Assembly: GCA_024699225.1 (NCBI GenBank) | Contig: JAILPZ010000062.1 | Coordinates: 60,358-124,357, forward strand | Source: Sphaerochaetaceae bacterium | Lineage (GTDB): Bacteria; Spirochaetota; Spirochaetia; Sphaerochaetales; Sphaerochaetaceae | Direction of reading: 5' to 3' | DNA length: 64,000 nucleotides | Part shown: positions 1 to 64,000 of the stretch, in pieces | Layout of the letters: each line of letters begins with the position of its first letter | How positions within the stretch are numbered: the first letter of the stretch is position 1 | Notes under the pieces: model-generated | Database searches by the model: none | The model's input: the letters and a program-made list of their open reading frames with translations, nothing else | What the model was told of the DNA's origin: nothing | Position numbers and translations under genes: made by a program

Positions 1-42
1 CAAAGAATATTCTTAATGTAATGTAATAATCAGGTATTAATT

Positions 43-708
43 ATGCTTGAGAAGAACAGACACCATACTTTAATGATACTCATTATTGTTCTGGTGTCTG
101 TTTTTTTATTTATCTCCTGCGGTGAACCGACATTCTGTGAATTAACCGGAATATCCATTACTGCATCTTCAAATACAGCGTTTTCTGTTTCCGGTACAGA
201 TGAGGACTTGTCTTTGATAGAGCAGGGCCCGGGCTTGATTCTCTGCTACTATATTGCTACAGATACTGATAATTTCTCCAATATTGACAGTAAGGTCATA
301 TCTGCATTCAGTTCTGCTTCAAGTCCTACGCTAATTATAGGCAATTCAGACGGAGAGATTGCTGAGGTTTCTGATATAAGCGGTACTTCTGAGTCTTCAT
401 ATACTCTGTATGCTTTTTTAAACGGGACATCAGTACCGGTCAGTCCTGTATACAGTCTAAATCTTTCATCTTATGTATCCGGTACTACACTTAATGCTTC
501 CTTTACAGACGGAACTGTTGATAAAACAAACAAGACGTATTCATTCTCTGATGGAACTAATACTTATACTTTAAACTTTTCAGATGATTCTTTTGCTGCA
601 GATAAAACAATTGTTATTCTTGCAGCATTTACTTCCGGTGTCGGTGAGTTCTCAAATATTTATTGGTCATCCCTCAAACGGATAGGGTATTTTAATTATG
701 ATGATTAA
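43..708 (+). CDS. putative lipoprotein, unknown function
   Basis: ORF with signal peptide and lipobox-like LFISC; low-complexity Ser/Thr-rich remainder. Confidence 0.6.
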   Translation: MLEKNRHHTLMILIIVLVSVFLFISCGEPTFCELTGISITASSNTAFSVSGTDEDLSLIEQGPGLILCYYIATDTDNFSNIDSKVISAFSSASSPTLIIGNSDGEIAEVSDISGTSESSYTLYAFLNGTSVPVSPVYSLNLSSYVSGTTLNASFTDGTVDKTNKTYSFSDGTNTYTLNFSDDSFAADKTIVILAAFTSGVGEFSNIYWSSLKRIGYFNYDD

Positions 709-799
709 ACTTAATCTTTTAATCTTAAATTTTGGATATAATGTATATTCTGTAAAGTAAGAGTAGGGATTTATTGAAAAATTTCAGCTAATTACTATA

Positions 800-1633
800 A
801 TGAGAACCATGATTGAATATACATTGGAAAAATCAGATAACGTTAATGATTGCTTTAAGAATCTCTATGATATTGTAACTTTCCTCCGCGACCCCAAAGA
901 CGGATGCCCGTGGGATAAGGAACAGATGCCTTCAGATATTATCCGCTCCATGCAGGGAGAAATCTATGAGTATATAGATGCCCTCTCTGATAAGGATAAT
1001 TCTCATGTTTCTGAAGAACTTGGGGATGTATTTCTCAACCTTTTCCTCTTAGCCAAAATTCATGACCAGAATGGAGATTTTAAGTTAAGCTCCTGTATTA
1101 ATGACGCATGTGAAAAATATATCAGACGCCACCCTCATGTGTTTAAGGACCAGAAGCTGGATACATCTGCTGAAGTTCTGGAGAACTGGCAGAAGATTAA
1201 AAAGGATGTTGAAGGCAGAAAGGATGATGAGAAGGATTTCTTTTACAACGTAGAAAGAAATGCTCCTGAGCTTGAAAGATGCTATAAAATCTCAAAAAAG
1301 GCTGCAAAGGTTGGTTTTGAATGGCCTGATGTTGATGGTGTCTATGATAAGGTCCAGGAAGAGATAAATGAGGTAAAAGAAGCTAAGAGCAAGGAAGAAA
1401 TTACAGATGAACTTGGAGATGTACTCTTCTCTGTTGTAAATCTCTGCCGTTTCATGCATGTAAAGCCTCAGGATGCTCTTCAGAGTGCAAACAGAAAGTT
1501 CATATTACGTTTTAACAGACTTTACAATAATTTACAGAGAGACGGAAAAGATATGGAAAGCCTCAGTGCTGAAGAATGGGATAACTACTGGAACGAGGCT
1601 AAAAATCAGACAGATACAGCTGTTCACGGGTGA
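800..1633 (+). CDS. mazG: MazG family nucleoside triphosphate pyrophosphohydrolase
   Basis: LRDPKDGCPWDKEQ, EELGDVFLN and DELGDVLFSVVNLCR motifs (two MazG repeats). Confidence 0.93.
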   Translation: MRTMIEYTLEKSDNVNDCFKNLYDIVTFLRDPKDGCPWDKEQMPSDIIRSMQGEIYEYIDALSDKDNSHVSEELGDVFLNLFLLAKIHDQNGDFKLSSCINDACEKYIRRHPHVFKDQKLDTSAEVLENWQKIKKDVEGRKDDEKDFFYNVERNAPELERCYKISKKAAKVGFEWPDVDGVYDKVQEEINEVKEAKSKEEITDELGDVLFSVVNLCRFMHVKPQDALQSANRKFILRFNRLYNNLQRDGKDMESLSAEEWDNYWNEAKNQTDTAVHG

Positions 1634-4013
1634 TGGTACAGCTTCCGGCAATATAAAATTTACTTATATCTGAGGGGAAAAGCATCTTAAACAGGTTCTT
1701 CTCCCCTTTTGTTTTAACTGTATAAACACCGTCAGAACAACTTACTGAATAATCATCAGAGACAACTGAAAGCTTTTCTTTCAAGCAGTATTCCAGCGAA
1801 GGATCCTTTATATCCCGTATTGTATAAAGAGATCCAAGCATGTGGCTTGCCAGAGAGTATTTTTTACCGCTTTCAGGCATTTTTATATGCTGGAAGGACT
1901 TTACCTTAAAACCTTCAGAAAGTGCATTATTTAACGCAGAAACAGCCTCTGCATTTATCTGGGATACAGGAAGCTCAGTAAGAAGCAGTTCATTTAAGCC
2001 GCTGACTCCCATAGTAACAGGATTCAGAAATTCCATCTTTGGCTTAGGGTTAAAGCCCTGAGTATAAAGAACATCAAGAGATGAACGCTGGAAGGCCATT
2101 TCAAAATGCCTCATAACAGCAATATGCGAGCTGTAAAGGGCTTTTCCTGTCTTCTCATAGGTAAAGATAACCTGTTCATACTTCTCCTGAGGTTTTTCGT
2201 ATTTTTCCAGAGAGTCAAAGTCAAAACTGCTGTTATCTGCCCTTATAACATCAACGTCCTTAGCTGCACATACTCCGCAGTTATGAGTACAGTTTTCTGT
2301 GCAGACAGATGTTAATTCCCTGTTCTGAGCCTTCTTCCATTCCTTAAGAAGGAAGGCTTTTGAAACGTTCATGGAGACACTGTCCCAGGGAAGTGTTTCA
2401 TTTTCATCAAAGCCGTTTTTAAAATTGTAGTTTAAATCGCTTATAGCCTGCTGCCATTTTTCAAGTGAGAAGTGATCTGACCAGGCATCCATTCGGCACC
2501 CAAGTTCATAAGCCCTCTGAATAAGGTCGGCGCATTCAAAGCCTCCGCGGGATACTACACCTTCAATATAGGAAACAGACGGCTCATGATAAGAGACCTT
2601 AATTCCGGGAATGGCAGCCATAAGAGCCCTCTTTATGCTCTTTAAGTGTTCTGCTGACTCCTCCATTCCCATCTGCTGAGCCCACTGAAATGATGTATGG
2701 GCCTTGGGAATAAAGGTTCCTATATTGATATTCATATTAATCTTGGTTTCAGTTCTTATCCTGGAGAGAAAAGAAACAATACTCTGCTGTTCAGTCTGTC
2801 TGTCCACAATGGGAAGACCTGTCATGAAGTAGAACTTAGCAAGTTTCCAGCCTCTTGCCCTTGCCTCTTTGATAATCTCTATAACCTGCTCTACCGGAAC
2901 TTCCTTGTTCATGCTTCTCTGATCAAGAATATCCGGAGTTTCAATTGCAAAAGTAAGACCGCTCTTTCTTACCTCGGCAAGCTGTTCAAGAATATCCAGA
3001 GAAAATGAACTTACCTTAAGGGACGGAAGGGAAAATGAAACTCCACGGCTCTTAAATGAAAGATTTAAGGCCTTAATCAGAAGATCCAGATCCGGATAGT
3101 CTCCTGATGAGAGGGATGAAAGAGTAATCTCATCATAGCCAAACTGCTCAATATTCTGCCTTACAAGTTCATATACACGTTTAAGATTTCTCTGTCTGAA
3201 CGGCTTGTAATACTGACCTGCGTGGCAGAATCTGCATCCGTTGGGACAGCCTCTCATAATTTCCACTGTTCCATGGTCCTGGGCAACCTGGAAAGAAGGG
3301 ACTACTGCATGTTCAAGACGAGGGCTTTCCCTGTCTGTTCCAAAGGTTGTATCAACAGCCCTCTTTGTTATTTCTTTCTTTCCTTCATACCAGAGGCACT
3401 TAATACTCTTAAGAGCTTCAATTCTTTCACTTCTGCTCTTGTATTTTCCTATTGTCTTTATAATGTTTGCAAAATCAGTTTCAGCCTCACCTATATAGAT
3501 AAAGTCAAAGAACTTTGCAAAAGGAGCCGGGTTGGTAGATGCAGGGCCTCCTGCAATTACTACAGGGTCTGTTTCAACCCTGTCCTTCTTATCAAGTGCA
3601 ACACCGCCTAAATCAAGAACCTGAAGAATGTTTGTAGCACAAAGCTCATAACCTATGGAGATACCGAGCATGTCCAGTTTGTTTACAGGAAAATGGTCTC
3701 TTATGGTAAATAGCGGTATGTTTTTCTTTCTCAGTAAAGCTTCAAAGTCTTCAGTTACTGCAAAGACTCTGTCACAGTATGCGCCTTCTACTCTGTTGAT
3801 TATGTCATATATGATTCTTATGGCATTATTTGACATGCCTATTTCATACAGATCGGGGAAACACATGGCACATTTGATGTTGCCTTCTTCATAATGGGTT
3901 TTTCCCGTGACAAACTCACTTCCGAAGTATCTGGCAGGATTATCTGTTTCAAGAAGTTCAGGTCTCAGGAGTTCTTCAAGATCTGTAAGTCTTCCGTATT
4001 TGTCAAATTTCAT
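1599..4013 (-). CDS. B12-binding-type radical SAM protein (TIGR03960-like) fused to a DUF2344-type C-terminal domain
   Basis: GCPNGCRFCHAGQYYKPFRQR radical SAM motif; C-terminal SSHIAVMRHFEMAFQRSSLDVLYTQGFNPKPKM typical of DUF2344. Confidence 0.88.
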   Translation of the reverse strand: MKFDKYGRLTDLEELLRPELLETDNPARYFGSEFVTGKTHYEEGNIKCAMCFPDLYEIGMSNNAIRIIYDIINRVEGAYCDRVFAVTEDFEALLRKKNIPLFTIRDHFPVNKLDMLGISIGYELCATNILQVLDLGGVALDKKDRVETDPVVIAGGPASTNPAPFAKFFDFIYIGEAETDFANIIKTIGKYKSRSERIEALKSIKCLWYEGKKEITKRAVDTTFGTDRESPRLEHAVVPSFQVAQDHGTVEIMRGCPNGCRFCHAGQYYKPFRQRNLKRVYELVRQNIEQFGYDEITLSSLSSGDYPDLDLLIKALNLSFKSRGVSFSLPSLKVSSFSLDILEQLAEVRKSGLTFAIETPDILDQRSMNKEVPVEQVIEIIKEARARGWKLAKFYFMTGLPIVDRQTEQQSIVSFLSRIRTETKINMNINIGTFIPKAHTSFQWAQQMGMEESAEHLKSIKRALMAAIPGIKVSYHEPSVSYIEGVVSRGGFECADLIQRAYELGCRMDAWSDHFSLEKWQQAISDLNYNFKNGFDENETLPWDSVSMNVSKAFLLKEWKKAQNRELTSVCTENCTHNCGVCAAKDVDVIRADNSSFDFDSLEKYEKPQEKYEQVIFTYEKTGKALYSSHIAVMRHFEMAFQRSSLDVLYTQGFNPKPKMEFLNPVTMGVSGLNELLLTELPVSQINAEAVSALNNALSEGFKVKSFQHIKMPESGKKYSLASHMLGSLYTIRDIKDPSLEYCLKEKLSVVSDDYSVSCSDGVYTVKTKGEKNLFKMLFPSDISKFYIAGSCTITREQLYLSDF

Positions 4014-4806
4014 CTTTAATCAGTTCCTTAAGTTCCGGATCTTCAGGGTTAAGTTCATATGCCTTTTTATAACAGGCCTGTGCATCTGTAACATCAAATA
4101 TTCTTGTAAGGAATCTTCCCCTGATTTTATAAATTGCAGAAAGTTTTACGTTATCTGAGGTATAGAAACTGTCAAGGAGCATCTTATCCGTAATATCCAC
4201 ACCCTCAAGTACACTGTCTTCCGTAAGGTTCTCATATTCTGAGAAAGTCTGAAGAAGTTCAAGATAGAGGGCTTTCTGTTCCTGATTAAGATTTGGAAGC
4301 CAGGCTTTAAGGAAGGCCATAACATAATCAGGTTCAACAGGATAATTTACAATAAGGGTAATAAAATCAGAGACATTAAGAGATTCTGAGAGGTAATCAG
4401 AAAGAATGACCTTTGCCCTCTCATAATCACCCATGTTTGCATAGGATTTATAGATGGTAATCTGGGCCTTAACTCCGTCCGAGGGTCTTAAAAGAAGAAC
4501 ATTCAGTACGTCAGAGAACTTTAAGTCAATAAAAAGGTTTGAAGCAAATTCACGCTCATCTGAGGATGAAGCTAAGATCATGTAAAGAAGAATGCTTTCT
4601 CTTGCATCTTCCTTTCTTCCCATGGAGTTAAGTGTTTTTGCCTTTAATAGATAGTCTTCCTTGTCCGGATTATCCTTTGCTTCCAGGATTTCAAGGGCTT
4701 CCTGATACTTTCCGCTGCTGTATGCTCTTTCAGCCTTGTTACAGGAAGATAAGGCAAGAAGACAAAAAACAAGGAGGACTGCTGTGCAAAATTTCTTAAG
4801 CTTCAC
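4003..4806 (-). CDS. TPR-containing lipoprotein
   Basis: lipobox LALSSC; TPR-like helices; GTG start with GGAGG SD. Confidence 0.65.
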   Translation of the reverse strand: MKLKKFCTAVLLVFCLLALSSCNKAERAYSSGKYQEALEILEAKDNPDKEDYLLKAKTLNSMGRKEDARESILLYMILASSSDEREFASNLFIDLKFSDVLNVLLLRPSDGVKAQITIYKSYANMGDYERAKVILSDYLSESLNVSDFITLIVNYPVEPDYVMAFLKAWLPNLNQEQKALYLELLQTFSEYENLTEDSVLEGVDITDKMLLDSFYTSDNVKLSAIYKIRGRFLTRIFDVTDAQACYKKAYELNPEDPELKELIKDEI

Positions 4807-4828
4807 ATATCCTCCTTCAAAAAATAAT

Positions 4829-5163
4829 AAAAGGTCTTTTATAAGCCGGGTTCTGTTTATGCAATCATCTATCTGGATTTTCAGTTACCTGAAAACTCTA
4901 GCACCCTACCCGCATGTTATGGAAGGACATGTCCACATGCTTCTTGGGCTTGCCACTGACGAGGTTTACAATGCGAAGACCATTACTGCTCTTCCGGTGG
5001 TCTCTTACACCCCCATTTCACCCTTACCGGAAAACCGGCGGTATATTTTCTGTTGCACTCTCTGTTGCCTTACGGCACCCGGTCGTTAGCCGGCATCATT
5101 GTCCTGGTGGCCCGGACTTTCCTCTCATTGATAAATCAACAAGCGATTGCGTGAAAAACCTTA
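4829..5163 (-). ncRNA. rnpB: RNase P RNA, bacterial type A-like
   Basis: minus strand GAGAGGAAAGTCCGGGC near 5' end and ACAGAACCCGGCTTAT near 3' end; P1 pairing AAGGTTTTT/AAAAGACCTT. Confidence 0.95.
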
Positions 5164-5169
5164 AAATAA

Positions 5170-5991
5170 TCAGTCTTCAAAAAGATTATCATCACTTGAG
5201 ATGAAGTCAGAAGCTGTCTCTGCTCCTTCTTCCTCATCAGCATGAATATCTCCGTGAACAGCGTTATCAAACTTCTCGTCTTCTTCAGATGGTTCGTAAT
5301 AAAGAATACGGCTGCAATAAGGGCAGAAATGGATATCTTCATCCTTTCTTACATCATTTGCAAACTGCTGCGGAAGTTCCATGTGACAACCCTGACAGAT
5401 AATACCATGAATAGGTACAACACCTACTCCACCCTTGTTGCGGATAATTCTCTCAAACTTAAAGAGAAGGTTCTTGGAAAGATCCTTTGAAAGCTCATCC
5501 TTCTTACCCTTAATATCCTCAAGAATCTGGTTCTGCTCAGCAATAAGAGAATCCTTCTTCTCAGTTTCCTCTTCAACTTCCTGAGTCTGGGAAGCAACAA
5601 TATCTGCACTGACCTGAAGCTTAAGCTGAAGTTCCTCAAGGTACTTCTTTCTTGCATTATAAACCTTGAGAAGGTTCTGCTCTGAAGCCTTGGCCTGCTC
5701 AATTTCCTGGGCAAGGTTCTCATACTCTCTTGAGAGAGTTGTAAGCTCCATCTGCTTTTCCTTAGCTTCCTTGGTCTGACCTGCTTCAATGTATCTCTTA
5801 TAGATGTCTTCAACTTCTGCGCTTAAAGACTCACATTTGTTGCTGAGATCAAGGTAATCAAGCTTTGTCTTCTGTAGAACAGCTTCCTTATCATTAAGGT
5901 CCCTGGGAATATCCTTGATTTTGTCTTCAATCTCGAACATCTGTGCGAGAACTTTCTGAAGTTCAATCAGTGTATCGTAATTAATGGTCAT
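5170..5991 (-). CDS. coiled-coil zinc ribbon protein (C4-type zinc ribbon family)
   Basis: coiled coil followed by CQGCHMELP...FCPYCSRILYY zinc ribbon. Confidence 0.85.
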   Translation of the reverse strand: MTINYDTLIELQKVLAQMFEIEDKIKDIPRDLNDKEAVLQKTKLDYLDLSNKCESLSAEVEDIYKRYIEAGQTKEAKEKQMELTTLSREYENLAQEIEQAKASEQNLLKVYNARKKYLEELQLKLQVSADIVASQTQEVEEETEKKDSLIAEQNQILEDIKGKKDELSKDLSKNLLFKFERIIRNKGGVGVVPIHGIICQGCHMELPQQFANDVRKDEDIHFCPYCSRILYYEPSEEDEKFDNAVHGDIHADEEEGAETASDFISSDDNLFED

Positions 5992-6006
5992 TTCGCCTCC
6001 ACCTTA

Positions 6007-7998
6007 TTATACATAATCCTTGAGTTTCTTGGCTCTCTTCGGATGTCTGAGTCTCCTCAGAGCCTTTGCCTCAATCTGTCTGATTCTTTCTCTTGTGACT
6101 TCAAAATACAACCCAACTTCTTCCAATGTCAATGAGTATCCGTCTTCAAGTCCAAAACGCATCTTGAGAACCTCCTGTTCTCTCGGAGGAAGGGTTGCAA
6201 GAACGTCTTTAAGCTCTTCCTGAAGAAGGGCAAATGAAGTCTGTGTTGCAGGATTCTCAACATCCTTATCTTCAATGAAGTCTGATAAGAGTGAATCCTC
6301 TTCTTCTCCAACAGGAGTTTCAAGGCTGATAGGTTCCCTTGCAACGTTCTTGACTGTCTTAACCTTACTTACAGGCCAGCCGAGTTTGTGTGCAATCTCC
6401 TCGTCAGTCGGTTCTCTTCCAAGTGTCTGCATGAGTGCTCTCTGCTCTCTTACAACCTTGTTGATCTGTTCTATCATATGGACAGGAACTCTGATTGTTC
6501 TTGCCTGGTCACTTATACTTCTTGTAATGGCCTGTCTGATCCACCAGGTAGCGTATGTGGAGAACTTGTAGCCCTTTCTGTACTCGAACTTTTCTACGGC
6601 CTTAATCAGGCCAATGTTACCCTCCTGGATCAGGTCAAAGAAATGCAGGCCTCTGTTTGTGTATTTTTTGGCAATAGAAACAACAAGTCTGAGGTTGGCC
6701 TGTATAAGGCGGTCCTTGGCAGCCTTGAGCATGGTCATGCCGGCCTTGATCTCCTGACACTGCTGGAGAATAACATCACAATCATCCTCAAATTCAAATT
6801 CAATGTTACGAATCTGTCTGAGAGTGTTCTGGTAGTTGGTAGTAAGCTCTCTGATGGTCTCAAAAGACATGCCAAGCTTTTCTTCAACAACAGGGCGCTT
6901 GCTTGCTGTAGAAAGATCTCTTGCAAGCTGTCTGGCCTCTCTTGTACCTGTTATCTGAAGTTTGGCTTCAATTATTCTTCTGTTGTTCTTAAGCTCGTTA
7001 ATATCATGCTCTGCCTGAAGGAATTTGTCTGTAAACATGGTAATTTCTTCCGGCTGAAGTTCAATATTTCCGAGTTTCTTAAGAAGTACGTTCTTTTTCT
7101 TTACAAGCTCATCACTGTTAAGAACTTCCTCACCGGAGGCAAGCTTCTTCTGTTTGAGCTCAATATAGGATTTTAACTGACCCTGAATTTCCTTAAGAGC
7201 ATCCTTGTAGAAGGTAACATATCTCTTCTGCTCCTGGATAAGTTCTTTCTGGTCCTTGGCGTTAAAGTCTTCTGCTTCTTCATACTTGGTATTGAGCTTG
7301 ATAAGGATTTTTTCAAAGCAGGAAATCATGATACCTGATTTCTTGATAACTTCCTTAATCCTGAAAGCGCCCTCTTCCATCTGCTTGGAAAGATTAACTT
7401 CTTCCTCTGCAGTAAGAAGATTTTCCTTACCGATTTCACGAAGATAAAGTCTAATCGGATCATCAGAGCCGCCATCTCCCTTATCAATGCTGAGAATGTG
7501 GGATTTCTGTACGGAATGCTCAACATCTTCATCAATATTGGGTATGGAATCAATTGAAGATGAGTTTTCATCAAAATTCTCTAAAATAAAGCTCTTTGTA
7601 TAGGAAGATTTGTCATTTAGCTGCTCCTCTTCCTCATCTATATCATCTTCGTCTTCTTCGTTTTCATTATCTATGGAGTTAAGCTCTTCATCAGTAGGTT
7701 CGTCGTCAACAGAAAGAAGATCCTCATCATCTCCCTCGTCGTCCAGAAGTTCATCTTCTTCCTCTTCTTCCATATCTTCAGAGGTTGGACTGTCGGGAAA
7801 ATCTTCCAGTTCATCAGATACTTCTGATACAAGCAGGCCCTGTTTCTCAAGCTGATTCTTAAAATATTCAAAATCTTCATCTGTATTTACATGAATACTT
7901 TCAAGAAACTCTTTCAGGTCTGTTGTAGTAAACTGGTTTTCATTCTTTGCCGAATAAATCAGTCTGTCCAATATTTCCTTTCTTTCTTCGTTTTCCAT
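6007..7998 (-). CDS. rpoD: RNA polymerase sigma factor RpoD (primary sigma70)
   Basis: complete sigma regions 1.2-4.2: [50 protein letters not shown]; acidic N-terminus. Confidence 0.98.
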
Positions 7999-9809
7999 CA
8001 GTTATTTGTTCCCTCTGTAAATTGTGCCTTAAGGTTCATAATCTCTCTGTCCAGTTCATTTACCGTCTCAAGAAGAGAAATAAAGTCGGATGCCGGAGTT
8101 CCCTCCATCTGAGCCGTTTCTATCAGTAACTGAACATTGGCCCTCTTATCCTCCAGACGTTTCAACTTCAGATTTTTAATCACGTCATTTACAGCCTGCT
8201 CTATATTTACCGGTCTGTAAGCAACATCAGTAATTGAACCGTATGCATAATTCTTCAAATTCTCATCTGATATCATTTGTAAAAGTGTTTCCTGAGTTTT
8301 AATCTCTTCACGCTGAGCATCCTCAAGTACTGTATAAAGCATTCTGGCATTCGTATCTGTCAGAAAATTAAACTTAATTTCAGCTTTAAATCTGTCAAAC
8401 CACTGAGGATTATTCAGCAGAAGAAGCATAGATTTCAGTTCCGGGCCGGCTTTTATTTCATTTACAACAATAACAGGTTTGTCCTGACTGTCCGCTACTG
8501 CCTTTTCATTCCCACTTGAATCTTCATACTCCTGAATAATCTGTTCCTGCGAAACTCTTAAAATATCAGAAAGGTATTTGAAATAATCCTGACGCTCAAT
8601 ACTTGATTCGGTAGCGTCAAGGAAAGGTTTTACCTCCTTGAAAACAGATGACTTGCCTTTGGGCTGTCGTATATCATACATTTTTAACGCAGAATGTACA
8701 AGATAAGAGAAGCCACCTTCGGTGTTTGAACAGCTTCTTAAAAGCTCTTCAGCTCCTTTTTCCTCAAGCATTTGCGATGCATCCTTAATATTATCCTCAA
8801 ACGGTCTGATAACCCTGGTTTCAAGTCCGTTGTTCTGACAGATAATCAGGGCTTTTACGGTAGCGTTTCTGCCTGCAGCATCAGTGTCAAAAAGAAGGTT
8901 TACACGCTTACAGTATCTTTTAATCAGACGAGCCTGTTCATCTGTAAAAGCTGTTCCAAGCGGTGCTGCAGCATAGGATAAACCTGCCTGATGCAGAGAA
9001 ATTACATCAAAGTTTCCTTCACAGAGAATTATTTCTTCTCTTTTCTTTAATTCAGGTAAGCTTTCATACAGGCCAAACAGATTGTTTCTCTTACTGTATA
9101 TGGCTGTCTCTGGAGTATTAATATACTTGGCCTTGCTTTCTCCTGTTAAATCTCTTCCTCCGAAGGCTACGCAGTTTCCCCTCCAGTTTCTGATAGGAAA
9201 AAGAATTCTGTCTCTGAATAAAGGAAGATTCTCATAGTTTCTGCTAAACAGTCCTGTTTCCTTAAGAACCTCATCAGAATAGTTGTTCTTCTTCAAAAAA
9301 TCATAGAGCCAGGAAGAGTCCGCTGTAGCATAACCGAGCATGAATTTTGAAACAGTATCTGAAGAGATCTTTCTTTTTGAAAGATACTCTCTTGCATGGG
9401 AAGCTTCATTCTTGGTCATGAGGTATGAGTTAAAGCTCTTTATGATCCTGTTGTAAATATCCTGAATGGTTTTGGTTTTGTCGCTTTCACGCTTTTCATA
9501 TTCGTTTTCTTCTTTCAGAGGGACTCCGGCCTTTTCCGCCAGCAGTTTAATAGCGTCAGGAAAGCCTACATGCTCCATCTCCATGACAAAGGTAAACATA
9601 TTTCCGCTTTTACCGCAGCCAAAGCATTTGTAAAAACCTTCTCTGTCATGTACAAGAAATGACGGTGTTTTCTCACTGTGAAACGGACAGCATGCTTTAT
9701 AGTCATCAGTATTTCCCTGTTTTGTCAGGCGGACATAACTGCCAACTACTTCGCTTAATCTGAGTCTCTGTTTTACTGTTTCTACTACTGAGTCTGAATA
9801 CCTTGCCAT
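7998..9809 (-). CDS. dnaG: DNA primase
   Basis: [11 protein letters not shown] zinc motif, [42 protein letters not shown]. Confidence 0.98.
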
Positions 9810-9810
9810 T

Positions 9811-10254
9811 CTACTTCTTAAAAATTACTAAAGGTTCTGATTTTAGTCTACTATCAAGAGCTCTATTAATTTCATTCTTTGAATGAAGTTGTCCCTTATT
9901 CATACCGGGGCAGGATTTAGCTTCCTCATCCCAGGTTTCCCTGCTTTCCATAATGTGAGCCCAGAATGGATATGTTCTGCACTGCGTGGGTCTGTATTCA
10001 TAGGCTTTACAACCCTTTTCAGTAAGAAAAATGCAGTCATAGTTTTCTTTCTCCAACAGGCTTACCATATAAAATGCGCCCATATCCACGTATCGGCAAT
10101 ATGTATCTATGAATTTTTCACGAGTAAGGCCCAGACCTTCGGACATTAAAGCAACATCGGCTTCACTTAGAAATACATAACCCGGTTCTGAACTGCAGCA
10201 GTATCTGCAGCCCTGGCATGTGAATTTAAGTCCTTTCTCATAAAAACAAGCCAT
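9811..10254 (-). CDS. YkgJ-family cysteine cluster protein
   Basis: CQGCRYCCSSEPGYVFLS, CxxYEYRPTQCRTYPFW. Confidence 0.9.
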   Translation of the reverse strand: MACFYEKGLKFTCQGCRYCCSSEPGYVFLSEADVALMSEGLGLTREKFIDTYCRYVDMGAFYMVSLLEKENYDCIFLTEKGCKAYEYRPTQCRTYPFWAHIMESRETWDEEAKSCPGMNKGQLHSKNEINRALDSRLKSEPLVIFKK

Positions 10255-10269
10255 ATCTCACCCGCAGTT

Positions 10270-10298
10270 ATTATAAAATAAAAAAGGCCTTCTGTAAA
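10270..10298 (-). promoter_or_regulatory. sigma70-type promoter for ykgJ-dnaG-rpoD, overlapping tRNA terminator
   Basis: minus strand TTTACA (10293-10298), 17 bp spacer, TATAAT (10270-10275). Confidence 0.6.
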
Positions 10299-10312
10299 AG
10301 AAGACCTTCTTT
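10281..10312 (-). terminator. intrinsic terminator after tRNA-Tyr
   Basis: AAGGTCTTCT-TTTAC-AGAAGGCCTT followed by T-run on minus strand. Confidence 0.85.
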
Positions 10313-10313
10313 A

Positions 10314-10395
10314 TGGAGAGAGAAGGATTCGGACCTTCGAAGACATCGTCAACAGATTTACAGTCTGCCCCCTTTGACCGCTCGGGAACCTCTCC
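10314..10395 (-). tRNA. tRNA-Tyr(GTA)
   Basis: GGAGAGG...GACTGTAAATC...CTTCTCTCTCCA cloverleaf with long variable arm. Confidence 0.95.
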
Positions 10396-10429
10396 GATAA
10401 TTAGACCTCTCAATTTGAGAGGTCCTTTA

Positions 10430-10503
10430 AGCCACCTGTCGGATTCGAACTGACGACCCCGAGATTACAAGTCACGTGCTCTGGCCAACTGAGCTAAGGT
10501 GGC
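10430..10503 (-). tRNA. tRNA-Thr(TGT)
   Basis: GCCACCTTAGCTCAGTTGG...ACTTGTAATC...GTTCGAATCCGACAGGTGGCT. Confidence 0.95.
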
Positions 10504-10614
10504 AATTGTCTAGCGACGAAGTTAAATCTACAAAAGAATACAAAGTTTTGCAAGTACCTCCACTAAACTTTTCATATTTTCTTCCAAATCTAACATAAAC
10601 AACAAAAAAGAAAA

Positions 10615-10640
10615 GGACTGCCACCCAAAGGCAACAGTCC
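10615..10640 (-). terminator. intrinsic terminator of the repeat lipoprotein gene
   Basis: GGACTGTTGCC TTTG GGTGGCAGTCC then TTTTCTTTTTT on minus strand. Confidence 0.8.
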
Positions 10641-10665
10641 CAGTTCAACAATAAAAAATGACCAA

Positions 10666-11583
10666 TCAATTGCCTGAGTATACAGCAATAGTCCAACTTG
10701 AAGGTACTATTGAACCCGACGTCCAGCTACTATCTGCTACGCTTGAGTTTTTATAGAATGTTTTTGTTCCAGATGTATTAGAACCAGCACTTGTAAGCCA
10801 ATTATCAACATGCACACTCTGTATATTAGTTGTTGCAAGGCATGTAAGAGAAGTAAGATTTGAACAATTTTTAAACATTGAAGCATAACAACTATTGACT
10901 AATGATGCTGCGGGTAGTATAGGAGCCGTGGTGAGTACTGTACAACCATTAAACATAGAAATATAACAAGTCTGAGCTAATGTTGTAGCAGGAAGTTCAG
11001 GTGCTGCTGTAAGAGCAGTACAACCTGAGAACATACTTCTATAACAACTTTGTGACAAAGTAGTAGCCGGTAGTATCAGGTTAGAAGCATCAGTTAATTC
11101 TGTATCTCCGTAGAATAAACATGCAAAAGCATATATATGCATGTCCGTATCTGTAGCAAATGCACTTGAACTTAATAAACTCATAGCATTACCTGAAGCA
11201 GTATAAGGTTGATCAGCATCAATTTTAAAACATGTAGAATATGAACTGCCATTGCTTGTCTGAGTAGCATAAAGACTTACACTTGTACCAGCAGCAATTC
11301 CTGTAATTGTTCCGCTACTTGAGTCCAAGTCTGTCCAGGTTGTACCACCATCTGTTGAATACTTAACACTTCTATCAGTATAGTTTGAAAATGTTATAGT
11401 TGCACTACTACTATTTGTACTGAGGAAAGTAAGTCTCAATGGTATTGTTGAATAATCAATTGTTGTAGAACTATCATCAGAGGCTGAGTCATTCCAGAGC
11501 AAGTAGTCAACTTCGCCCTCACAGGCTACAAATGCAGTGAGAATGATTGAGATTAAAAGAATAACTGTAAATATTTTTTTCAT
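10666..11583 (-). CDS. BspA-like repeat lipoprotein
   Basis: lipobox TAFVAC; tandem LPATTLxxxCYxSMFxGCTxLTxAPx repeats. Confidence 0.75.
   Translation of the reverse strand: MKKIFTVILLISIILTAFVACEGEVDYLLWNDSASDDSSTTIDYSTIPLRLTFLSTNSSSATITFSNYTDRSVKYSTDGGTTWTDLDSSSGTITGIAAGTSVSLYATQTSNGSSYSTCFKIDADQPYTASGNAMSLLSSSAFATDTDMHIYAFACLFYGDTELTDASNLILPATTLSQSCYRSMFSGCTALTAAPELPATTLAQTCYISMFNGCTVLTTAPILPAASLVNSCYASMFKNCSNLTSLTCLATTNIQSVHVDNWLTSAGSNTSGTKTFYKNSSVADSSWTSGSIVPSSWTIAVYSGN
10840..11073 (-). repeat. three in-frame ~26-aa (78 nt) repeats
   Basis: LPATTLSQSCYRSMFSGCTALTAAPE / LPATTLAQTCYISMFNGCTVLTTAPI / LPAASLVNSCYASMFKNCSNLTSLTC. Confidence 0.85.
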
Positions 11584-11595
11584 GTTCTGCCTCCC

Positions 11596-12138
11596 TTAAA
11601 ATTCAAAGTTTAAACCGACTTTCGGCAGAACTCTGTATTTAACGTAGTTTGTAGAATCTTTCTTGTTAAATCCGAATGAAGCGTCACAGCCAAAATCAAG
11701 ATAAAGATTGTCTTTAAGAAGATAAGCAGCATCAAGACCTGTAAGAACTGTAAATGACCAGGAAGTCTTCTCCATGTAGACAAGAAGATCAGCACCGGCA
11801 TCTGCATGGGCTTTTAAACTCCATGAATCAGAAAGAGGTAAAGAATAGCCCAAACCGCCAAAGAAAAGAATATTATTAAAAGCCTCCCGATCATCAGGAA
11901 GAAGGAAAGTATCCCAGGAAATACCTGATTCAAGGAAAAGACTGTCAGTAACATATCTGCTATAGACAACCTCAGCACCTATTCCGTAAGTAGAAACAAC
12001 AGGGTCCTGAGTGTCAATTGAAGAAGTTGCTATCTGAAGACCGTAAGGACGTACAGAAAAAGAAATGGCATTGTCACCTGCAAATACTGCACTTAAAAAT
12101 AGTGCTGAAAGCAGGATGAGTAGAAATAGTTTTTTCAT
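11596..12138 (-). CDS. outer membrane beta-barrel-like protein
   Basis: signal peptide, amphipathic beta strands, C-terminal aromatic KVGLNFEF. Confidence 0.65.
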   Translation of the reverse strand: MKKLFLLILLSALFLSAVFAGDNAISFSVRPYGLQIATSSIDTQDPVVSTYGIGAEVVYSRYVTDSLFLESGISWDTFLLPDDREAFNNILFFGGLGYSLPLSDSWSLKAHADAGADLLVYMEKTSWSFTVLTGLDAAYLLKDNLYLDFGCDASFGFNKKDSTNYVKYRVLPKVGLNFEF

Positions 12139-12238
12139 AACGCTTGATTCATAGAAATTGCAAAAATTTCTATTTACCCTTTTAAAAATTTATCTGATTG
12201 TTAGATTACTACATATATCTTTGAAAGGGCAAGAAAAA

Positions 12239-12262
12239 AGCAGCATGCTTTCACATGCTGCT
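12239..12262 (-). terminator. intrinsic terminator of uracil permease gene
   Basis: AGCAGCATG...CATGCTGCT followed by TTTTTT on minus strand. Confidence 0.85.
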
Positions 12263-12295
12263 AAATTAGTTTGTTTTATTTGTTTGGTTTCTATA

Positions 12296-13669
12296 TCAGA
12301 AGCTTCCGAGGTCGCCCGGGTGTGTGCCTTCTCTTGAATTCTCATTGTCTGTTGTGAAGACATAATCCTTACCGGGAAGAATTGCATTTGTGAGAATACC
12401 TACGATTGAGGCAATTGCAAGACCTGTAAGTGTTACACTTGCGCTTCCTACGTTGAAGGTAATTCCGCTTGTAAATCCAAGACCACATACCAGGATAAGA
12501 GCTCCAATAATGAGGTTTCTTGACTGTGTAAAGTCAACCTTGTTTTCAACAACGTTTCTGACTCCGATTGCTGAAATCATACCGTAGAGGATAAATGATA
12601 CTCCACCAACGATTGCTGTCGGAAGGCTGTTAATCAGTGCTGAGAACTTCGGGCAGAAGGAAAGAACTATTGCATAGACAGCTGCAAGTCTTACTACCTT
12701 CGGATCATAAACCTTTGACAGAACCAGAACGCCTGTGTTTTCACCGTATGTTGTGTTTGCAGGACCGCCGAAGAAGGCTGACAGTGCTGTTGCAAGACCG
12801 TCACCGAGAAGTGTTCTGTTAAGGCCCGGATTCTCTACAAAGTTCTCACCTACTGTAGCTGAGATAGCTGAGATATCACCAATGTGTTCCATCATGGCTG
12901 CAATTGCAATCGGTGCCATAACCAGGATTGCTGTTAAGTCAAACTTTGCAATTGAACCTGAGAAGTTTGTGCAGAACTGGGGAAGACCAATCCATGCTGC
13001 TTCTTTAACTGCTGTGAAATCAATGAGGTTTGCACCAAAGAGGTTTGCAATCAGAGCTACTACATATGAACCTACTACACCGAGGAGGATAGGAATAATC
13101 TTAATCATTCCCTTGCCCCAGATGTTGGCAACAATGATTATACCCATGGCAAGAAGTGCAAGCGGCCAGTTTGTTGCTGCGTTGGAAACTGCTGATGGAG
13201 CGAGGTTAAGACCAATTAAAATAATGATCGGTCCTGTTACAATAGGAGGAAGGAATCTCATGACCTTTCTTACGCCTACAACTTTCATGATCAGAGCAAG
13301 AACAAGATAAAGAAGTCCTGCTACTACAATTCCGCCACCGGCGTACTGAAGCTTTTCAGCGGCAGAGATTGTTGCGTACTTACCTGTATTCAGGGCTGCA
13401 ATTGCTGCATATCCGCCAAGGAAGGCGAATGATGAACCGAGGAATGCCGGAACTTTGAACTTTGAGATAAAGTGGAAAAGAAGTGTTCCGAGTCCTGCCA
13501 TCAGCAGTGTTGTCTGCATGGAAAGTGGAAGTCCGAAACCATTTACAAGAATCGGTACAAGTACTGTTGCTCCGAACATTGCAAAGAGATGCTGAAGGCC
13601 AAGAACCATCATCTTTGGCTTTCCGAGTACTGTTGCATCTTTAATGGGCTGGTTAGAAATTTTTGTCAT
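12296..13669 (-). CDS. uraA: uracil/xanthine permease (NCS2 family)
   Basis: FGATVLVPILVNGFGLPLSMQTTLLMAGLGTLLFH; AMMEHIGDISAISATVG; FFGGPANTTYGENTGVLVLSKVYDP. Confidence 0.93.
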   Translation of the reverse strand: MTKISNQPIKDATVLGKPKMMVLGLQHLFAMFGATVLVPILVNGFGLPLSMQTTLLMAGLGTLLFHFISKFKVPAFLGSSFAFLGGYAAIAALNTGKYATISAAEKLQYAGGGIVVAGLLYLVLALIMKVVGVRKVMRFLPPIVTGPIIILIGLNLAPSAVSNAATNWPLALLAMGIIIVANIWGKGMIKIIPILLGVVGSYVVALIANLFGANLIDFTAVKEAAWIGLPQFCTNFSGSIAKFDLTAILVMAPIAIAAMMEHIGDISAISATVGENFVENPGLNRTLLGDGLATALSAFFGGPANTTYGENTGVLVLSKVYDPKVVRLAAVYAIVLSFCPKFSALINSLPTAIVGGVSFILYGMISAIGVRNVVENKVDFTQSRNLIIGALILVCGLGFTSGITFNVGSASVTLTGLAIASIVGILTNAILPGKDYVFTTDNENSREGTHPGDLGSF

Positions 13670-13694
13670 ATTTCAACTCCTAAAATAGATTCCT

Positions 13695-13724
13695 AAAAAA
13701 AAGACAACCACAAAAGTGATTGTC
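13695..13724 (-). terminator. leader terminator (attenuator) upstream of uraA
   Basis: minus strand GACAATCAC-TTTT-GTGGTTGTC + TTTTTTTT, ending 26 nt before uraA ATG. Confidence 0.8.
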
Positions 13725-13799
13725 TTAAAAATCAAAACCAATAGAAAATAAGGGAGCAAGTCCAAATCCGCTTGTGTAGATCAAAGTACCAAGGTTCAT
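13725..13799 (-). CDS. putative 24-aa leader peptide MNLGTLIYTSGFGLAPLFSIGFDF
   Basis: AAGGAGGCAGCAGATG strong SD; stop codon abuts the attenuator hairpin; U-rich 3' half. Confidence 0.6.
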   Translation of the reverse strand: MNLGTLIYTSGFGLAPLFSIGFDF

Positions 13800-13896
13800 C
13801 TGCTGCCTCCTTAATTTCTAAGAAGGTAACCTATCAGAATTATGATTCTTTGAAAAGACCTGATCGGATGTTTTTTAAATTTTTTTTAATTTTCTT

Positions 13897-15201
13897 TTAT
13901 TTTATCCTTCTACACTCCATATAGTAGCGTTTCTCATTGGCCTCCCCCATAGAGAATGTCTTTCTTGGAAGAGCTCCATCCTTGATGATTGTGTCAAAGA
14001 AGGTCTCTTTATCTATGGCAGGAAGGAAGATTCCTATGTTGCCCTTCTCACTTCCAAGCTTGTCGGTAACATCAATTCCATGGATATAGTCAACTGTGTA
14101 TCCTTTTGAAATAAGAGAGTCGAGAATTCTCTGGATTGTACCTGCTGCAATATTTGACTTGGGATTCTTAATCCTTACATAGACATGCTTGTCTGCAGTG
14201 CAGTATCCAAATCCCTGTACCTTCTGGTCTTTGTTACGGGAATCAATGCAGTTCTTGCATTTGACTGTTTCATATTCAATTCCATCAGCATTCTTCTCAA
14301 GTTCCTTGATAAATACATCTTCAGGAACATTAAAGAGGACTCTGTGAATAGGCTCAAATACAAGACCCGGATCAAAGATATTCTCAAGTTCAACAAGACA
14401 GAATCTTGCAGGATGATTTTTCCTCTCCTCTTCTGAAAGACCTTTCTTTATATCTTCCCAGCAACTCTTAGCTGTAGCAAAGCTGTGGTTTCCGTCTCCC
14501 ATTGCAAATAAAAGAGGATTATCAGGATTCAGGTCTGCTGTAAGAGCTTCAAAACCTTCCAGGACAGTCTGAAGATCCTTCTCGTCGTTAACAAGGTAAG
14601 CTTCCAGCTTACCTCCGTTTTTCATAAGTTCTGTATCGTAAATCTTTGTAAGGGTGTCTCTTTTCTCATAAAGACTTTCAATAATCTTTTTCTTGTTGTC
14701 GGAAATGAGAACCATGATATGGGGAATCTCAAGTCCTGCATCCTTTCTGATTGCCTTTCTTGGCGGGATTCTTGAAAGAATGGTTCCTTCAGTAGCCCTG
14801 ATAAGGCTCTTTGAATCCTTTTCCCAGCTGTATCGATCAAGATCCAGTGCAGCCATCAGGCCAAGTCTTGATGTATTACCGCATGTTCTTTTAATAAGGA
14901 AGAAACAGTTTTCATATGTATCAAACAGGCCCTGTTTAATGTAGGAAGCCATTGTTCTGTTGATTTTTTCAATTCTCTGTTCGGAATCTCCGTCCTCAAG
15001 ATAACATTCAGGGAAGATTAAATGTAATGTTGAAGGACTGTCTCCCACATAGTCTTCAACATCTTTCCAGTATTCTTTTTCAGAGGTGTACTGGTCGCAT
15101 GCAACTACTGCCCACTTCTTAAGATTCGTATTTTTCTTAGGAATCATAATGTCTGCAGGTTTTAATCCGAGCTTAACAAATTTTTCAGAAACTAGTGCCA
15201 T
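13897..15201 (-). CDS. DUF1015 family protein
   Basis: LKPADIMIPKK...WAVVACDQYTSEKEYW; LLFAMGDGNHSFATAKS. Confidence 0.85.
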   Translation of the reverse strand: MALVSEKFVKLGLKPADIMIPKKNTNLKKWAVVACDQYTSEKEYWKDVEDYVGDSPSTLHLIFPECYLEDGDSEQRIEKINRTMASYIKQGLFDTYENCFFLIKRTCGNTSRLGLMAALDLDRYSWEKDSKSLIRATEGTILSRIPPRKAIRKDAGLEIPHIMVLISDNKKKIIESLYEKRDTLTKIYDTELMKNGGKLEAYLVNDEKDLQTVLEGFEALTADLNPDNPLLFAMGDGNHSFATAKSCWEDIKKGLSEEERKNHPARFCLVELENIFDPGLVFEPIHRVLFNVPEDVFIKELEKNADGIEYETVKCKNCIDSRNKDQKVQGFGYCTADKHVYVRIKNPKSNIAAGTIQRILDSLISKGYTVDYIHGIDVTDKLGSEKGNIGIFLPAIDKETFFDTIIKDGALPRKTFSMGEANEKRYYMECRRIK

Positions 15202-15304
15202 AGTTACTCCTTAAAGTGTTCTGATCTAAGTATAAATCGTTTGCAACAAAATGCAACAAAATAATAAATCTAGACCATGTATGCTCAAATATATAAAATA
15301 GATT

Positions 15305-15652
15305 TTGATGATAGGAAAAAGAAGAGTTCTCAGTCTTTTAAATGAATCAGCAACCTTTATGACAGGCGTTTTTATCCTCTGTACAGCCCTGTATTTCTTT
15401 CTGTTTCTTTTTCAGATTGAAGAAGGCTTCTTTGCATTTTTTCTTAAACTGCTGGATGCTTTATTTTACTGTGAAATAGCTCTGAATGCTCTGATTATGC
15501 CTTTATCTGTTATTTTCTGGATTTCAGACTATACATTTGAATCAGGCTACTTTTTTAAAAGCATTATAAGAATCCTGATTAATACAGTTGTTTATGTAAT
15601 TATCCAGACTGTGGAGATTATGGTTATACGTGGTCTCAGTATCAGGATATAA
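15305..15652 (+). CDS. hypothetical membrane protein
   Basis: ORF with several hydrophobic segments, divergent from the DUF1015 gene. Confidence 0.5.
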   Translation: MMIGKRRVLSLLNESATFMTGVFILCTALYFFLFLFQIEEGFFAFFLKLLDALFYCEIALNALIMPLSVIFWISDYTFESGYFFKSIIRILINTVVYVIIQTVEIMVIRGLSIRI

Positions 15653-16199
15653 GGGAAGAAGCATCATAAAGCCCCTGTCTTAATACCTTAAACGGCTTTT
15701 CAGTTGCATCAATTATTGTAGACGCCACCTCTCCCTGAATTTCAGGTCCTCTTACAAGACAGTCAATTAATGCTTCAAATCTGTTGCAAATGTTGGAAAA
15801 ACTCACCAGTGTGGGTTCTCCTGACATATTTACTGATGTTGAATATACAGGTGAATCAAGTTTTTTAAGAAGTTTCTGCAAAAAAGGATCATCAGGGACT
15901 CTGATTCCTATAGTTTTCCCGTCTTTTGAGTTAAGTATTGCTGTAAACGGAGCCGGCCATGCGTTAAGAATCTCTTCAGGAATACTCTGGGCAAGTTCTT
16001 TGGCCTGCTCTTTTGTTGCAAGAATAAGAAAAGGCTTGTTTGCATCCCTTCCCTTAATATCTTTCAGTGGTTTTTCTCCAATACCATAAATTGCACAAAG
16101 GCCATAGATTGTGTCACAGGGAAGAACAACAACAGCCCCATCAGCCATCAATGTAGTAAGTGTCTGTAGGGTTTCCGGGTTTGTCTTGTTCAATATCAT
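15642..16199 (-). CDS. Sua5/YciO/YrdC family protein (L-threonylcarbamoyladenylate synthase)
   Basis: GAVVVLPCDTIYGLCAIYG, KGRDANKPFLIL, STSVNMSGEPT. Confidence 0.88.
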   Translation of the reverse strand: MILNKTNPETLQTLTTLMADGAVVVLPCDTIYGLCAIYGIGEKPLKDIKGRDANKPFLILATKEQAKELAQSIPEEILNAWPAPFTAILNSKDGKTIGIRVPDDPFLQKLLKKLDSPVYSTSVNMSGEPTLVSFSNICNRFEALIDCLVRGPEIQGEVASTIIDATEKPFKVLRQGLYDASSLIS

Positions 16200-16638
16200 A
16201 GCTAGTCTGCCTTCTGGAATCTATAATTGCAGCAAATAAAACAACAACTGCAGAAATACCTGCTGCAATGAGAATGCATATTACTGGTTTTAAAGGTGTA
16301 AATTCAATAGTCTGAGGTTTTGTTTCAGCTATACTGACATTCTCCTGAAGGGCCGGGGTCTGAAACCTGTAAACCTCATCTCCTTCAACATAATAGCCGA
16401 GACTGATTGCAGCATCTCTTAAGCCTTCTTCAGTTGAAAGACTTTCACGCTGCATCTCAAGAGCCTCAAGTTCCATATTCATGCTGTCTTCTTCATATTC
16501 AACAGCCTGAAGCTGACTGATAAGTGCCTTGTTGTAGTAATATCCGTTGGTTCCGAAAATTCCACTTATCAGAAAGAAAAAGCTGAGGCATAAAGTAAGA
16601 AATATAAATATGTATTTTCTTGTCTTTGACATGTTCAA
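16141..16638 (-). CDS. FtsB/DivIC-like septum formation initiator family protein
   Basis: single TM then coiled coil, EEGLRDAAISLGYYVEGDEVYRF. Confidence 0.6.
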   Translation of the reverse strand: MNMSKTRKYIFIFLTLCLSFFFLISGIFGTNGYYYNKALISQLQAVEYEEDSMNMELEALEMQRESLSTEEGLRDAAISLGYYVEGDEVYRFQTPALQENVSIAETKPQTIEFTPLKPVICILIAAGISAVVVLFAAIIDSRRQTSYDIEQDKPGNPTDTYYIDG

Positions 16639-16683
16639 TTTTTATAATAATCTCAAAAGCAAAAATGTGAAAGAGGTGTTCAA

Positions 16684-16935
16684 TTGAGTATTGTTTCAAT
16701 TATTGAACTTACATTTGTTATAATTTGTCTACTGATTCTTCTTATTGGAACCTTTCACAGTGCCAGAAAGGCCGGGGATTCACTGAAGAAAGACAAACTT
16801 CCTCCAAATTCATATCCCTCTTCATATTTTACAAGTTCTGTTGTTGAAGATGATCCGGATTATTATGATGTTGAAGCTCCGGATTCAATTGATGAAGATG
16901 AAGATGAAGAACTTAGTCTTCATGATTCAGAATAA
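16684..16935 (+). CDS. small single-TM protein with acidic tail
   Basis: ORF with TTG start; N-terminal TM, C-terminal DEDEDEE. Confidence 0.5.
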   Translation: MSIVSIIELTFVIICLLILLIGTFHSARKAGDSLKKDKLPPNSYPSSYFTSSVVEDDPDYYDVEAPDSIDEDEDEELSLHDSE

Positions 16936-17836
16936 AAGACATTCTGTCCTTACAAAGAACCGTCTCCGGGAAAACTTCCTTAGCTTCATCTAAAAGAGTA
17001 TACAGTTCTCTGTCCGTATATCTCGGGCTGTAGTGAATAAGTCCCATTTTCTTTACACCGGCATTTAATGCTATGGTTGCACTTTGTGTACTTGTCATAT
17101 GCTTTTTCTCAAATGCATCCTGGGAGAGATCTTTTGTAAACATACCCTCACAGAGAAGTAAATCTGAGTCTTTCACATGGTCAGCTATATAGGACATGTA
17201 CATGGTATCTGTTACATAGGAAAACTTAATACCTTTTCTGGGTTTCCCGAGGACCTGGTCAGAAGTTATAACATTACCATCTTCAAGAGTTACACTTTCA
17301 CCTTTCTGAAGTTTCCCCCACATGGGACCCATTGGGACACCGAGAGCATTAGCCTTCTCTACAGAAAACTCACCCGGGCGGTCTTTTTCCTTTAATACAT
17401 AACCAAAGCATGGTTTTGTATGTAAAAGAGGAACTGCTTCGACACTATACTCATCATTTTCAAAGATAATACCGGGTTCAACAGTGACAAACTTAATCTG
17501 ATAGTTGATATACATATCCAGAAGCTTTCTGTTTGAATCAATATAATCCTTAAGATTTTCAGGTCCGTATATATACAGAGGTTCAGTTCTGTCAACCTGG
17601 GAAGAAAGCATGAGAAGTCCCGGAAGTCCGGTAACATGGTCTGCATGCATATGAGAAATGAAGATAGATGAAATTTTCTTCCAGTGAAGATTAAGCATCT
17701 TAAGGCTGACCTGAGTTCCTTCTCCACAGTCAAAGAGCATAAGATCGCCGTTTCTTCTGACCATGGCGGATGTGAGGAACCTTCCCGGAAGTGGCTGCAT
17801 GCCACTTGTGCCTAAAACAAATACTTCAAAACTCAT
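16913..17836 (-). CDS. rnz: ribonuclease Z
   Basis: FISHMHADHVTGLPGLL, YVTDTMY, HYSPRYTD. Confidence 0.92.
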   Translation of the reverse strand: MSFEVFVLGTSGMQPLPGRFLTSAMVRRNGDLMLFDCGEGTQVSLKMLNLHWKKISSIFISHMHADHVTGLPGLLMLSSQVDRTEPLYIYGPENLKDYIDSNRKLLDMYINYQIKFVTVEPGIIFENDEYSVEAVPLLHTKPCFGYVLKEKDRPGEFSVEKANALGVPMGPMWGKLQKGESVTLEDGNVITSDQVLGKPRKGIKFSYVTDTMYMSYIADHVKDSDLLLCEGMFTKDLSQDAFEKKHMTSTQSATIALNAGVKKMGLIHYSPRYTDRELYTLLDEAKEVFPETVLCKDRMSFILNHED

Positions 17837-17854
17837 GACAGAAGAATAGCAGTT

Positions 17855-19009
17855 TTACAGACTTGTGAAAAGTTGAACAGGAGTAATACGTTTTGTCTTT
17901 CTTAATGTCATTCGTACAGTTACAAAACTGATTAATAAAAGAACAGACAGAAGAATAAAAATACTTGAATAAGGTACTGTTACACTGAAATCAAGCAGAT
18001 AATAGGAAAGACTCTCAAACCCTGCCCTGGACAGCATACTCAGTATTGGACTCATATTTAAGGAGAGAATAAGACCAAGGATAAGGCCGGCTGTTATTCC
18101 TGCAACAGTAACTGCGTAAACGGATAGAAATACAGAAGATCTTATCTGAGAATCATTTGCCCCAAGAAGCTTTGAAATAGAAATGCTTTTCATATCTTCT
18201 TCTACAATCTGATTTGCAACAGATGCTGTATAGAAGGCAGCTACACAGACAACCAGAATCAGGATAATCATGATCATCTGACGGCTTGCAACAAAGTTTT
18301 CATAGACAGCAGTATTTTTGGAAGTCCAGACTGTTGTATCCTCAAAACTCTCAAGATAGGAAAAAACGGAATAAGGATTATCAGAGTAAGGAGAATTAAG
18401 AAGAATCTCACAGCTTAAATTCTCTGCAGAAAAAAGCTTTTGAGCATAGTCAAAGTCTATGTAAGCAAGGTTTTTATCAAGGCTGTCATACCCTGTATGA
18501 AAGATTCCTGTTACACGTGAAAGAACGGGCCTTAAAGCCCTTGCCTGACTGTCGGAGACAACCATCATGGCAACCTTATCTCCGGCCTCTACACCAAGTT
18601 TCTCTGCTGTTGCCCTGCTGATATAAATTCCGATTAAGTTTGACTGATTATCAGTAACTGAATCAAAGGTAAGTTCCTTTGAACGTTTTTCATTAAAATA
18701 TGAACTATCAACGCCCTTAACATACAAGGTTGCAGTTTCCGTTGAAGAATAAAGTAAGATATTACCTGAAATAACATAATCAGCTGAGTAAATGGCAGAT
18801 TCAGGTATTGCACTTATATCCTGTTTTGTCTGTATATGTCCGTCTGAGAGGCAGATATATTTTTCAGTTATTCCGCTCATCATACTCTCGGAGAAAACAA
18901 GTGCAAAAATCAGGGGCGCAGTTACAAGGGCAATGAGAATAAAGCATCCTGTGAGTTTCGAACCTGATTTAAGCTTTCTAAAGCCTGTTTTCTTTACAAA
19001 AGGATTCAT
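17855..19009 (-). CDS. ABC transporter permease, LolE/FtsX-like
   Basis: periplasmic domain flanked by TM segments, next to LolD-like ATPase. Confidence 0.8.
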   Translation of the reverse strand: MNPFVKKTGFRKLKSGSKLTGCFILIALVTAPLIFALVFSESMMSGITEKYICLSDGHIQTKQDISAIPESAIYSADYVISGNILLYSSTETATLYVKGVDSSYFNEKRSKELTFDSVTDNQSNLIGIYISRATAEKLGVEAGDKVAMMVVSDSQARALRPVLSRVTGIFHTGYDSLDKNLAYIDFDYAQKLFSAENLSCEILLNSPYSDNPYSVFSYLESFEDTTVWTSKNTAVYENFVASRQMIMIILILVVCVAAFYTASVANQIVEEDMKSISISKLLGANDSQIRSSVFLSVYAVTVAGITAGLILGLILSLNMSPILSMLSRAGFESLSYYLLDFSVTVPYSSIFILLSVLLLISFVTVRMTLRKTKRITPVQLFTSL

Positions 19010-19701
19010 TTGCTGTCCTTTATCAGGGTAAGGTTTCTGTTGGTAAGAAGATAAACCCTGTCACATTTCTGGGCAAAATCGTTGTTATGAGTTACCAGGA
19101 GAAGACTTTTCTTCTCAGCCTTTGCAAGACTCAGAAGCAAATTTTCAATCTGAGAAGCATTCTCTTCATCCAGAGCACCTGTAGGTTCATCTGCAAGAAT
19201 TACAGAGGGATTATTCATTAGGGCCCTGCAGATTGAGACTCTCTGCTTTTCTCCTCCGCTTAACTGAGAAGGATAATGATTAATCCTGTCTTCAAGACCT
19301 GTCTTCTTTAATAGTTTTAAAGCCCTTTCCCTGCAGTCCTTTTCTTTAACGCCTGCAATCAGTGAAGGCATAAGAACATTTTCAAGAGCATTAAAATCTT
19401 CAAGAAGAAGATTAGCCTGAAAGATAAAACCTATATGAGAGTTTCTGTGAAAAGATTTTTCCCTGTCATTAAGAGTTGCAAAATCAGTTCCGCTGCAGAT
19501 AACTGAACCGGAACTTGGTGCATCAAGGCCGCCTGCAATCTGTAACAGCGTGCTTTTCCCGCTTCCGCTTTTACCGATAATTGCTGTTGAAACACCATCT
19601 TCAATTGCAAGGTTAATATTATCAAGAATTAATAGTTCTCCACTTCCCTTTCCTGCTGAAGGAAAACTCTTTGATACATTTTTAAGCTCAATCGGGTACA
19701 T
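19006..19701 (-). CDS. lolD: ABC transporter ATPase, LolD-like
   Basis: IIGKSGSGKSTLLQIAGGLD, LSGGEKQRVSICRAL, DEPTGALDEE. Confidence 0.9.
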   Translation of the reverse strand: MYPIELKNVSKSFPSAGKGSGELLILDNINLAIEDGVSTAIIGKSGSGKSTLLQIAGGLDAPSSGSVICSGTDFATLNDREKSFHRNSHIGFIFQANLLLEDFNALENVLMPSLIAGVKEKDCRERALKLLKKTGLEDRINHYPSQLSGGEKQRVSICRALMNNPSVILADEPTGALDEENASQIENLLLSLAKAEKKSLLLVTHNNDFAQKCDRVYLLTNRNLTLIKDSK

Positions 19702-20887
19702 TTGCCATTACCTCCATGATTTCTTTTTTAAAAGCCTTTCTGCATCCAAATAGAATAAGAATATAAGTCATAAGAAGAACACCTGCACAGATAAAGATAA
19801 TTTCCTTAGCTCCTATACTTGCAGCAAAAGGAATTGCAGTAAGAATGCTCTGCCTTGAAGTCAGTATAAAAATAATCTTATCTACAAGAGAAAGAATCTT
19901 ATCTATATTACTTACAGCAAGAATGCCTGAAACTACGCCAAAGATCTCACCGAGAATACAGATGATAAGAGCCTGTAAAACAAATACTGAGTTTAAGGAT
20001 TTTTTTGTACATCCAAGGGCTCTGAGCATGGCTCCCTCATTAAGTTTTGTTCTAATCAGGCGCTTTGTAGTATTTCTTAAGTTTACGCAAAGAATTAAAA
20101 ACATGAAGCCCAGGAATATGTACATAACGGTTTTTTCAAGTGTTAACGCAGAATAAAGGGCTCTGTTATACTCCTGCCAGGTGACAACCTGCGCATTCTC
20201 ATCCAGTTCTAAAACTGAACGTGCAAAGGATGCTGTATTCAAATTTGTGTAGACGGCATAGATAATCTGTGTTTTAGGATTAATCTCTAAAAGAGCATTT
20301 ATATCCATCAGAACAGTAGATGAGCTGTAATCTGTAATATAAGAGGCATAAAGGCCGCCTATGCCGCTTTCATATGTAAAAGGGACTATTGTAGCTGTCT
20401 TACCGGGCCTTAAAAAAGTAAAATCAATTTCATCTTCTGCTGAAAGCCCAAGTGAGTTTATAAGAGCTAAAGAAAAGGCTCCCTTATCTGAAAGAGAAGA
20501 ATAATCAGTATAAAAGACAAGACTTTCAGAGAACCTCGGATCATTTACAAGATTCTCACTAATACCTCTGACTCTTGCCGTTGCGCTGTTTCCGTAATTC
20601 TTATCAACTATCAGGGCTGCAGTTTCACATGTTTCATATACTGAGGAGTTTGCGTCTATTGCCCTAAGATCGTCAATTGTAAGAGTATCTGATATTACTG
20701 TAAGGTCATAGGACTCTATGTTTCTCAAATGTCTGATTTGAGCATCCTGAAGTCCATTCATAACTGCACTTACTATCATCAGTGCAATAATACCTGCACC
20801 AATTCCCAGAATCTGCATTATGGCGGTACGTCTTCTTCCGCCTGTTTTTGAGAATGCATATCTGAAAGCAGTTTTAAATATAAACAT
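19688..20887 (-). CDS. ABC transporter permease, LolC-like
   Basis: FRYAFSKTGGRRRTAIMQILGIGAGIIALMIVSAVMNGLQ typical LolC/E N-terminus. Confidence 0.82.
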   Translation of the reverse strand: MFIFKTAFRYAFSKTGGRRRTAIMQILGIGAGIIALMIVSAVMNGLQDAQIRHLRNIESYDLTVISDTLTIDDLRAIDANSSVYETCETAALIVDKNYGNSATARVRGISENLVNDPRFSESLVFYTDYSSLSDKGAFSLALINSLGLSAEDEIDFTFLRPGKTATIVPFTYESGIGGLYASYITDYSSSTVLMDINALLEINPKTQIIYAVYTNLNTASFARSVLELDENAQVVTWQEYNRALYSALTLEKTVMYIFLGFMFLILCVNLRNTTKRLIRTKLNEGAMLRALGCTKKSLNSVFVLQALIICILGEIFGVVSGILAVSNIDKILSLVDKIIFILTSRQSILTAIPFAASIGAKEIIFICAGVLLMTYILILFGCRKAFKKEIMEVMANVPD

Positions 20888-21534
20888 TACAGGTACTCTA
20901 TTTTCAAAATTTTAATAAGATCAGGTCCGTAAGTAATTTTTGCAACAGCCCTGCCTCTGTTATAGACGGTCTTAATCAGACCATCTGTGGAATAGACTCC
21001 GCTTTCTTTTAAAAGAGAGTTCTCATACTCTTCATAAGAAGTAACTTTTTCACCGGTATAGTATTCTCTGTATTCCTTATTACCGTTAATTGTTGTTTTA
21101 CCGGTTAAAACAGAGTTCTCATCATATTCATACTGTATGACAGTATCTTCTCTCTCCTCTTTCAGAAGAAGGCCGGAAACCGAATAAGTGTATACAGAAT
21201 CAGATTCTACATATATTATATTATCATTTTCATCAGTAGTAAAATTACCCTTATAAGGCTGCTCGGATTCTTTGAATAAAACACTGTTATCAGTTTTAAC
21301 TGCAATAAGACTGAAATCTGAAGGATCTCTTAAATAATACTCTGTAGTAATATTACCCTGAGCATCAACAATGGTTGTAAAGAGAAGAAGACCGTTAAGA
21401 TAGGTATATGTGTAACTGTTACCTTCATCATCGGTTTCGTTCATAAGGTATGTACCGTCGTAGGTTTTATTACTTTCTGAAAATACAGAAAACAAAGAGA
21501 TAAAAACCAGAACAGATACAAGAATTTTTCTCAT
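20887..21534 (-). CDS. exported hypothetical protein with YD/MORN-like beta repeats
   Basis: signal peptide; recurring YEYDENSVLTGKT-like segments. Confidence 0.5.
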   Translation of the reverse strand: MRKILVSVLVFISLFSVFSESNKTYDGTYLMNETDDEGNSYTYTYLNGLLLFTTIVDAQGNITTEYYLRDPSDFSLIAVKTDNSVLFKESEQPYKGNFTTDENDNIIYVESDSVYTYSVSGLLLKEEREDTVIQYEYDENSVLTGKTTINGNKEYREYYTGEKVTSYEEYENSLLKESGVYSTDGLIKTVYNRGRAVAKITYGPDLIKILKIEYL

Positions 21535-22388
21535 TTTCCAATAAGGGCTTTAATATACTCTTCCTTATCAAAGACTTCAAAGTCTTCATAGTGCTCACCT
21601 GTACCAACAAAAGCTACAGGTATTCCAATCTGGGTAAGAGCACCGGCCTTGGACTGAGAGTCATATTTTGTAAGTATGACAGCATCAAGCTTCACAGCTT
21701 CATTAAACAGTCTGGCCTGACTTACAGCATTCTGACCTGTTGTAGCATCAAGAACCAGAATCTTTCTTACATTTTCAGGTTTTACCCTGGCTCCAATAAT
21801 CTTATTAATCTTCTGAAGCTCTTTCATGAGGTTTTCTTTATTGTGCATTCTGCCTGCAGTATCACAGAGAATCAGTTCATCTCCTTTTGCAAGTGCACTG
21901 GTTATGGCATCATATACAACAGCACCGGGGTCACTGCCTGTTTCCTGATGCACTATTCTGGTTCCTGTACGCTCAGCATGCATTTCAAGCTGTTCTATTG
22001 CAGCAGCTCTGAATGTGTCAGCAGCAGCCATTATTACGCTGTAACCCTTTTTAGAATAATATTTTGCCATCTTTCCAATTGAAGTGGTTTTACCTACTCC
22101 GTTTACACCAAGAACAAGGTATACATTAAGTTCACCCTTAATAGGAGTAAGGTCTGCAGAAGAAATCTTTTCAGATATGGTGGTCTTGACCAGTTCTGTA
22201 AGTTCGTCTTCAGTTTTTGGTTTGTTTTCTCTGACAAGGTCACTGATTTCCATTGCATTCTTAGCTCCGAAATCCCCCTCAATCAATGTATCTTCAAGAT
22301 CTTCAAAAAACGATTCGTCAAGAGTTTTATTAAGTCCGAAAAGATTTTTAAGTTTAGCTCCAAAACCAAATTTTCCCATATCTATCAC
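21531..22388 (-). CDS. ftsY: signal recognition particle receptor FtsY
   Basis: LGVNGVGKTTSIGKMA, DTFRAAAIEQL, DTAGRMHNKENLM, LTKYD. Confidence 0.95.
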   Translation of the reverse strand: MIDMGKFGFGAKLKNLFGLNKTLDESFFEDLEDTLIEGDFGAKNAMEISDLVRENKPKTEDELTELVKTTISEKISSADLTPIKGELNVYLVLGVNGVGKTTSIGKMAKYYSKKGYSVIMAAADTFRAAAIEQLEMHAERTGTRIVHQETGSDPGAVVYDAITSALAKGDELILCDTAGRMHNKENLMKELQKINKIIGARVKPENVRKILVLDATTGQNAVSQARLFNEAVKLDAVILTKYDSQSKAGALTQIGIPVAFVGTGEHYEDFEVFDKEEYIKALIGK

Positions 22389-23410
22389 CTTTTTGAGTTG
22401 TAATCTGCATAATTGTAATAATCTATCAGCCTGTAAACCATATTTCCTATGGAAACAACAATCAGGCCTGTAGATACTTTATCTGCCAAATTGTAATAAG
22501 AACTTTCAGAGGAAATAGCTGAGTTTACAACTGCCTTAAGACCAATTGAAAGGAGCATTCCTCCAAAAGAAGCATAGAAGCTGTCAGATGCCTTTTTGTA
22601 AAGCTGTGAATCATCCATCCACTGAGGTTTTAAAATAACAGATACCTCATCTTTTGCCTCATTTAAGGAAATATACTGATCTATATATCCTTCTGATTTT
22701 AAGGTCAAAAGAAGCGGTAATGTATAGCTGTCCAGTATGTACGGAGTCTCTCCGACATTTTTGCCGTTAATATAGACAGAAGATACAACGTTGCTATCTA
22801 CTGTAAGAGGACCATATACCACTTCAGGTTCAGTAACATCCTCATATTCTTCTGAGTAGGAGAAAAAGGATCCGAGGGCACTGTACTCTTCTGCAGTAAA
22901 AACATCAGTATCAGATGAGATAACGGTAGACAACTCAGTAATCTCATCAGTCAGAAGACTGTAAACTGTAATAGTTCTAAGTGAAACAGCATTTAAGTCC
23001 TTAATCTCATTGAAGATAAGGATCTCACTATCTGTCTGGGAACAGATGTATTTAAGTACATTCCGGTCTTCCGTAAAAGATGAGAAATAAGAAGTTGTAA
23101 CTATTTTAAAATCTTCTCCATCATCTTTATATGAATAGGAACTTATACTGTCTTTTGCAGCATTTATACTGCTTATATCTTCTGTCTTGTAGGAAGCGTG
23201 AAGATCATTCTCCAAAGCCAATATTTCTCTTTCTTCTCTAACCTTCTGAATAAGAGAAGACAGTTCCTCTGAGTAAGGAACTGCCGTAACTTTATTCTCC
23301 AGATAAGAGCTTATCTCCTCATTTGCAGGACACAGACATACATTTAAAGTGCCTGCAAAACATACAGAGGAAAAAAGAATGAGAAAGACAGAGAATAATA
23401 ATCGCTTCAA
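22385..23410 (-). CDS. PEGA-domain exported protein
   Basis: signal peptide; SSVYINGKNVGETPYILDSYTLPLLLTLKSEGY. Confidence 0.75.
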   Translation of the reverse strand: MKRLLFSVFLILFSSVCFAGTLNVCLCPANEEISSYLENKVTAVPYSEELSSLIQKVREEREILALENDLHASYKTEDISSINAAKDSISSYSYKDDGEDFKIVTTSYFSSFTEDRNVLKYICSQTDSEILIFNEIKDLNAVSLRTITVYSLLTDEITELSTVISSDTDVFTAEEYSALGSFFSYSEEYEDVTEPEVVYGPLTVDSNVVSSVYINGKNVGETPYILDSYTLPLLLTLKSEGYIDQYISLNEAKDEVSVILKPQWMDDSQLYKKASDSFYASFGGMLLSIGLKAVVNSAISSESSYYNLADKVSTGLIVVSIGNMVYRLIDYYNYADYNSKR

Positions 23411-24515
23411 TTATTTCTCCTGATTCCAGCGAAGGAAAGCCTCAATAAAATTATCAAGTTCTCCATCCATTACAGCCTGGATATTACCTGTCTGTTCTCC
23501 TGTTCTTACGTCCTTAACCATTGTATAAGGCTGGAAAACGTAGCTTCTTATCTGAGAACCCCATTCGTTGTTTTTCTTTTCAATTGCCTCAGCAGCATGT
23601 TCTTCTGCAAGTTTTGCACTGTAATAGTCATAAAGACGGCTGCGGAGCATCTTGAAACAGAATTCCTTGTTCATCTGCTGTGATCTTTCATTCTGACACT
23701 GTACAACTATACCTGTGGGATAGTGTGTAATTCTTACAGCTGAGTCAGTCTTGTTAACATGCTGACCACCTGCACCACCTGCACGGTAAGTATCAATACG
23801 GATATCTTCAGGCTTAATATCAATATCAATATTGTCCTCAACAACAGGAGAAGCATAAACAGCTGAGAAAGAAGTATGCCTTCTTGCATTAGAGTCAAAT
23901 GGAGAAATACGGACAAGTCTGTGAACTCCGGCCTCACCTTTAAGGTAGCCGAAAGCATAGGGACCTGAGACCTGGATTGTTACACTCTTATAACCACCCT
24001 CATCTTCAAGCATATCAAGAATTTCAGTCTTGAATTTATGCTTTTCACACCATCTGAGGTACATTCTCATCAGCATGCCTGTCCAGTCACATGCTTCTGT
24101 GCCACCGGCACCTGCATGGATTGTCAAGAATACATCTCCCTTATCGTATTTACCGTTAAGAAGTGTTTTAAGTTTCAGAGGCTTATAGTCTTTTTCCAGC
24201 TGGAGGATTCTTGCATCTACTTCAGCAGCATATTCGGGATTATTATCATCTTCCTCTTCATAAAGAGCTATAAGATCATATGTTTCTTCAATATCGGAAA
24301 GAAGCTTCTCAAAAGGAACAACAATATCTTTAATTGCATTCATCTGGGAGAATACCGCATCTGCATTATTCTTATCGTTCCAGAAGCCCGGTTCCTGTGT
24401 CTGGTTTTCAAGTTCGGAGAGTTTAGATTTCAGACCCTCAGGGTCAAAGTCCCCTCCAGATTGCATCAGATTCAGTTTTGAGCTGTTCAAGTAAAGCTCT
24501 GTTTTCAAGTGTCAT
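23411..24515 (-). CDS. prfB: peptide chain release factor 2, with programmed +1 frameshift
   Basis: GGAGG-GGA-CTT-TGA-C at codons 23/24; GGAGGQHVNKTDSAVRITHYPTGIVV in the main frame. Confidence 0.96.
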
Positions 24516-24518
24516 GGT

Positions 24519-26273
24519 TTATCTCCTTCTATAAACATCAATTCTGAACAGTGAGGAGAAAGCAATCTTTTCTCCTTCTTTAAGATTCAGTAACTTTTTG
24601 AATTTTATCTGAGTGTACTGATAAAACAGTTTCTCTCCAAGATAGGTTTCAGCGGAATGTTCAACTTCTCTTGTTGAGAATTCACAGTCGGTATCATTTA
24701 CTATGGAAACTGTCAGAGGAACAGTTTTATCAGAAATAGAAAACTGCCTTGACTGAGTTTTATCATAGATGAAAGGTGTTTTCTCAGGCATGGAAATATT
24801 TAAAATAATCTCAAGTGCAGTATTTTGTACAGCTGTCTTTCCTGAGTTTTCAACTTCATATTCAACTATGAAAGAAGCCTGCCTGAATTTAAAATGCTTT
24901 TTAACTGTAATTCTGAAACTGTCCAGATCAGCAGTTTCTGAGAAAACATAATCATAATTCTTCTTATCAGAATTCAAACACTCATAGGTTTTGTTTCCAA
25001 GATCTACTACCTTGTCAGTTGAAAGATTTCTGAGATGGTCAGTGTAAAGCCCTGCACCGTTGTGCATGACAAGGTTAATATCTGCCTGATTAACCGTAAG
25101 AAGATTAATAGTTGAGCCCTTGGGATTTAAAAGTGCAGAAAAACCTTTCTGAATAATCAGCTTTGAAGGACTTGAAGAACAATCTTCATAGAGTTCCACA
25201 GGTATGGTCTGACTTGGTGTCTGATAAAGAACATTAAAAAACTGTGCAAAATTACGGCTCACATATTTTTTAATTAAATTATTGTACCTGTATTCAGGAA
25301 TATAGGTAAAACCGGACTCACACCTTATAAAATGATAGTCAAGATTGGTTCTGGCTGTTGAATTCTTCTTGTATGACTTAACAACATCCCTAAGCGAATT
25401 AACTGTATTAAAAGTCTTGGTAAGATACGGGTCTTTGAGAATATTATGTCCCAGTGAGTTAATTCCGGATGTGTTCATGTCTCTTCCGTAAATACCGTCA
25501 GGGAAATAGAAATTAGTGTTTACAGAGTGACTTGCAAGATACTCAGAAGGAAGAATACAGCCCTTCCCGCCAGACTTTAAAATGATATTAAACACTTCAG
25601 AATTACCTGCACTGTACATAAGCTGGTTCATGTTTATCATGACTGTAGAGAATGACGGCATGGCACTCTTAGCTGTTTTTCTAATGGTATTAAGTAATTT
25701 TTCAGAAGTATCCTTTGTTCTGTAAGCCTCGGCTATTTCTTTACTGAACCGGTCACTGAACGGAAATATAACAGCCTTTTTTCCAAGTTCATTCATAATA
25801 AACGGTTTGTTGAAAAGAACTGCATTATGAGTGCTGGAAAACTGAGAAATAATAATATATTCAAGAGAACTTAATTCCATGACTGATACAAGAGAAGATT
25901 TGAAAACCTGATATGGACACCACAGTCCCTTTGGCTTGTTTCCAATCTTCTTTCTTATGTATGTTGTGGATTTTTCTATCTGATTGGCATATTCATGTGT
26001 TGGAATAAGGCTGAATATAGAATCCTTATATGTAGAGCTTAACAGCTCAAGCTGATTCTTATTGGCAAGATTATGAATGAGCATATTAATCTCAGGATGG
26101 TGTTTTTCAAACCATTCAAACTCAGTATTGCCGAGCTTAAGAACAACCTTGTATTCCGGATTATTATAAATTGTAGTGAGCAGAGGGCTGAGCTGATGCG
26201 CAAGTAAAGCCTCGAACTCTTCGTCCGGAGAACCCTGAGGTAACTGACTGTATGCTCCAAGAATTAGTTTCAT
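24519..26273 (-). CDS. glycoside hydrolase family 57 (4-alpha-glucanotransferase/alpha-amylase-like)
   Basis: N-terminal ILGAYSQLPQGSPDEEFE; KPKGLWCPYQVFKSS; DUF1925/1926-like C-terminus; ATG after GAGGGAGAT SD. Confidence 0.72.
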   Translation of the reverse strand: MKLILGAYSQLPQGSPDEEFEALLAHQLSPLLTTIYNNPEYKVVLKLGNTEFEWFEKHHPEINMLIHNLANKNQLELLSSTYKDSIFSLIPTHEYANQIEKSTTYIRKKIGNKPKGLWCPYQVFKSSLVSVMELSSLEYIIISQFSSTHNAVLFNKPFIMNELGKKAVIFPFSDRFSKEIAEAYRTKDTSEKLLNTIRKTAKSAMPSFSTVMINMNQLMYSAGNSEVFNIILKSGGKGCILPSEYLASHSVNTNFYFPDGIYGRDMNTSGINSLGHNILKDPYLTKTFNTVNSLRDVVKSYKKNSTARTNLDYHFIRCESGFTYIPEYRYNNLIKKYVSRNFAQFFNVLYQTPSQTIPVELYEDCSSSPSKLIIQKGFSALLNPKGSTINLLTVNQADINLVMHNGAGLYTDHLRNLSTDKVVDLGNKTYECLNSDKKNYDYVFSETADLDSFRITVKKHFKFRQASFIVEYEVENSGKTAVQNTALEIILNISMPEKTPFIYDKTQSRQFSISDKTVPLTVSIVNDTDCEFSTREVEHSAETYLGEKLFYQYTQIKFKKLLNLKEGEKIAFSSLFRIDVYRRR

Positions 26274-26335
26274 ATCTCCCTCTGTTAACAACAAATTACT
26301 TTCAATGTTACATGAAAATCAGTATTATTTAAACC

Positions 26336-27184
26336 ATGAAACAGGGTTTATTTGCTTCTCTTCTTTCAAATCTGCCGGTAAAAGTCTATGGTCTTGTAGG
26401 CAGAAGTGGTTCAGGAAAAAGTTTCAGAGCCCAGAGTGTAGCAAAAACTTATCACATTCCTCTCATTATTGATGATGGTCTTCTTATCCGTGGAGACAAG
26501 ATTGTTGTAGGAAAAAGTGCCAAACAGGAGCAGAGTTTCATTGGTGCTGTTAAAAGTGCCCTCTTTCAGGATCCGGCACATCAGGATGCTGTAATTCAGG
26601 CTCTGTCCAGAGAAAGATTCAGAAAAATCCTGATTATAGGAACCTCGGAAAACATGGTCAGCAAGATAGCTGCCCGCTTAAATCTTCCTGAACCCAAAAA
26701 GATAATTCATATTGAAGATATAGCTACTGAAGATGAAATTAATACTGCCATGAGAATAAGATACACCGAAGGTAAGCATGTAATTCCTGTTGCCCCTCTT
26801 CAGATAGCAAGAAGTTACCCGAGTATTGTTTATGACGGAATTAAGACAGGAATAAGAAGAATCCGCGGCAAAAAGATAGATATATCTGAAAATACTCTTG
26901 TTAAGCCTGAGTTCAGCAAACAGGAAAAGAATAATATATCCGAAGCTGCCATCAAGCAGATGGTTAAGCACTGCCTTTATGAATATGAAAACATCTTGAA
27001 GGTTGAAGACGTAAAATACACAGTTACAAATGAAGGATATAACCTTAAAGTTACGCTGAGAACACCTGTTGGAGTTGACGGAAAGAAAATACCTGAGCTT
27101 CAGGAGTATATTTCTGACTCACTTGAAAGATATGGTGGAATTCTTGTTAACAGGGTTGAGCTTATTGTGCAGATTTGGGAGTAG
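26336..27184 (+). CDS. P-loop NTPase with Asp23-like C-terminal domain
   Basis: Walker A GRSGSGKS; C-terminal PELQEYISDSLERYGGILVNRVELIVQIW resembles Asp23/Gls24. Confidence 0.65.
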   Translation: MKQGLFASLLSNLPVKVYGLVGRSGSGKSFRAQSVAKTYHIPLIIDDGLLIRGDKIVVGKSAKQEQSFIGAVKSALFQDPAHQDAVIQALSRERFRKILIIGTSENMVSKIAARLNLPEPKKIIHIEDIATEDEINTAMRIRYTEGKHVIPVAPLQIARSYPSIVYDGIKTGIRRIRGKKIDISENTLVKPEFSKQEKNNISEAAIKQMVKHCLYEYENILKVEDVKYTVTNEGYNLKVTLRTPVGVDGKKIPELQEYISDSLERYGGILVNRVELIVQIWE

Positions 27185-28325
27185 CAGAACCTTTGCTTCT
27201 TCTTGTATAAAAAGCCCTGTTTCTAGCCTTCCTGGCATTTTTAGCTGAGTTCTTTCCCTGCCTCTGAGTTTCCTTCTTGTTATTCTTTTTCAACGTATAT
27301 CCAATTTTACTCATATACATGGAAGCTGCTTTTTCAATCTCATAATTAGGAGGAGTATTTGGACTGATTAAAACTTTTATCTGCCTGAACACTTCTTTAT
27401 ACACCTCTTCTGCCTTCAGTTCAGGAGCACTTTCAGTAATAAACGGAGATGTGAGGTTGTAATACATAAGTGACAGAGGTACATCCTTGCCCTCTTCCTT
27501 AAGTTCGTTAACCTTTTCATCAAGTTCCCTAAGAGAATCATAAAGCTGATGAAACTTAACATAAACAGAAAGACATGGAAGGATATAAACGAGAAGACCG
27601 AACTTCTGGAGATTTTTAACAATCTGAGTGCTGCAGCCGCTGCTGAGAATCTTATTTACTTCCTCAGTCAAACGGGAAGAACTTATATTCTCAAGCATAA
27701 ATGCATACTTCTTTATAGCCAGCTTTAAAGGCAGACTCATGGTAAAACCCGTAATGGTTGCAAGTTTGACAGCCCTTATCATTCTGACCGGGTCTTCAAT
27801 AAAAGTTCTGTTAAGAGGAATAAGGGACCTGACCCTGCCGGCCTTTAAGTCATACAGAGCCCTGTTAAAGTCAGTAATGGTTCTGTCCTCAGGGTTATAG
27901 TAAAGGCTGTTAATGGAAAAATCCCTTCTCGAGGCATCTTCTTCAATAGTTCCGAAGTTATTATCTGAATAATCTGAGTGTTCAGCAGTACTTCTGAAAG
28001 TAGAAACTTCAAAAATCTTAGATCCGTATACTACATGAACTATGCGGAATCTGTGACCTATAAGACGGGAATTTCTGAATAATTTATGAACCTGACGGGG
28101 AGAAGCATCTGTTACTATATCAAAATCTTTTGGGCTTCGGCCAAGAAGAATATCACGTACAGCACCACCTACAATATAGGCCTCATAACCTGAGTCGTGC
28201 AGGTGTTTTACAACCTTTATGGCATCAGTATCAATCTTGCTGTAATCAAGTCTGTGTTCTTCTTCTGTATATACTTTGGAAACTGCCTTAAGATTTCCGT
28301 TCAAATTCTTATATCTTACTTTCAT
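27162..28325 (-). CDS. pcnB: poly(A) polymerase-type class II nucleotidyltransferase
   Basis: IVGGAVRDILLGRSPKDFDIVTDASPRQVHKLFRNSRLIGHRFRIVHVVYG; basic C-terminal tail. Confidence 0.85.
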   Translation of the reverse strand: MKVRYKNLNGNLKAVSKVYTEEEHRLDYSKIDTDAIKVVKHLHDSGYEAYIVGGAVRDILLGRSPKDFDIVTDASPRQVHKLFRNSRLIGHRFRIVHVVYGSKIFEVSTFRSTAEHSDYSDNNFGTIEEDASRRDFSINSLYYNPEDRTITDFNRALYDLKAGRVRSLIPLNRTFIEDPVRMIRAVKLATITGFTMSLPLKLAIKKYAFMLENISSSRLTEEVNKILSSGCSTQIVKNLQKFGLLVYILPCLSVYVKFHQLYDSLRELDEKVNELKEEGKDVPLSLMYYNLTSPFITESAPELKAEEVYKEVFRQIKVLISPNTPPNYEIEKAASMYMSKIGYTLKKNNKKETQRQGKNSAKNARKARNRAFYTRRSKGSATPKSAQ

Positions 28326-28393
28326 AAAACCTGCAAACTATATAGAATTGTTATGTCATAAAATATGTAAAAATTCAACATCATGGAGTGAAT

Positions 28394-29668
28394 ATGATTG
28401 AACCAAAAGTACTAAAAGGATTCAGAGACAGCCTTCCCTCACAGGAAATAGTCAGACAGAACCTTATATCAGAGATACAGAACATTTTCAGAAGCTTTGG
28501 TTTTGTTCCAATAGACACACCATGTATTGAATACAGTGAGGTCCTGCTCGGTAAGGGTGGCGGAGAGACAGACAAGCAGATGTTCCGTTTCCAGGACAAC
28601 GGAAACAGGGACGTATCCTTAAGATTTGATCTTACTGTCCCTCTTGCAAGATACGTATCAGCCAACTATGCACAGCTCAGATTTCCGTTCAAGAGATATC
28701 ACATAGGTAAGGTTTGGAGAGGTGAAAAACCGCAGAAAGGCCGCTATAGAGAATTCTTACAGTGTGACTTTGATATAATCGGTGCAGATAATGCACAAAG
28801 TGATTTTGAAATCCTTCTTTTAATCCACACATGCCTTAAAACCATGAATGTAGGAGAATTTAAGGTTCTTGTATCCCACAGAGGACTTTTAAACAACTAC
28901 CTTACTAAGAACAGTATCCCAACCGGAGCTGATGCAGTTCTCAGGGCAATAGACAAGCTTAACAAGATTGGTCTTGACGGCGTAGTTGAAATTCTTAAGG
29001 AAGAAGGACTTCAGGATAAGGATATAGAAGCTGTAAAGTCCTTTATTGCCCTCCCCAAGAAGAACTTTGGTGAAACACTCTCTCTTCTTTCTGACCTGCT
29101 CGGCTCTGATTCTGCAGAGATTATCAGACTTAATGAGCTTTATCAGATGATGAAGGACTGCAATATTGATTCAGACTTTGTACTTGATACTTCAATCACC
29201 CGCGGACTTGATTACTACACAGGAATAGTCTACGAGACAGTTCTTGAAAAAATGCCTCAGATAGGTTCAATTTGCTCTGGCGGACGTTATAACAACCTTA
29301 CAGGACTCTACCACAGGGACAGCCTCCCGGGGGTCGGTTCCTGCATAGGACTTGACCGTCTTCTTGCAGCCCTTGAAGAAACAGGCAGTGATATTACAAG
29401 TAACTCAAGATACGCAGATATACTGATTCTTAAAACAAACGGCCCTTCACTCTCATCAGCTGCATCAGTTTTGAGAAAAGAAGGACTTAAAGTTGACTGT
29501 TACTGCGGTGACAAGGGACCCGGTCAGCAGTATGCATATGCAGAAGCTAATTCCATACCCTATGTGGTAAGCGCCTATGAAAACGGCCTTTTTACAGTAA
29601 AGGAAATTAAAACCAGAAAGGTTCTTGAAGGCCTCAGCCTTTCAGAGCTGGTAGAAAAGTGTAGATGA
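28394..29668 (+). CDS. hisS: histidyl-tRNA synthetase
   Basis: FRFDLT-type motif 2, RGLDYYTGIVYE, ICSGGRYNNL. Confidence 0.97.
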   Translation: MIEPKVLKGFRDSLPSQEIVRQNLISEIQNIFRSFGFVPIDTPCIEYSEVLLGKGGGETDKQMFRFQDNGNRDVSLRFDLTVPLARYVSANYAQLRFPFKRYHIGKVWRGEKPQKGRYREFLQCDFDIIGADNAQSDFEILLLIHTCLKTMNVGEFKVLVSHRGLLNNYLTKNSIPTGADAVLRAIDKLNKIGLDGVVEILKEEGLQDKDIEAVKSFIALPKKNFGETLSLLSDLLGSDSAEIIRLNELYQMMKDCNIDSDFVLDTSITRGLDYYTGIVYETVLEKMPQIGSICSGGRYNNLTGLYHRDSLPGVGSCIGLDRLLAALEETGSDITSNSRYADILILKTNGPSLSSAASVLRKEGLKVDCYCGDKGPGQQYAYAEANSIPYVVSAYENGLFTVKEIKTRKVLEGLSLSELVEKCR

Positions 29669-32199
29669 TAGATCCTAAGAAGATGGCCGTCTGGCAGAAC
29701 AGAGAACAGATAGTAGAAGCTCTAAAGAACAACCAGGTAATAATAGTTGAAAGTCCTACCGGCAGCGGAAAGACAACACAGCTTCCCATAATCCTGAAAA
29801 ATGCCGGCTATGCTGCAAACGGAGTTATAGGTATAACCCAGCCCAGAAGAATTGCAGCACTTTCTGTCTGCGAATACATAAAAACCCAGATTTCTTCTGA
29901 GAATCTTCCTCCATCTTACTGCGGCTACAAAATGCGTTTTTATGATACAACGGACGCAGATACCAGGATCAAAGTTTTAACTGACGGAATGCTTCTTCAG
30001 GAGATGAAGGCAGACCCTCTATTAAGAGCTTATTCTGTTGTAATGGTTGATGAGGCACATGAAAGAAGCCTTAACATTGATTTTATCCTTGGCCTTTTAA
30101 AGCAAATATGCCTGCAGCGCCCTGAACTTAAGATTATTATTTCTTCGGCCACAATCAATACAAAGATCTTTTCTACCTTCTTTGCTGACAAGAGTGGTCG
30201 TAACGCGCCTGTAATCTCCATCAAGACACGTGTCTTTAACGTAGATATCAAATATTACCCTCTGCCGCCAAAAGAGCGTGACCAGGAGCTTGAATACTCC
30301 ATCTGTCAGATTCTAAACCAGCTTTTAAAGCGTTTTAAAGCCTCTGACTATAAGAACAACCAGGATACTCTTGTCTTCCTTCCCGGCGAAGCTGATATTA
30401 AAAGCTGTATAAGCTCAGTCTATGAATTCTGTGATCATGAGCATCTTCAGATTTATCCTCTCTACGGAAGACTTAATAAAGAAGAACAGGAACAGGTTTT
30501 TGAAGAAACAGAAGAAGGGAAAATGAAGGTTGTATTTGCAACAAATATTGCAGAAACAAGCTTAACCATAGACGGAATCTCCGTTGTAATAGACAGTGGC
30601 CTTGCAAAGATAAACTATTACAACCAGACAGACTTCACTTCATCCCTTATTGTACGACCCATAAGCCGTGCCTCAGCAGACCAGAGAGCCGGAAGAGCGG
30701 GAAGAACAAGTGACGGCCTCTGTTACAGGCTTTACTCAAAAGAAGATTATGAAGGCAGAAGAAAGTTCACTCAGGAAGAAATTCTAAGAACAGATTTGTC
30801 AGAAGTAGTACTGAGGATGGTTGATCTTGGAATTCATGAATTTGAAAAATTCCCGTATATTACAAAACCTGACAGAAATGCACTTAAGAGCGGAGAAAAC
30901 ACACTTGTACTTCTGGATGCCATAGACAGGCAGAGAAACCTTACCCATATAGGAAACATGATGGTCCGCTACCCTCTCCTGCCCCGTCTTTCCAGATGTA
31001 TTGTTGAGGCTGTAAACAGAGATCTTGATATAATTAAAAGCGTAATAATCTGTGTAAGTTTTCTCTCATGCAAGACACCTTTTATTCTTCCCCAGGGAGA
31101 AGAAGATATGGCCCGGCATGCTCATAAGGCCTTCTCAGATACTCAGCTTGGTGATTTTGTAGGCTATCAGCGTCTATATGAAAAATACAGTTCCCTTGGA
31201 ACTGAAAAGCTCAGGGAAAGCTTTTGCAGCATGCACTACCTTGATAAGCAGAGCATGGATGAGATAATCCATGTTTCAAATCAGCTCTGTGATATAACAA
31301 GAGAACTGCAAATTCCTGTTAGTGACAGAACTTTTACCTTTAATGAAGACTTTTCAAGAAGACTCTTAATCTGTCTTGGAACAGGACTGATTCAGTATAT
31401 ATGCGTGAGAAAGAAGTCAAATTCGTATAGAACCATAACAGCAGATGAAATTTATATTCATCCGGGCTCCTCATGGTTCAGAATTCCACCCACTCACATA
31501 CTTGCAGGAGAAATTGTTCAGACTTCCAAGCTTTACGCACGCTCTGTATCACCTCTTAACAAAAAGTGGATAGAAGAAATCTCCCCGTCTCTTGTTCAGA
31601 AACTCTCTTCACTTTCCAAGGCCTCTGACAGGATGGATAAGAGGGAAAGAGATATCAGTCCAAGAGGAAAGAGCAATACTGTTTCTGTCTACGGCATGAC
31701 ATTTGCCGTTATAGAAGGAACTGGCAAGAAGGGTGTGAGGATGGCCGTAGTGCCGTATGAAAAGCTTACTGAACTTGCCAGGGCTTACAGAAGAGCCTCA
31801 AGGCACCCCAAGAATATGAGTGCATGCATACTGTACAACGGATATTTTATTCATTACGGGGACACGCTTAGGGATATTGTCCGCTTGGCCGGACGTATAA
31901 GGGGTGAAAAGGCCATGATTGTAAAGGATCTGCCTCAGGATATTTACTATGCCGAGACTGCCTCTTACCTTATTCCATATCTGAATAACCTTATGTGCCT
32001 CTCCCCGCTTAAAAAATATAAGAATCAACTTGGATTTGTTGAGCTTTGCTCGGGAGGCAGGGGGATCTTCTTCCATGTTAACAAGTCGTTTTCTGAGGCA
32101 GTAAATAACAGTGCCTATACTCTTTTGTCAATTATGGATGCTGATAATGACAAACGTTTTTCAGATACGTACAACAAACTTGTAAGATTGCTTGATTGA
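29665..32199 (+). CDS. DEAH-box ATP-dependent RNA helicase, HrpA/HrpB-like
   Basis: SPTGSGKTTQLP, DEAHERSLNIDF, SATI, QRAGRAGRTSDGLCYRLY. Confidence 0.93.
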   Translation: MIDPKKMAVWQNREQIVEALKNNQVIIVESPTGSGKTTQLPIILKNAGYAANGVIGITQPRRIAALSVCEYIKTQISSENLPPSYCGYKMRFYDTTDADTRIKVLTDGMLLQEMKADPLLRAYSVVMVDEAHERSLNIDFILGLLKQICLQRPELKIIISSATINTKIFSTFFADKSGRNAPVISIKTRVFNVDIKYYPLPPKERDQELEYSICQILNQLLKRFKASDYKNNQDTLVFLPGEADIKSCISSVYEFCDHEHLQIYPLYGRLNKEEQEQVFEETEEGKMKVVFATNIAETSLTIDGISVVIDSGLAKINYYNQTDFTSSLIVRPISRASADQRAGRAGRTSDGLCYRLYSKEDYEGRRKFTQEEILRTDLSEVVLRMVDLGIHEFEKFPYITKPDRNALKSGENTLVLLDAIDRQRNLTHIGNMMVRYPLLPRLSRCIVEAVNRDLDIIKSVIICVSFLSCKTPFILPQGEEDMARHAHKAFSDTQLGDFVGYQRLYEKYSSLGTEKLRESFCSMHYLDKQSMDEIIHVSNQLCDITRELQIPVSDRTFTFNEDFSRRLLICLGTGLIQYICVRKKSNSYRTITADEIYIHPGSSWFRIPPTHILAGEIVQTSKLYARSVSPLNKKWIEEISPSLVQKLSSLSKASDRMDKRERDISPRGKSNTVSVYGMTFAVIEGTGKKGVRMAVVPYEKLTELARAYRRASRHPKNMSACILYNGYFIHYGDTLRDIVRLAGRIRGEKAMIVKDLPQDIYYAETASYLIPYLNNLMCLSPLKKYKNQLGFVELCSGGRGIFFHVNKSFSEAVNNSAYTLLSIMDADNDKRFSDTYNKLVRLLD

Positions 32200-32226
32200 C
32201 GACTTCTAATTAAATAAACTGTCAGT

Positions 32227-33258
32227 ATGGAAACGTTGTTCAAATACGGCAAGGCCGTTTACAAAACCGTAGATAATTTCAATGAACTCTCCTACGAAAT
32301 TGGGAATTTCGGAAATAACGTTCTATGGATTTGTGACACCAATACAGCAAGAATGGTCAGGCCTCTGCCACAGCCGAACGTAATCATTAATACAGGTGAA
32401 GGCTCAAAGAATTTTACAACGCTTGAACGTATTCTCCAGGTAGCAATAGATGCTGATTTAAATAAGAATTCCACCTTTATAGGCCTTGGTGGCGGTGTTG
32501 TCTGTGATATTACGGCTCTTGCTGCTTCCATTTTCCGCAGAGGCTGCAAATGTCTTTTAATCCCTACTACCATTATGGCAATGGGAGATGCATGTCTTGG
32601 CGGAAAGACAGGTATTAACTTCCGTGGCGTTAAAAATGCCATAGGCAATACTTATGAGGCTAATGAGGTTCTTCTCTGTCCTGAAATGCTCCGTTCCCTT
32701 CCGGACCGTGAGTACTACAGTGGTCTTTCAGAGATTATTAAACATGCTTTGCTTTCCAATTCAAGGGAGCTTTATCAGAAGGTAGTTCTTGACAGGCAGA
32801 AGATTAACGCAAGAGACCTTGATACTGTTTCAGACCTTATCCGTCTTTCTCTTGAGACCAAGAAGGAAGTGCTTGAGCAGAACAGATCTGAGATTTTAAA
32901 GCTCGGTCACGTATTTGGTACTGTTCTTGAAACCATGACTGATTTTAATAAGTCACACGGTGAATGCATTGTCTGGGGAATAATCAGAAGTACAGAACTC
33001 GGCTATAAGTGCGGTCTCTGTGAAAAGAGCTTTGCTGATAATATCTGCCGTGTTTTCAAGCCCTTTAAGTATGATGTTGACTATAAGATTCCAAGAACTA
33101 ACTGGCAGCTGTTTAAGAGCATTCTTGCCAAAAATAACACATATAACAGCTCAAATCATGAACTTTTAATATTAACTGATTTAGGTACTGTTGTTTCCTA
33201 TGCTGCAGAAGAAGATGCAATTCAGGATGCTGTTATAGAAAGTGTGGTTTACAGATAA
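32227..33258 (+). CDS. divergent 3-dehydroquinate synthase (AroB) family protein
   Basis: GGGVVCDITALAASIFRRG, PTTIMAMGDACLGGKTGIN, GLSEIIKHALL; active-site segments altered. Confidence 0.85.
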   Translation: METLFKYGKAVYKTVDNFNELSYEIGNFGNNVLWICDTNTARMVRPLPQPNVIINTGEGSKNFTTLERILQVAIDADLNKNSTFIGLGGGVVCDITALAASIFRRGCKCLLIPTTIMAMGDACLGGKTGINFRGVKNAIGNTYEANEVLLCPEMLRSLPDREYYSGLSEIIKHALLSNSRELYQKVVLDRQKINARDLDTVSDLIRLSLETKKEVLEQNRSEILKLGHVFGTVLETMTDFNKSHGECIVWGIIRSTELGYKCGLCEKSFADNICRVFKPFKYDVDYKIPRTNWQLFKSILAKNNTYNSSNHELLILTDLGTVVSYAAEEDAIQDAVIESVVYR

Positions 33259-34403
33259 TGCATTACTTTGACTGGACTGCTACCACTCCTGTTTCTGAAT
33301 CAGCTTTAAATGAATACTCAAAAATCTCAAGAGAATATCCCGGAAATCCCTCTTCTACCCATCCAATGGGTCTTAAGGCCAAAGAACGTCTTGAAGAAGA
33401 GAGAAAGCATATTGCCTCTCTTTTGGGTGTTCCCTCTTCTACTGTTTATTTTACTTCAGGCGGAACAGAGTCAGATTCAATTGTCCTCTCTTCTCTTCTT
33501 AATACCCTGACTCCGGGAACAATACTTACAAGTGCTATTGAGCATTCAGCTGTTCTGGAATACAAGGGTATACTTCAAAAATATGGATGGACCTTTAAGA
33601 GCCTTCGCTGCCCGGGCGGTTATCTTAATCCTCTTTCTGTTAAGGAAGCTCTTACTCCGGATGTAAGAATGCTCTGCGTTATGAGTGTAAACAACGTAAC
33701 TGGAACAGTTCAGGATTTAAATGAAATTGTTTCTGTTGTAAGAGAATACAGTAAGAGTACCGGCAGAAGCATTCATATTCACTGTGACTGTGTTCAGAGT
33801 ATGGGAAAGATTCCTTTTGATCCTGTTTCTTTGGATATAGATTCTTGTGCAGTATCTTCTCACAAGTTCTTTGGCCCAAGAGGCGTTGGTATTCTGTATA
33901 ACAGAAACAAGGGCCTTCTTTCTCTGTCAAGAGGCGGAGGACAGGAAAAGGGACTTAGGGGCGGAACAGAGAACCTTCCGGCTATCTGTGCCATGGGAGT
34001 GGCTCTTGAAGAGGCACTTGCATCTATGAATGAGAATTATGAAACTGTCTCTAACTATAGAAATATGGTTGAAAAGGCCGCCCTTGAGTCAGGCTATTCT
34101 GTCTTGTCTCCTATCTCTGACAGCGGTAAGTGTTATTCTCCCTACATAATAAATATCTGTGTAAAACCGCTTCCTTCTGAAGTTTTTCTTAGAATTATGG
34201 GAGATAAGGGTTTCTGCCTGTCAGCAGGCAGTGCCTGCAGTACAAATTCAAGAGGAAAGGCTGAGAGTGTTCTTGAGGCCATGCAGATTAAAAGTCAGGA
34301 CAGAATGTCTTCCATAAGAGTCTCAATCTGTGCTAAAAACACTGAGGAAGAAGTTTCACTTCTCTGTGAAGCAATCAGACAGACAGCTAAGGATTATAAA
34401 TAA
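33258..34403 (+). CDS. cysteine desulfurase (NifS/IscS family)
   Basis: DWTATTPVSESAL, TSGGTESDSIVL, SSHKFFGPRGVGILY, SAGSACSTNSRGKAESV. Confidence 0.93.
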   Translation: MHYFDWTATTPVSESALNEYSKISREYPGNPSSTHPMGLKAKERLEEERKHIASLLGVPSSTVYFTSGGTESDSIVLSSLLNTLTPGTILTSAIEHSAVLEYKGILQKYGWTFKSLRCPGGYLNPLSVKEALTPDVRMLCVMSVNNVTGTVQDLNEIVSVVREYSKSTGRSIHIHCDCVQSMGKIPFDPVSLDIDSCAVSSHKFFGPRGVGILYNRNKGLLSLSRGGGQEKGLRGGTENLPAICAMGVALEEALASMNENYETVSNYRNMVEKAALESGYSVLSPISDSGKCYSPYIINICVKPLPSEVFLRIMGDKGFCLSAGSACSTNSRGKAESVLEAMQIKSQDRMSSIRVSICAKNTEEEVSLLCEAIRQTAKDYK

Positions 34404-35593
34404 TGAAGAATATTGAAAACATGCAGTTGTATCTTATCCGCCTTGGCGAGATAAGCCTTAAGGGCATGAACCGCCGTTTATTTGAAAAACAGCTTAAGGC
34501 TAATATCAAAATTAAGATTCACGGCTATCATAATCTCATTGAAAGAGAAAAAGGCAGAATCTACCTGTATGTTGATCAAAGCTGTCCTGAGGAACTGGTT
34601 TACAACACATTAAAAACAACTTTTGGTGTTGTAGGCTTTTCAAAAGCAGTTGTATGCGAAAAGAACTTTGAAACAATTGTTGAGCAAGCCAAGTCCTTAA
34701 TTGAAAGAGAACCGTTTTCTGACGGTACAGGTACTTTTAAGGTGGAAGCCAGAAGAGCTGACAAGAGTTTTCCTCTTAACAGCTATCAGATAGAAGCTAA
34801 TCTTGGCGGCGTTGTTCTGGACCGCTACCCTGAAATGAAGGTGGATGTACATAAGCCTCAGAAGGTTTTATACGTTGAAATCAGGGATTCTGCATATTTG
34901 TATACAACACCTGTTTCAGGTCCTTCCGGACTTCCTGTAGGTACTGCCGGTAAGGGTCTTTTACTGCTTTCAGGCGGAATAGATTCTCCTGTAGCAGGTT
35001 ACAGAATGGCTTCCAGAGGTCTCAGACTTGACTGTCTTTACTTCCATGCATATCCGTATACATCAGAACAGGCCTTACAGAAGGTTAAGGACCTGGCCAT
35101 GATTCTTGCAAAATGGAATATTGGCATTTCTTTATTTGTTGTTAATTTTACTGAGGCTGAGCTTTGGATAAAGGAACATTCAAATGAGGAAGAACATACT
35201 CTTATGATGAGAGCCTGCATGATGAAGGTTGCAAACAGAGTTGCTCAAAAGAGGAACTGCCAGGTTCTTGTAACAGGTGAGGCTCTCGGTCAGGTTGCCT
35301 CCCAGACTCTTGAAGCTATGTGCTTTACAAACAGTATGTCTGAAAGACCTGTATTAAGACCTCTTGTAGGTATGGATAAACAGGAGATAATTGATCTTTC
35401 AAGAAAGATTGGAACATACGAGACAAGCATTCTTCCTTTTGATGACTGCTGTGTTATCTTTTCTCCAAAGCATCCACTTGTAAAGCCTGATACAGATGTT
35501 GAAACTGAGAGTTTCAAGAATATGAATATAGAAGAACTCCTCGACAAATGTGTCGAGGAGCTTCAGGAATTTCAGTTCTCTTACAAAGTTTGA
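34403..35593 (+). CDS. thiI: tRNA 4-thiouridine synthase ThiI, no rhodanese domain
   Basis: THUMP domain, LLSGGIDSPVAGYRMASRG, ends shortly after DDCCVIFSPKHP. Confidence 0.94.
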   Translation: MKNIENMQLYLIRLGEISLKGMNRRLFEKQLKANIKIKIHGYHNLIEREKGRIYLYVDQSCPEELVYNTLKTTFGVVGFSKAVVCEKNFETIVEQAKSLIEREPFSDGTGTFKVEARRADKSFPLNSYQIEANLGGVVLDRYPEMKVDVHKPQKVLYVEIRDSAYLYTTPVSGPSGLPVGTAGKGLLLLSGGIDSPVAGYRMASRGLRLDCLYFHAYPYTSEQALQKVKDLAMILAKWNIGISLFVVNFTEAELWIKEHSNEEEHTLMMRACMMKVANRVAQKRNCQVLVTGEALGQVASQTLEAMCFTNSMSERPVLRPLVGMDKQEIIDLSRKIGTYETSILPFDDCCVIFSPKHPLVKPDTDVETESFKNMNIEELLDKCVEELQEFQFSYKV

Positions 35594-36598
35594 TTAATGC
35601 TTTCTTTCTACAAGTCCAACTTTTCTGTAGACCTTTGAAAGGGTCCTGCGGGCAATTCTCTCAGCCTGCTCTGCTCCCCTTGCAAATACTTCATCAAGAT
35701 ACTTCTTGTCTGAAAGAATCTTGTTCTTCTCTTTTGTAATAGGTTCAATAAGATCTGCTGTTGCTTCTCCTACAGCAATCTTAAAGTCTCCATAGCCCTT
35801 ACCCTCAAATTCTTTCTCTGCTTCAGAAATAGTTTTTCCTGTTACGCAGCTGTAGATGGTAAGAAGGTTTGAAATACCGGGCTTGTCTTCAGAAAACCTT
35901 ATTTCTGTATCACTGTCAGTTACAGCTCTCTTGAATTTTCTGATAATAGTGTCCCTGTCGTCATTTAATGAAATAAATGCATTAACATTAGCATCACTCT
36001 TACTCATCTTCTTTTCAGGATCCTGCAGACTTGAAATCTTGGCTCCTGTAGCAGAAATATAGGGCTCAGGAACTTTAAATGTATCTGAATATCTGTTGTT
36101 AAAACGGATTGCAAGGTCTCTTGTAATTTCAAGGTGCTGCTTCTGGTCCTGACCTACAGGAACAAGGTCTACGTTGTAAAGCAGAATATCTGCAGCCATA
36201 AGAACCGGATAATCCATCAGACCCATATTTACATTATCTGCATGACTTCTGCTCTTATCCTTAAACTGTGTCATTCTCTGAAGTTCACCGGGATAAGTTA
36301 TGGTATTTAAAATCCAGGCAAGTTCTGTATGTGCACTTACATGAGACTGTACAAAGAATACACACTTATCAGGATCAATTCCGCTTGCAATATAGAGGGC
36401 TGCAAGCTCATATGTATTGGACCTGAGCTGGGCAGGAACCTGTTTAACTGTAAGTGTATGAAGATCAGCGAGAGCATATATGCAGTCACACTGGCCCATA
36501 AGAACCTTCCAGTTTCTGATAGCTCCAATATAGTTTCCAAGTGTGAGAATTCCACTGGGCTGAATAGCTGAGAATAATGATTTCTTTTCTTCGCTCAT
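35594..36598 (-). CDS. trpS: tryptophanyl-tRNA synthetase
   Basis: SGILTLGNYIGAIRNW, MSKSDANVNAFI. Confidence 0.97.
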   Translation of the reverse strand: MSEEKKSLFSAIQPSGILTLGNYIGAIRNWKVLMGQCDCIYALADLHTLTVKQVPAQLRSNTYELAALYIASGIDPDKCVFFVQSHVSAHTELAWILNTITYPGELQRMTQFKDKSRSHADNVNMGLMDYPVLMAADILLYNVDLVPVGQDQKQHLEITRDLAIRFNNRYSDTFKVPEPYISATGAKISSLQDPEKKMSKSDANVNAFISLNDDRDTIIRKFKRAVTDSDTEIRFSEDKPGISNLLTIYSCVTGKTISEAEKEFEGKGYGDFKIAVGEATADLIEPITKEKNKILSDKKYLDEVFARGAEQAERIARRTLSKVYRKVGLVERKH

Positions 36599-37395
36599 TT
36601 AATTACCTCATTAAATATCTGCAGTACATAGTTTTTTTCAAGGTCCTGATCTTTCAGGTATATGGTATTTCCTTCCTGAGTAATTATTAATTTCAGGTAG
36701 GAAACATCAGCTTTTTCACCGTTCTGTTTAAGCATACTTATATAGGCAGCCTTAAGAAGTTTGAAAAAGCTATCTGCATATTCCTCTGTAGTAAGAGTAA
36801 ATGCAGTATCAAACTTATCATAATCAGAAATAAGAAGAATATAATCAAATCTTTCAACTGCAGCATCTGACAGATCTATACCTGTCTGAGGCAGTTCCGT
36901 AGGACTTTTGACATATACTCCGCTTACATCTGAATAGAGTTTACTTATAATATCTCTGTCAAGAACAGTTTCTTTTTCCTTAGTAAAATATCTGTTATAG
37001 ATTTCCTTAATATTGTCAGTAGAAAAAAGAATTATACCTGATGCAGGAACTGTTACCTGTATACCGGTTTCATTATGAACGTAGTATGTAAGCTTATCTT
37101 CTTTGTTCTTTGTAAACTGACCTGAAGCTTTAATTCCTGCATTTACAATAGTTTTTGAGAAGTCTCCTTCTATTACACCGTACATGGTTTCAGTTTGCGG
37201 GTCATATGAACCGCTGATACGCTGAATATCAATCGGTAATGAAAGAATACTCTCATAATCGGTTGTTGTAAAAATATACTTCCCGTCTTCAGCAATTGCC
37301 CCTATAAAAGGGTTTTCCTCAGTAAAAGGATTCATGCTTGCACATGAAACAAGAGAAAGAACAATTGCTGAAATAAGAAGTATTTTTCTAATCAT
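36595..37395 (-). CDS. lipoprotein, unknown function
   Basis: lipobox LVSCASM. Confidence 0.6.
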   Translation of the reverse strand: MIRKILLISAIVLSLVSCASMNPFTEENPFIGAIAEDGKYIFTTTDYESILSLPIDIQRISGSYDPQTETMYGVIEGDFSKTIVNAGIKASGQFTKNKEDKLTYYVHNETGIQVTVPASGIILFSTDNIKEIYNRYFTKEKETVLDRDIISKLYSDVSGVYVKSPTELPQTGIDLSDAAVERFDYILLISDYDKFDTAFTLTTEEYADSFFKLLKAAYISMLKQNGEKADVSYLKLIITQEGNTIYLKDQDLEKNYVLQIFNEVIK

Positions 37396-40300
37396 CAGGC
37401 TTTTTCAAGCTCCAAAATCAGACCGCTCTCATTCTCATCTCCTTTTAATGAAGGATCATAAGTAAGAGATACGGCAAGAGTTTCATTTTTGATATAGTCG
37501 CCGTATTCAGAGCAGACCTTTTCAACCTCTTCATCTCCGGAAATCTTAAGATTGATTCTGTCTGAAACCTCAAGGCCCTTCTCCTTTCTGGTATTCTGTA
37601 CTGAACGGACAATATCTCTTGCTATACCTTCATAGAGCAGATCCTGAGTAACTTCAGTATCAAAACCAACTGTAATATCACCCTGGTTGATAATCTTAAG
37701 GTTTTCCTTCTCATGACGGACAATAACAAGATCCTTGTCAGTCAATTCAATTTTTTCACCATCACCATATTCAACAATCTGCTTGAAGCCTTCAATCATT
37801 GAAGAAATGGTTTCCTTATGAAGAGCCTGAATCTTGGAAGCAACTTCCTTCATGGCCTTTCCAAGTCTTGAACCGAGAAGTTTGAAGTTTGCCTTAGCCT
37901 CATAGTCAACAAGAGATGACTCATCTCCCTTAATATCAACTTCCTTAACGTTAAGCTCTTCAGCAATAATATCCTTCATCTGTTCAAAGATATTTCTGTC
38001 CTTTTCAAGACGGTCAACAAGAACAACCTTCTTAAGAGGCTGTCTGTTCTTGATGTTGTTTGAACTTCTGAGGGCACGGCCCATTGTAATGGCATCTACA
38101 GTAATCTGCATCATATGCTCAAGAGCCGGGTCTCTGTGCTTTTCATTGTAAACAGGGAAATCACAGAGGTGGACACTTTCAGGGTCTCCTTCCTGCTTGA
38201 GGTTCTGATAGATTTCTTCTGTTGTGAAAGGAATAACAGGACATGCAAGCTTACAGAAGGTCATGATAACCTTATACAGGGTATCATAGGCCATCTTCTT
38301 GTCTCCGTCATTTTCACTCTTCCAGAATCTTCTTCTGCTTCTTCTTATATACCAGTTGTTAAGGTTGTCCATGAACTGGACAAGAAGCTGACAGGCTGTC
38401 TGAATATCATACTTTCCAAGTGACTCATCAACATCCTTTGTAAGCTTTTCAAGAACTGAAATAATCCATCTGTCCAGAGGATTTGTAAGCTTCTTGAAAT
38501 CTGTTTCTGAAACCTTGTAATTATCAAGATTAGAATAAGTTACAAAGAATGAATATGCATTCCACATGGGGATAATCAGCATTTTCAGAGAATCCTTAAC
38601 AAGATTGTCTGAGAACTTAAGATCATCTGCATGGACAGCTGAACTGTTCATAAGTGCAAAGCGAAGAGCATCTGCACCATACTGGTCAACTATAAGCATG
38701 GGGTCAGTAAAGTTGCCCTTACTCTTTGACATTTTCTCACCGTCTTCAGCAAGAATAATTCCGTTGGTAACATTGTTATAGAAACACGGTTTGTCAAAGA
38801 GAGCTGTTGCCATAATTGAAAGTGTGTAGAACCAGCCTCTTGTCTGATCAAGACCCTCACAAACAAAGTCAGCAGGGAAAATCTGTTCAAAGCGTTCCTT
38901 GTTCTCAAACGGATAGTGAAGCTGTCCATAAGGCATGCTTCCGCTTTCAAACCAGCAGTCAAGAACATCCGGTACTCTTCTCATGGTTCCCTTTCCGTCA
39001 GGACTTGGCCATGTAAGATCATCTACAAAATGCTTATGAAGGTCTGTGACCTTCTTTCCGCACTTCTCTTCAAGTTCAGCAATAGAACCAATTACTTCTG
39101 TGTAGTCTGAACCGTCACACTGCCATACAGGAATGGGGTTTCCCCAGAATCTGTTTCTTGAAATAGCCCAGTCTCTGGCTCCTTCAAGCCATTTTCCGAA
39201 TCTTCCGTCCTTAAGATGGGACGGGACCCAGTTTACCTTCTGGTTGTTTGCAACGAGGCGGTCCTTAAAAGCTGTAACCTTAACGTACCAGCAGTCCATG
39301 GCTCTGTAGATAAGAGGAGAACCTGTTCTCCAGCAGAAAGGATAGCTGTGAAGGTAGTTTTCTCTCTTGACGAGTTTTCCCTCATCCTTAAGACGCTGGA
39401 TAATTAACTTATCTGCATCTTTTACAAACATGCCTTCATATTCCTTAACCTCAGATGTGAATTTACATTCATCATCAATAGGACAGACTACAGGAATTCC
39501 TGTGCCTTTAAGTACGTTATAGTCGTCTTCACCAAAGCCCGGAGCTGTATGAACTATACCGCAGCCGTCTGCTGTTGTAACGTAGTCTCCAAGAACTGTT
39601 ACAAAGGCTCCCTGGTCAAACAGAGATGCAAAGTAAGGAAACAGTGGTTCATATCTGCGTCCTGCAAGATCCTTACCCTTATACTGCTCAACTATCTCAT
39701 AACCTGTTCCTTCCTTGTAGTAAGAAGAAAGACGGTCCTTACCGAGGTAGTAGAAATCACCTGTCTCAGTATCTTTGATTTTTACATAATCAATCTCAGG
39801 GCCCAGAGCTAAAGCAAGGTTTGAAGGAAGAGTCCACGGTGTTGTTGTCCATGCAAGGAAGTATGTATTTTCAGTGCCCTTCTCAAGGAATCTGACTGTT
39901 ACTGCAGGATCAGTTACTTCCTTATAGCCACCAAGATTGACTTCCATGTTTGAAAGAGGACAGCCAAGACCCGGGCTGTAAGGGAGAATATTATAACCCT
40001 TGTAAATCAGGCCCTTTTCATATAGAGACTTGAAAACCCACCAGATACTCTCCATGAACTTTGGATCCATGGTTCTGTAACCGTTTTCAAAATCAACCCA
40101 CCTGCCCATTCTGGTAATTTCTTTCTTCCAGTCAGCAGTAAAACGCATGACAATTGAGCGGCAGTCTTCATTATATTTTGCAACACCATACTCATGAATT
40201 TCCTTTGAACTTGAAATTCCGAGTTTCTTCTTCATTTCATTTTCAACAGGAAGACCATGACAGTCCCAGCCCCAGTTTCTGACAACTCTCTTGCCTTTCA

Positions 40301-40520
40301 TGGTCTGGTAACGTGGAATTACGTCTTTAATTGTTCCCGGGACAAAGTGTCCGTAATGGGGGTGACCTGTGGCAAACGGAGGTCCGTCGTAGAAAGAAAA
40401 TTCATTATCCGGGCTTCTGTTTTCAACAGATTTCTCGAAAATTTTGTTATCTTCCCAATACTTCTGAATTTTTACTTCCATCTCAGGAAAATTCTGTTTT
40501 GGGTTAACTGGTTTAAACAT
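37395..40520 (-). CDS. ileS: isoleucyl-tRNA synthetase
   Basis: DGPPFATGHPHYGHFVPGTIKD, KMSKSKGNF; GGAGATTGTTCAATG start gives MFKPVNPKQNFPEME. Confidence 0.97.
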   Translation of the reverse strand: MFKPVNPKQNFPEMEVKIQKYWEDNKIFEKSVENRSPDNEFSFYDGPPFATGHPHYGHFVPGTIKDVIPRYQTMKGKRVVRNWGWDCHGLPVENEMKKKLGISSSKEIHEYGVAKYNEDCRSIVMRFTADWKKEITRMGRWVDFENGYRTMDPKFMESIWWVFKSLYEKGLIYKGYNILPYSPGLGCPLSNMEVNLGGYKEVTDPAVTVRFLEKGTENTYFLAWTTTPWTLPSNLALALGPEIDYVKIKDTETGDFYYLGKDRLSSYYKEGTGYEIVEQYKGKDLAGRRYEPLFPYFASLFDQGAFVTVLGDYVTTADGCGIVHTAPGFGEDDYNVLKGTGIPVVCPIDDECKFTSEVKEYEGMFVKDADKLIIQRLKDEGKLVKRENYLHSYPFCWRTGSPLIYRAMDCWYVKVTAFKDRLVANNQKVNWVPSHLKDGRFGKWLEGARDWAISRNRFWGNPIPVWQCDGSDYTEVIGSIAELEEKCGKKVTDLHKHFVDDLTWPSPDGKGTMRRVPDVLDCWFESGSMPYGQLHYPFENKERFEQIFPADFVCEGLDQTRGWFYTLSIMATALFDKPCFYNNVTNGIILAEDGEKMSKSKGNFTDPMLIVDQYGADALRFALMNSSAVHADDLKFSDNLVKDSLKMLIIPMWNAYSFFVTYSNLDNYKVSETDFKKLTNPLDRWIISVLEKLTKDVDESLGKYDIQTACQLLVQFMDNLNNWYIRRSRRRFWKSENDGDKKMAYDTLYKVIMTFCKLACPVIPFTTEEIYQNLKQEGDPESVHLCDFPVYNEKHRDPALEHMMQITVDAITMGRALRSSNNIKNRQPLKKVVLVDRLEKDRNIFEQMKDIIAEELNVKEVDIKGDESSLVDYEAKANFKLLGSRLGKAMKEVASKIQALHKETISSMIEGFKQIVEYGDGEKIELTDKDLVIVRHEKENLKIINQGDITVGFDTEVTQDLLYEGIARDIVRSVQNTRKEKGLEVSDRINLKISGDEEVEKVCSEYGDYIKNETLAVSLTYDPSLKGDENESGLILELEKA

Positions 40521-40619
40521 TGAACAATCTCCAAAAATATTTGTCTCAGTATACCTAAAATCAAGAGTCTCTCTCAAGTATGCTTTAAAATATATAAGCA
40601 TTTCTGATATATTAGAGAC

Positions 40620-41981
40620 ATGAAGAAATTTCCTGTTTCGGCAAAGATAAAAAAGTTCTCCTCCATGTTCAGGGAAGCCGGTTTCAGCCTTTATATTGTA
40701 GGCGGTGCCGTAAGGGATTATCTTCTCGGAATTAAGAATCATGATTATGATTTTTGTACTGATGCAGAACCTGAAGAAGTAATGAAAATCTTCAGACATG
40801 TTATTCCTACAGGAATCAAACATGGAACCGTTACAGTTCTCTTTGAAAATGAAAGTTACGAGGTAACTACATTCAGAACTGAAGGGCCCTATTCTGACTC
40901 AAGGCACCCTGACAAGGTAAGTTTTGTTAAATCCCTTGAAGAAGACCTCTCAAGAAGAGACTTTACAGTAAATGCATTTGCAGCTGACTGTACAACAGGT
41001 GAAATAACTGATTTGTTTGACGGCTACAGTGATCTTAAAAAAGGAATAATCAGGGCCATAGGCGTTCCTTCAGAACGTTTTACTGAAGATGCTCTGCGCC
41101 TTATGAGAATGTGCCGTTTCTGTGCCAAACTTGATTTTATTCCTGATGAAAAGACACTCGAAGATGCTACTTTACTCTGTAAGAGAATTAGTGCCGTTTC
41201 AAGTGAACGTATATTTGATGAGCTTCAGAAAACTCTCATGACAGACCACCCTTCAAGGGGAATTGCACTGATGGAGCTGTGCGGGATTCTCAATGAGATT
41301 TTACCCGAGCTTACAGCTTGCAGGGAAATTAAACAGACAAAGGTGAATGCAACAGACGTATTTGAACATATTTTAATAAGTGTTGATGCTGCAGCTGCTC
41401 ATGGTTATGGTTTGGAAGTTCGTCTTGCCCTTCTTCTGCACGATATAGGCAAGGTTAATACCATGAGTATCAACCAGTACGGTATTATGCGTTTTCACGG
41501 ACATGAAACTGAAGGAGCCAGGCTTTCAACTGAAATCTTAAAGCGTCTTAAGTGCTCAAATTACCTCATTGATACAGTTTCTGTTCTAATTGAAAACCAT
41601 ATGGTTCGTTATACGGAAAATTGGACTGACGGAGCCATAAGAAGATTTATAAACCGTATTGGCAAAGATAATATTAATATGCTCTTTGAAGTTCAGTGGT
41701 GTGATCAGATAGCATCTGAAGGCAGGGCCAAGATAGAGCTGTATGATGGTTTTATAAAGAGAATTGAAGAAGTTCAGAAAACTGCCATGACGGTAAAAGA
41801 CCTCTCTGTCACCGGCAATGATTTAAATGAAATAGGAATTCCCAAATCAAAGGTTATGGGAGATGTTTTAAATCAGCTTCTTGAGATGGTTCTGGACTAT
41901 CCGTCACTAAATAACAGAGAAGTATTATTAAAAGAGGCTGAACTTATTTATCAGGGTTTAACTCAGTCCAGCAAAGCTTAG
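40620..41981 (+). CDS. cca: CCA tRNA nucleotidyltransferase with HD domain
   Basis: YIVGGAVRDYLLGIKNHDYDFCTDA; RRDFTVNAFA; HDIGKVNT. Confidence 0.92.
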   Translation: MKKFPVSAKIKKFSSMFREAGFSLYIVGGAVRDYLLGIKNHDYDFCTDAEPEEVMKIFRHVIPTGIKHGTVTVLFENESYEVTTFRTEGPYSDSRHPDKVSFVKSLEEDLSRRDFTVNAFAADCTTGEITDLFDGYSDLKKGIIRAIGVPSERFTEDALRLMRMCRFCAKLDFIPDEKTLEDATLLCKRISAVSSERIFDELQKTLMTDHPSRGIALMELCGILNEILPELTACREIKQTKVNATDVFEHILISVDAAAAHGYGLEVRLALLLHDIGKVNTMSINQYGIMRFHGHETEGARLSTEILKRLKCSNYLIDTVSVLIENHMVRYTENWTDGAIRRFINRIGKDNINMLFEVQWCDQIASEGRAKIELYDGFIKRIEEVQKTAMTVKDLSVTGNDLNEIGIPKSKVMGDVLNQLLEMVLDYPSLNNREVLLKEAELIYQGLTQSSKA

Positions 41982-42690
41982 CAACATTCTGCTCTGCTTC
42001 CTTCTTGTTTTTTCCACCGGCAGGGCCGAACTGTTTGCCCTGAAATTCAACCATGTAGTAGAAAACCTGGTCATGTTCAGGTCCTTCAGTTTTTATAAGA
42101 GTATATTTTGGAACCTTCTTATACTTCTTCTGAACATATTCCTGAAGCATGGTTTTATAGTCTTTCTTGTGCTTATTGGAAAGAACCTCGTTAATCTGAG
42201 GAACAAGAAGTTTAAGAATAAATGTTTTTATATAATCAAAACCCTTATCGATATATACAGCAGCAAAGATAGCTTCCATACAGTCAGCCAGGATGGCTTT
42301 TTTATTACGACCACCGGTTAATTCTTCGCCCTTGCCAATAAGTATGTACTTATCAACATTAAGTTTATGGGCTATTTCAGAAAGACTGTCCTCACTAACA
42401 ACATAGCTTCTGATTTTTGTGTATTCTCCCTCATCTCCACTTGTGTTTTCATATAAATAACCGGATACAACAACAGAGAGAACACTGTCACCAAGGAACT
42501 CAAGACGTTCATTATCCTTAATACCTGAGCTCTTGGCTTCATTTGCATAGGATGAATGTGTAAATGCATTATCAAGCAGAGAGAGATTATTCAGACTGAT
42601 GCCTGCATTCTTTTGAAATAATAAAAGCTCCCTCTTCCGGTCTTCCGGAATAAAAGGAGCCTTATTTGTCTTTTTGAAACTAAAATTCAT
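41944..42690 (-). CDS. rnc: ribonuclease III
   Basis: NERLEFLGDSVLSVVVSGYLY; dsRBD KKEAEQNVAKLCW. Confidence 0.97.
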   Translation of the reverse strand: MNFSFKKTNKAPFIPEDRKRELLLFQKNAGISLNNLSLLDNAFTHSSYANEAKSSGIKDNERLEFLGDSVLSVVVSGYLYENTSGDEGEYTKIRSYVVSEDSLSEIAHKLNVDKYILIGKGEELTGGRNKKAILADCMEAIFAAVYIDKGFDYIKTFILKLLVPQINEVLSNKHKKDYKTMLQEYVQKKYKKVPKYTLIKTEGPEHDQVFYYMVEFQGKQFGPAGGKNKKEAEQNVAKLCWTELNPDK

Positions 42691-42932
42691 TACTTAATCA
42701 GTGTGGCAAGATAAGCTACAACTTCCTTAACTGTTTCAAAAGTTCTACCCTTCTCATCTGGAATAGTAATGTCGAACTCTTCTTCAAAACCACTAACCAG
42801 ATCAAGGATATCCATGCTGTCAGCCTTAAGATCATTTACAAAAGATGAATTTTCAGTAATAGAATCTTCATCTACAGCAAGCTTTTCAGCGATAATTGCC
42901 TTTACTTTCTCAAAAATTTCCTTGTTATCCAT
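42690..42932 (-). CDS. acpP: acyl carrier protein
   Basis: DLKADSMDILDLVSGFEEEFDITIPDE. Confidence 0.96.
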   Translation of the reverse strand: MDNKEIFEKVKAIIAEKLAVDEDSITENSSFVNDLKADSMDILDLVSGFEEEFDITIPDEKGRTFETVKEVVAYLATLIK

Positions 42933-42935
42933 ATA

Positions 42936-43118
42936 TTACTCCTCAGGATTTACAATCTGAACACCTTTATAATATCCACACTTAGGACAAACTCTGTGCG
43001 GAAGAATAAGAGAACCGCACTTAGTACACTTTGTGAGTGTAGGTGCAGCAAGCTTCATATTGCTTGCCTTACGTGAAGCTGCAGAAGATTTAGATGTCTT
43101 ATATTTTGGTGTTGCCAT
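42936..43118 (-). CDS. rpmF: 50S ribosomal protein L32
   Basis: MATPKYKTSKSSAASRKA; CTKCGSLILPHRVCPKCGYYKG. Confidence 0.95.
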   Translation of the reverse strand: MATPKYKTSKSSAASRKASNMKLAAPTLTKCTKCGSLILPHRVCPKCGYYKGVQIVNPEE

Positions 43119-43176
43119 TTTTTACCTCGTAACAATAAAATTCGAATACCATCGTGAGAATATAAGAAAAGATGGT

Positions 43177-43668
43177 TTAAGTCAACAGCTTAAACTTCTC
43201 TAATAGTGCCCTGTTTACAACCTCTGGCACTATTTCTGAAACATCTGCTCCAAATCTGGCCATCTCCTTAACTGTTGAGCTTCTTACAAAATGGTAACGT
43301 GGATCAGTTATCATCAAAAACGTCTCATGACCTGGCATAATCATCTTGTTAGTCCCTGCCTGATCAAGCTCATAGTTAAAATCAGAAGCATCCCTGATAC
43401 CCTTGATAATAATCTTACAGTCGTACTTTTTAAGAAAATCAACAGTCAGGCCTTTCCAGATTTCAACATATACATTATTAAGGTCCTTAACTGACTCTAG
43501 AATATGATTTTTTCTTTCTTCTGCAGTAAAAAGAGTCTGCTTTCTTACATTATCACCTACAACAATATAAAGCTTATCAAATAAGGAAGCAGCTCTTCTG
43601 ATTATATCAACATGACCGTTTGTAAGAGGATCAAAACTACCCGGTAAAATGGCGCTTGTATGTTTCAT
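43177..43668 (-). CDS. coaD: phosphopantetheine adenylyltransferase
   Basis: ILPGSFDPLTNGHVDIIRRA; FVRSSTVKEMARFGADV. Confidence 0.96.
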   Translation of the reverse strand: MKHTSAILPGSFDPLTNGHVDIIRRAASLFDKLYIVVGDNVRKQTLFTAEERKNHILESVKDLNNVYVEIWKGLTVDFLKKYDCKIIIKGIRDASDFNYELDQAGTNKMIMPGHETFLMITDPRYHFVRSSTVKEMARFGADVSEIVPEVVNRALLEKFKLLT

Positions 43669-44051
43669 TCCCTGTTATCCTCTACGTATTTAAGCATGGA
43701 GGCATAGTTTTCATTACTTTCATATGCAATCTTTTCCCTGATTACGTATTTTCCCTCTTCATCCATAGTGAAAACAGCAAAACTTCCATGACCAATATAT
43801 GAAACCTTATCAGGTTCCTTTACATTGTATTTTTCTTTGAGTTTGTTAATTACACAGTCGAAATGAGAATAAGAACCGTCTGATTCAGTTATGGCTTCAA
43901 TAATTGCTTCAATGGGTTCTCCGCAGATACTGCATACAGGTCTGGGTTCTACAACCTTTTTAACTTCAACATCAGGAAGAACAATATGTTTCCTGACCTG
44001 AACCTCTTCCTGTTCTCTGTCTCTGTTTCTTCTTTTGTTTCTGCTGCTCAT
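43665..44051 (-). CDS. hypothetical protein with CxxC-type putative metal site
   Basis: CSICGEPIEAII...SHFDCVINKLKEKY. Confidence 0.6.
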   Translation of the reverse strand: MSSRNKRRNRDREQEEVQVRKHIVLPDVEVKKVVEPRPVCSICGEPIEAIIEAITESDGSYSHFDCVINKLKEKYNVKEPDKVSYIGHGSFAVFTMDEEGKYVIREKIAYESNENYASMLKYVEDNRE

Positions 44052-44395
44052 CAGAAAACTCCTTCAAAGTATGATACTTCTGCACCTTTAACAGCAGCTG
44101 CATCAAATCTTATTAAATCATATTTCTTATCAGCATTCTCGGCAAGATACAGTGAAAGAGTCTTTTTGATTCTGCTTCTTTTAGATAAAGAGATCTGATA
44201 TTCAAGATTCTCAATGTCCCATGAACGGGATACTGATTTAACCTCTACAGCACATAGAACTGAATCTTTTTCAGCAATAATATCTATCTCACCGCATGGA
44301 CGGCGGAAATTTCTCTTTAGAACAGTATAACCTGAAGAAAGGAGATATTTACAAACCAGATCTTCGCACTCAGTGCCACGTTTTATATTATCCAT
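44051..44395 (-). CDS. YraN/UPF0102 family endonuclease-like protein
   Basis: GTECEDLVCKYLLSSGYTVLKRNFRRPCGEIDIIAEKDSVLCAVEVKS. Confidence 0.88.
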   Translation of the reverse strand: MDNIKRGTECEDLVCKYLLSSGYTVLKRNFRRPCGEIDIIAEKDSVLCAVEVKSVSRSWDIENLEYQISLSKRSRIKKTLSLYLAENADKKYDLIRFDAAAVKGAEVSYFEGVF

Positions 44396-44398
44396 AAA

Positions 44399-44428
44399 CA
44401 AAAAAAGCTGTTGCACGAAGCAACAGCT
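44399..44428 (-). terminator. intrinsic terminator after rplS
   Basis: AGCTGTTGC-TTCGT-GCAACAGCT-TTTTTT on minus strand. Confidence 0.88.
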
Positions 44429-44440
44429 CTGTATAACAGG

Positions 44441-44800
44441 TCAGATACCCTTGTGTCCGCGAATCTGCTCGGGAACCTTGGCTGCCTTACCAACCTTATC
44501 TCTAAGGTAATAAAGCTTGGCTCTTCTGACATGTCCGCGTCTTAAGACCTCAACCTTCTCAACTCTCGGTGAGTGAAGAGGGAAAATTCTTTCAACGCCA
44601 ACACCGTAAGAAATCTTTCTTACAATGAAAGTTCTTCTGATACCGCTGTTGTTCTTGGCAATAACAACACCTTCATACGGCTGAACACGCTCAGTTGTTC
44701 CTTCAACAATCTTGAAGTAAACCTTAACTGTGTCACCAACGTGGAAGTTCTCGGCATCCTGCTTAATCTGTTCCTGTTCAATAGCCTTAATCAAGTCCAT
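44441..44800 (-). CDS. rplS: 50S ribosomal protein L19
   Basis: [60 protein letters not shown]. Confidence 0.97.
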
Positions 44801-44801
44801 T

Positions 44802-45530
44802 TTATAACCCCTTGGTCAATTTTATTTTTTCTAAAATCTTACCGGCATCTGCACTCAATTGTGCATTATCCAATAATTCAGGCCTGTTAGTCAAAGTCTT
44901 CTCAAGCCTTTTTTCCAGCCTCCACTTCTCTATATTGGCATGGTGTCCCGACAATAATATATCAGGAACAGACATTCCGCAATAGGTTTCAGGACGGGTG
45001 TACTGCGGGTATTCCAGTAACGGTCCTGTGAAGCTCTCCTCCTCAAGGGAGGATTCTGTAATCACGCCTTTTATCAAACGATAAACGGAATCTATGATTA
45101 CAAGGGTGGCTACTTCCCCTGTACTGATAACGTAGTCACCTATACAAATCTCGTCATCTACATACCTGTCAATTATACGCTGGTCTATACCTTCGTAATG
45201 CCCGCATATAAAAACCAGGTTTTCTTCCTTACTCAGTTCCTGTGCATACTTCTGGGTAAGTGGTTTTCCTGACGGTGTTGCATAGACAACACGCTTGTTC
45301 ATGGCATCAAGGCAATTTAGAGCTTTAAAGAGCGGTTCGGGCTTAATGACCATGCCCGCACCCCCTCCAAAGGGTGAATCGTCACACTTGTGATGCCTGT
45401 CAGTAGCGTAATCTCTCCAGTCTGTAATACTGTAGGTTACTAACCCTGCACTGACGGCACGCGCCATGATAGAATTTGTAAAGAAGGGTCTGATGATTTC
45501 GGGAAACAGTGTAAGAATATCTATATTCAC
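44802..45530 (-). CDS. trmD: tRNA (guanine-N1)-methyltransferase
   Basis: [37 protein letters not shown]. Confidence 0.97.
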
Positions 45531-46033
45531 TGCACCAGTTCCTTCATCAACAGCTTGATTGTACCTTCCTCAACATTTGGATTATCAACAAACACTCCCC
45601 TGAGAAGCGGAATAATAAAATGTTTACCATTTTTATCTTCAACTTCCATCAGAAGTGCCTGTGAACCATCAGATGTGGAAACTACAACTGCAACTTCCTG
45701 ATTATCATATAACAGCTTCATCCCAATGAGATCAGCTGCATATACTTCTCCGTTTTTGAGCTTACTGGCCTGTTCTCTTGGAACAAGTATGTCACAACCG
45801 GTTAAAGTCTTTGCATCCTCCGGAGTATCGTAACCCTTGAATTTAACAAGGATATCTCCTGAATGACGTTCGACTTTCTCTATTTCCGCATCACGAGTGC
45901 GTCCGTTTTTCTCAAGGACAACATTTGTGAGCTTGAAAAAGTGAGAAGTATCTCCTGAGTAGGATAAAACCTTCACTTTTCCATTTATGCCGAATGTGGA
46001 TTTAATTATCCCAGTTGCAAGAACCTGTTTCAT
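45527..46033 (-). CDS. rimM: 16S rRNA processing protein RimM
   Basis: GIIKSTFGINGKVKV; position between KH gene and trmD. Confidence 0.93.
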   Translation of the reverse strand: MKQVLATGIIKSTFGINGKVKVLSYSGDTSHFFKLTNVVLEKNGRTRDAEIEKVERHSGDILVKFKGYDTPEDAKTLTGCDILVPREQASKLKNGEVYAADLIGMKLLYDNQEVAVVVSTSDGSQALLMEVEDKNGKHFIIPLLRGVFVDNPNVEEGTIKLLMKELVQ

Positions 46034-46036
46034 AAA

Positions 46037-46273
46037 TCAGTCCAGAATCTCAAGGCTCGTATGCTTGCCGCTTTTGTTAGCAGTAGCACTGAGAATGGTT
46101 CTCAGAGCCCTGGCTATCCTGCCCTGCTTGCCGATTACTTTGCCTATATCATCAGGTGAAACCCTCAGTTCAAGAATAACTGACTTTTCACCTTCAATTA
46201 CATTCAATTCAACCTGATCCGGGTAATCGACAAGAGACCTGACAATATATTCAATCAGTTCTCTTTCCACCAC
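46037..46273 (-). CDS. khpA: KH-domain RNA-binding protein KhpA
   Basis: VSPDDIGKVIGKQGRIARALRTILSA. Confidence 0.93.
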   Translation of the reverse strand: MVERELIEYIVRSLVDYPDQVELNVIEGEKSVILELRVSPDDIGKVIGKQGRIARALRTILSATANKSGKHTSLEILD

Positions 46274-46274
46274 G

Positions 46275-46547
46275 TCAGTCCTTTACAGGAACTTCTTTGG
46301 CAACCTGAATACCCTGCTTTGCGAACAGACCCTTAACTGTGTTAGAAGGCTGTGCACCAACTGAAAGCCAGTAAGCAGCTCTTTCATTGTTGATCTCTAC
46401 CTGGTTCTTCTCGTCTTCAATTGGACGATACTGTCCGATTTCCTCGAGAGGTCTGCCCTTTGTAGCTTCTCTTGAATCCATAACAACAACTCTGTAGTAT
46501 GGTCTTTTCTTTGTACCGAATCTCTTCAGTCTGATACTAACGCTCAC
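46275..46547 (-). CDS. rpsP: 30S ribosomal protein S16
   Basis: SVSIRLKRFGTKKRPYYRVVVMDSREATKGRPLEEIGQY. Confidence 0.97.
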   Translation of the reverse strand: MSVSIRLKRFGTKKRPYYRVVVMDSREATKGRPLEEIGQYRPIEDEKNQVEINNERAAYWLSVGAQPSNTVKGLFAKQGIQVAKEVPVKD

Positions 46548-46566
46548 TTTTTTCCTCCTAGCGAAC

Positions 46567-47904
46567 TCAATTCATACCAAGTTGCTTCATCATAGCTTCC
46601 TGGTACTTTTTATTTTTGGCGAGCTTCTTCATATTCAGCCGCATCTTTTCAAATTTTTTAAGCAGATGACCTACTTCACCCACAGAAGTTCCGCTGCCTT
46701 TGGCTATGCGTCTTTTACGGGCCGAACCAATTATATAGATATTCTGCCTCTCTGTTAAGGTCATTGATTGAATTATTGCTTTTTCTTTAATAAGTTCTCT
46801 CTTATCAATGTCGTCTTCAGATATATTTCCCTTGGCTCCGGGCAGCATATCGATAATTTTTTCTATTCCGCCCATCTTAGTCATGTTCTCAATCTGCTCA
46901 AGATAGTCCTGAAGGTCAAATTCCTTCTTGGCCATCTTTTTCTGGAGTTTAAGGGCCTCTTCCTCGTTGTAGTTTTCCTGGGCCTTTTCAACAAGTGAAA
47001 CAATATCACCCATTCCAAGGATTCTGGAAGCCATTCTTTCAGGATAGAAAACCTCAAGACCGTCAAGTTTCTCGCTGACACCGATAAACTTAATGGGCTT
47101 ACCAACAATCTCTCTCAGTGAGAGTGCAGCACCACCACGTGTATCTGAGTCAAACTTTGTAAGAACTATACCGGAAATACCGACCTTCTCTTCGAACTCT
47201 TTGGCAATATCTACAGCATTCTGGCCGGTCATGGCATCTGCTACAAACAATGTTTCATCCGGAGTAACTGCCTTTGCAATACTCTGAATCTCATCCATCA
47301 TCTGTTCATCCAGATGCATTCTTCCGCTTGTATCTATAATAAGAACATCATACTGGCCTCTTTTGGCCTCTTTGTATGCATTCTGAGCAACCTTAACAGG
47401 GTCTTTGGCTCCCTCTTCTGCATATACAGGAACTCCTGCCTGTTCACCGAGAATCTGAAGCTGGTTAATGGCAGCAGGTCTGACAAGGTCACAGGCTGCA
47501 AGCATGACTCTTCTGCCCTGTTTTGTAAGATTTACTGCAAGTTTAGCACTGGTTGTGGTTTTACCTGAACCCTGAAGACCCATCATAAGTATGACGCTTA
47601 CAACATCCGGACCCTTAAGGTTGAGTTTTTCACTATCCGGATCACCGAGAAGCTGAACCATCTTGTCATATACAATTTTGATAAACTGCTGACCGGGATC
47701 TACAGCTTTGAGAACCTTGTCTCCGAGAGCTTCTTCTCTTGTACGGTTAATGAATCTTCTGACAACACGGAGGTTAACGTCAGCATCAAGCAGAGCGCTT
47801 TTAATCTCTTCTACTGCGTCGCTGATATTTTTCTCGGAAATCTTTGATTTGCCGCTCATTGAACGCAGAATATCTGAAAATTTATTACTTATGGAGTCAA
47901 ACAT
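46567..47904 (-). CDS. ffh: signal recognition particle protein Ffh
   Basis: GLQGSGKTTTSAKLA, DTSGRMHLD, M domain LIKEKAIIQSMTLTER. Confidence 0.97.
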   Translation of the reverse strand: MFDSISNKFSDILRSMSGKSKISEKNISDAVEEIKSALLDADVNLRVVRRFINRTREEALGDKVLKAVDPGQQFIKIVYDKMVQLLGDPDSEKLNLKGPDVVSVILMMGLQGSGKTTTSAKLAVNLTKQGRRVMLAACDLVRPAAINQLQILGEQAGVPVYAEEGAKDPVKVAQNAYKEAKRGQYDVLIIDTSGRMHLDEQMMDEIQSIAKAVTPDETLFVADAMTGQNAVDIAKEFEEKVGISGIVLTKFDSDTRGGAALSLREIVGKPIKFIGVSEKLDGLEVFYPERMASRILGMGDIVSLVEKAQENYNEEEALKLQKKMAKKEFDLQDYLEQIENMTKMGGIEKIIDMLPGAKGNISEDDIDKRELIKEKAIIQSMTLTERQNIYIIGSARKRRIAKGSGTSVGEVGHLLKKFEKMRLNMKKLAKNKKYQEAMMKQLGMN

Positions 47905-47944
47905 AACAGTCTGAATTTATAGTATTTATTGCCTTTAGTCAATT

Positions 47945-50746
47945 TTAGCCTTTAAGCGTTTCTTCTGACTCAGATATGTCCTTATCTGATTCAAGTTTGT
48001 AGCTTATGGACTTGGATACACCGAGCTCTTCCTGGGTAACACCTAAAAGTGAATCAGAGCCGAGAACAGTGTTCTTGTTATGGGTGATAATAATAAACTG
48101 ACTCTTGTCTCCAAACTGTTCAAGGGCCTTCATGAAGGCTCCAATGTTTCTTGCATCCAGTGCTGCGTCTATCTCATCAAGAATACAGAACGGAGATGGC
48201 TTTACAAGATATGTTGCAAACAACAGAGCAACAGCTGTCATGGATTTTTCACCACCTGAGAGAAGCGGAAGGTGTGTAAGTTTCTTTCCGGGCGGCTGGG
48301 CCAGAATCTCAATACCGCTGTGAAGTACATCTTCTTCATCTGATAATGAAAGTTCTGCATGACCTCCGTTAAACAGGGTCCTGAACATGGTTGTAAAGGC
48401 CTTTGAAATCTGATCATAGGTTTCAATAAAGAGTTCTTCACTTCTGGTTTTAATATCAGAAATAATACCCTCAAGATCAGATTTAGCCTTGTTCAGATCA
48501 TCAAGATTCTTTTTATAGAACTCATAGTTCTTCTTAGCTTCTTCATACTCTTCTTCAGCCATCTGGTTAATATAACCGAGGTTCTGAATACTCTTTTTAA
48601 CTGCTTCAAGCTCTGACTTAAGATCATTTACATCTGCAGTAACAGTGTGGTCTTCAAATTCTTTAAGTGATTTACCTGTCTCATCAAAGAAGTCAGTATG
48701 GATTTTTTCAATCTGAGAATTGAGGTTTGAGATATTAGCTTCAGATGTAGCTATTTCAGTGGACAGAGTCTGCTTTCTGTCAAACTGTTCCCTGAACTTC
48801 TCATTACTTGATGAAAGAACCTCATTTGCTTCTTCTATGGCCCTGTTCTTCTCAGCCATATCAATTTTAAAACTCTCAATACGCTCTAAAAGTGCTTTCT
48901 TTTTAAGTTTTGCATCTTCTATGCTCTGAGTAATTTCACCTTCTTTGGCAAGTTCACTTTCAATTGAATGGCTTGCATCTGAGAAGTCAAACTCGCTCTG
49001 CTGGAGGTTTGTAAGCATTTCAGAAAGCTGCTGTGTTACTACCTCAATATGGGTTCTGAACTTAGCTTCCTCAATTCTTGCATCATTTAAGTCACTTTCC
49101 TTGAGGATAATCATGTTTGAAAGTCTGGTACTTTCATATTCAAGTTCAGTAATCTTCTCCCTGTTTTCATTTTCTTTGCTAAATGACTGGGACAGTTCCT
49201 TATCAAGCTCTGCCTTCTTTGAAAGTGACCCTTCAGGAGAAACAAACTCATCAAGGAAGGAAGGTACGGTTCCCGTATATTCCTGGAAGAGACCTTTAAG
49301 TTCAAATACAGAATCAGAAATCTCCTCTTCTGTCTTTTCTACTTCAGTTTTAAAAATATCCGAATCAAAATCAACATCAGTAAGGGAAGAAAGGAAAGAA
49401 CAGCGTTCTCTAAGCTGTGTTCCAATCTTATTTATCTGAGAGATAACATCCTTTTCAGCCTTCTGTCTTACAGCAGTACTGTAGGAGCCTCCGGAAATGT
49501 TTGCCTGAAGACGGTCAGCAATATTACCGGCTATCTCAGATATTTCCTGAGCAATATCATTTCTTCTAAGAGCAAGGGCGTCAGTTTCAGCACTCAGCTT
49601 ACTTATAAGGTCCTGATTACTTGTAACATTTGCTTTAAGGCTTTCAATTTCATCACTTAACTTATTGATGGAGTGGGCGGAAATTCTGATATTTTCCTTC
49701 ATGGTATCAAGGGCATGTTTTCTTTCCTCGTAAAGTTCTTTATCCTTTTCAAGTTTGTCCTGAACCTGGCGGGCCTTGAACCGAGCCTCATTTGTTCTGC
49801 TTTGAATATCAGATAACCTTTCATTTAAGAGATTAATCTGGACATTTGATGAATTAACCTGCTCTTCAGTTCTGTTTATGTTGTTGTTAATCTCTTCTCT
49901 TTCATTTCTAAGATTCTCAATTATGCGGTTCTGGTCTTCCATGTCAGACCTTCCGCTGTTAAGAAAGCTCTCCAGTTCCTCAAGCTCAGTTTTCTTTTTC
50001 TTAAGCTCTTCTTCCTGCATCTTCATAAAAGATGTCAGAGACTGGACATAGGATAATTCAAGCTCTATGGATAAGCTTTCCTTCTTCCCGATAAGTTCCT
50101 TGTAGCGAAGAACCTTCTCCATCTGGCCCTTTCTGGAATTATAGGTCTTCTCTACCTCATGAAGAATATTTTCAACCTGCCTAAGGTTTTCATCAGTTCT
50201 TTCAAGTTTTCTGGAAGCTTCTTCACTCTGAGCCTTATAGCGGCTGATTCCTGCAGCTTCTTCGAATATGTATCTTCTGTCTTCAGGCTTTAAGGAAAGT
50301 ATCTGGTCAATTTTTCCCTGCTCAAGGATACTGTAGGCTGCCTTACCCACACCTGTATCAACAAAAAGATCCTTAACCTGTCTTTGAAGAACAGGCTGTC
50401 TGTTAATGAAATACTGGTTCTCCCCATCGCGTTTCATTCTTCTCTTAATTTCTACTTCTGTAAGGTCAGTGTTAAGAAGATTATTCTCATTATTAAGTGT
50501 AAGGATAACCTCACACATCTGCATGGGCTTACGATTATCTGTTCCGTTAAATATAACATCTTCCCTCTTTCCTGCTCTGATAGCATTCAGAGACTGGGTT
50601 CCGAGAACCCACTTTATAGAGTCAACAACATTACTTTTACCGGAACCATTGGGACCGAGCAGTGACGTAATACCGTCTGCAAAGTCAAACCTTGTTCTGT
50701 CTGCAAATGATTTGAAGCCGAAAAGCTCAACAGATTTTAAAAACAC
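47945..50746 (-). CDS. smc: chromosome segregation protein SMC (933 aa)
   Basis: GPNGSGKSNVVDSIKWVLG, FEEAAGISRYK, LSGGEKSMTAVALLFA, CILDEIDAALD. Confidence 0.94.
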   Translation of the reverse strand: MFLKSVELFGFKSFADRTRFDFADGITSLLGPNGSGKSNVVDSIKWVLGTQSLNAIRAGKREDVIFNGTDNRKPMQMCEVILTLNNENNLLNTDLTEVEIKRRMKRDGENQYFINRQPVLQRQVKDLFVDTGVGKAAYSILEQGKIDQILSLKPEDRRYIFEEAAGISRYKAQSEEASRKLERTDENLRQVENILHEVEKTYNSRKGQMEKVLRYKELIGKKESLSIELELSYVQSLTSFMKMQEEELKKKKTELEELESFLNSGRSDMEDQNRIIENLRNEREEINNNINRTEEQVNSSNVQINLLNERLSDIQSRTNEARFKARQVQDKLEKDKELYEERKHALDTMKENIRISAHSINKLSDEIESLKANVTSNQDLISKLSAETDALALRRNDIAQEISEIAGNIADRLQANISGGSYSTAVRQKAEKDVISQINKIGTQLRERCSFLSSLTDVDFDSDIFKTEVEKTEEEISDSVFELKGLFQEYTGTVPSFLDEFVSPEGSLSKKAELDKELSQSFSKENENREKITELEYESTRLSNMIILKESDLNDARIEEAKFRTHIEVVTQQLSEMLTNLQQSEFDFSDASHSIESELAKEGEITQSIEDAKLKKKALLERIESFKIDMAEKNRAIEEANEVLSSSNEKFREQFDRKQTLSTEIATSEANISNLNSQIEKIHTDFFDETGKSLKEFEDHTVTADVNDLKSELEAVKKSIQNLGYINQMAEEEYEEAKKNYEFYKKNLDDLNKAKSDLEGIISDIKTRSEELFIETYDQISKAFTTMFRTLFNGGHAELSLSDEEDVLHSGIEILAQPPGKKLTHLPLLSGGEKSMTAVALLFATYLVKPSPFCILDEIDAALDARNIGAFMKALEQFGDKSQFIIITHNKNTVLGSDSLLGVTQEELGVSKSISYKLESDKDISESEETLKG

Positions 50747-50815
50747 AACTACCTCAAGTAATAGAAATCTTACCTATTTTAACATAAAAAGCTGATTTTA
50801 TGATACTATCGACTT

Positions 50816-51421
50816 GTGAATTCGCAACTTACTTTATTCGAAGAACCTGAATTCTCTGTTATTGCCGGCACAGATGAGGCCGGCAGAGGTCCTCTTGCAG
50901 GTCCTGTTTGTGCAGCCTGTGTTGTTCTTCCTCCTGATTTTCCGTTTGAGATTCTCGCTGATTCCAAGAAACTAAGTGAGCACAAACGTGAAGAGGCAGA
51001 AAGGATTATTAAAGAAAAAGCTGTCTCCTACTTTGTAGCCTGGTCATCTCACGATGAGATAGATAAGATCAACATTTTAAATGCCTCGCTTCTGGCTATG
51101 AGAAGAGCCATAACCGGTGTTTTAAAAGACCTTCAAAGCAAAAATCTTCCCTTACCTGAAATTCTGTTAATAGACGGAAACAGGACTTTTGATTCTCCCA
51201 TCCCCTGTAAGGCCATAGTCAAGGGAGATTCCAAGATTCATGAGATTATGGCTGCTTCCATTCTTGCAAAAACCGCACGTGACCGCTATATGAAGGAAGC
51301 TGCCCTTAAGTGGCCTGAGTACGGTTTTGACAAGCATTCAGGTTATCCTACACAAAATCATAAAGAAGCTCTTAGGAAATACGGGCCCTGTCCTATCCAC
51401 AGGTTAACCTTCAAATACTGA
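50816..51421 (+). CDS. rnhB: ribonuclease HII
   Basis: VIAGTDEAGRGPLAGPVCAACV; GTG start. Confidence 0.96.
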   Translation: MNSQLTLFEEPEFSVIAGTDEAGRGPLAGPVCAACVVLPPDFPFEILADSKKLSEHKREEAERIIKEKAVSYFVAWSSHDEIDKINILNASLLAMRRAITGVLKDLQSKNLPLPEILLIDGNRTFDSPIPCKAIVKGDSKIHEIMAASILAKTARDRYMKEAALKWPEYGFDKHSGYPTQNHKEALRKYGPCPIHRLTFKY

Positions 51422-51428
51422 AAAGCCC

Positions 51429-51458
51429 TTGACCTTTTTTATTTAAATGCTGTATAAA
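51429..51458 (+). promoter_or_regulatory. sigma70 promoter for tRNA-Gly
   Basis: TTGACC, 18 bp spacer, TATAAA, ~11 nt before tRNA 5' end. Confidence 0.65.
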
Positions 51459-51469
51459 TTCTCTTGCAT

Positions 51470-51540
51470 GCGCTTGTGGTATAACGGTATTACCTCAGCC
51501 CTCCAAGCTGAAGACGCGGGTTCGACTCCCGTCGGGCGCT
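51470..51540 (+). tRNA. tRNA-Gly(TCC)
   Basis: GCGCTTGTGGTATAACGGTATTACCTCAGCCCTCCAAGCTGAAGACGCGGGTTCGACTCCCGTCGGGCGCT. Confidence 0.95.
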
Positions 51541-51543
51541 TAC

Positions 51544-51568
51544 ACCACTCGTAACTGAGTGGTTTTTT
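51544..51568 (+). terminator. intrinsic terminator between tRNA-Gly and the PUR-domain gene
   Basis: ACCACTC GTAACT GAGTGGT TTTTT. Confidence 0.85.
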
Positions 51569-51587
51569 ATTATAGCGGAGGATTACT

Positions 51588-51848
51588 ATGGGACAGCGCG
51601 GAGAAGTTTTTTCTACCAAATTCGTCACAAACGACAGAACTTATTTTTTCAATGTAAAGGAAAACTACCGTGGTGACATGTACCTTAACGTAGTTGAAAG
51701 CAAGGTCACTGCAGATGAGGGAAGATTCATCAGACAGTCAATTATTGTCTACCCTGAAGACCTTGGAGAGTTCCTCAGAGAACTTCAGAAGTCAGTAGAC
51801 TTCATGAAGCTAAACGCAGACAAGAGAAAACCCAAATCAGAACAGTGA
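51588..51848 (+). CDS. PUR-alpha/beta/gamma domain nucleic-acid-binding protein (DUF3276; BpuR-like)
   Basis: GEVFSTKFVTNDRTYFFNVKENYRGDMYLNVVESK. Confidence 0.85.
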   Translation: MGQRGEVFSTKFVTNDRTYFFNVKENYRGDMYLNVVESKVTADEGRFIRQSIIVYPEDLGEFLRELQKSVDFMKLNADKRKPKSEQ

Positions 51849-51855
51849 TAAAGAG

Positions 51856-51881
51856 GTGCCTGGAATCAGGCACTTTTTTTT
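51856..51881 (+). terminator. intrinsic terminator after the PUR-domain gene
   Basis: GTGCCTG GAAT CAGGCAC T8. Confidence 0.9.
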
Positions 51882-51885
51882 GCAA

Positions 51886-51912
51886 ATAAAAACGACTGCA
51901 TTTCTGCAGTCG
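51886..51912 (-). terminator. intrinsic terminator after rpsU
   Basis: minus strand CGACTGCA GAAA TGCAGTCG TTTTTATT. Confidence 0.88.
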
Positions 51913-51923
51913 CTGGTTTTTGA

Positions 51924-52133
51924 TTAATAAGCCTTTGAAGAATGCATCTTTCTGACCTTCTTCATCTGCTTTCTTGCAAGAGCCTTGTCCTTTCTGTGCT
52001 GGATGGCAGATGGCTTCTCATAATACTGACGCATCTTGAATTCACGGATAACGCCTTCTTTCTCGACCATTCTCTTGAAACGCTTAATAGCTTTTTCAAC
52101 AGGTTCAGTCTCATCACACTTGATGTATGCCAT
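51924..52133 (-). CDS. rpsU: 30S ribosomal protein S21
   Basis: [42 protein letters not shown]. Confidence 0.93.
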
Positions 52134-52203
52134 ACTAATCTCACCCCCTCTGCCCATCGGCTCAAGAATAACAGTAGAAAACTACCTTATAAGTAAATAA
52201 TTG

Positions 52204-53247
52204 TCAATCCAGGAAAAATCCTCTTCTTACCAGTTCTGTTTCCCTGCCTGCAAAATTACTGTAGGTAACAGAAAGTTTGTCGTTAAGCTTTATATTTAAA
52301 GAATAGATACTGGTATTAAAATAAGAAGGAATAGTGTCAACTGTTTGCTGGGAATCAAGACTTTCCTGGAGGCTTCCTCCCAGTGAAAGTGAAAAATCTT
52401 TGTCACTGAGAGTTATGTAACCAATTTTCTTCAGTTCTTCGTCAAATGAAAAAAGCTTTTTAAGCTTATCTGAGCCCTGAATGATTTTGACGTTGCTGTT
52501 ATTAAACTCAAGTTCCACATCTTCAGTTTTACCGAAGACAGAAGCTGTGCCCCTGATTTTTCCTTCTGCTGAGTTCTTATCAACTGCAAAACTGATTTTA
52601 TCAAAATCAATGCTGTTTACATATGTTCTGCCGTCAGAAAGAGTTGATGTGCCGCCTATGAAAGAAATGTTTGCAGGAACTCTTACAGTAAGGTCACAGT
52701 CATCTGCAAAAAGATGAACAGTATCCATATCGGAGTGTCCCATGTAGCTTTTTCTGTAATCGGCTAATCTGATATTGTTATTTATCTTTTCATCAAGGGC
52801 CTTGTTAATTGTAATTTGTGCATCTTCGGATTCAGGGTCTTCGAATACAGGGACTACGCACCATGGAACAGAAATCCTTCTTCCGGTAACAATCGGATCT
52901 GCAAGGTGACCGAGTTTATGTAAAGCGGCAAGGTCATCCTTTTCAACCTCAGCTTCAAGAAGTTTTTCGTCCTTAAATGCCTTTTTTACATGCTTTAATC
53001 TGAGCATGGCCATTCTTCTTGCAACAGACGGGTTTTTACCTTCAACATCAAAATCAGTTACTTCTACAGGCTTTCCGTTTTCTGTTACAACAATCTTTAC
53101 TGTAACGTTTGTGGTTTGAAGTGCTTTTTTTGCTATAGTTGCAGCAAACTGAAAATCTACATCTTCAGTATTAATTGAAAGAGCATCTCCATCCTTAAGA
53201 CGGAGAAATTCTTTTATTATTCTGTCAGCATAAAGATCAAAGTCCAT
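52204..53247 (-). CDS. aminopeptidase M29-like protein, possibly degenerate
   Basis: overall layout resembles peptidase M29 (LKDGDALSINTE; DLTVRVPANISFIGGTSTLSDGRTYVNSIDF; ELKKIGYITLSD). Confidence 0.45.
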   Translation of the reverse strand: MDFDLYADRIIKEFLRLKDGDALSINTEDVDFQFAATIAKKALQTTNVTVKIVVTENGKPVEVTDFDVEGKNPSVARRMAMLRLKHVKKAFKDEKLLEAEVEKDDLAALHKLGHLADPIVTGRRISVPWCVVPVFEDPESEDAQITINKALDEKINNNIRLADYRKSYMGHSDMDTVHLFADDCDLTVRVPANISFIGGTSTLSDGRTYVNSIDFDKISFAVDKNSAEGKIRGTASVFGKTEDVELEFNNSNVKIIQGSDKLKKLFSFDEELKKIGYITLSDKDFSLSLGGSLQESLDSQQTVDTIPSYFNTSIYSLNIKLNDKLSVTYSNFAGRETELVRRGFFLD

Positions 53248-53254
53248 TAAAACC

Positions 53255-53989
53255 TCACAGATTCATAAGACCAATCAGGCGTGCACCTTCAATTGTATGA
53301 TAGATATCAGCCCTGAATTCTCTGTTGATATAGGCCTGAATGTAGCGTGAGAAACCGCCTGTTACTATCAGCTTAACTTCTTTGCCAAGTTCTTTTTCAA
53401 TCTGTCTTGTTATTACTTCAACCTGGCCTGTGAAACCAAAAATAACACCGGCCTTGATAGATTCAACTGAGGTTCTTCCCAATACTGTTTCAGGAAGATC
53501 CAGCCTTAAATCAGGAAGCTGGGCAGTATTCTGGACAAGAGCCTTAACTGAAGTCATCATCCCGGGCCCGATTGTAACTCCAAGAACCTCTCCGTCAGGA
53601 GAAATTGTCTCAGTAGTGAAAGCTGTGCCAAAGTCAGCTACTGTAACATAATGATCCGGATAGATGGCATGTGCAGCAACAAGATTGCAGAGAATGTCAG
53701 AACCAAGTTCCTCAGGAATATTTTTTAGACCAGTGTTTAAATTATTGTTAATGAGAATAGTCTTGTCTTTGGCCCTGCCCTCATTTGCCTTTACAACAGA
53801 ACCGGTAAGGTTAGGAACAACACTACTGATAACAGCTACATCATAATCATATTTACTGATTATTCTTTTATAGATGGTTATGCAGTTTTTATCCTTTGTT
53901 TTTACCCTGTCCTGGTCACACCACTTGTTTCCGTCGTGAAGAGCAATAGTTACGTTTGTATTCCCAACATCTGTTACAAGAAATCTCAT
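53255..53989 (-). CDS. coaX: type III pantothenate kinase
   Basis: VTDVGNTNVTIALHDG; VADFGTAFTTETIS; GVTIGPGMMTSVKAL. Confidence 0.95.
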   Translation of the reverse strand: MRFLVTDVGNTNVTIALHDGNKWCDQDRVKTKDKNCITIYKRIISKYDYDVAVISSVVPNLTGSVVKANEGRAKDKTILINNNLNTGLKNIPEELGSDILCNLVAAHAIYPDHYVTVADFGTAFTTETISPDGEVLGVTIGPGMMTSVKALVQNTAQLPDLRLDLPETVLGRTSVESIKAGVIFGFTGQVEVITRQIEKELGKEVKLIVTGGFSRYIQAYINREFRADIYHTIEGARLIGLMNL

Positions 53990-55620
53990 AATGCTACCGT
54001 TACCCTGGAGCCGTACTTCTCCATTCTCAGTTCCCTGATTGCCGGGTCTGAAATATAATCATCAAACTTCATGTAGCGGTCAATCAGGCCGTCAGGAGTA
54101 AATTCTATAATTCTGTTTGCAATAGAATCAACAAACTGATGGTCATGGCTGTTAAACAGTGTAACACCTGTAAAATCAATAAGGCCATTGTTAAGACTCT
54201 GAATGGCTTCAAGATCAAGATGGCTTGTAGGTTCATCAAAAATAAGGCAGTTGGCACCTTCAAGCATGAGTTTTGCAAGAACACATCTGACCTTCTCTCC
54301 TCCGGAAAGAACAAGACAGCTCTTCAAAGCTTCATCTCCGGAGAACAGCATTCTGCCGAGGAAGGATCTGATATAGGTTTCATCAGCATCCTCAACAAAC
54401 TGACTGAGCCATTCTGTTATAGTCATATCTTCCAGGAAGAGTTTGACATTATCCTTCGGGAAATAACCGAGACTTGTTGTAACGCCCCAGTTAAACTCTC
54501 CTTCATCTGCTTCCATATTGCCTGTAAGAATCTCAAACAAAACAGTTTTTGCGTAATGATTGGGACCTACAAAGGCAATCTTGTCGCCGTTGTTTACAAG
54601 AAGGTTAAGATTATCAAGGACCTTTACACCATCTATTGTCTTACTGAGGTTCTTTATCTCAAGAATGTTCTTTCCGCATTCACGGTTAGGCTTAAATGCA
54701 ACATACGGGAAGCGTCTTGAAGACGGCTGAATATCATCAATAGTAAGTTTTTCAATAAGCTTCTTTCTGGATGTTGCCTGACGGGCCTTGGCCACGTTAC
54801 TTGAGAATCGAAGGATAAATTCCTTTAATTCTGCAATTTTTTCATCTCTGTGCTTCTTTTCATCCTTCATCTGCTTTGCAGCAAGCTGGGAAGCCATGTA
54901 CCAGAAATCATAGTTACCGACATAAAGCTGAATCTTACCAAAGTCTATGTCAGCAATATGGGTACAAACAGTGTTAAGAAAGTGTCTGTCGTGAGATACA
55001 ACTATAACAGTATTGTTGAATTCACTTAGAAAATCCTCAAGCCAGTGAATGCTTTCAAGATCAAGGTGGTTTGTAGGCTCGTCAAGAAGAAGAATATCAG
55101 GATTTCCGAACAGAGCCTGGGCAAGAAGAACCCTGACCTTAATATTATCTTCAACATCCTGCATGAGCTTATCATGCATATCAACAGAAATACCTAGACC
55201 TGAAAGAAGGATACCGGCATTTGACTCTGCTTCCCATCCTCCCAGATCAGCAAACTCAGATTCAAGATCAGCAGCCTTGAGTCCGTCTTCCTCAGAGAAG
55301 TCTTCCTTGGCATATATACTCTCTCTTTCCTTCATAACATCATACAGATGCTTGTAACCCATAATTACAGTATCAAGAATCGTGTATTCATTGAATGCAA
55401 AGTGATCCTGTCTCAGAACTGCCATTCTCTGGTTTGAGGAGATAATTACCTCTCCTGTATCCGGTTCTATTTCCCCAGAGAGAATCTTGAGAAAAGTAGA
55501 CTTTCCGGCACCGTTTGCGCCTATAATTCCATAGCAGTTTCCCGGTGTAAATTTAATGTTTACGCCCTTGAAAAGTACCTGTGTTCCATAAGAAAGTGAA
55601 ATGTTTGAAGCTGTTACCAT
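53986..55620 (-). CDS. ABC-F family ATPase (YbiT-like)
   Basis: two ABC domains: GANGAGKSTFLKILSGE, DEPTNHLDLESIHWLEDFL, SGGEKVRCVLAKLML, DEPTSHLDLEAIQSL. Confidence 0.93.
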   Translation of the reverse strand: MVTASNISLSYGTQVLFKGVNIKFTPGNCYGIIGANGAGKSTFLKILSGEIEPDTGEVIISSNQRMAVLRQDHFAFNEYTILDTVIMGYKHLYDVMKERESIYAKEDFSEEDGLKAADLESEFADLGGWEAESNAGILLSGLGISVDMHDKLMQDVEDNIKVRVLLAQALFGNPDILLLDEPTNHLDLESIHWLEDFLSEFNNTVIVVSHDRHFLNTVCTHIADIDFGKIQLYVGNYDFWYMASQLAAKQMKDEKKHRDEKIAELKEFILRFSSNVAKARQATSRKKLIEKLTIDDIQPSSRRFPYVAFKPNRECGKNILEIKNLSKTIDGVKVLDNLNLLVNNGDKIAFVGPNHYAKTVLFEILTGNMEADEGEFNWGVTTSLGYFPKDNVKLFLEDMTITEWLSQFVEDADETYIRSFLGRMLFSGDEALKSCLVLSGGEKVRCVLAKLMLEGANCLIFDEPTSHLDLEAIQSLNNGLIDFTGVTLFNSHDHQFVDSIANRIIEFTPDGLIDRYMKFDDYISDPAIRELRMEKYGSRVTVAL

Positions 55621-55647
55621 CTGTATTCCTGAATCTATATACGAAAA

Positions 55648-55667
55648 CAGCACCATTTAAGGTGCTG
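55648..55667 (-). terminator. intrinsic terminator after tRNA-Glu
   Basis: CAGCACC TTAAAT GGTGCTG TTTT on minus strand. Confidence 0.75.
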
Positions 55668-55677
55668 CACTAAAATT

Positions 55678-55749
55678 TAGTTCCAAGGGGAATCGAACCC
55701 CTGTTTAGAGACTGAGAATCTCCCGTCCTAACCCCTAGACGATGGAACC
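55678..55749 (-). tRNA. tRNA-Glu(CTC)
   Basis: GGTTCCATCGTCTAGGGGTTAGGACGGGAGATTCTCAGTCTCTAAACAGGGGTTCGATTCCCCTTGGAACTA; loop TTCTCAG. Confidence 0.88.
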
Positions 55750-55752
55750 ATG

Positions 55753-55823
55753 CTGGGATGGAGGGATTCGAACCCCCAAAGGCAGAACCAGAATCTGCAG
55801 TGTTACCATTACACTACATCCCA
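55753..55823 (-). tRNA. tRNA-Gln(CTG)
   Basis: TGGGATGTAGTGTAATGGTAACACTGCAGATTCTGGTTCTGCCTTTGGGGGTTCGAATCCCTCCATCCCAG; loop TTCTGGT. Confidence 0.9.
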
Positions 55824-55906
55824 AAGGACAATAGGGATAATACAAAAATAGACCTTGTCTGTCAATAAAGGTTGACTAATTATCCCAGTGTGATTAATTT
55901 CAAGGT

Positions 55907-56161
55907 ATGAAAAATACTTTTCCACCTTTGGTGCAGGATATTTATATAGATGACTCTTTAAAGGAAAACCTGAAGCAGGATAAAAAGCGCGGGGCAGTTG
56001 TTTGCGGACTCCCGAAAAGCAGGGAACTGACAAGCTTCATGGATACAATTAATCCGGATTTGAAAAACCAGAGAATGCTGTCCATGTTTTTCTCAGGAAA
56101 GCTATTCTCCCCCGATATGCTTGATTTTTCTGAAGACTTACTTGAAGACGGTGATCAATGA
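55907..56161 (+). CDS. hypothetical protein, translationally coupled to tsaD
   Basis: ORF with stop overlapping tsaD ATG. Confidence 0.55.
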   Translation: MKNTFPPLVQDIYIDDSLKENLKQDKKRGAVVCGLPKSRELTSFMDTINPDLKNQRMLSMFFSGKLFSPDMLDFSEDLLEDGDQ

Positions 56162-57168
56162 TAGTTCTAGGTATTGAAACCTCCTGTGATGAATGCAGCT
56201 GTGCTGTTGTTGAAAACGGCAACAGAATCCTTTCTAATGTAATAGCAACTCAGATTGAACTCCACAGACCTTATGACGGTGTTGTCCCTGAGATTGCATC
56301 ACGTCTTCATACTGAATGGATATCTCAGGTTTGTGATGCTGCCATTAAGCAGGCAGGTATTACTGTAAAGGATCTGGATGCAATTGCAGTTACATCAAGA
56401 CCGGGTCTTCTTGGCTCTCTTCTTGTAGGAGTTAACTTTGCTAAGGGTCTGGCCTACTCGCTTAACATCCCAATTATAGGAATAGATCATATAAGGGCTC
56501 ATCTGTATGCTTCACAGATTGAACATGAGCTTGAATACCCTTACCTTGGAGTACTTCTTTCAGGCGGTCATACAGTAATCTGTAAGGTCCTTTCATATGA
56601 CAGTGTTGAAGTTCTGGGAACTACTATAGATGATGCTATAGGAGAAGCTTTTGACAAGGTTGCCAAGCACTATGGCTTAGGTTATCCGGGCGGAGTCATG
56701 ATTGACCGTCTTGCCCAAAATGGAGACAGTAAGGCCTTCCTTTTCAGCGGTCCTAAACTTGATCCTGAAAAACACAGATATGACCTCTCCTACAGCGGCC
56801 TTAAGACAGCAGTTATTAATCAGCTTGATCTATTTTCAACAGGCAAGGAAGCAACACCTGAGAACATTAGTGCCAGCTTCCAGCGCGTAGCTGTAGGAAT
56901 GCTAATGAAAAAGGTTGAGAAGGCCTTAAAGGATACAGGATTAAAACGTATTTCCGCAGGTGGCGGAGTTGCTGCAAATTCCCAGGTTCGTGCGTCATTA
57001 ACTGCTTTAAAAGAAAAGGGTTATGAAGTTACTTTCCCTTCTCTCAAACTCTGCACTGACAACGGTGCCATGGTTGCAGGTCTTGGCTTTAAGTATCTGA
57101 ATGACGGTATTAAATCTGATTTTGACCTCAGTGCCACATCCAGGGTTTCTGCTTTCAGGAAAAATTGA
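56158..57168 (+). CDS. tsaD: tRNA N6-adenosine threonylcarbamoyltransferase
   Basis: GIETSCDECSCAVVENG; LLSGGHTVICKV; GLGYPGGVMIDRLA; SAGGGVAANSQVRASL. Confidence 0.97.
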   Translation: MIVLGIETSCDECSCAVVENGNRILSNVIATQIELHRPYDGVVPEIASRLHTEWISQVCDAAIKQAGITVKDLDAIAVTSRPGLLGSLLVGVNFAKGLAYSLNIPIIGIDHIRAHLYASQIEHELEYPYLGVLLSGGHTVICKVLSYDSVEVLGTTIDDAIGEAFDKVAKHYGLGYPGGVMIDRLAQNGDSKAFLFSGPKLDPEKHRYDLSYSGLKTAVINQLDLFSTGKEATPENISASFQRVAVGMLMKKVEKALKDTGLKRISAGGGVAANSQVRASLTALKEKGYEVTFPSLKLCTDNGAMVAGLGFKYLNDGIKSDFDLSATSRVSAFRKN

Positions 57169-57183
57169 TAGAATAACTCACAT

Positions 57184-57255
57184 GCCAAAGTAGCTCAGGG
57201 GTAGAGCAACTCACTCGTAATGAGTAGGTCAGGGGTTCAATTCCCCTCTTTGGCT
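57184..57255 (+). tRNA. tRNA-Thr(CGT)
   Basis: GCCAAAGTAGCTCAGGGGTAGAGCAACTCACTCGTAATGAGTAGGTCAGGGGTTCAATTCCCCTCTTTGGCT. Confidence 0.95.
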
Positions 57256-57258
57256 TTT

Positions 57259-64000: not shown

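Follow-up and report, generated by a model that had tools for sequence, protein, structure and literature searches.

A putative UTP-sensitive attenuator of the pyrBI type before an NCS2 permease gene in spirochaetes and Clostridia

The permease gene and its leader

The locus studied here raises the question of how a presumed uracil importer is controlled, and of whether the short stretch that precedes its gene is a regulatory leader or the plain end of the neighbouring gene. It lies in 64,000 nucleotides of DNA from a Sphaerochaetaceae bacterium (the window, i.e. the whole stretch that was analysed), in which the permease gene (12296..13669, minus strand, ATG at 13669, 457 aa) stands downstream of the leader and a DUF1015 gene (13897..15201, minus strand) upstream of it; the latter is also a neighbour in the spirochaete relatives and was not found at the Clostridial loci. 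The permease matches PF00860 with 283 bits and the NCBIfam uracil permease model with 319 bits, under the cut-off of 477 of that model, and its best matches among solved structures are uracil permeases. These matches point to an NCS2 permease closest to uracil permeases (UraA), with uracil as the presumed substrate. A second and more distant NCS2 permease is encoded elsewhere in the source genome (G000:C8:11125-12249). In the window itself, the minus strand at 10666-11583 encodes a predicted surface protein with a weak match, below cut-off, to the PARCEL repeat model TIGR02167.

An earlier note on this DNA had described, upstream of the permease gene, a Shine-Dalgarno sequence (SD), a 24-codon ORF with a U-rich end and a stop codon abutting a 9-bp hairpin followed by T8, and all of these are indeed present on the minus strand. 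The SD, AAGGAGG, occupies 13806..13812, and the leader ORF MNLGTLIYTSGFGLAPLFSIGFDF, of 24 codons plus TAA, occupies 13725..13799 (ATG 13799-13797, TAA 13727-13725). Its U-rich tail (13725..13764), in which T is enriched at all codon positions over the relatives, is the proposed UTP-sensitive pause tract. The intrinsic terminator, or attenuator (13695..13724), begins at the nucleotide following the stop codon and consists of GACAATCAC (13724-13716), the loop TTTT (13715-13712), GTGGTTGTC (13711-13703) and T8 (13702-13695); across relatives the sequence of the stem varies and its pairing is kept. As both A residues at the end of TAA can base-pair with T residues of the run, the hairpin may be of 11 bp and overlap the stop codon by 2 nt. 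The permease ATG comes 25 nt after the T-run, and not 26 nt as noted earlier. A candidate promoter (13828..13856, minus strand) is formed by TTTTCA (13856-13851), a spacer of N17 and TAGGTT (13833-13828), and would give a 5' UTR of ~22 nt.

This layout is not due to chance. Among the 206 terminator-like sites of 1.38 Mb of the source genome (~96% of its 1.44-Mb assembly), only that of the window is preceded by an SD-led short ATG ORF stopping at the hairpin, and no second copy with a strong SD and a stop at the hairpin was found in the same 1.38 Mb. When the intergenic stretch was shuffled 3000 times with its dinucleotide composition kept, the layout was never regained. T makes up 0.58 of the 36 nt that precede the hairpin of this leader, whereas the mean is 0.31 (sd 0.11), and 4 of the 206 sites reach as much as 0.58. 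When a scanner for the layout was run over 1.15 Mb of loci, 25 matches stood before permease genes and 3 elsewhere, E. coli pyrBI being among those 3. With a T threshold of 0.45 the scanner missed E. coli pyrBI, which served as the yardstick, and the threshold was lowered to 0.36; as the scanner was also written after the window had been seen, its counts measure specificity and are no independent discovery. Around pyrB, no convincing match of the scanner was obtained before Oscillospiraceae pyr operons (~300 kb in 20 regions). The sole pyrB case seen, read by eye, is L123 (genome G158, uncultured Clostridia), in which a similar SD-led U-rich leader ORF with a long hairpin at its end lies directly before pyrB.

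Conservation, geometry and origin of the layout

The layout precedes the permease gene at all 12 spirochaete loci with the same permease type (genera g1, g7, g15 and g21) and at 24 of the 25 Oscillospiraceae-type loci, the exception being L021, and an SD was found in each of these 36 leaders. The conservation check that the earlier note had proposed comes out in favour of its reading: SD, leader ORF and hairpin are kept together, whereas peptide and stem sequences diverge among relatives. The automatic pass caught 18 of the 24 Oscillospiraceae-type leaders, one of them with a wrong start codon, and the remainder were read by eye; two leaders (L010 and L065) never passed the terminator finder, and the codon, peptide and T-content statistics accordingly use 34 leaders. 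At the other loci, mostly of Lachnospiraceae, 8 of 54 meet the same loose criterion and none has a strong SD with a short frame. A second survey covered 201 genomes of a single Oscillospiraceae-type family. In the 70 loci that it supplied the scanner reported 29 matches, of which 23 were new, 5 had already been counted in the first set and 1 (L308) was false; 6 more leaders were recognised by eye. Counts of stop position, pause motif and SD pairing are based on 58 leaders. At one locus, L303, with a very short frame, the SD region seems to be the 5' arm of a terminator-like hairpin before the permease gene (GGGAAACGG...CCGTTTCCC T6), a possible variant in which ribosome binding by itself would block termination.

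These leaders are 17-42 codons long, with 45-101 nt from the ATG to the hairpin. In 58/58 the reading frame extends at least to the base of the hairpin before it stops, which was partly a selection criterion. Measured from that base, the stop codon ends 0-3 nt inside in 35 leaders, 6-20 nt inside in 18 and 37-80 nt inside in 5. The last five run through the hairpin, three of them (L012, L024 and L069) as far as the permease ATG. In these three the leader ends as ATGA on the permease start, so that translation of leader and permease could be coupled too. From the T-run to the permease start there are ~18-50 nt at most loci.

A promoter-like site TTGNNN-N17/18-TATAAT is present upstream of the 22 Oscillospiraceae leaders tested (22/22, p 0.02 or less against shuffles); its -10 box ends 26-36 nt before the leader ATG and its near-consensus form is TTGCNN-N17-TATAAT. 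The candidate promoter of the window has the same position and is weak, being no better than shuffles (p 0.57), and the sites of the other spirochaetes, in the same place, are mostly no better than shuffles either.

With regard to origin, the nearest permeases outside the family are those of Clostridia. A quick maximum-likelihood tree was built from 106 permeases. In it, the 12 spirochaete permeases (support 98) nest within the Oscillospiraceae leader clade, with a support of 93 at the fork joining the entire clade. Two changes of the label 'leader' are required on this tree, which would correspond to a single gain and a single loss. The stem GACAATCAC/GTG(G/A)TTGTC was seen repeatedly in both spirochaetes and Oscillospiraceae. 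Since the spirochaete genes lie inside the Oscillospiraceae leader clade, permease gene and leader were probably transferred together from Oscillospiraceae-type Clostridia to spirochaetes. The leader does not look like a spirochaete invention, gene and leader looking acquired as one piece.

Proposed UTP-sensitive attenuation and its closest alternative

We consider it probable that the leader is a translation-coupled, UTP-sensitive attenuator of the E. coli pyrBI type placed before a uracil-permease gene, as the earlier note had proposed. The conserved layout, the promoters upstream of the Oscillospiraceae leaders and the near absence of PyrR described below are in agreement with this reading, in which UTP would be the signal. 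Transcription would start just upstream of the leader. When UTP is ample, RNA polymerase would cross the U-rich tail and the hairpin before the ribosome closes up, the terminator would form and the permease would stay off. When UTP is low, polymerase would slow in the U-rich tail, leaving time for a ribosome to load on the leader and catch up; having reached the stop codon, at or beyond the hairpin base, this ribosome would cover the 5' arm and prevent the terminator from forming, and the permease would be made and uracil imported. Several points stand against this attenuator: the weakness of the spirochaete promoter, the presence of the leader in G151, a genome that bears PyrR, the runaway transcription ascribed to Bacillota, and, in spirochaetes, an excess of U over the early leader at synonymous sites that loses significance once Phe codons are set aside (p 0.28).

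Published data on coupling bear on these steps. In E. coli, termination falls from ~90% to <10% when the stop codon lies 5 bp instead of 28 bp ahead of the terminator (PMC4824070). Terminators that lie early in an E. coli coding region, within its first 100 bp, undergo little suppression, the ribosomes not yet having closed up, and leaders of the pyrBI sort regain coupling through pause sites (PMC4824070); termination would thus be the expected default here, relieved by a pause. Easy coupling is made less likely by the classing of Bacillota among the bacteria with runaway transcription, in which ribosomes usually do not follow polymerase, although B. subtilis polymerase pauses on T-rich sequence (PMC13323073).

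The composition of the leaders points to selection on the RNA. In 33/34 leaders the final 36 nt have a higher T content than the part that precedes them, and in the same set of 34 the tail shows an enrichment of U at each of the three codon positions. NNY codons end in T in 74% of cases in the tail versus 20% in the gene in Oscillospiraceae, and in 69% versus 43% in spirochaetes, with U favoured over C at synonymous sites where either could serve; since the leader sequences are related and not independent, the p-values are too small. All 34 leaders can be read in frame 0 as far as the hairpin, against 12 for frame +1 and 16 for frame +2, a comparison that is only a guide because ORFs were partly selected for reaching the hairpin. 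Similarity among the 34 leader peptides is barely above that of shuffled ones (0.105 versus 0.076), and the leaders share no conserved sequence except the SD and the T-run. The NusG pause motif TTNTTT occurs in 35 of the 58 tails, where 32.6 are expected from shuffles, and is not enriched beyond composition; its form with a non-T middle base is mildly enriched (28 against 20.4 expected, sd 3.5).

Folding suggests a second property of the tail. In the window, a long hairpin is predicted between the SD region (13820-13798) and the tail (13769-13742), spanning 13742..13820 of the minus strand, which we regard as a lead; the fold of this leader gives a z of -4.3 with the terminator included. The mean z over 34 leaders folded without their terminator is -1.6. 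Compared with shuffled tails, the SD-tail duplex of the 58 leaders has a mean z of -1.29 (se 0.16), and 31% reach p < 0.05. Some pairs alter on both sides within groups of relatives, in alignments that are short and in which several pairs break. The E. coli pyrBI fold also pairs the SD with the tail, but not beyond shuffles (p 0.24). The U-rich tail tends to pair with the SD of its own leader, and gating of the SD by the tail is a lead to follow: in many leaders the tail, once transcribed, could close the SD, so that a ribosome may have to load before polymerase has left the tail, a constraint that would make the race sharper.

This pairing also feeds the alternative that survives best, namely a translation-coupled attenuator of the same anatomy in which the signal is not UTP but ribosome loading or general translation capacity, the tail being mainly an arm that closes the SD. 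It would account for a pairing in excess of composition, for the lack of enrichment of TTNTTT and for an occurrence among Bacillota with their runaway transcription. On the other hand, the pairing is individually significant in a third of the leaders or fewer, U is preferred to C even at synonymous sites open to either, and the element controls a uracil permease in lineages without PyrR. We judge this alternative unlikely. The attenuator of the pyrBI type may also take a self-locking form, which we put forward tentatively: the tail would be both a UTP-sensitive pause tract and the arm closing the SD, low UTP would hold open a brief window for ribosome loading, and the device would have spread with the permease gene from Clostridia to spirochaetes, standing in for PyrR in a phylum with runaway transcription.

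Compared with known systems, the leader resembles E. coli pyrBI (pyrL) by its SD-led ORF, its U-rich tract, its intrinsic terminator just before the gene and a ribosome that must reach the hairpin; the same scanner finds both, the pyrBI fold likewise pairs SD with tail, and the five leaders that cross the hairpin do so as pyrL does. It differs from pyrBI in that the gene encodes a uracil importer instead of aspartate transcarbamylase, in that the hosts are Clostridia and spirochaetes and not Proteobacteria, and in that most leaders end at the hairpin base and are shorter. According to the earlier note this would be an independent instance on a transporter gene outside proteobacterial pyrBI, and the layout does precede an NCS2 permease gene in these two lineages. 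In the attenuation of E. coli pyrE behind rph, the ribosome ends shortly before the attenuator and the leader is the full upstream gene; the stop-at-hairpin geometry is alike, with a dedicated short ORF here in place of that gene. The B. subtilis vmlR and tlrB attenuators share the short leader ORF, pausing, the intrinsic terminator and a host among Bacillota (PMC9226507), but they sense antibiotics through ribosome stalling, with an antiterminator fold. No description of the present leader was found in the open-access literature, which is weak evidence of novelty as subscription papers were mostly outside this scope, and neither uracil nor uraA is named in a survey of premature terminators from 2010.

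If the pyrBI-type reading is true, UTP-sensing translation-coupled attenuation, a textbook case for E. coli pyrBI, extends to Clostridia and gut spirochaetes and acts on an importer rather than on a synthesis gene. For Bacillota, whose polymerase is considered to run ahead of the ribosomes, it would offer a direct test case of how transcription and translation are coupled, and the 58 natural variants could separate the parts played by pause tract, stop position and SD pairing.

Other readings, PyrR and pyrimidine supply

Several other readings of the leader were weighed. The first is a plain terminator of the upstream gene with an ORF present by chance, the permease being transcribed from a separate start downstream. 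The spirochaetes do have a same-strand gene upstream, and the earlier note had named the DUF1015 gene as the one that the hairpin might merely terminate. That gene is absent from loci at which the hairpin persists, so the hairpin is not merely its terminator, and this candidate was rejected. More generally, the layout is kept next to other upstream genes, it is unique among the 206 terminators, the near-consensus Oscillospiraceae promoters sit between the upstream gene and the leader, and the short distance from T-run to permease start leaves just ~18-50 nt at most loci. A plain terminator is in our view very unlikely.

Amino-acid attenuation, in which the Phe-rich end of the leader would report on charged Phe tRNA (or on another amino acid), is suggested by Phe being the commonest residue of the last 11 codons, with at least one in all leaders but one. 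However, the enrichment of U extends to non-Phe codons: after removal of the Phe codons, the contrast between tail and gene remains (p 1e-39 in Oscillospiraceae and 0.005 in spirochaetes), and that between tail and early leader at synonymous sites is significant in Oscillospiraceae only (p 0.28 in spirochaetes). Furthermore, the hairpin would stay uncovered if the ribosome stalled upstream of it, the main alternative fold is that of tail and SD with no conserved antiterminator seen, and Phe has no link to a nucleobase permease of the uracil type. Attenuation by Phe is therefore disfavoured, and we hold it for highly improbable. Loading of Rho on an untranslated pyrimidine-rich tail would likewise couple leader translation to expression, and B. 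subtilis Rho does prefer pyrimidine-rich RNA, aided by T richness (PMC13323073). The same paper describes an excess of C over >150 nt, whereas the tail is of ~40 nt and U- rather than C-rich, with an intrinsic terminator directly after it, and little credence can be given to this reading either.

PyrR-dependent attenuation of Bacillota pyr and uracil-permease genes has in common with the present leader the controlled gene and the metabolic logic, and it is used in sister lineages: other genera of the same family (g11) carry PyrR-like leaders on this gene, and both genomes searched have pyrR beside the permease. It depends, however, on the PyrR protein and on the RNA loop to which this protein binds, and both are lacking here. 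No PyrR above the family cut-off was found in any of the 13 spirochaete genomes that carry the same type of permease, which include the source genome (81% complete) and G086, whose sequence ends before the leader; among the 25 Oscillospiraceae-type genomes of the first set, G151 is the only one with PyrR. In 63 further genomes, PyrR was found in 0/29 with the leader and in 11/34 without it (Fisher p 5e-4), the 29 including 6 leaders read by eye of which one (L303) is doubtful. The absence of PyrR alone does not predict the leader, since the six Lachnospiraceae-like genomes searched have neither. As the earlier note had remarked, no PyrR-type anti-antiterminator is apparent: by eye, no PyrR binding loop was seen in the leaders, though it is visible at the g11 loci, and in the Rfam covariance-model search of the leader the best match had 21.5 bits against a gathering score of 60. 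With no match near a gathering score, PyrR above cut-off in a single leader-bearing genome and no shared sequence beyond SD and T-run, a leader RNA that binds PyrR or a pyrimidine ligand, or that belongs to an Rfam family, is scarcely credible. Sister lineages that control the same gene by PyrR or by the leader would constitute a natural experiment in regulator swapping.

The pathway genes place the permease in its context. By family cut-off, pyrB was found neither in the source genus (4 genomes) nor in G085, G024 and G125, and is present in G133; pyrF above cut-off was found in 0/9 leader-bearing spirochaetes, with a model that misses some Clostridia that do have pyrB. Since pyrB and pyrF are missing by these cut-offs, uracil import is probably the pyrimidine supply of the source genus, which is likely auxotrophic for pyrimidines as far as an imperfect pyrF model and an 81% complete source assembly can indicate. 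Elsewhere in the source genome, G000:C33:10745-11089 (L161 1387-2451, minus strand) encodes a protein of 354 aa. Its C-terminal half resembles uracil phosphoribosyltransferase (UPRT), with a match far below the cut-off; the protein is probably a long and divergent UPRT, the enzyme that one would expect alongside a uracil importer.
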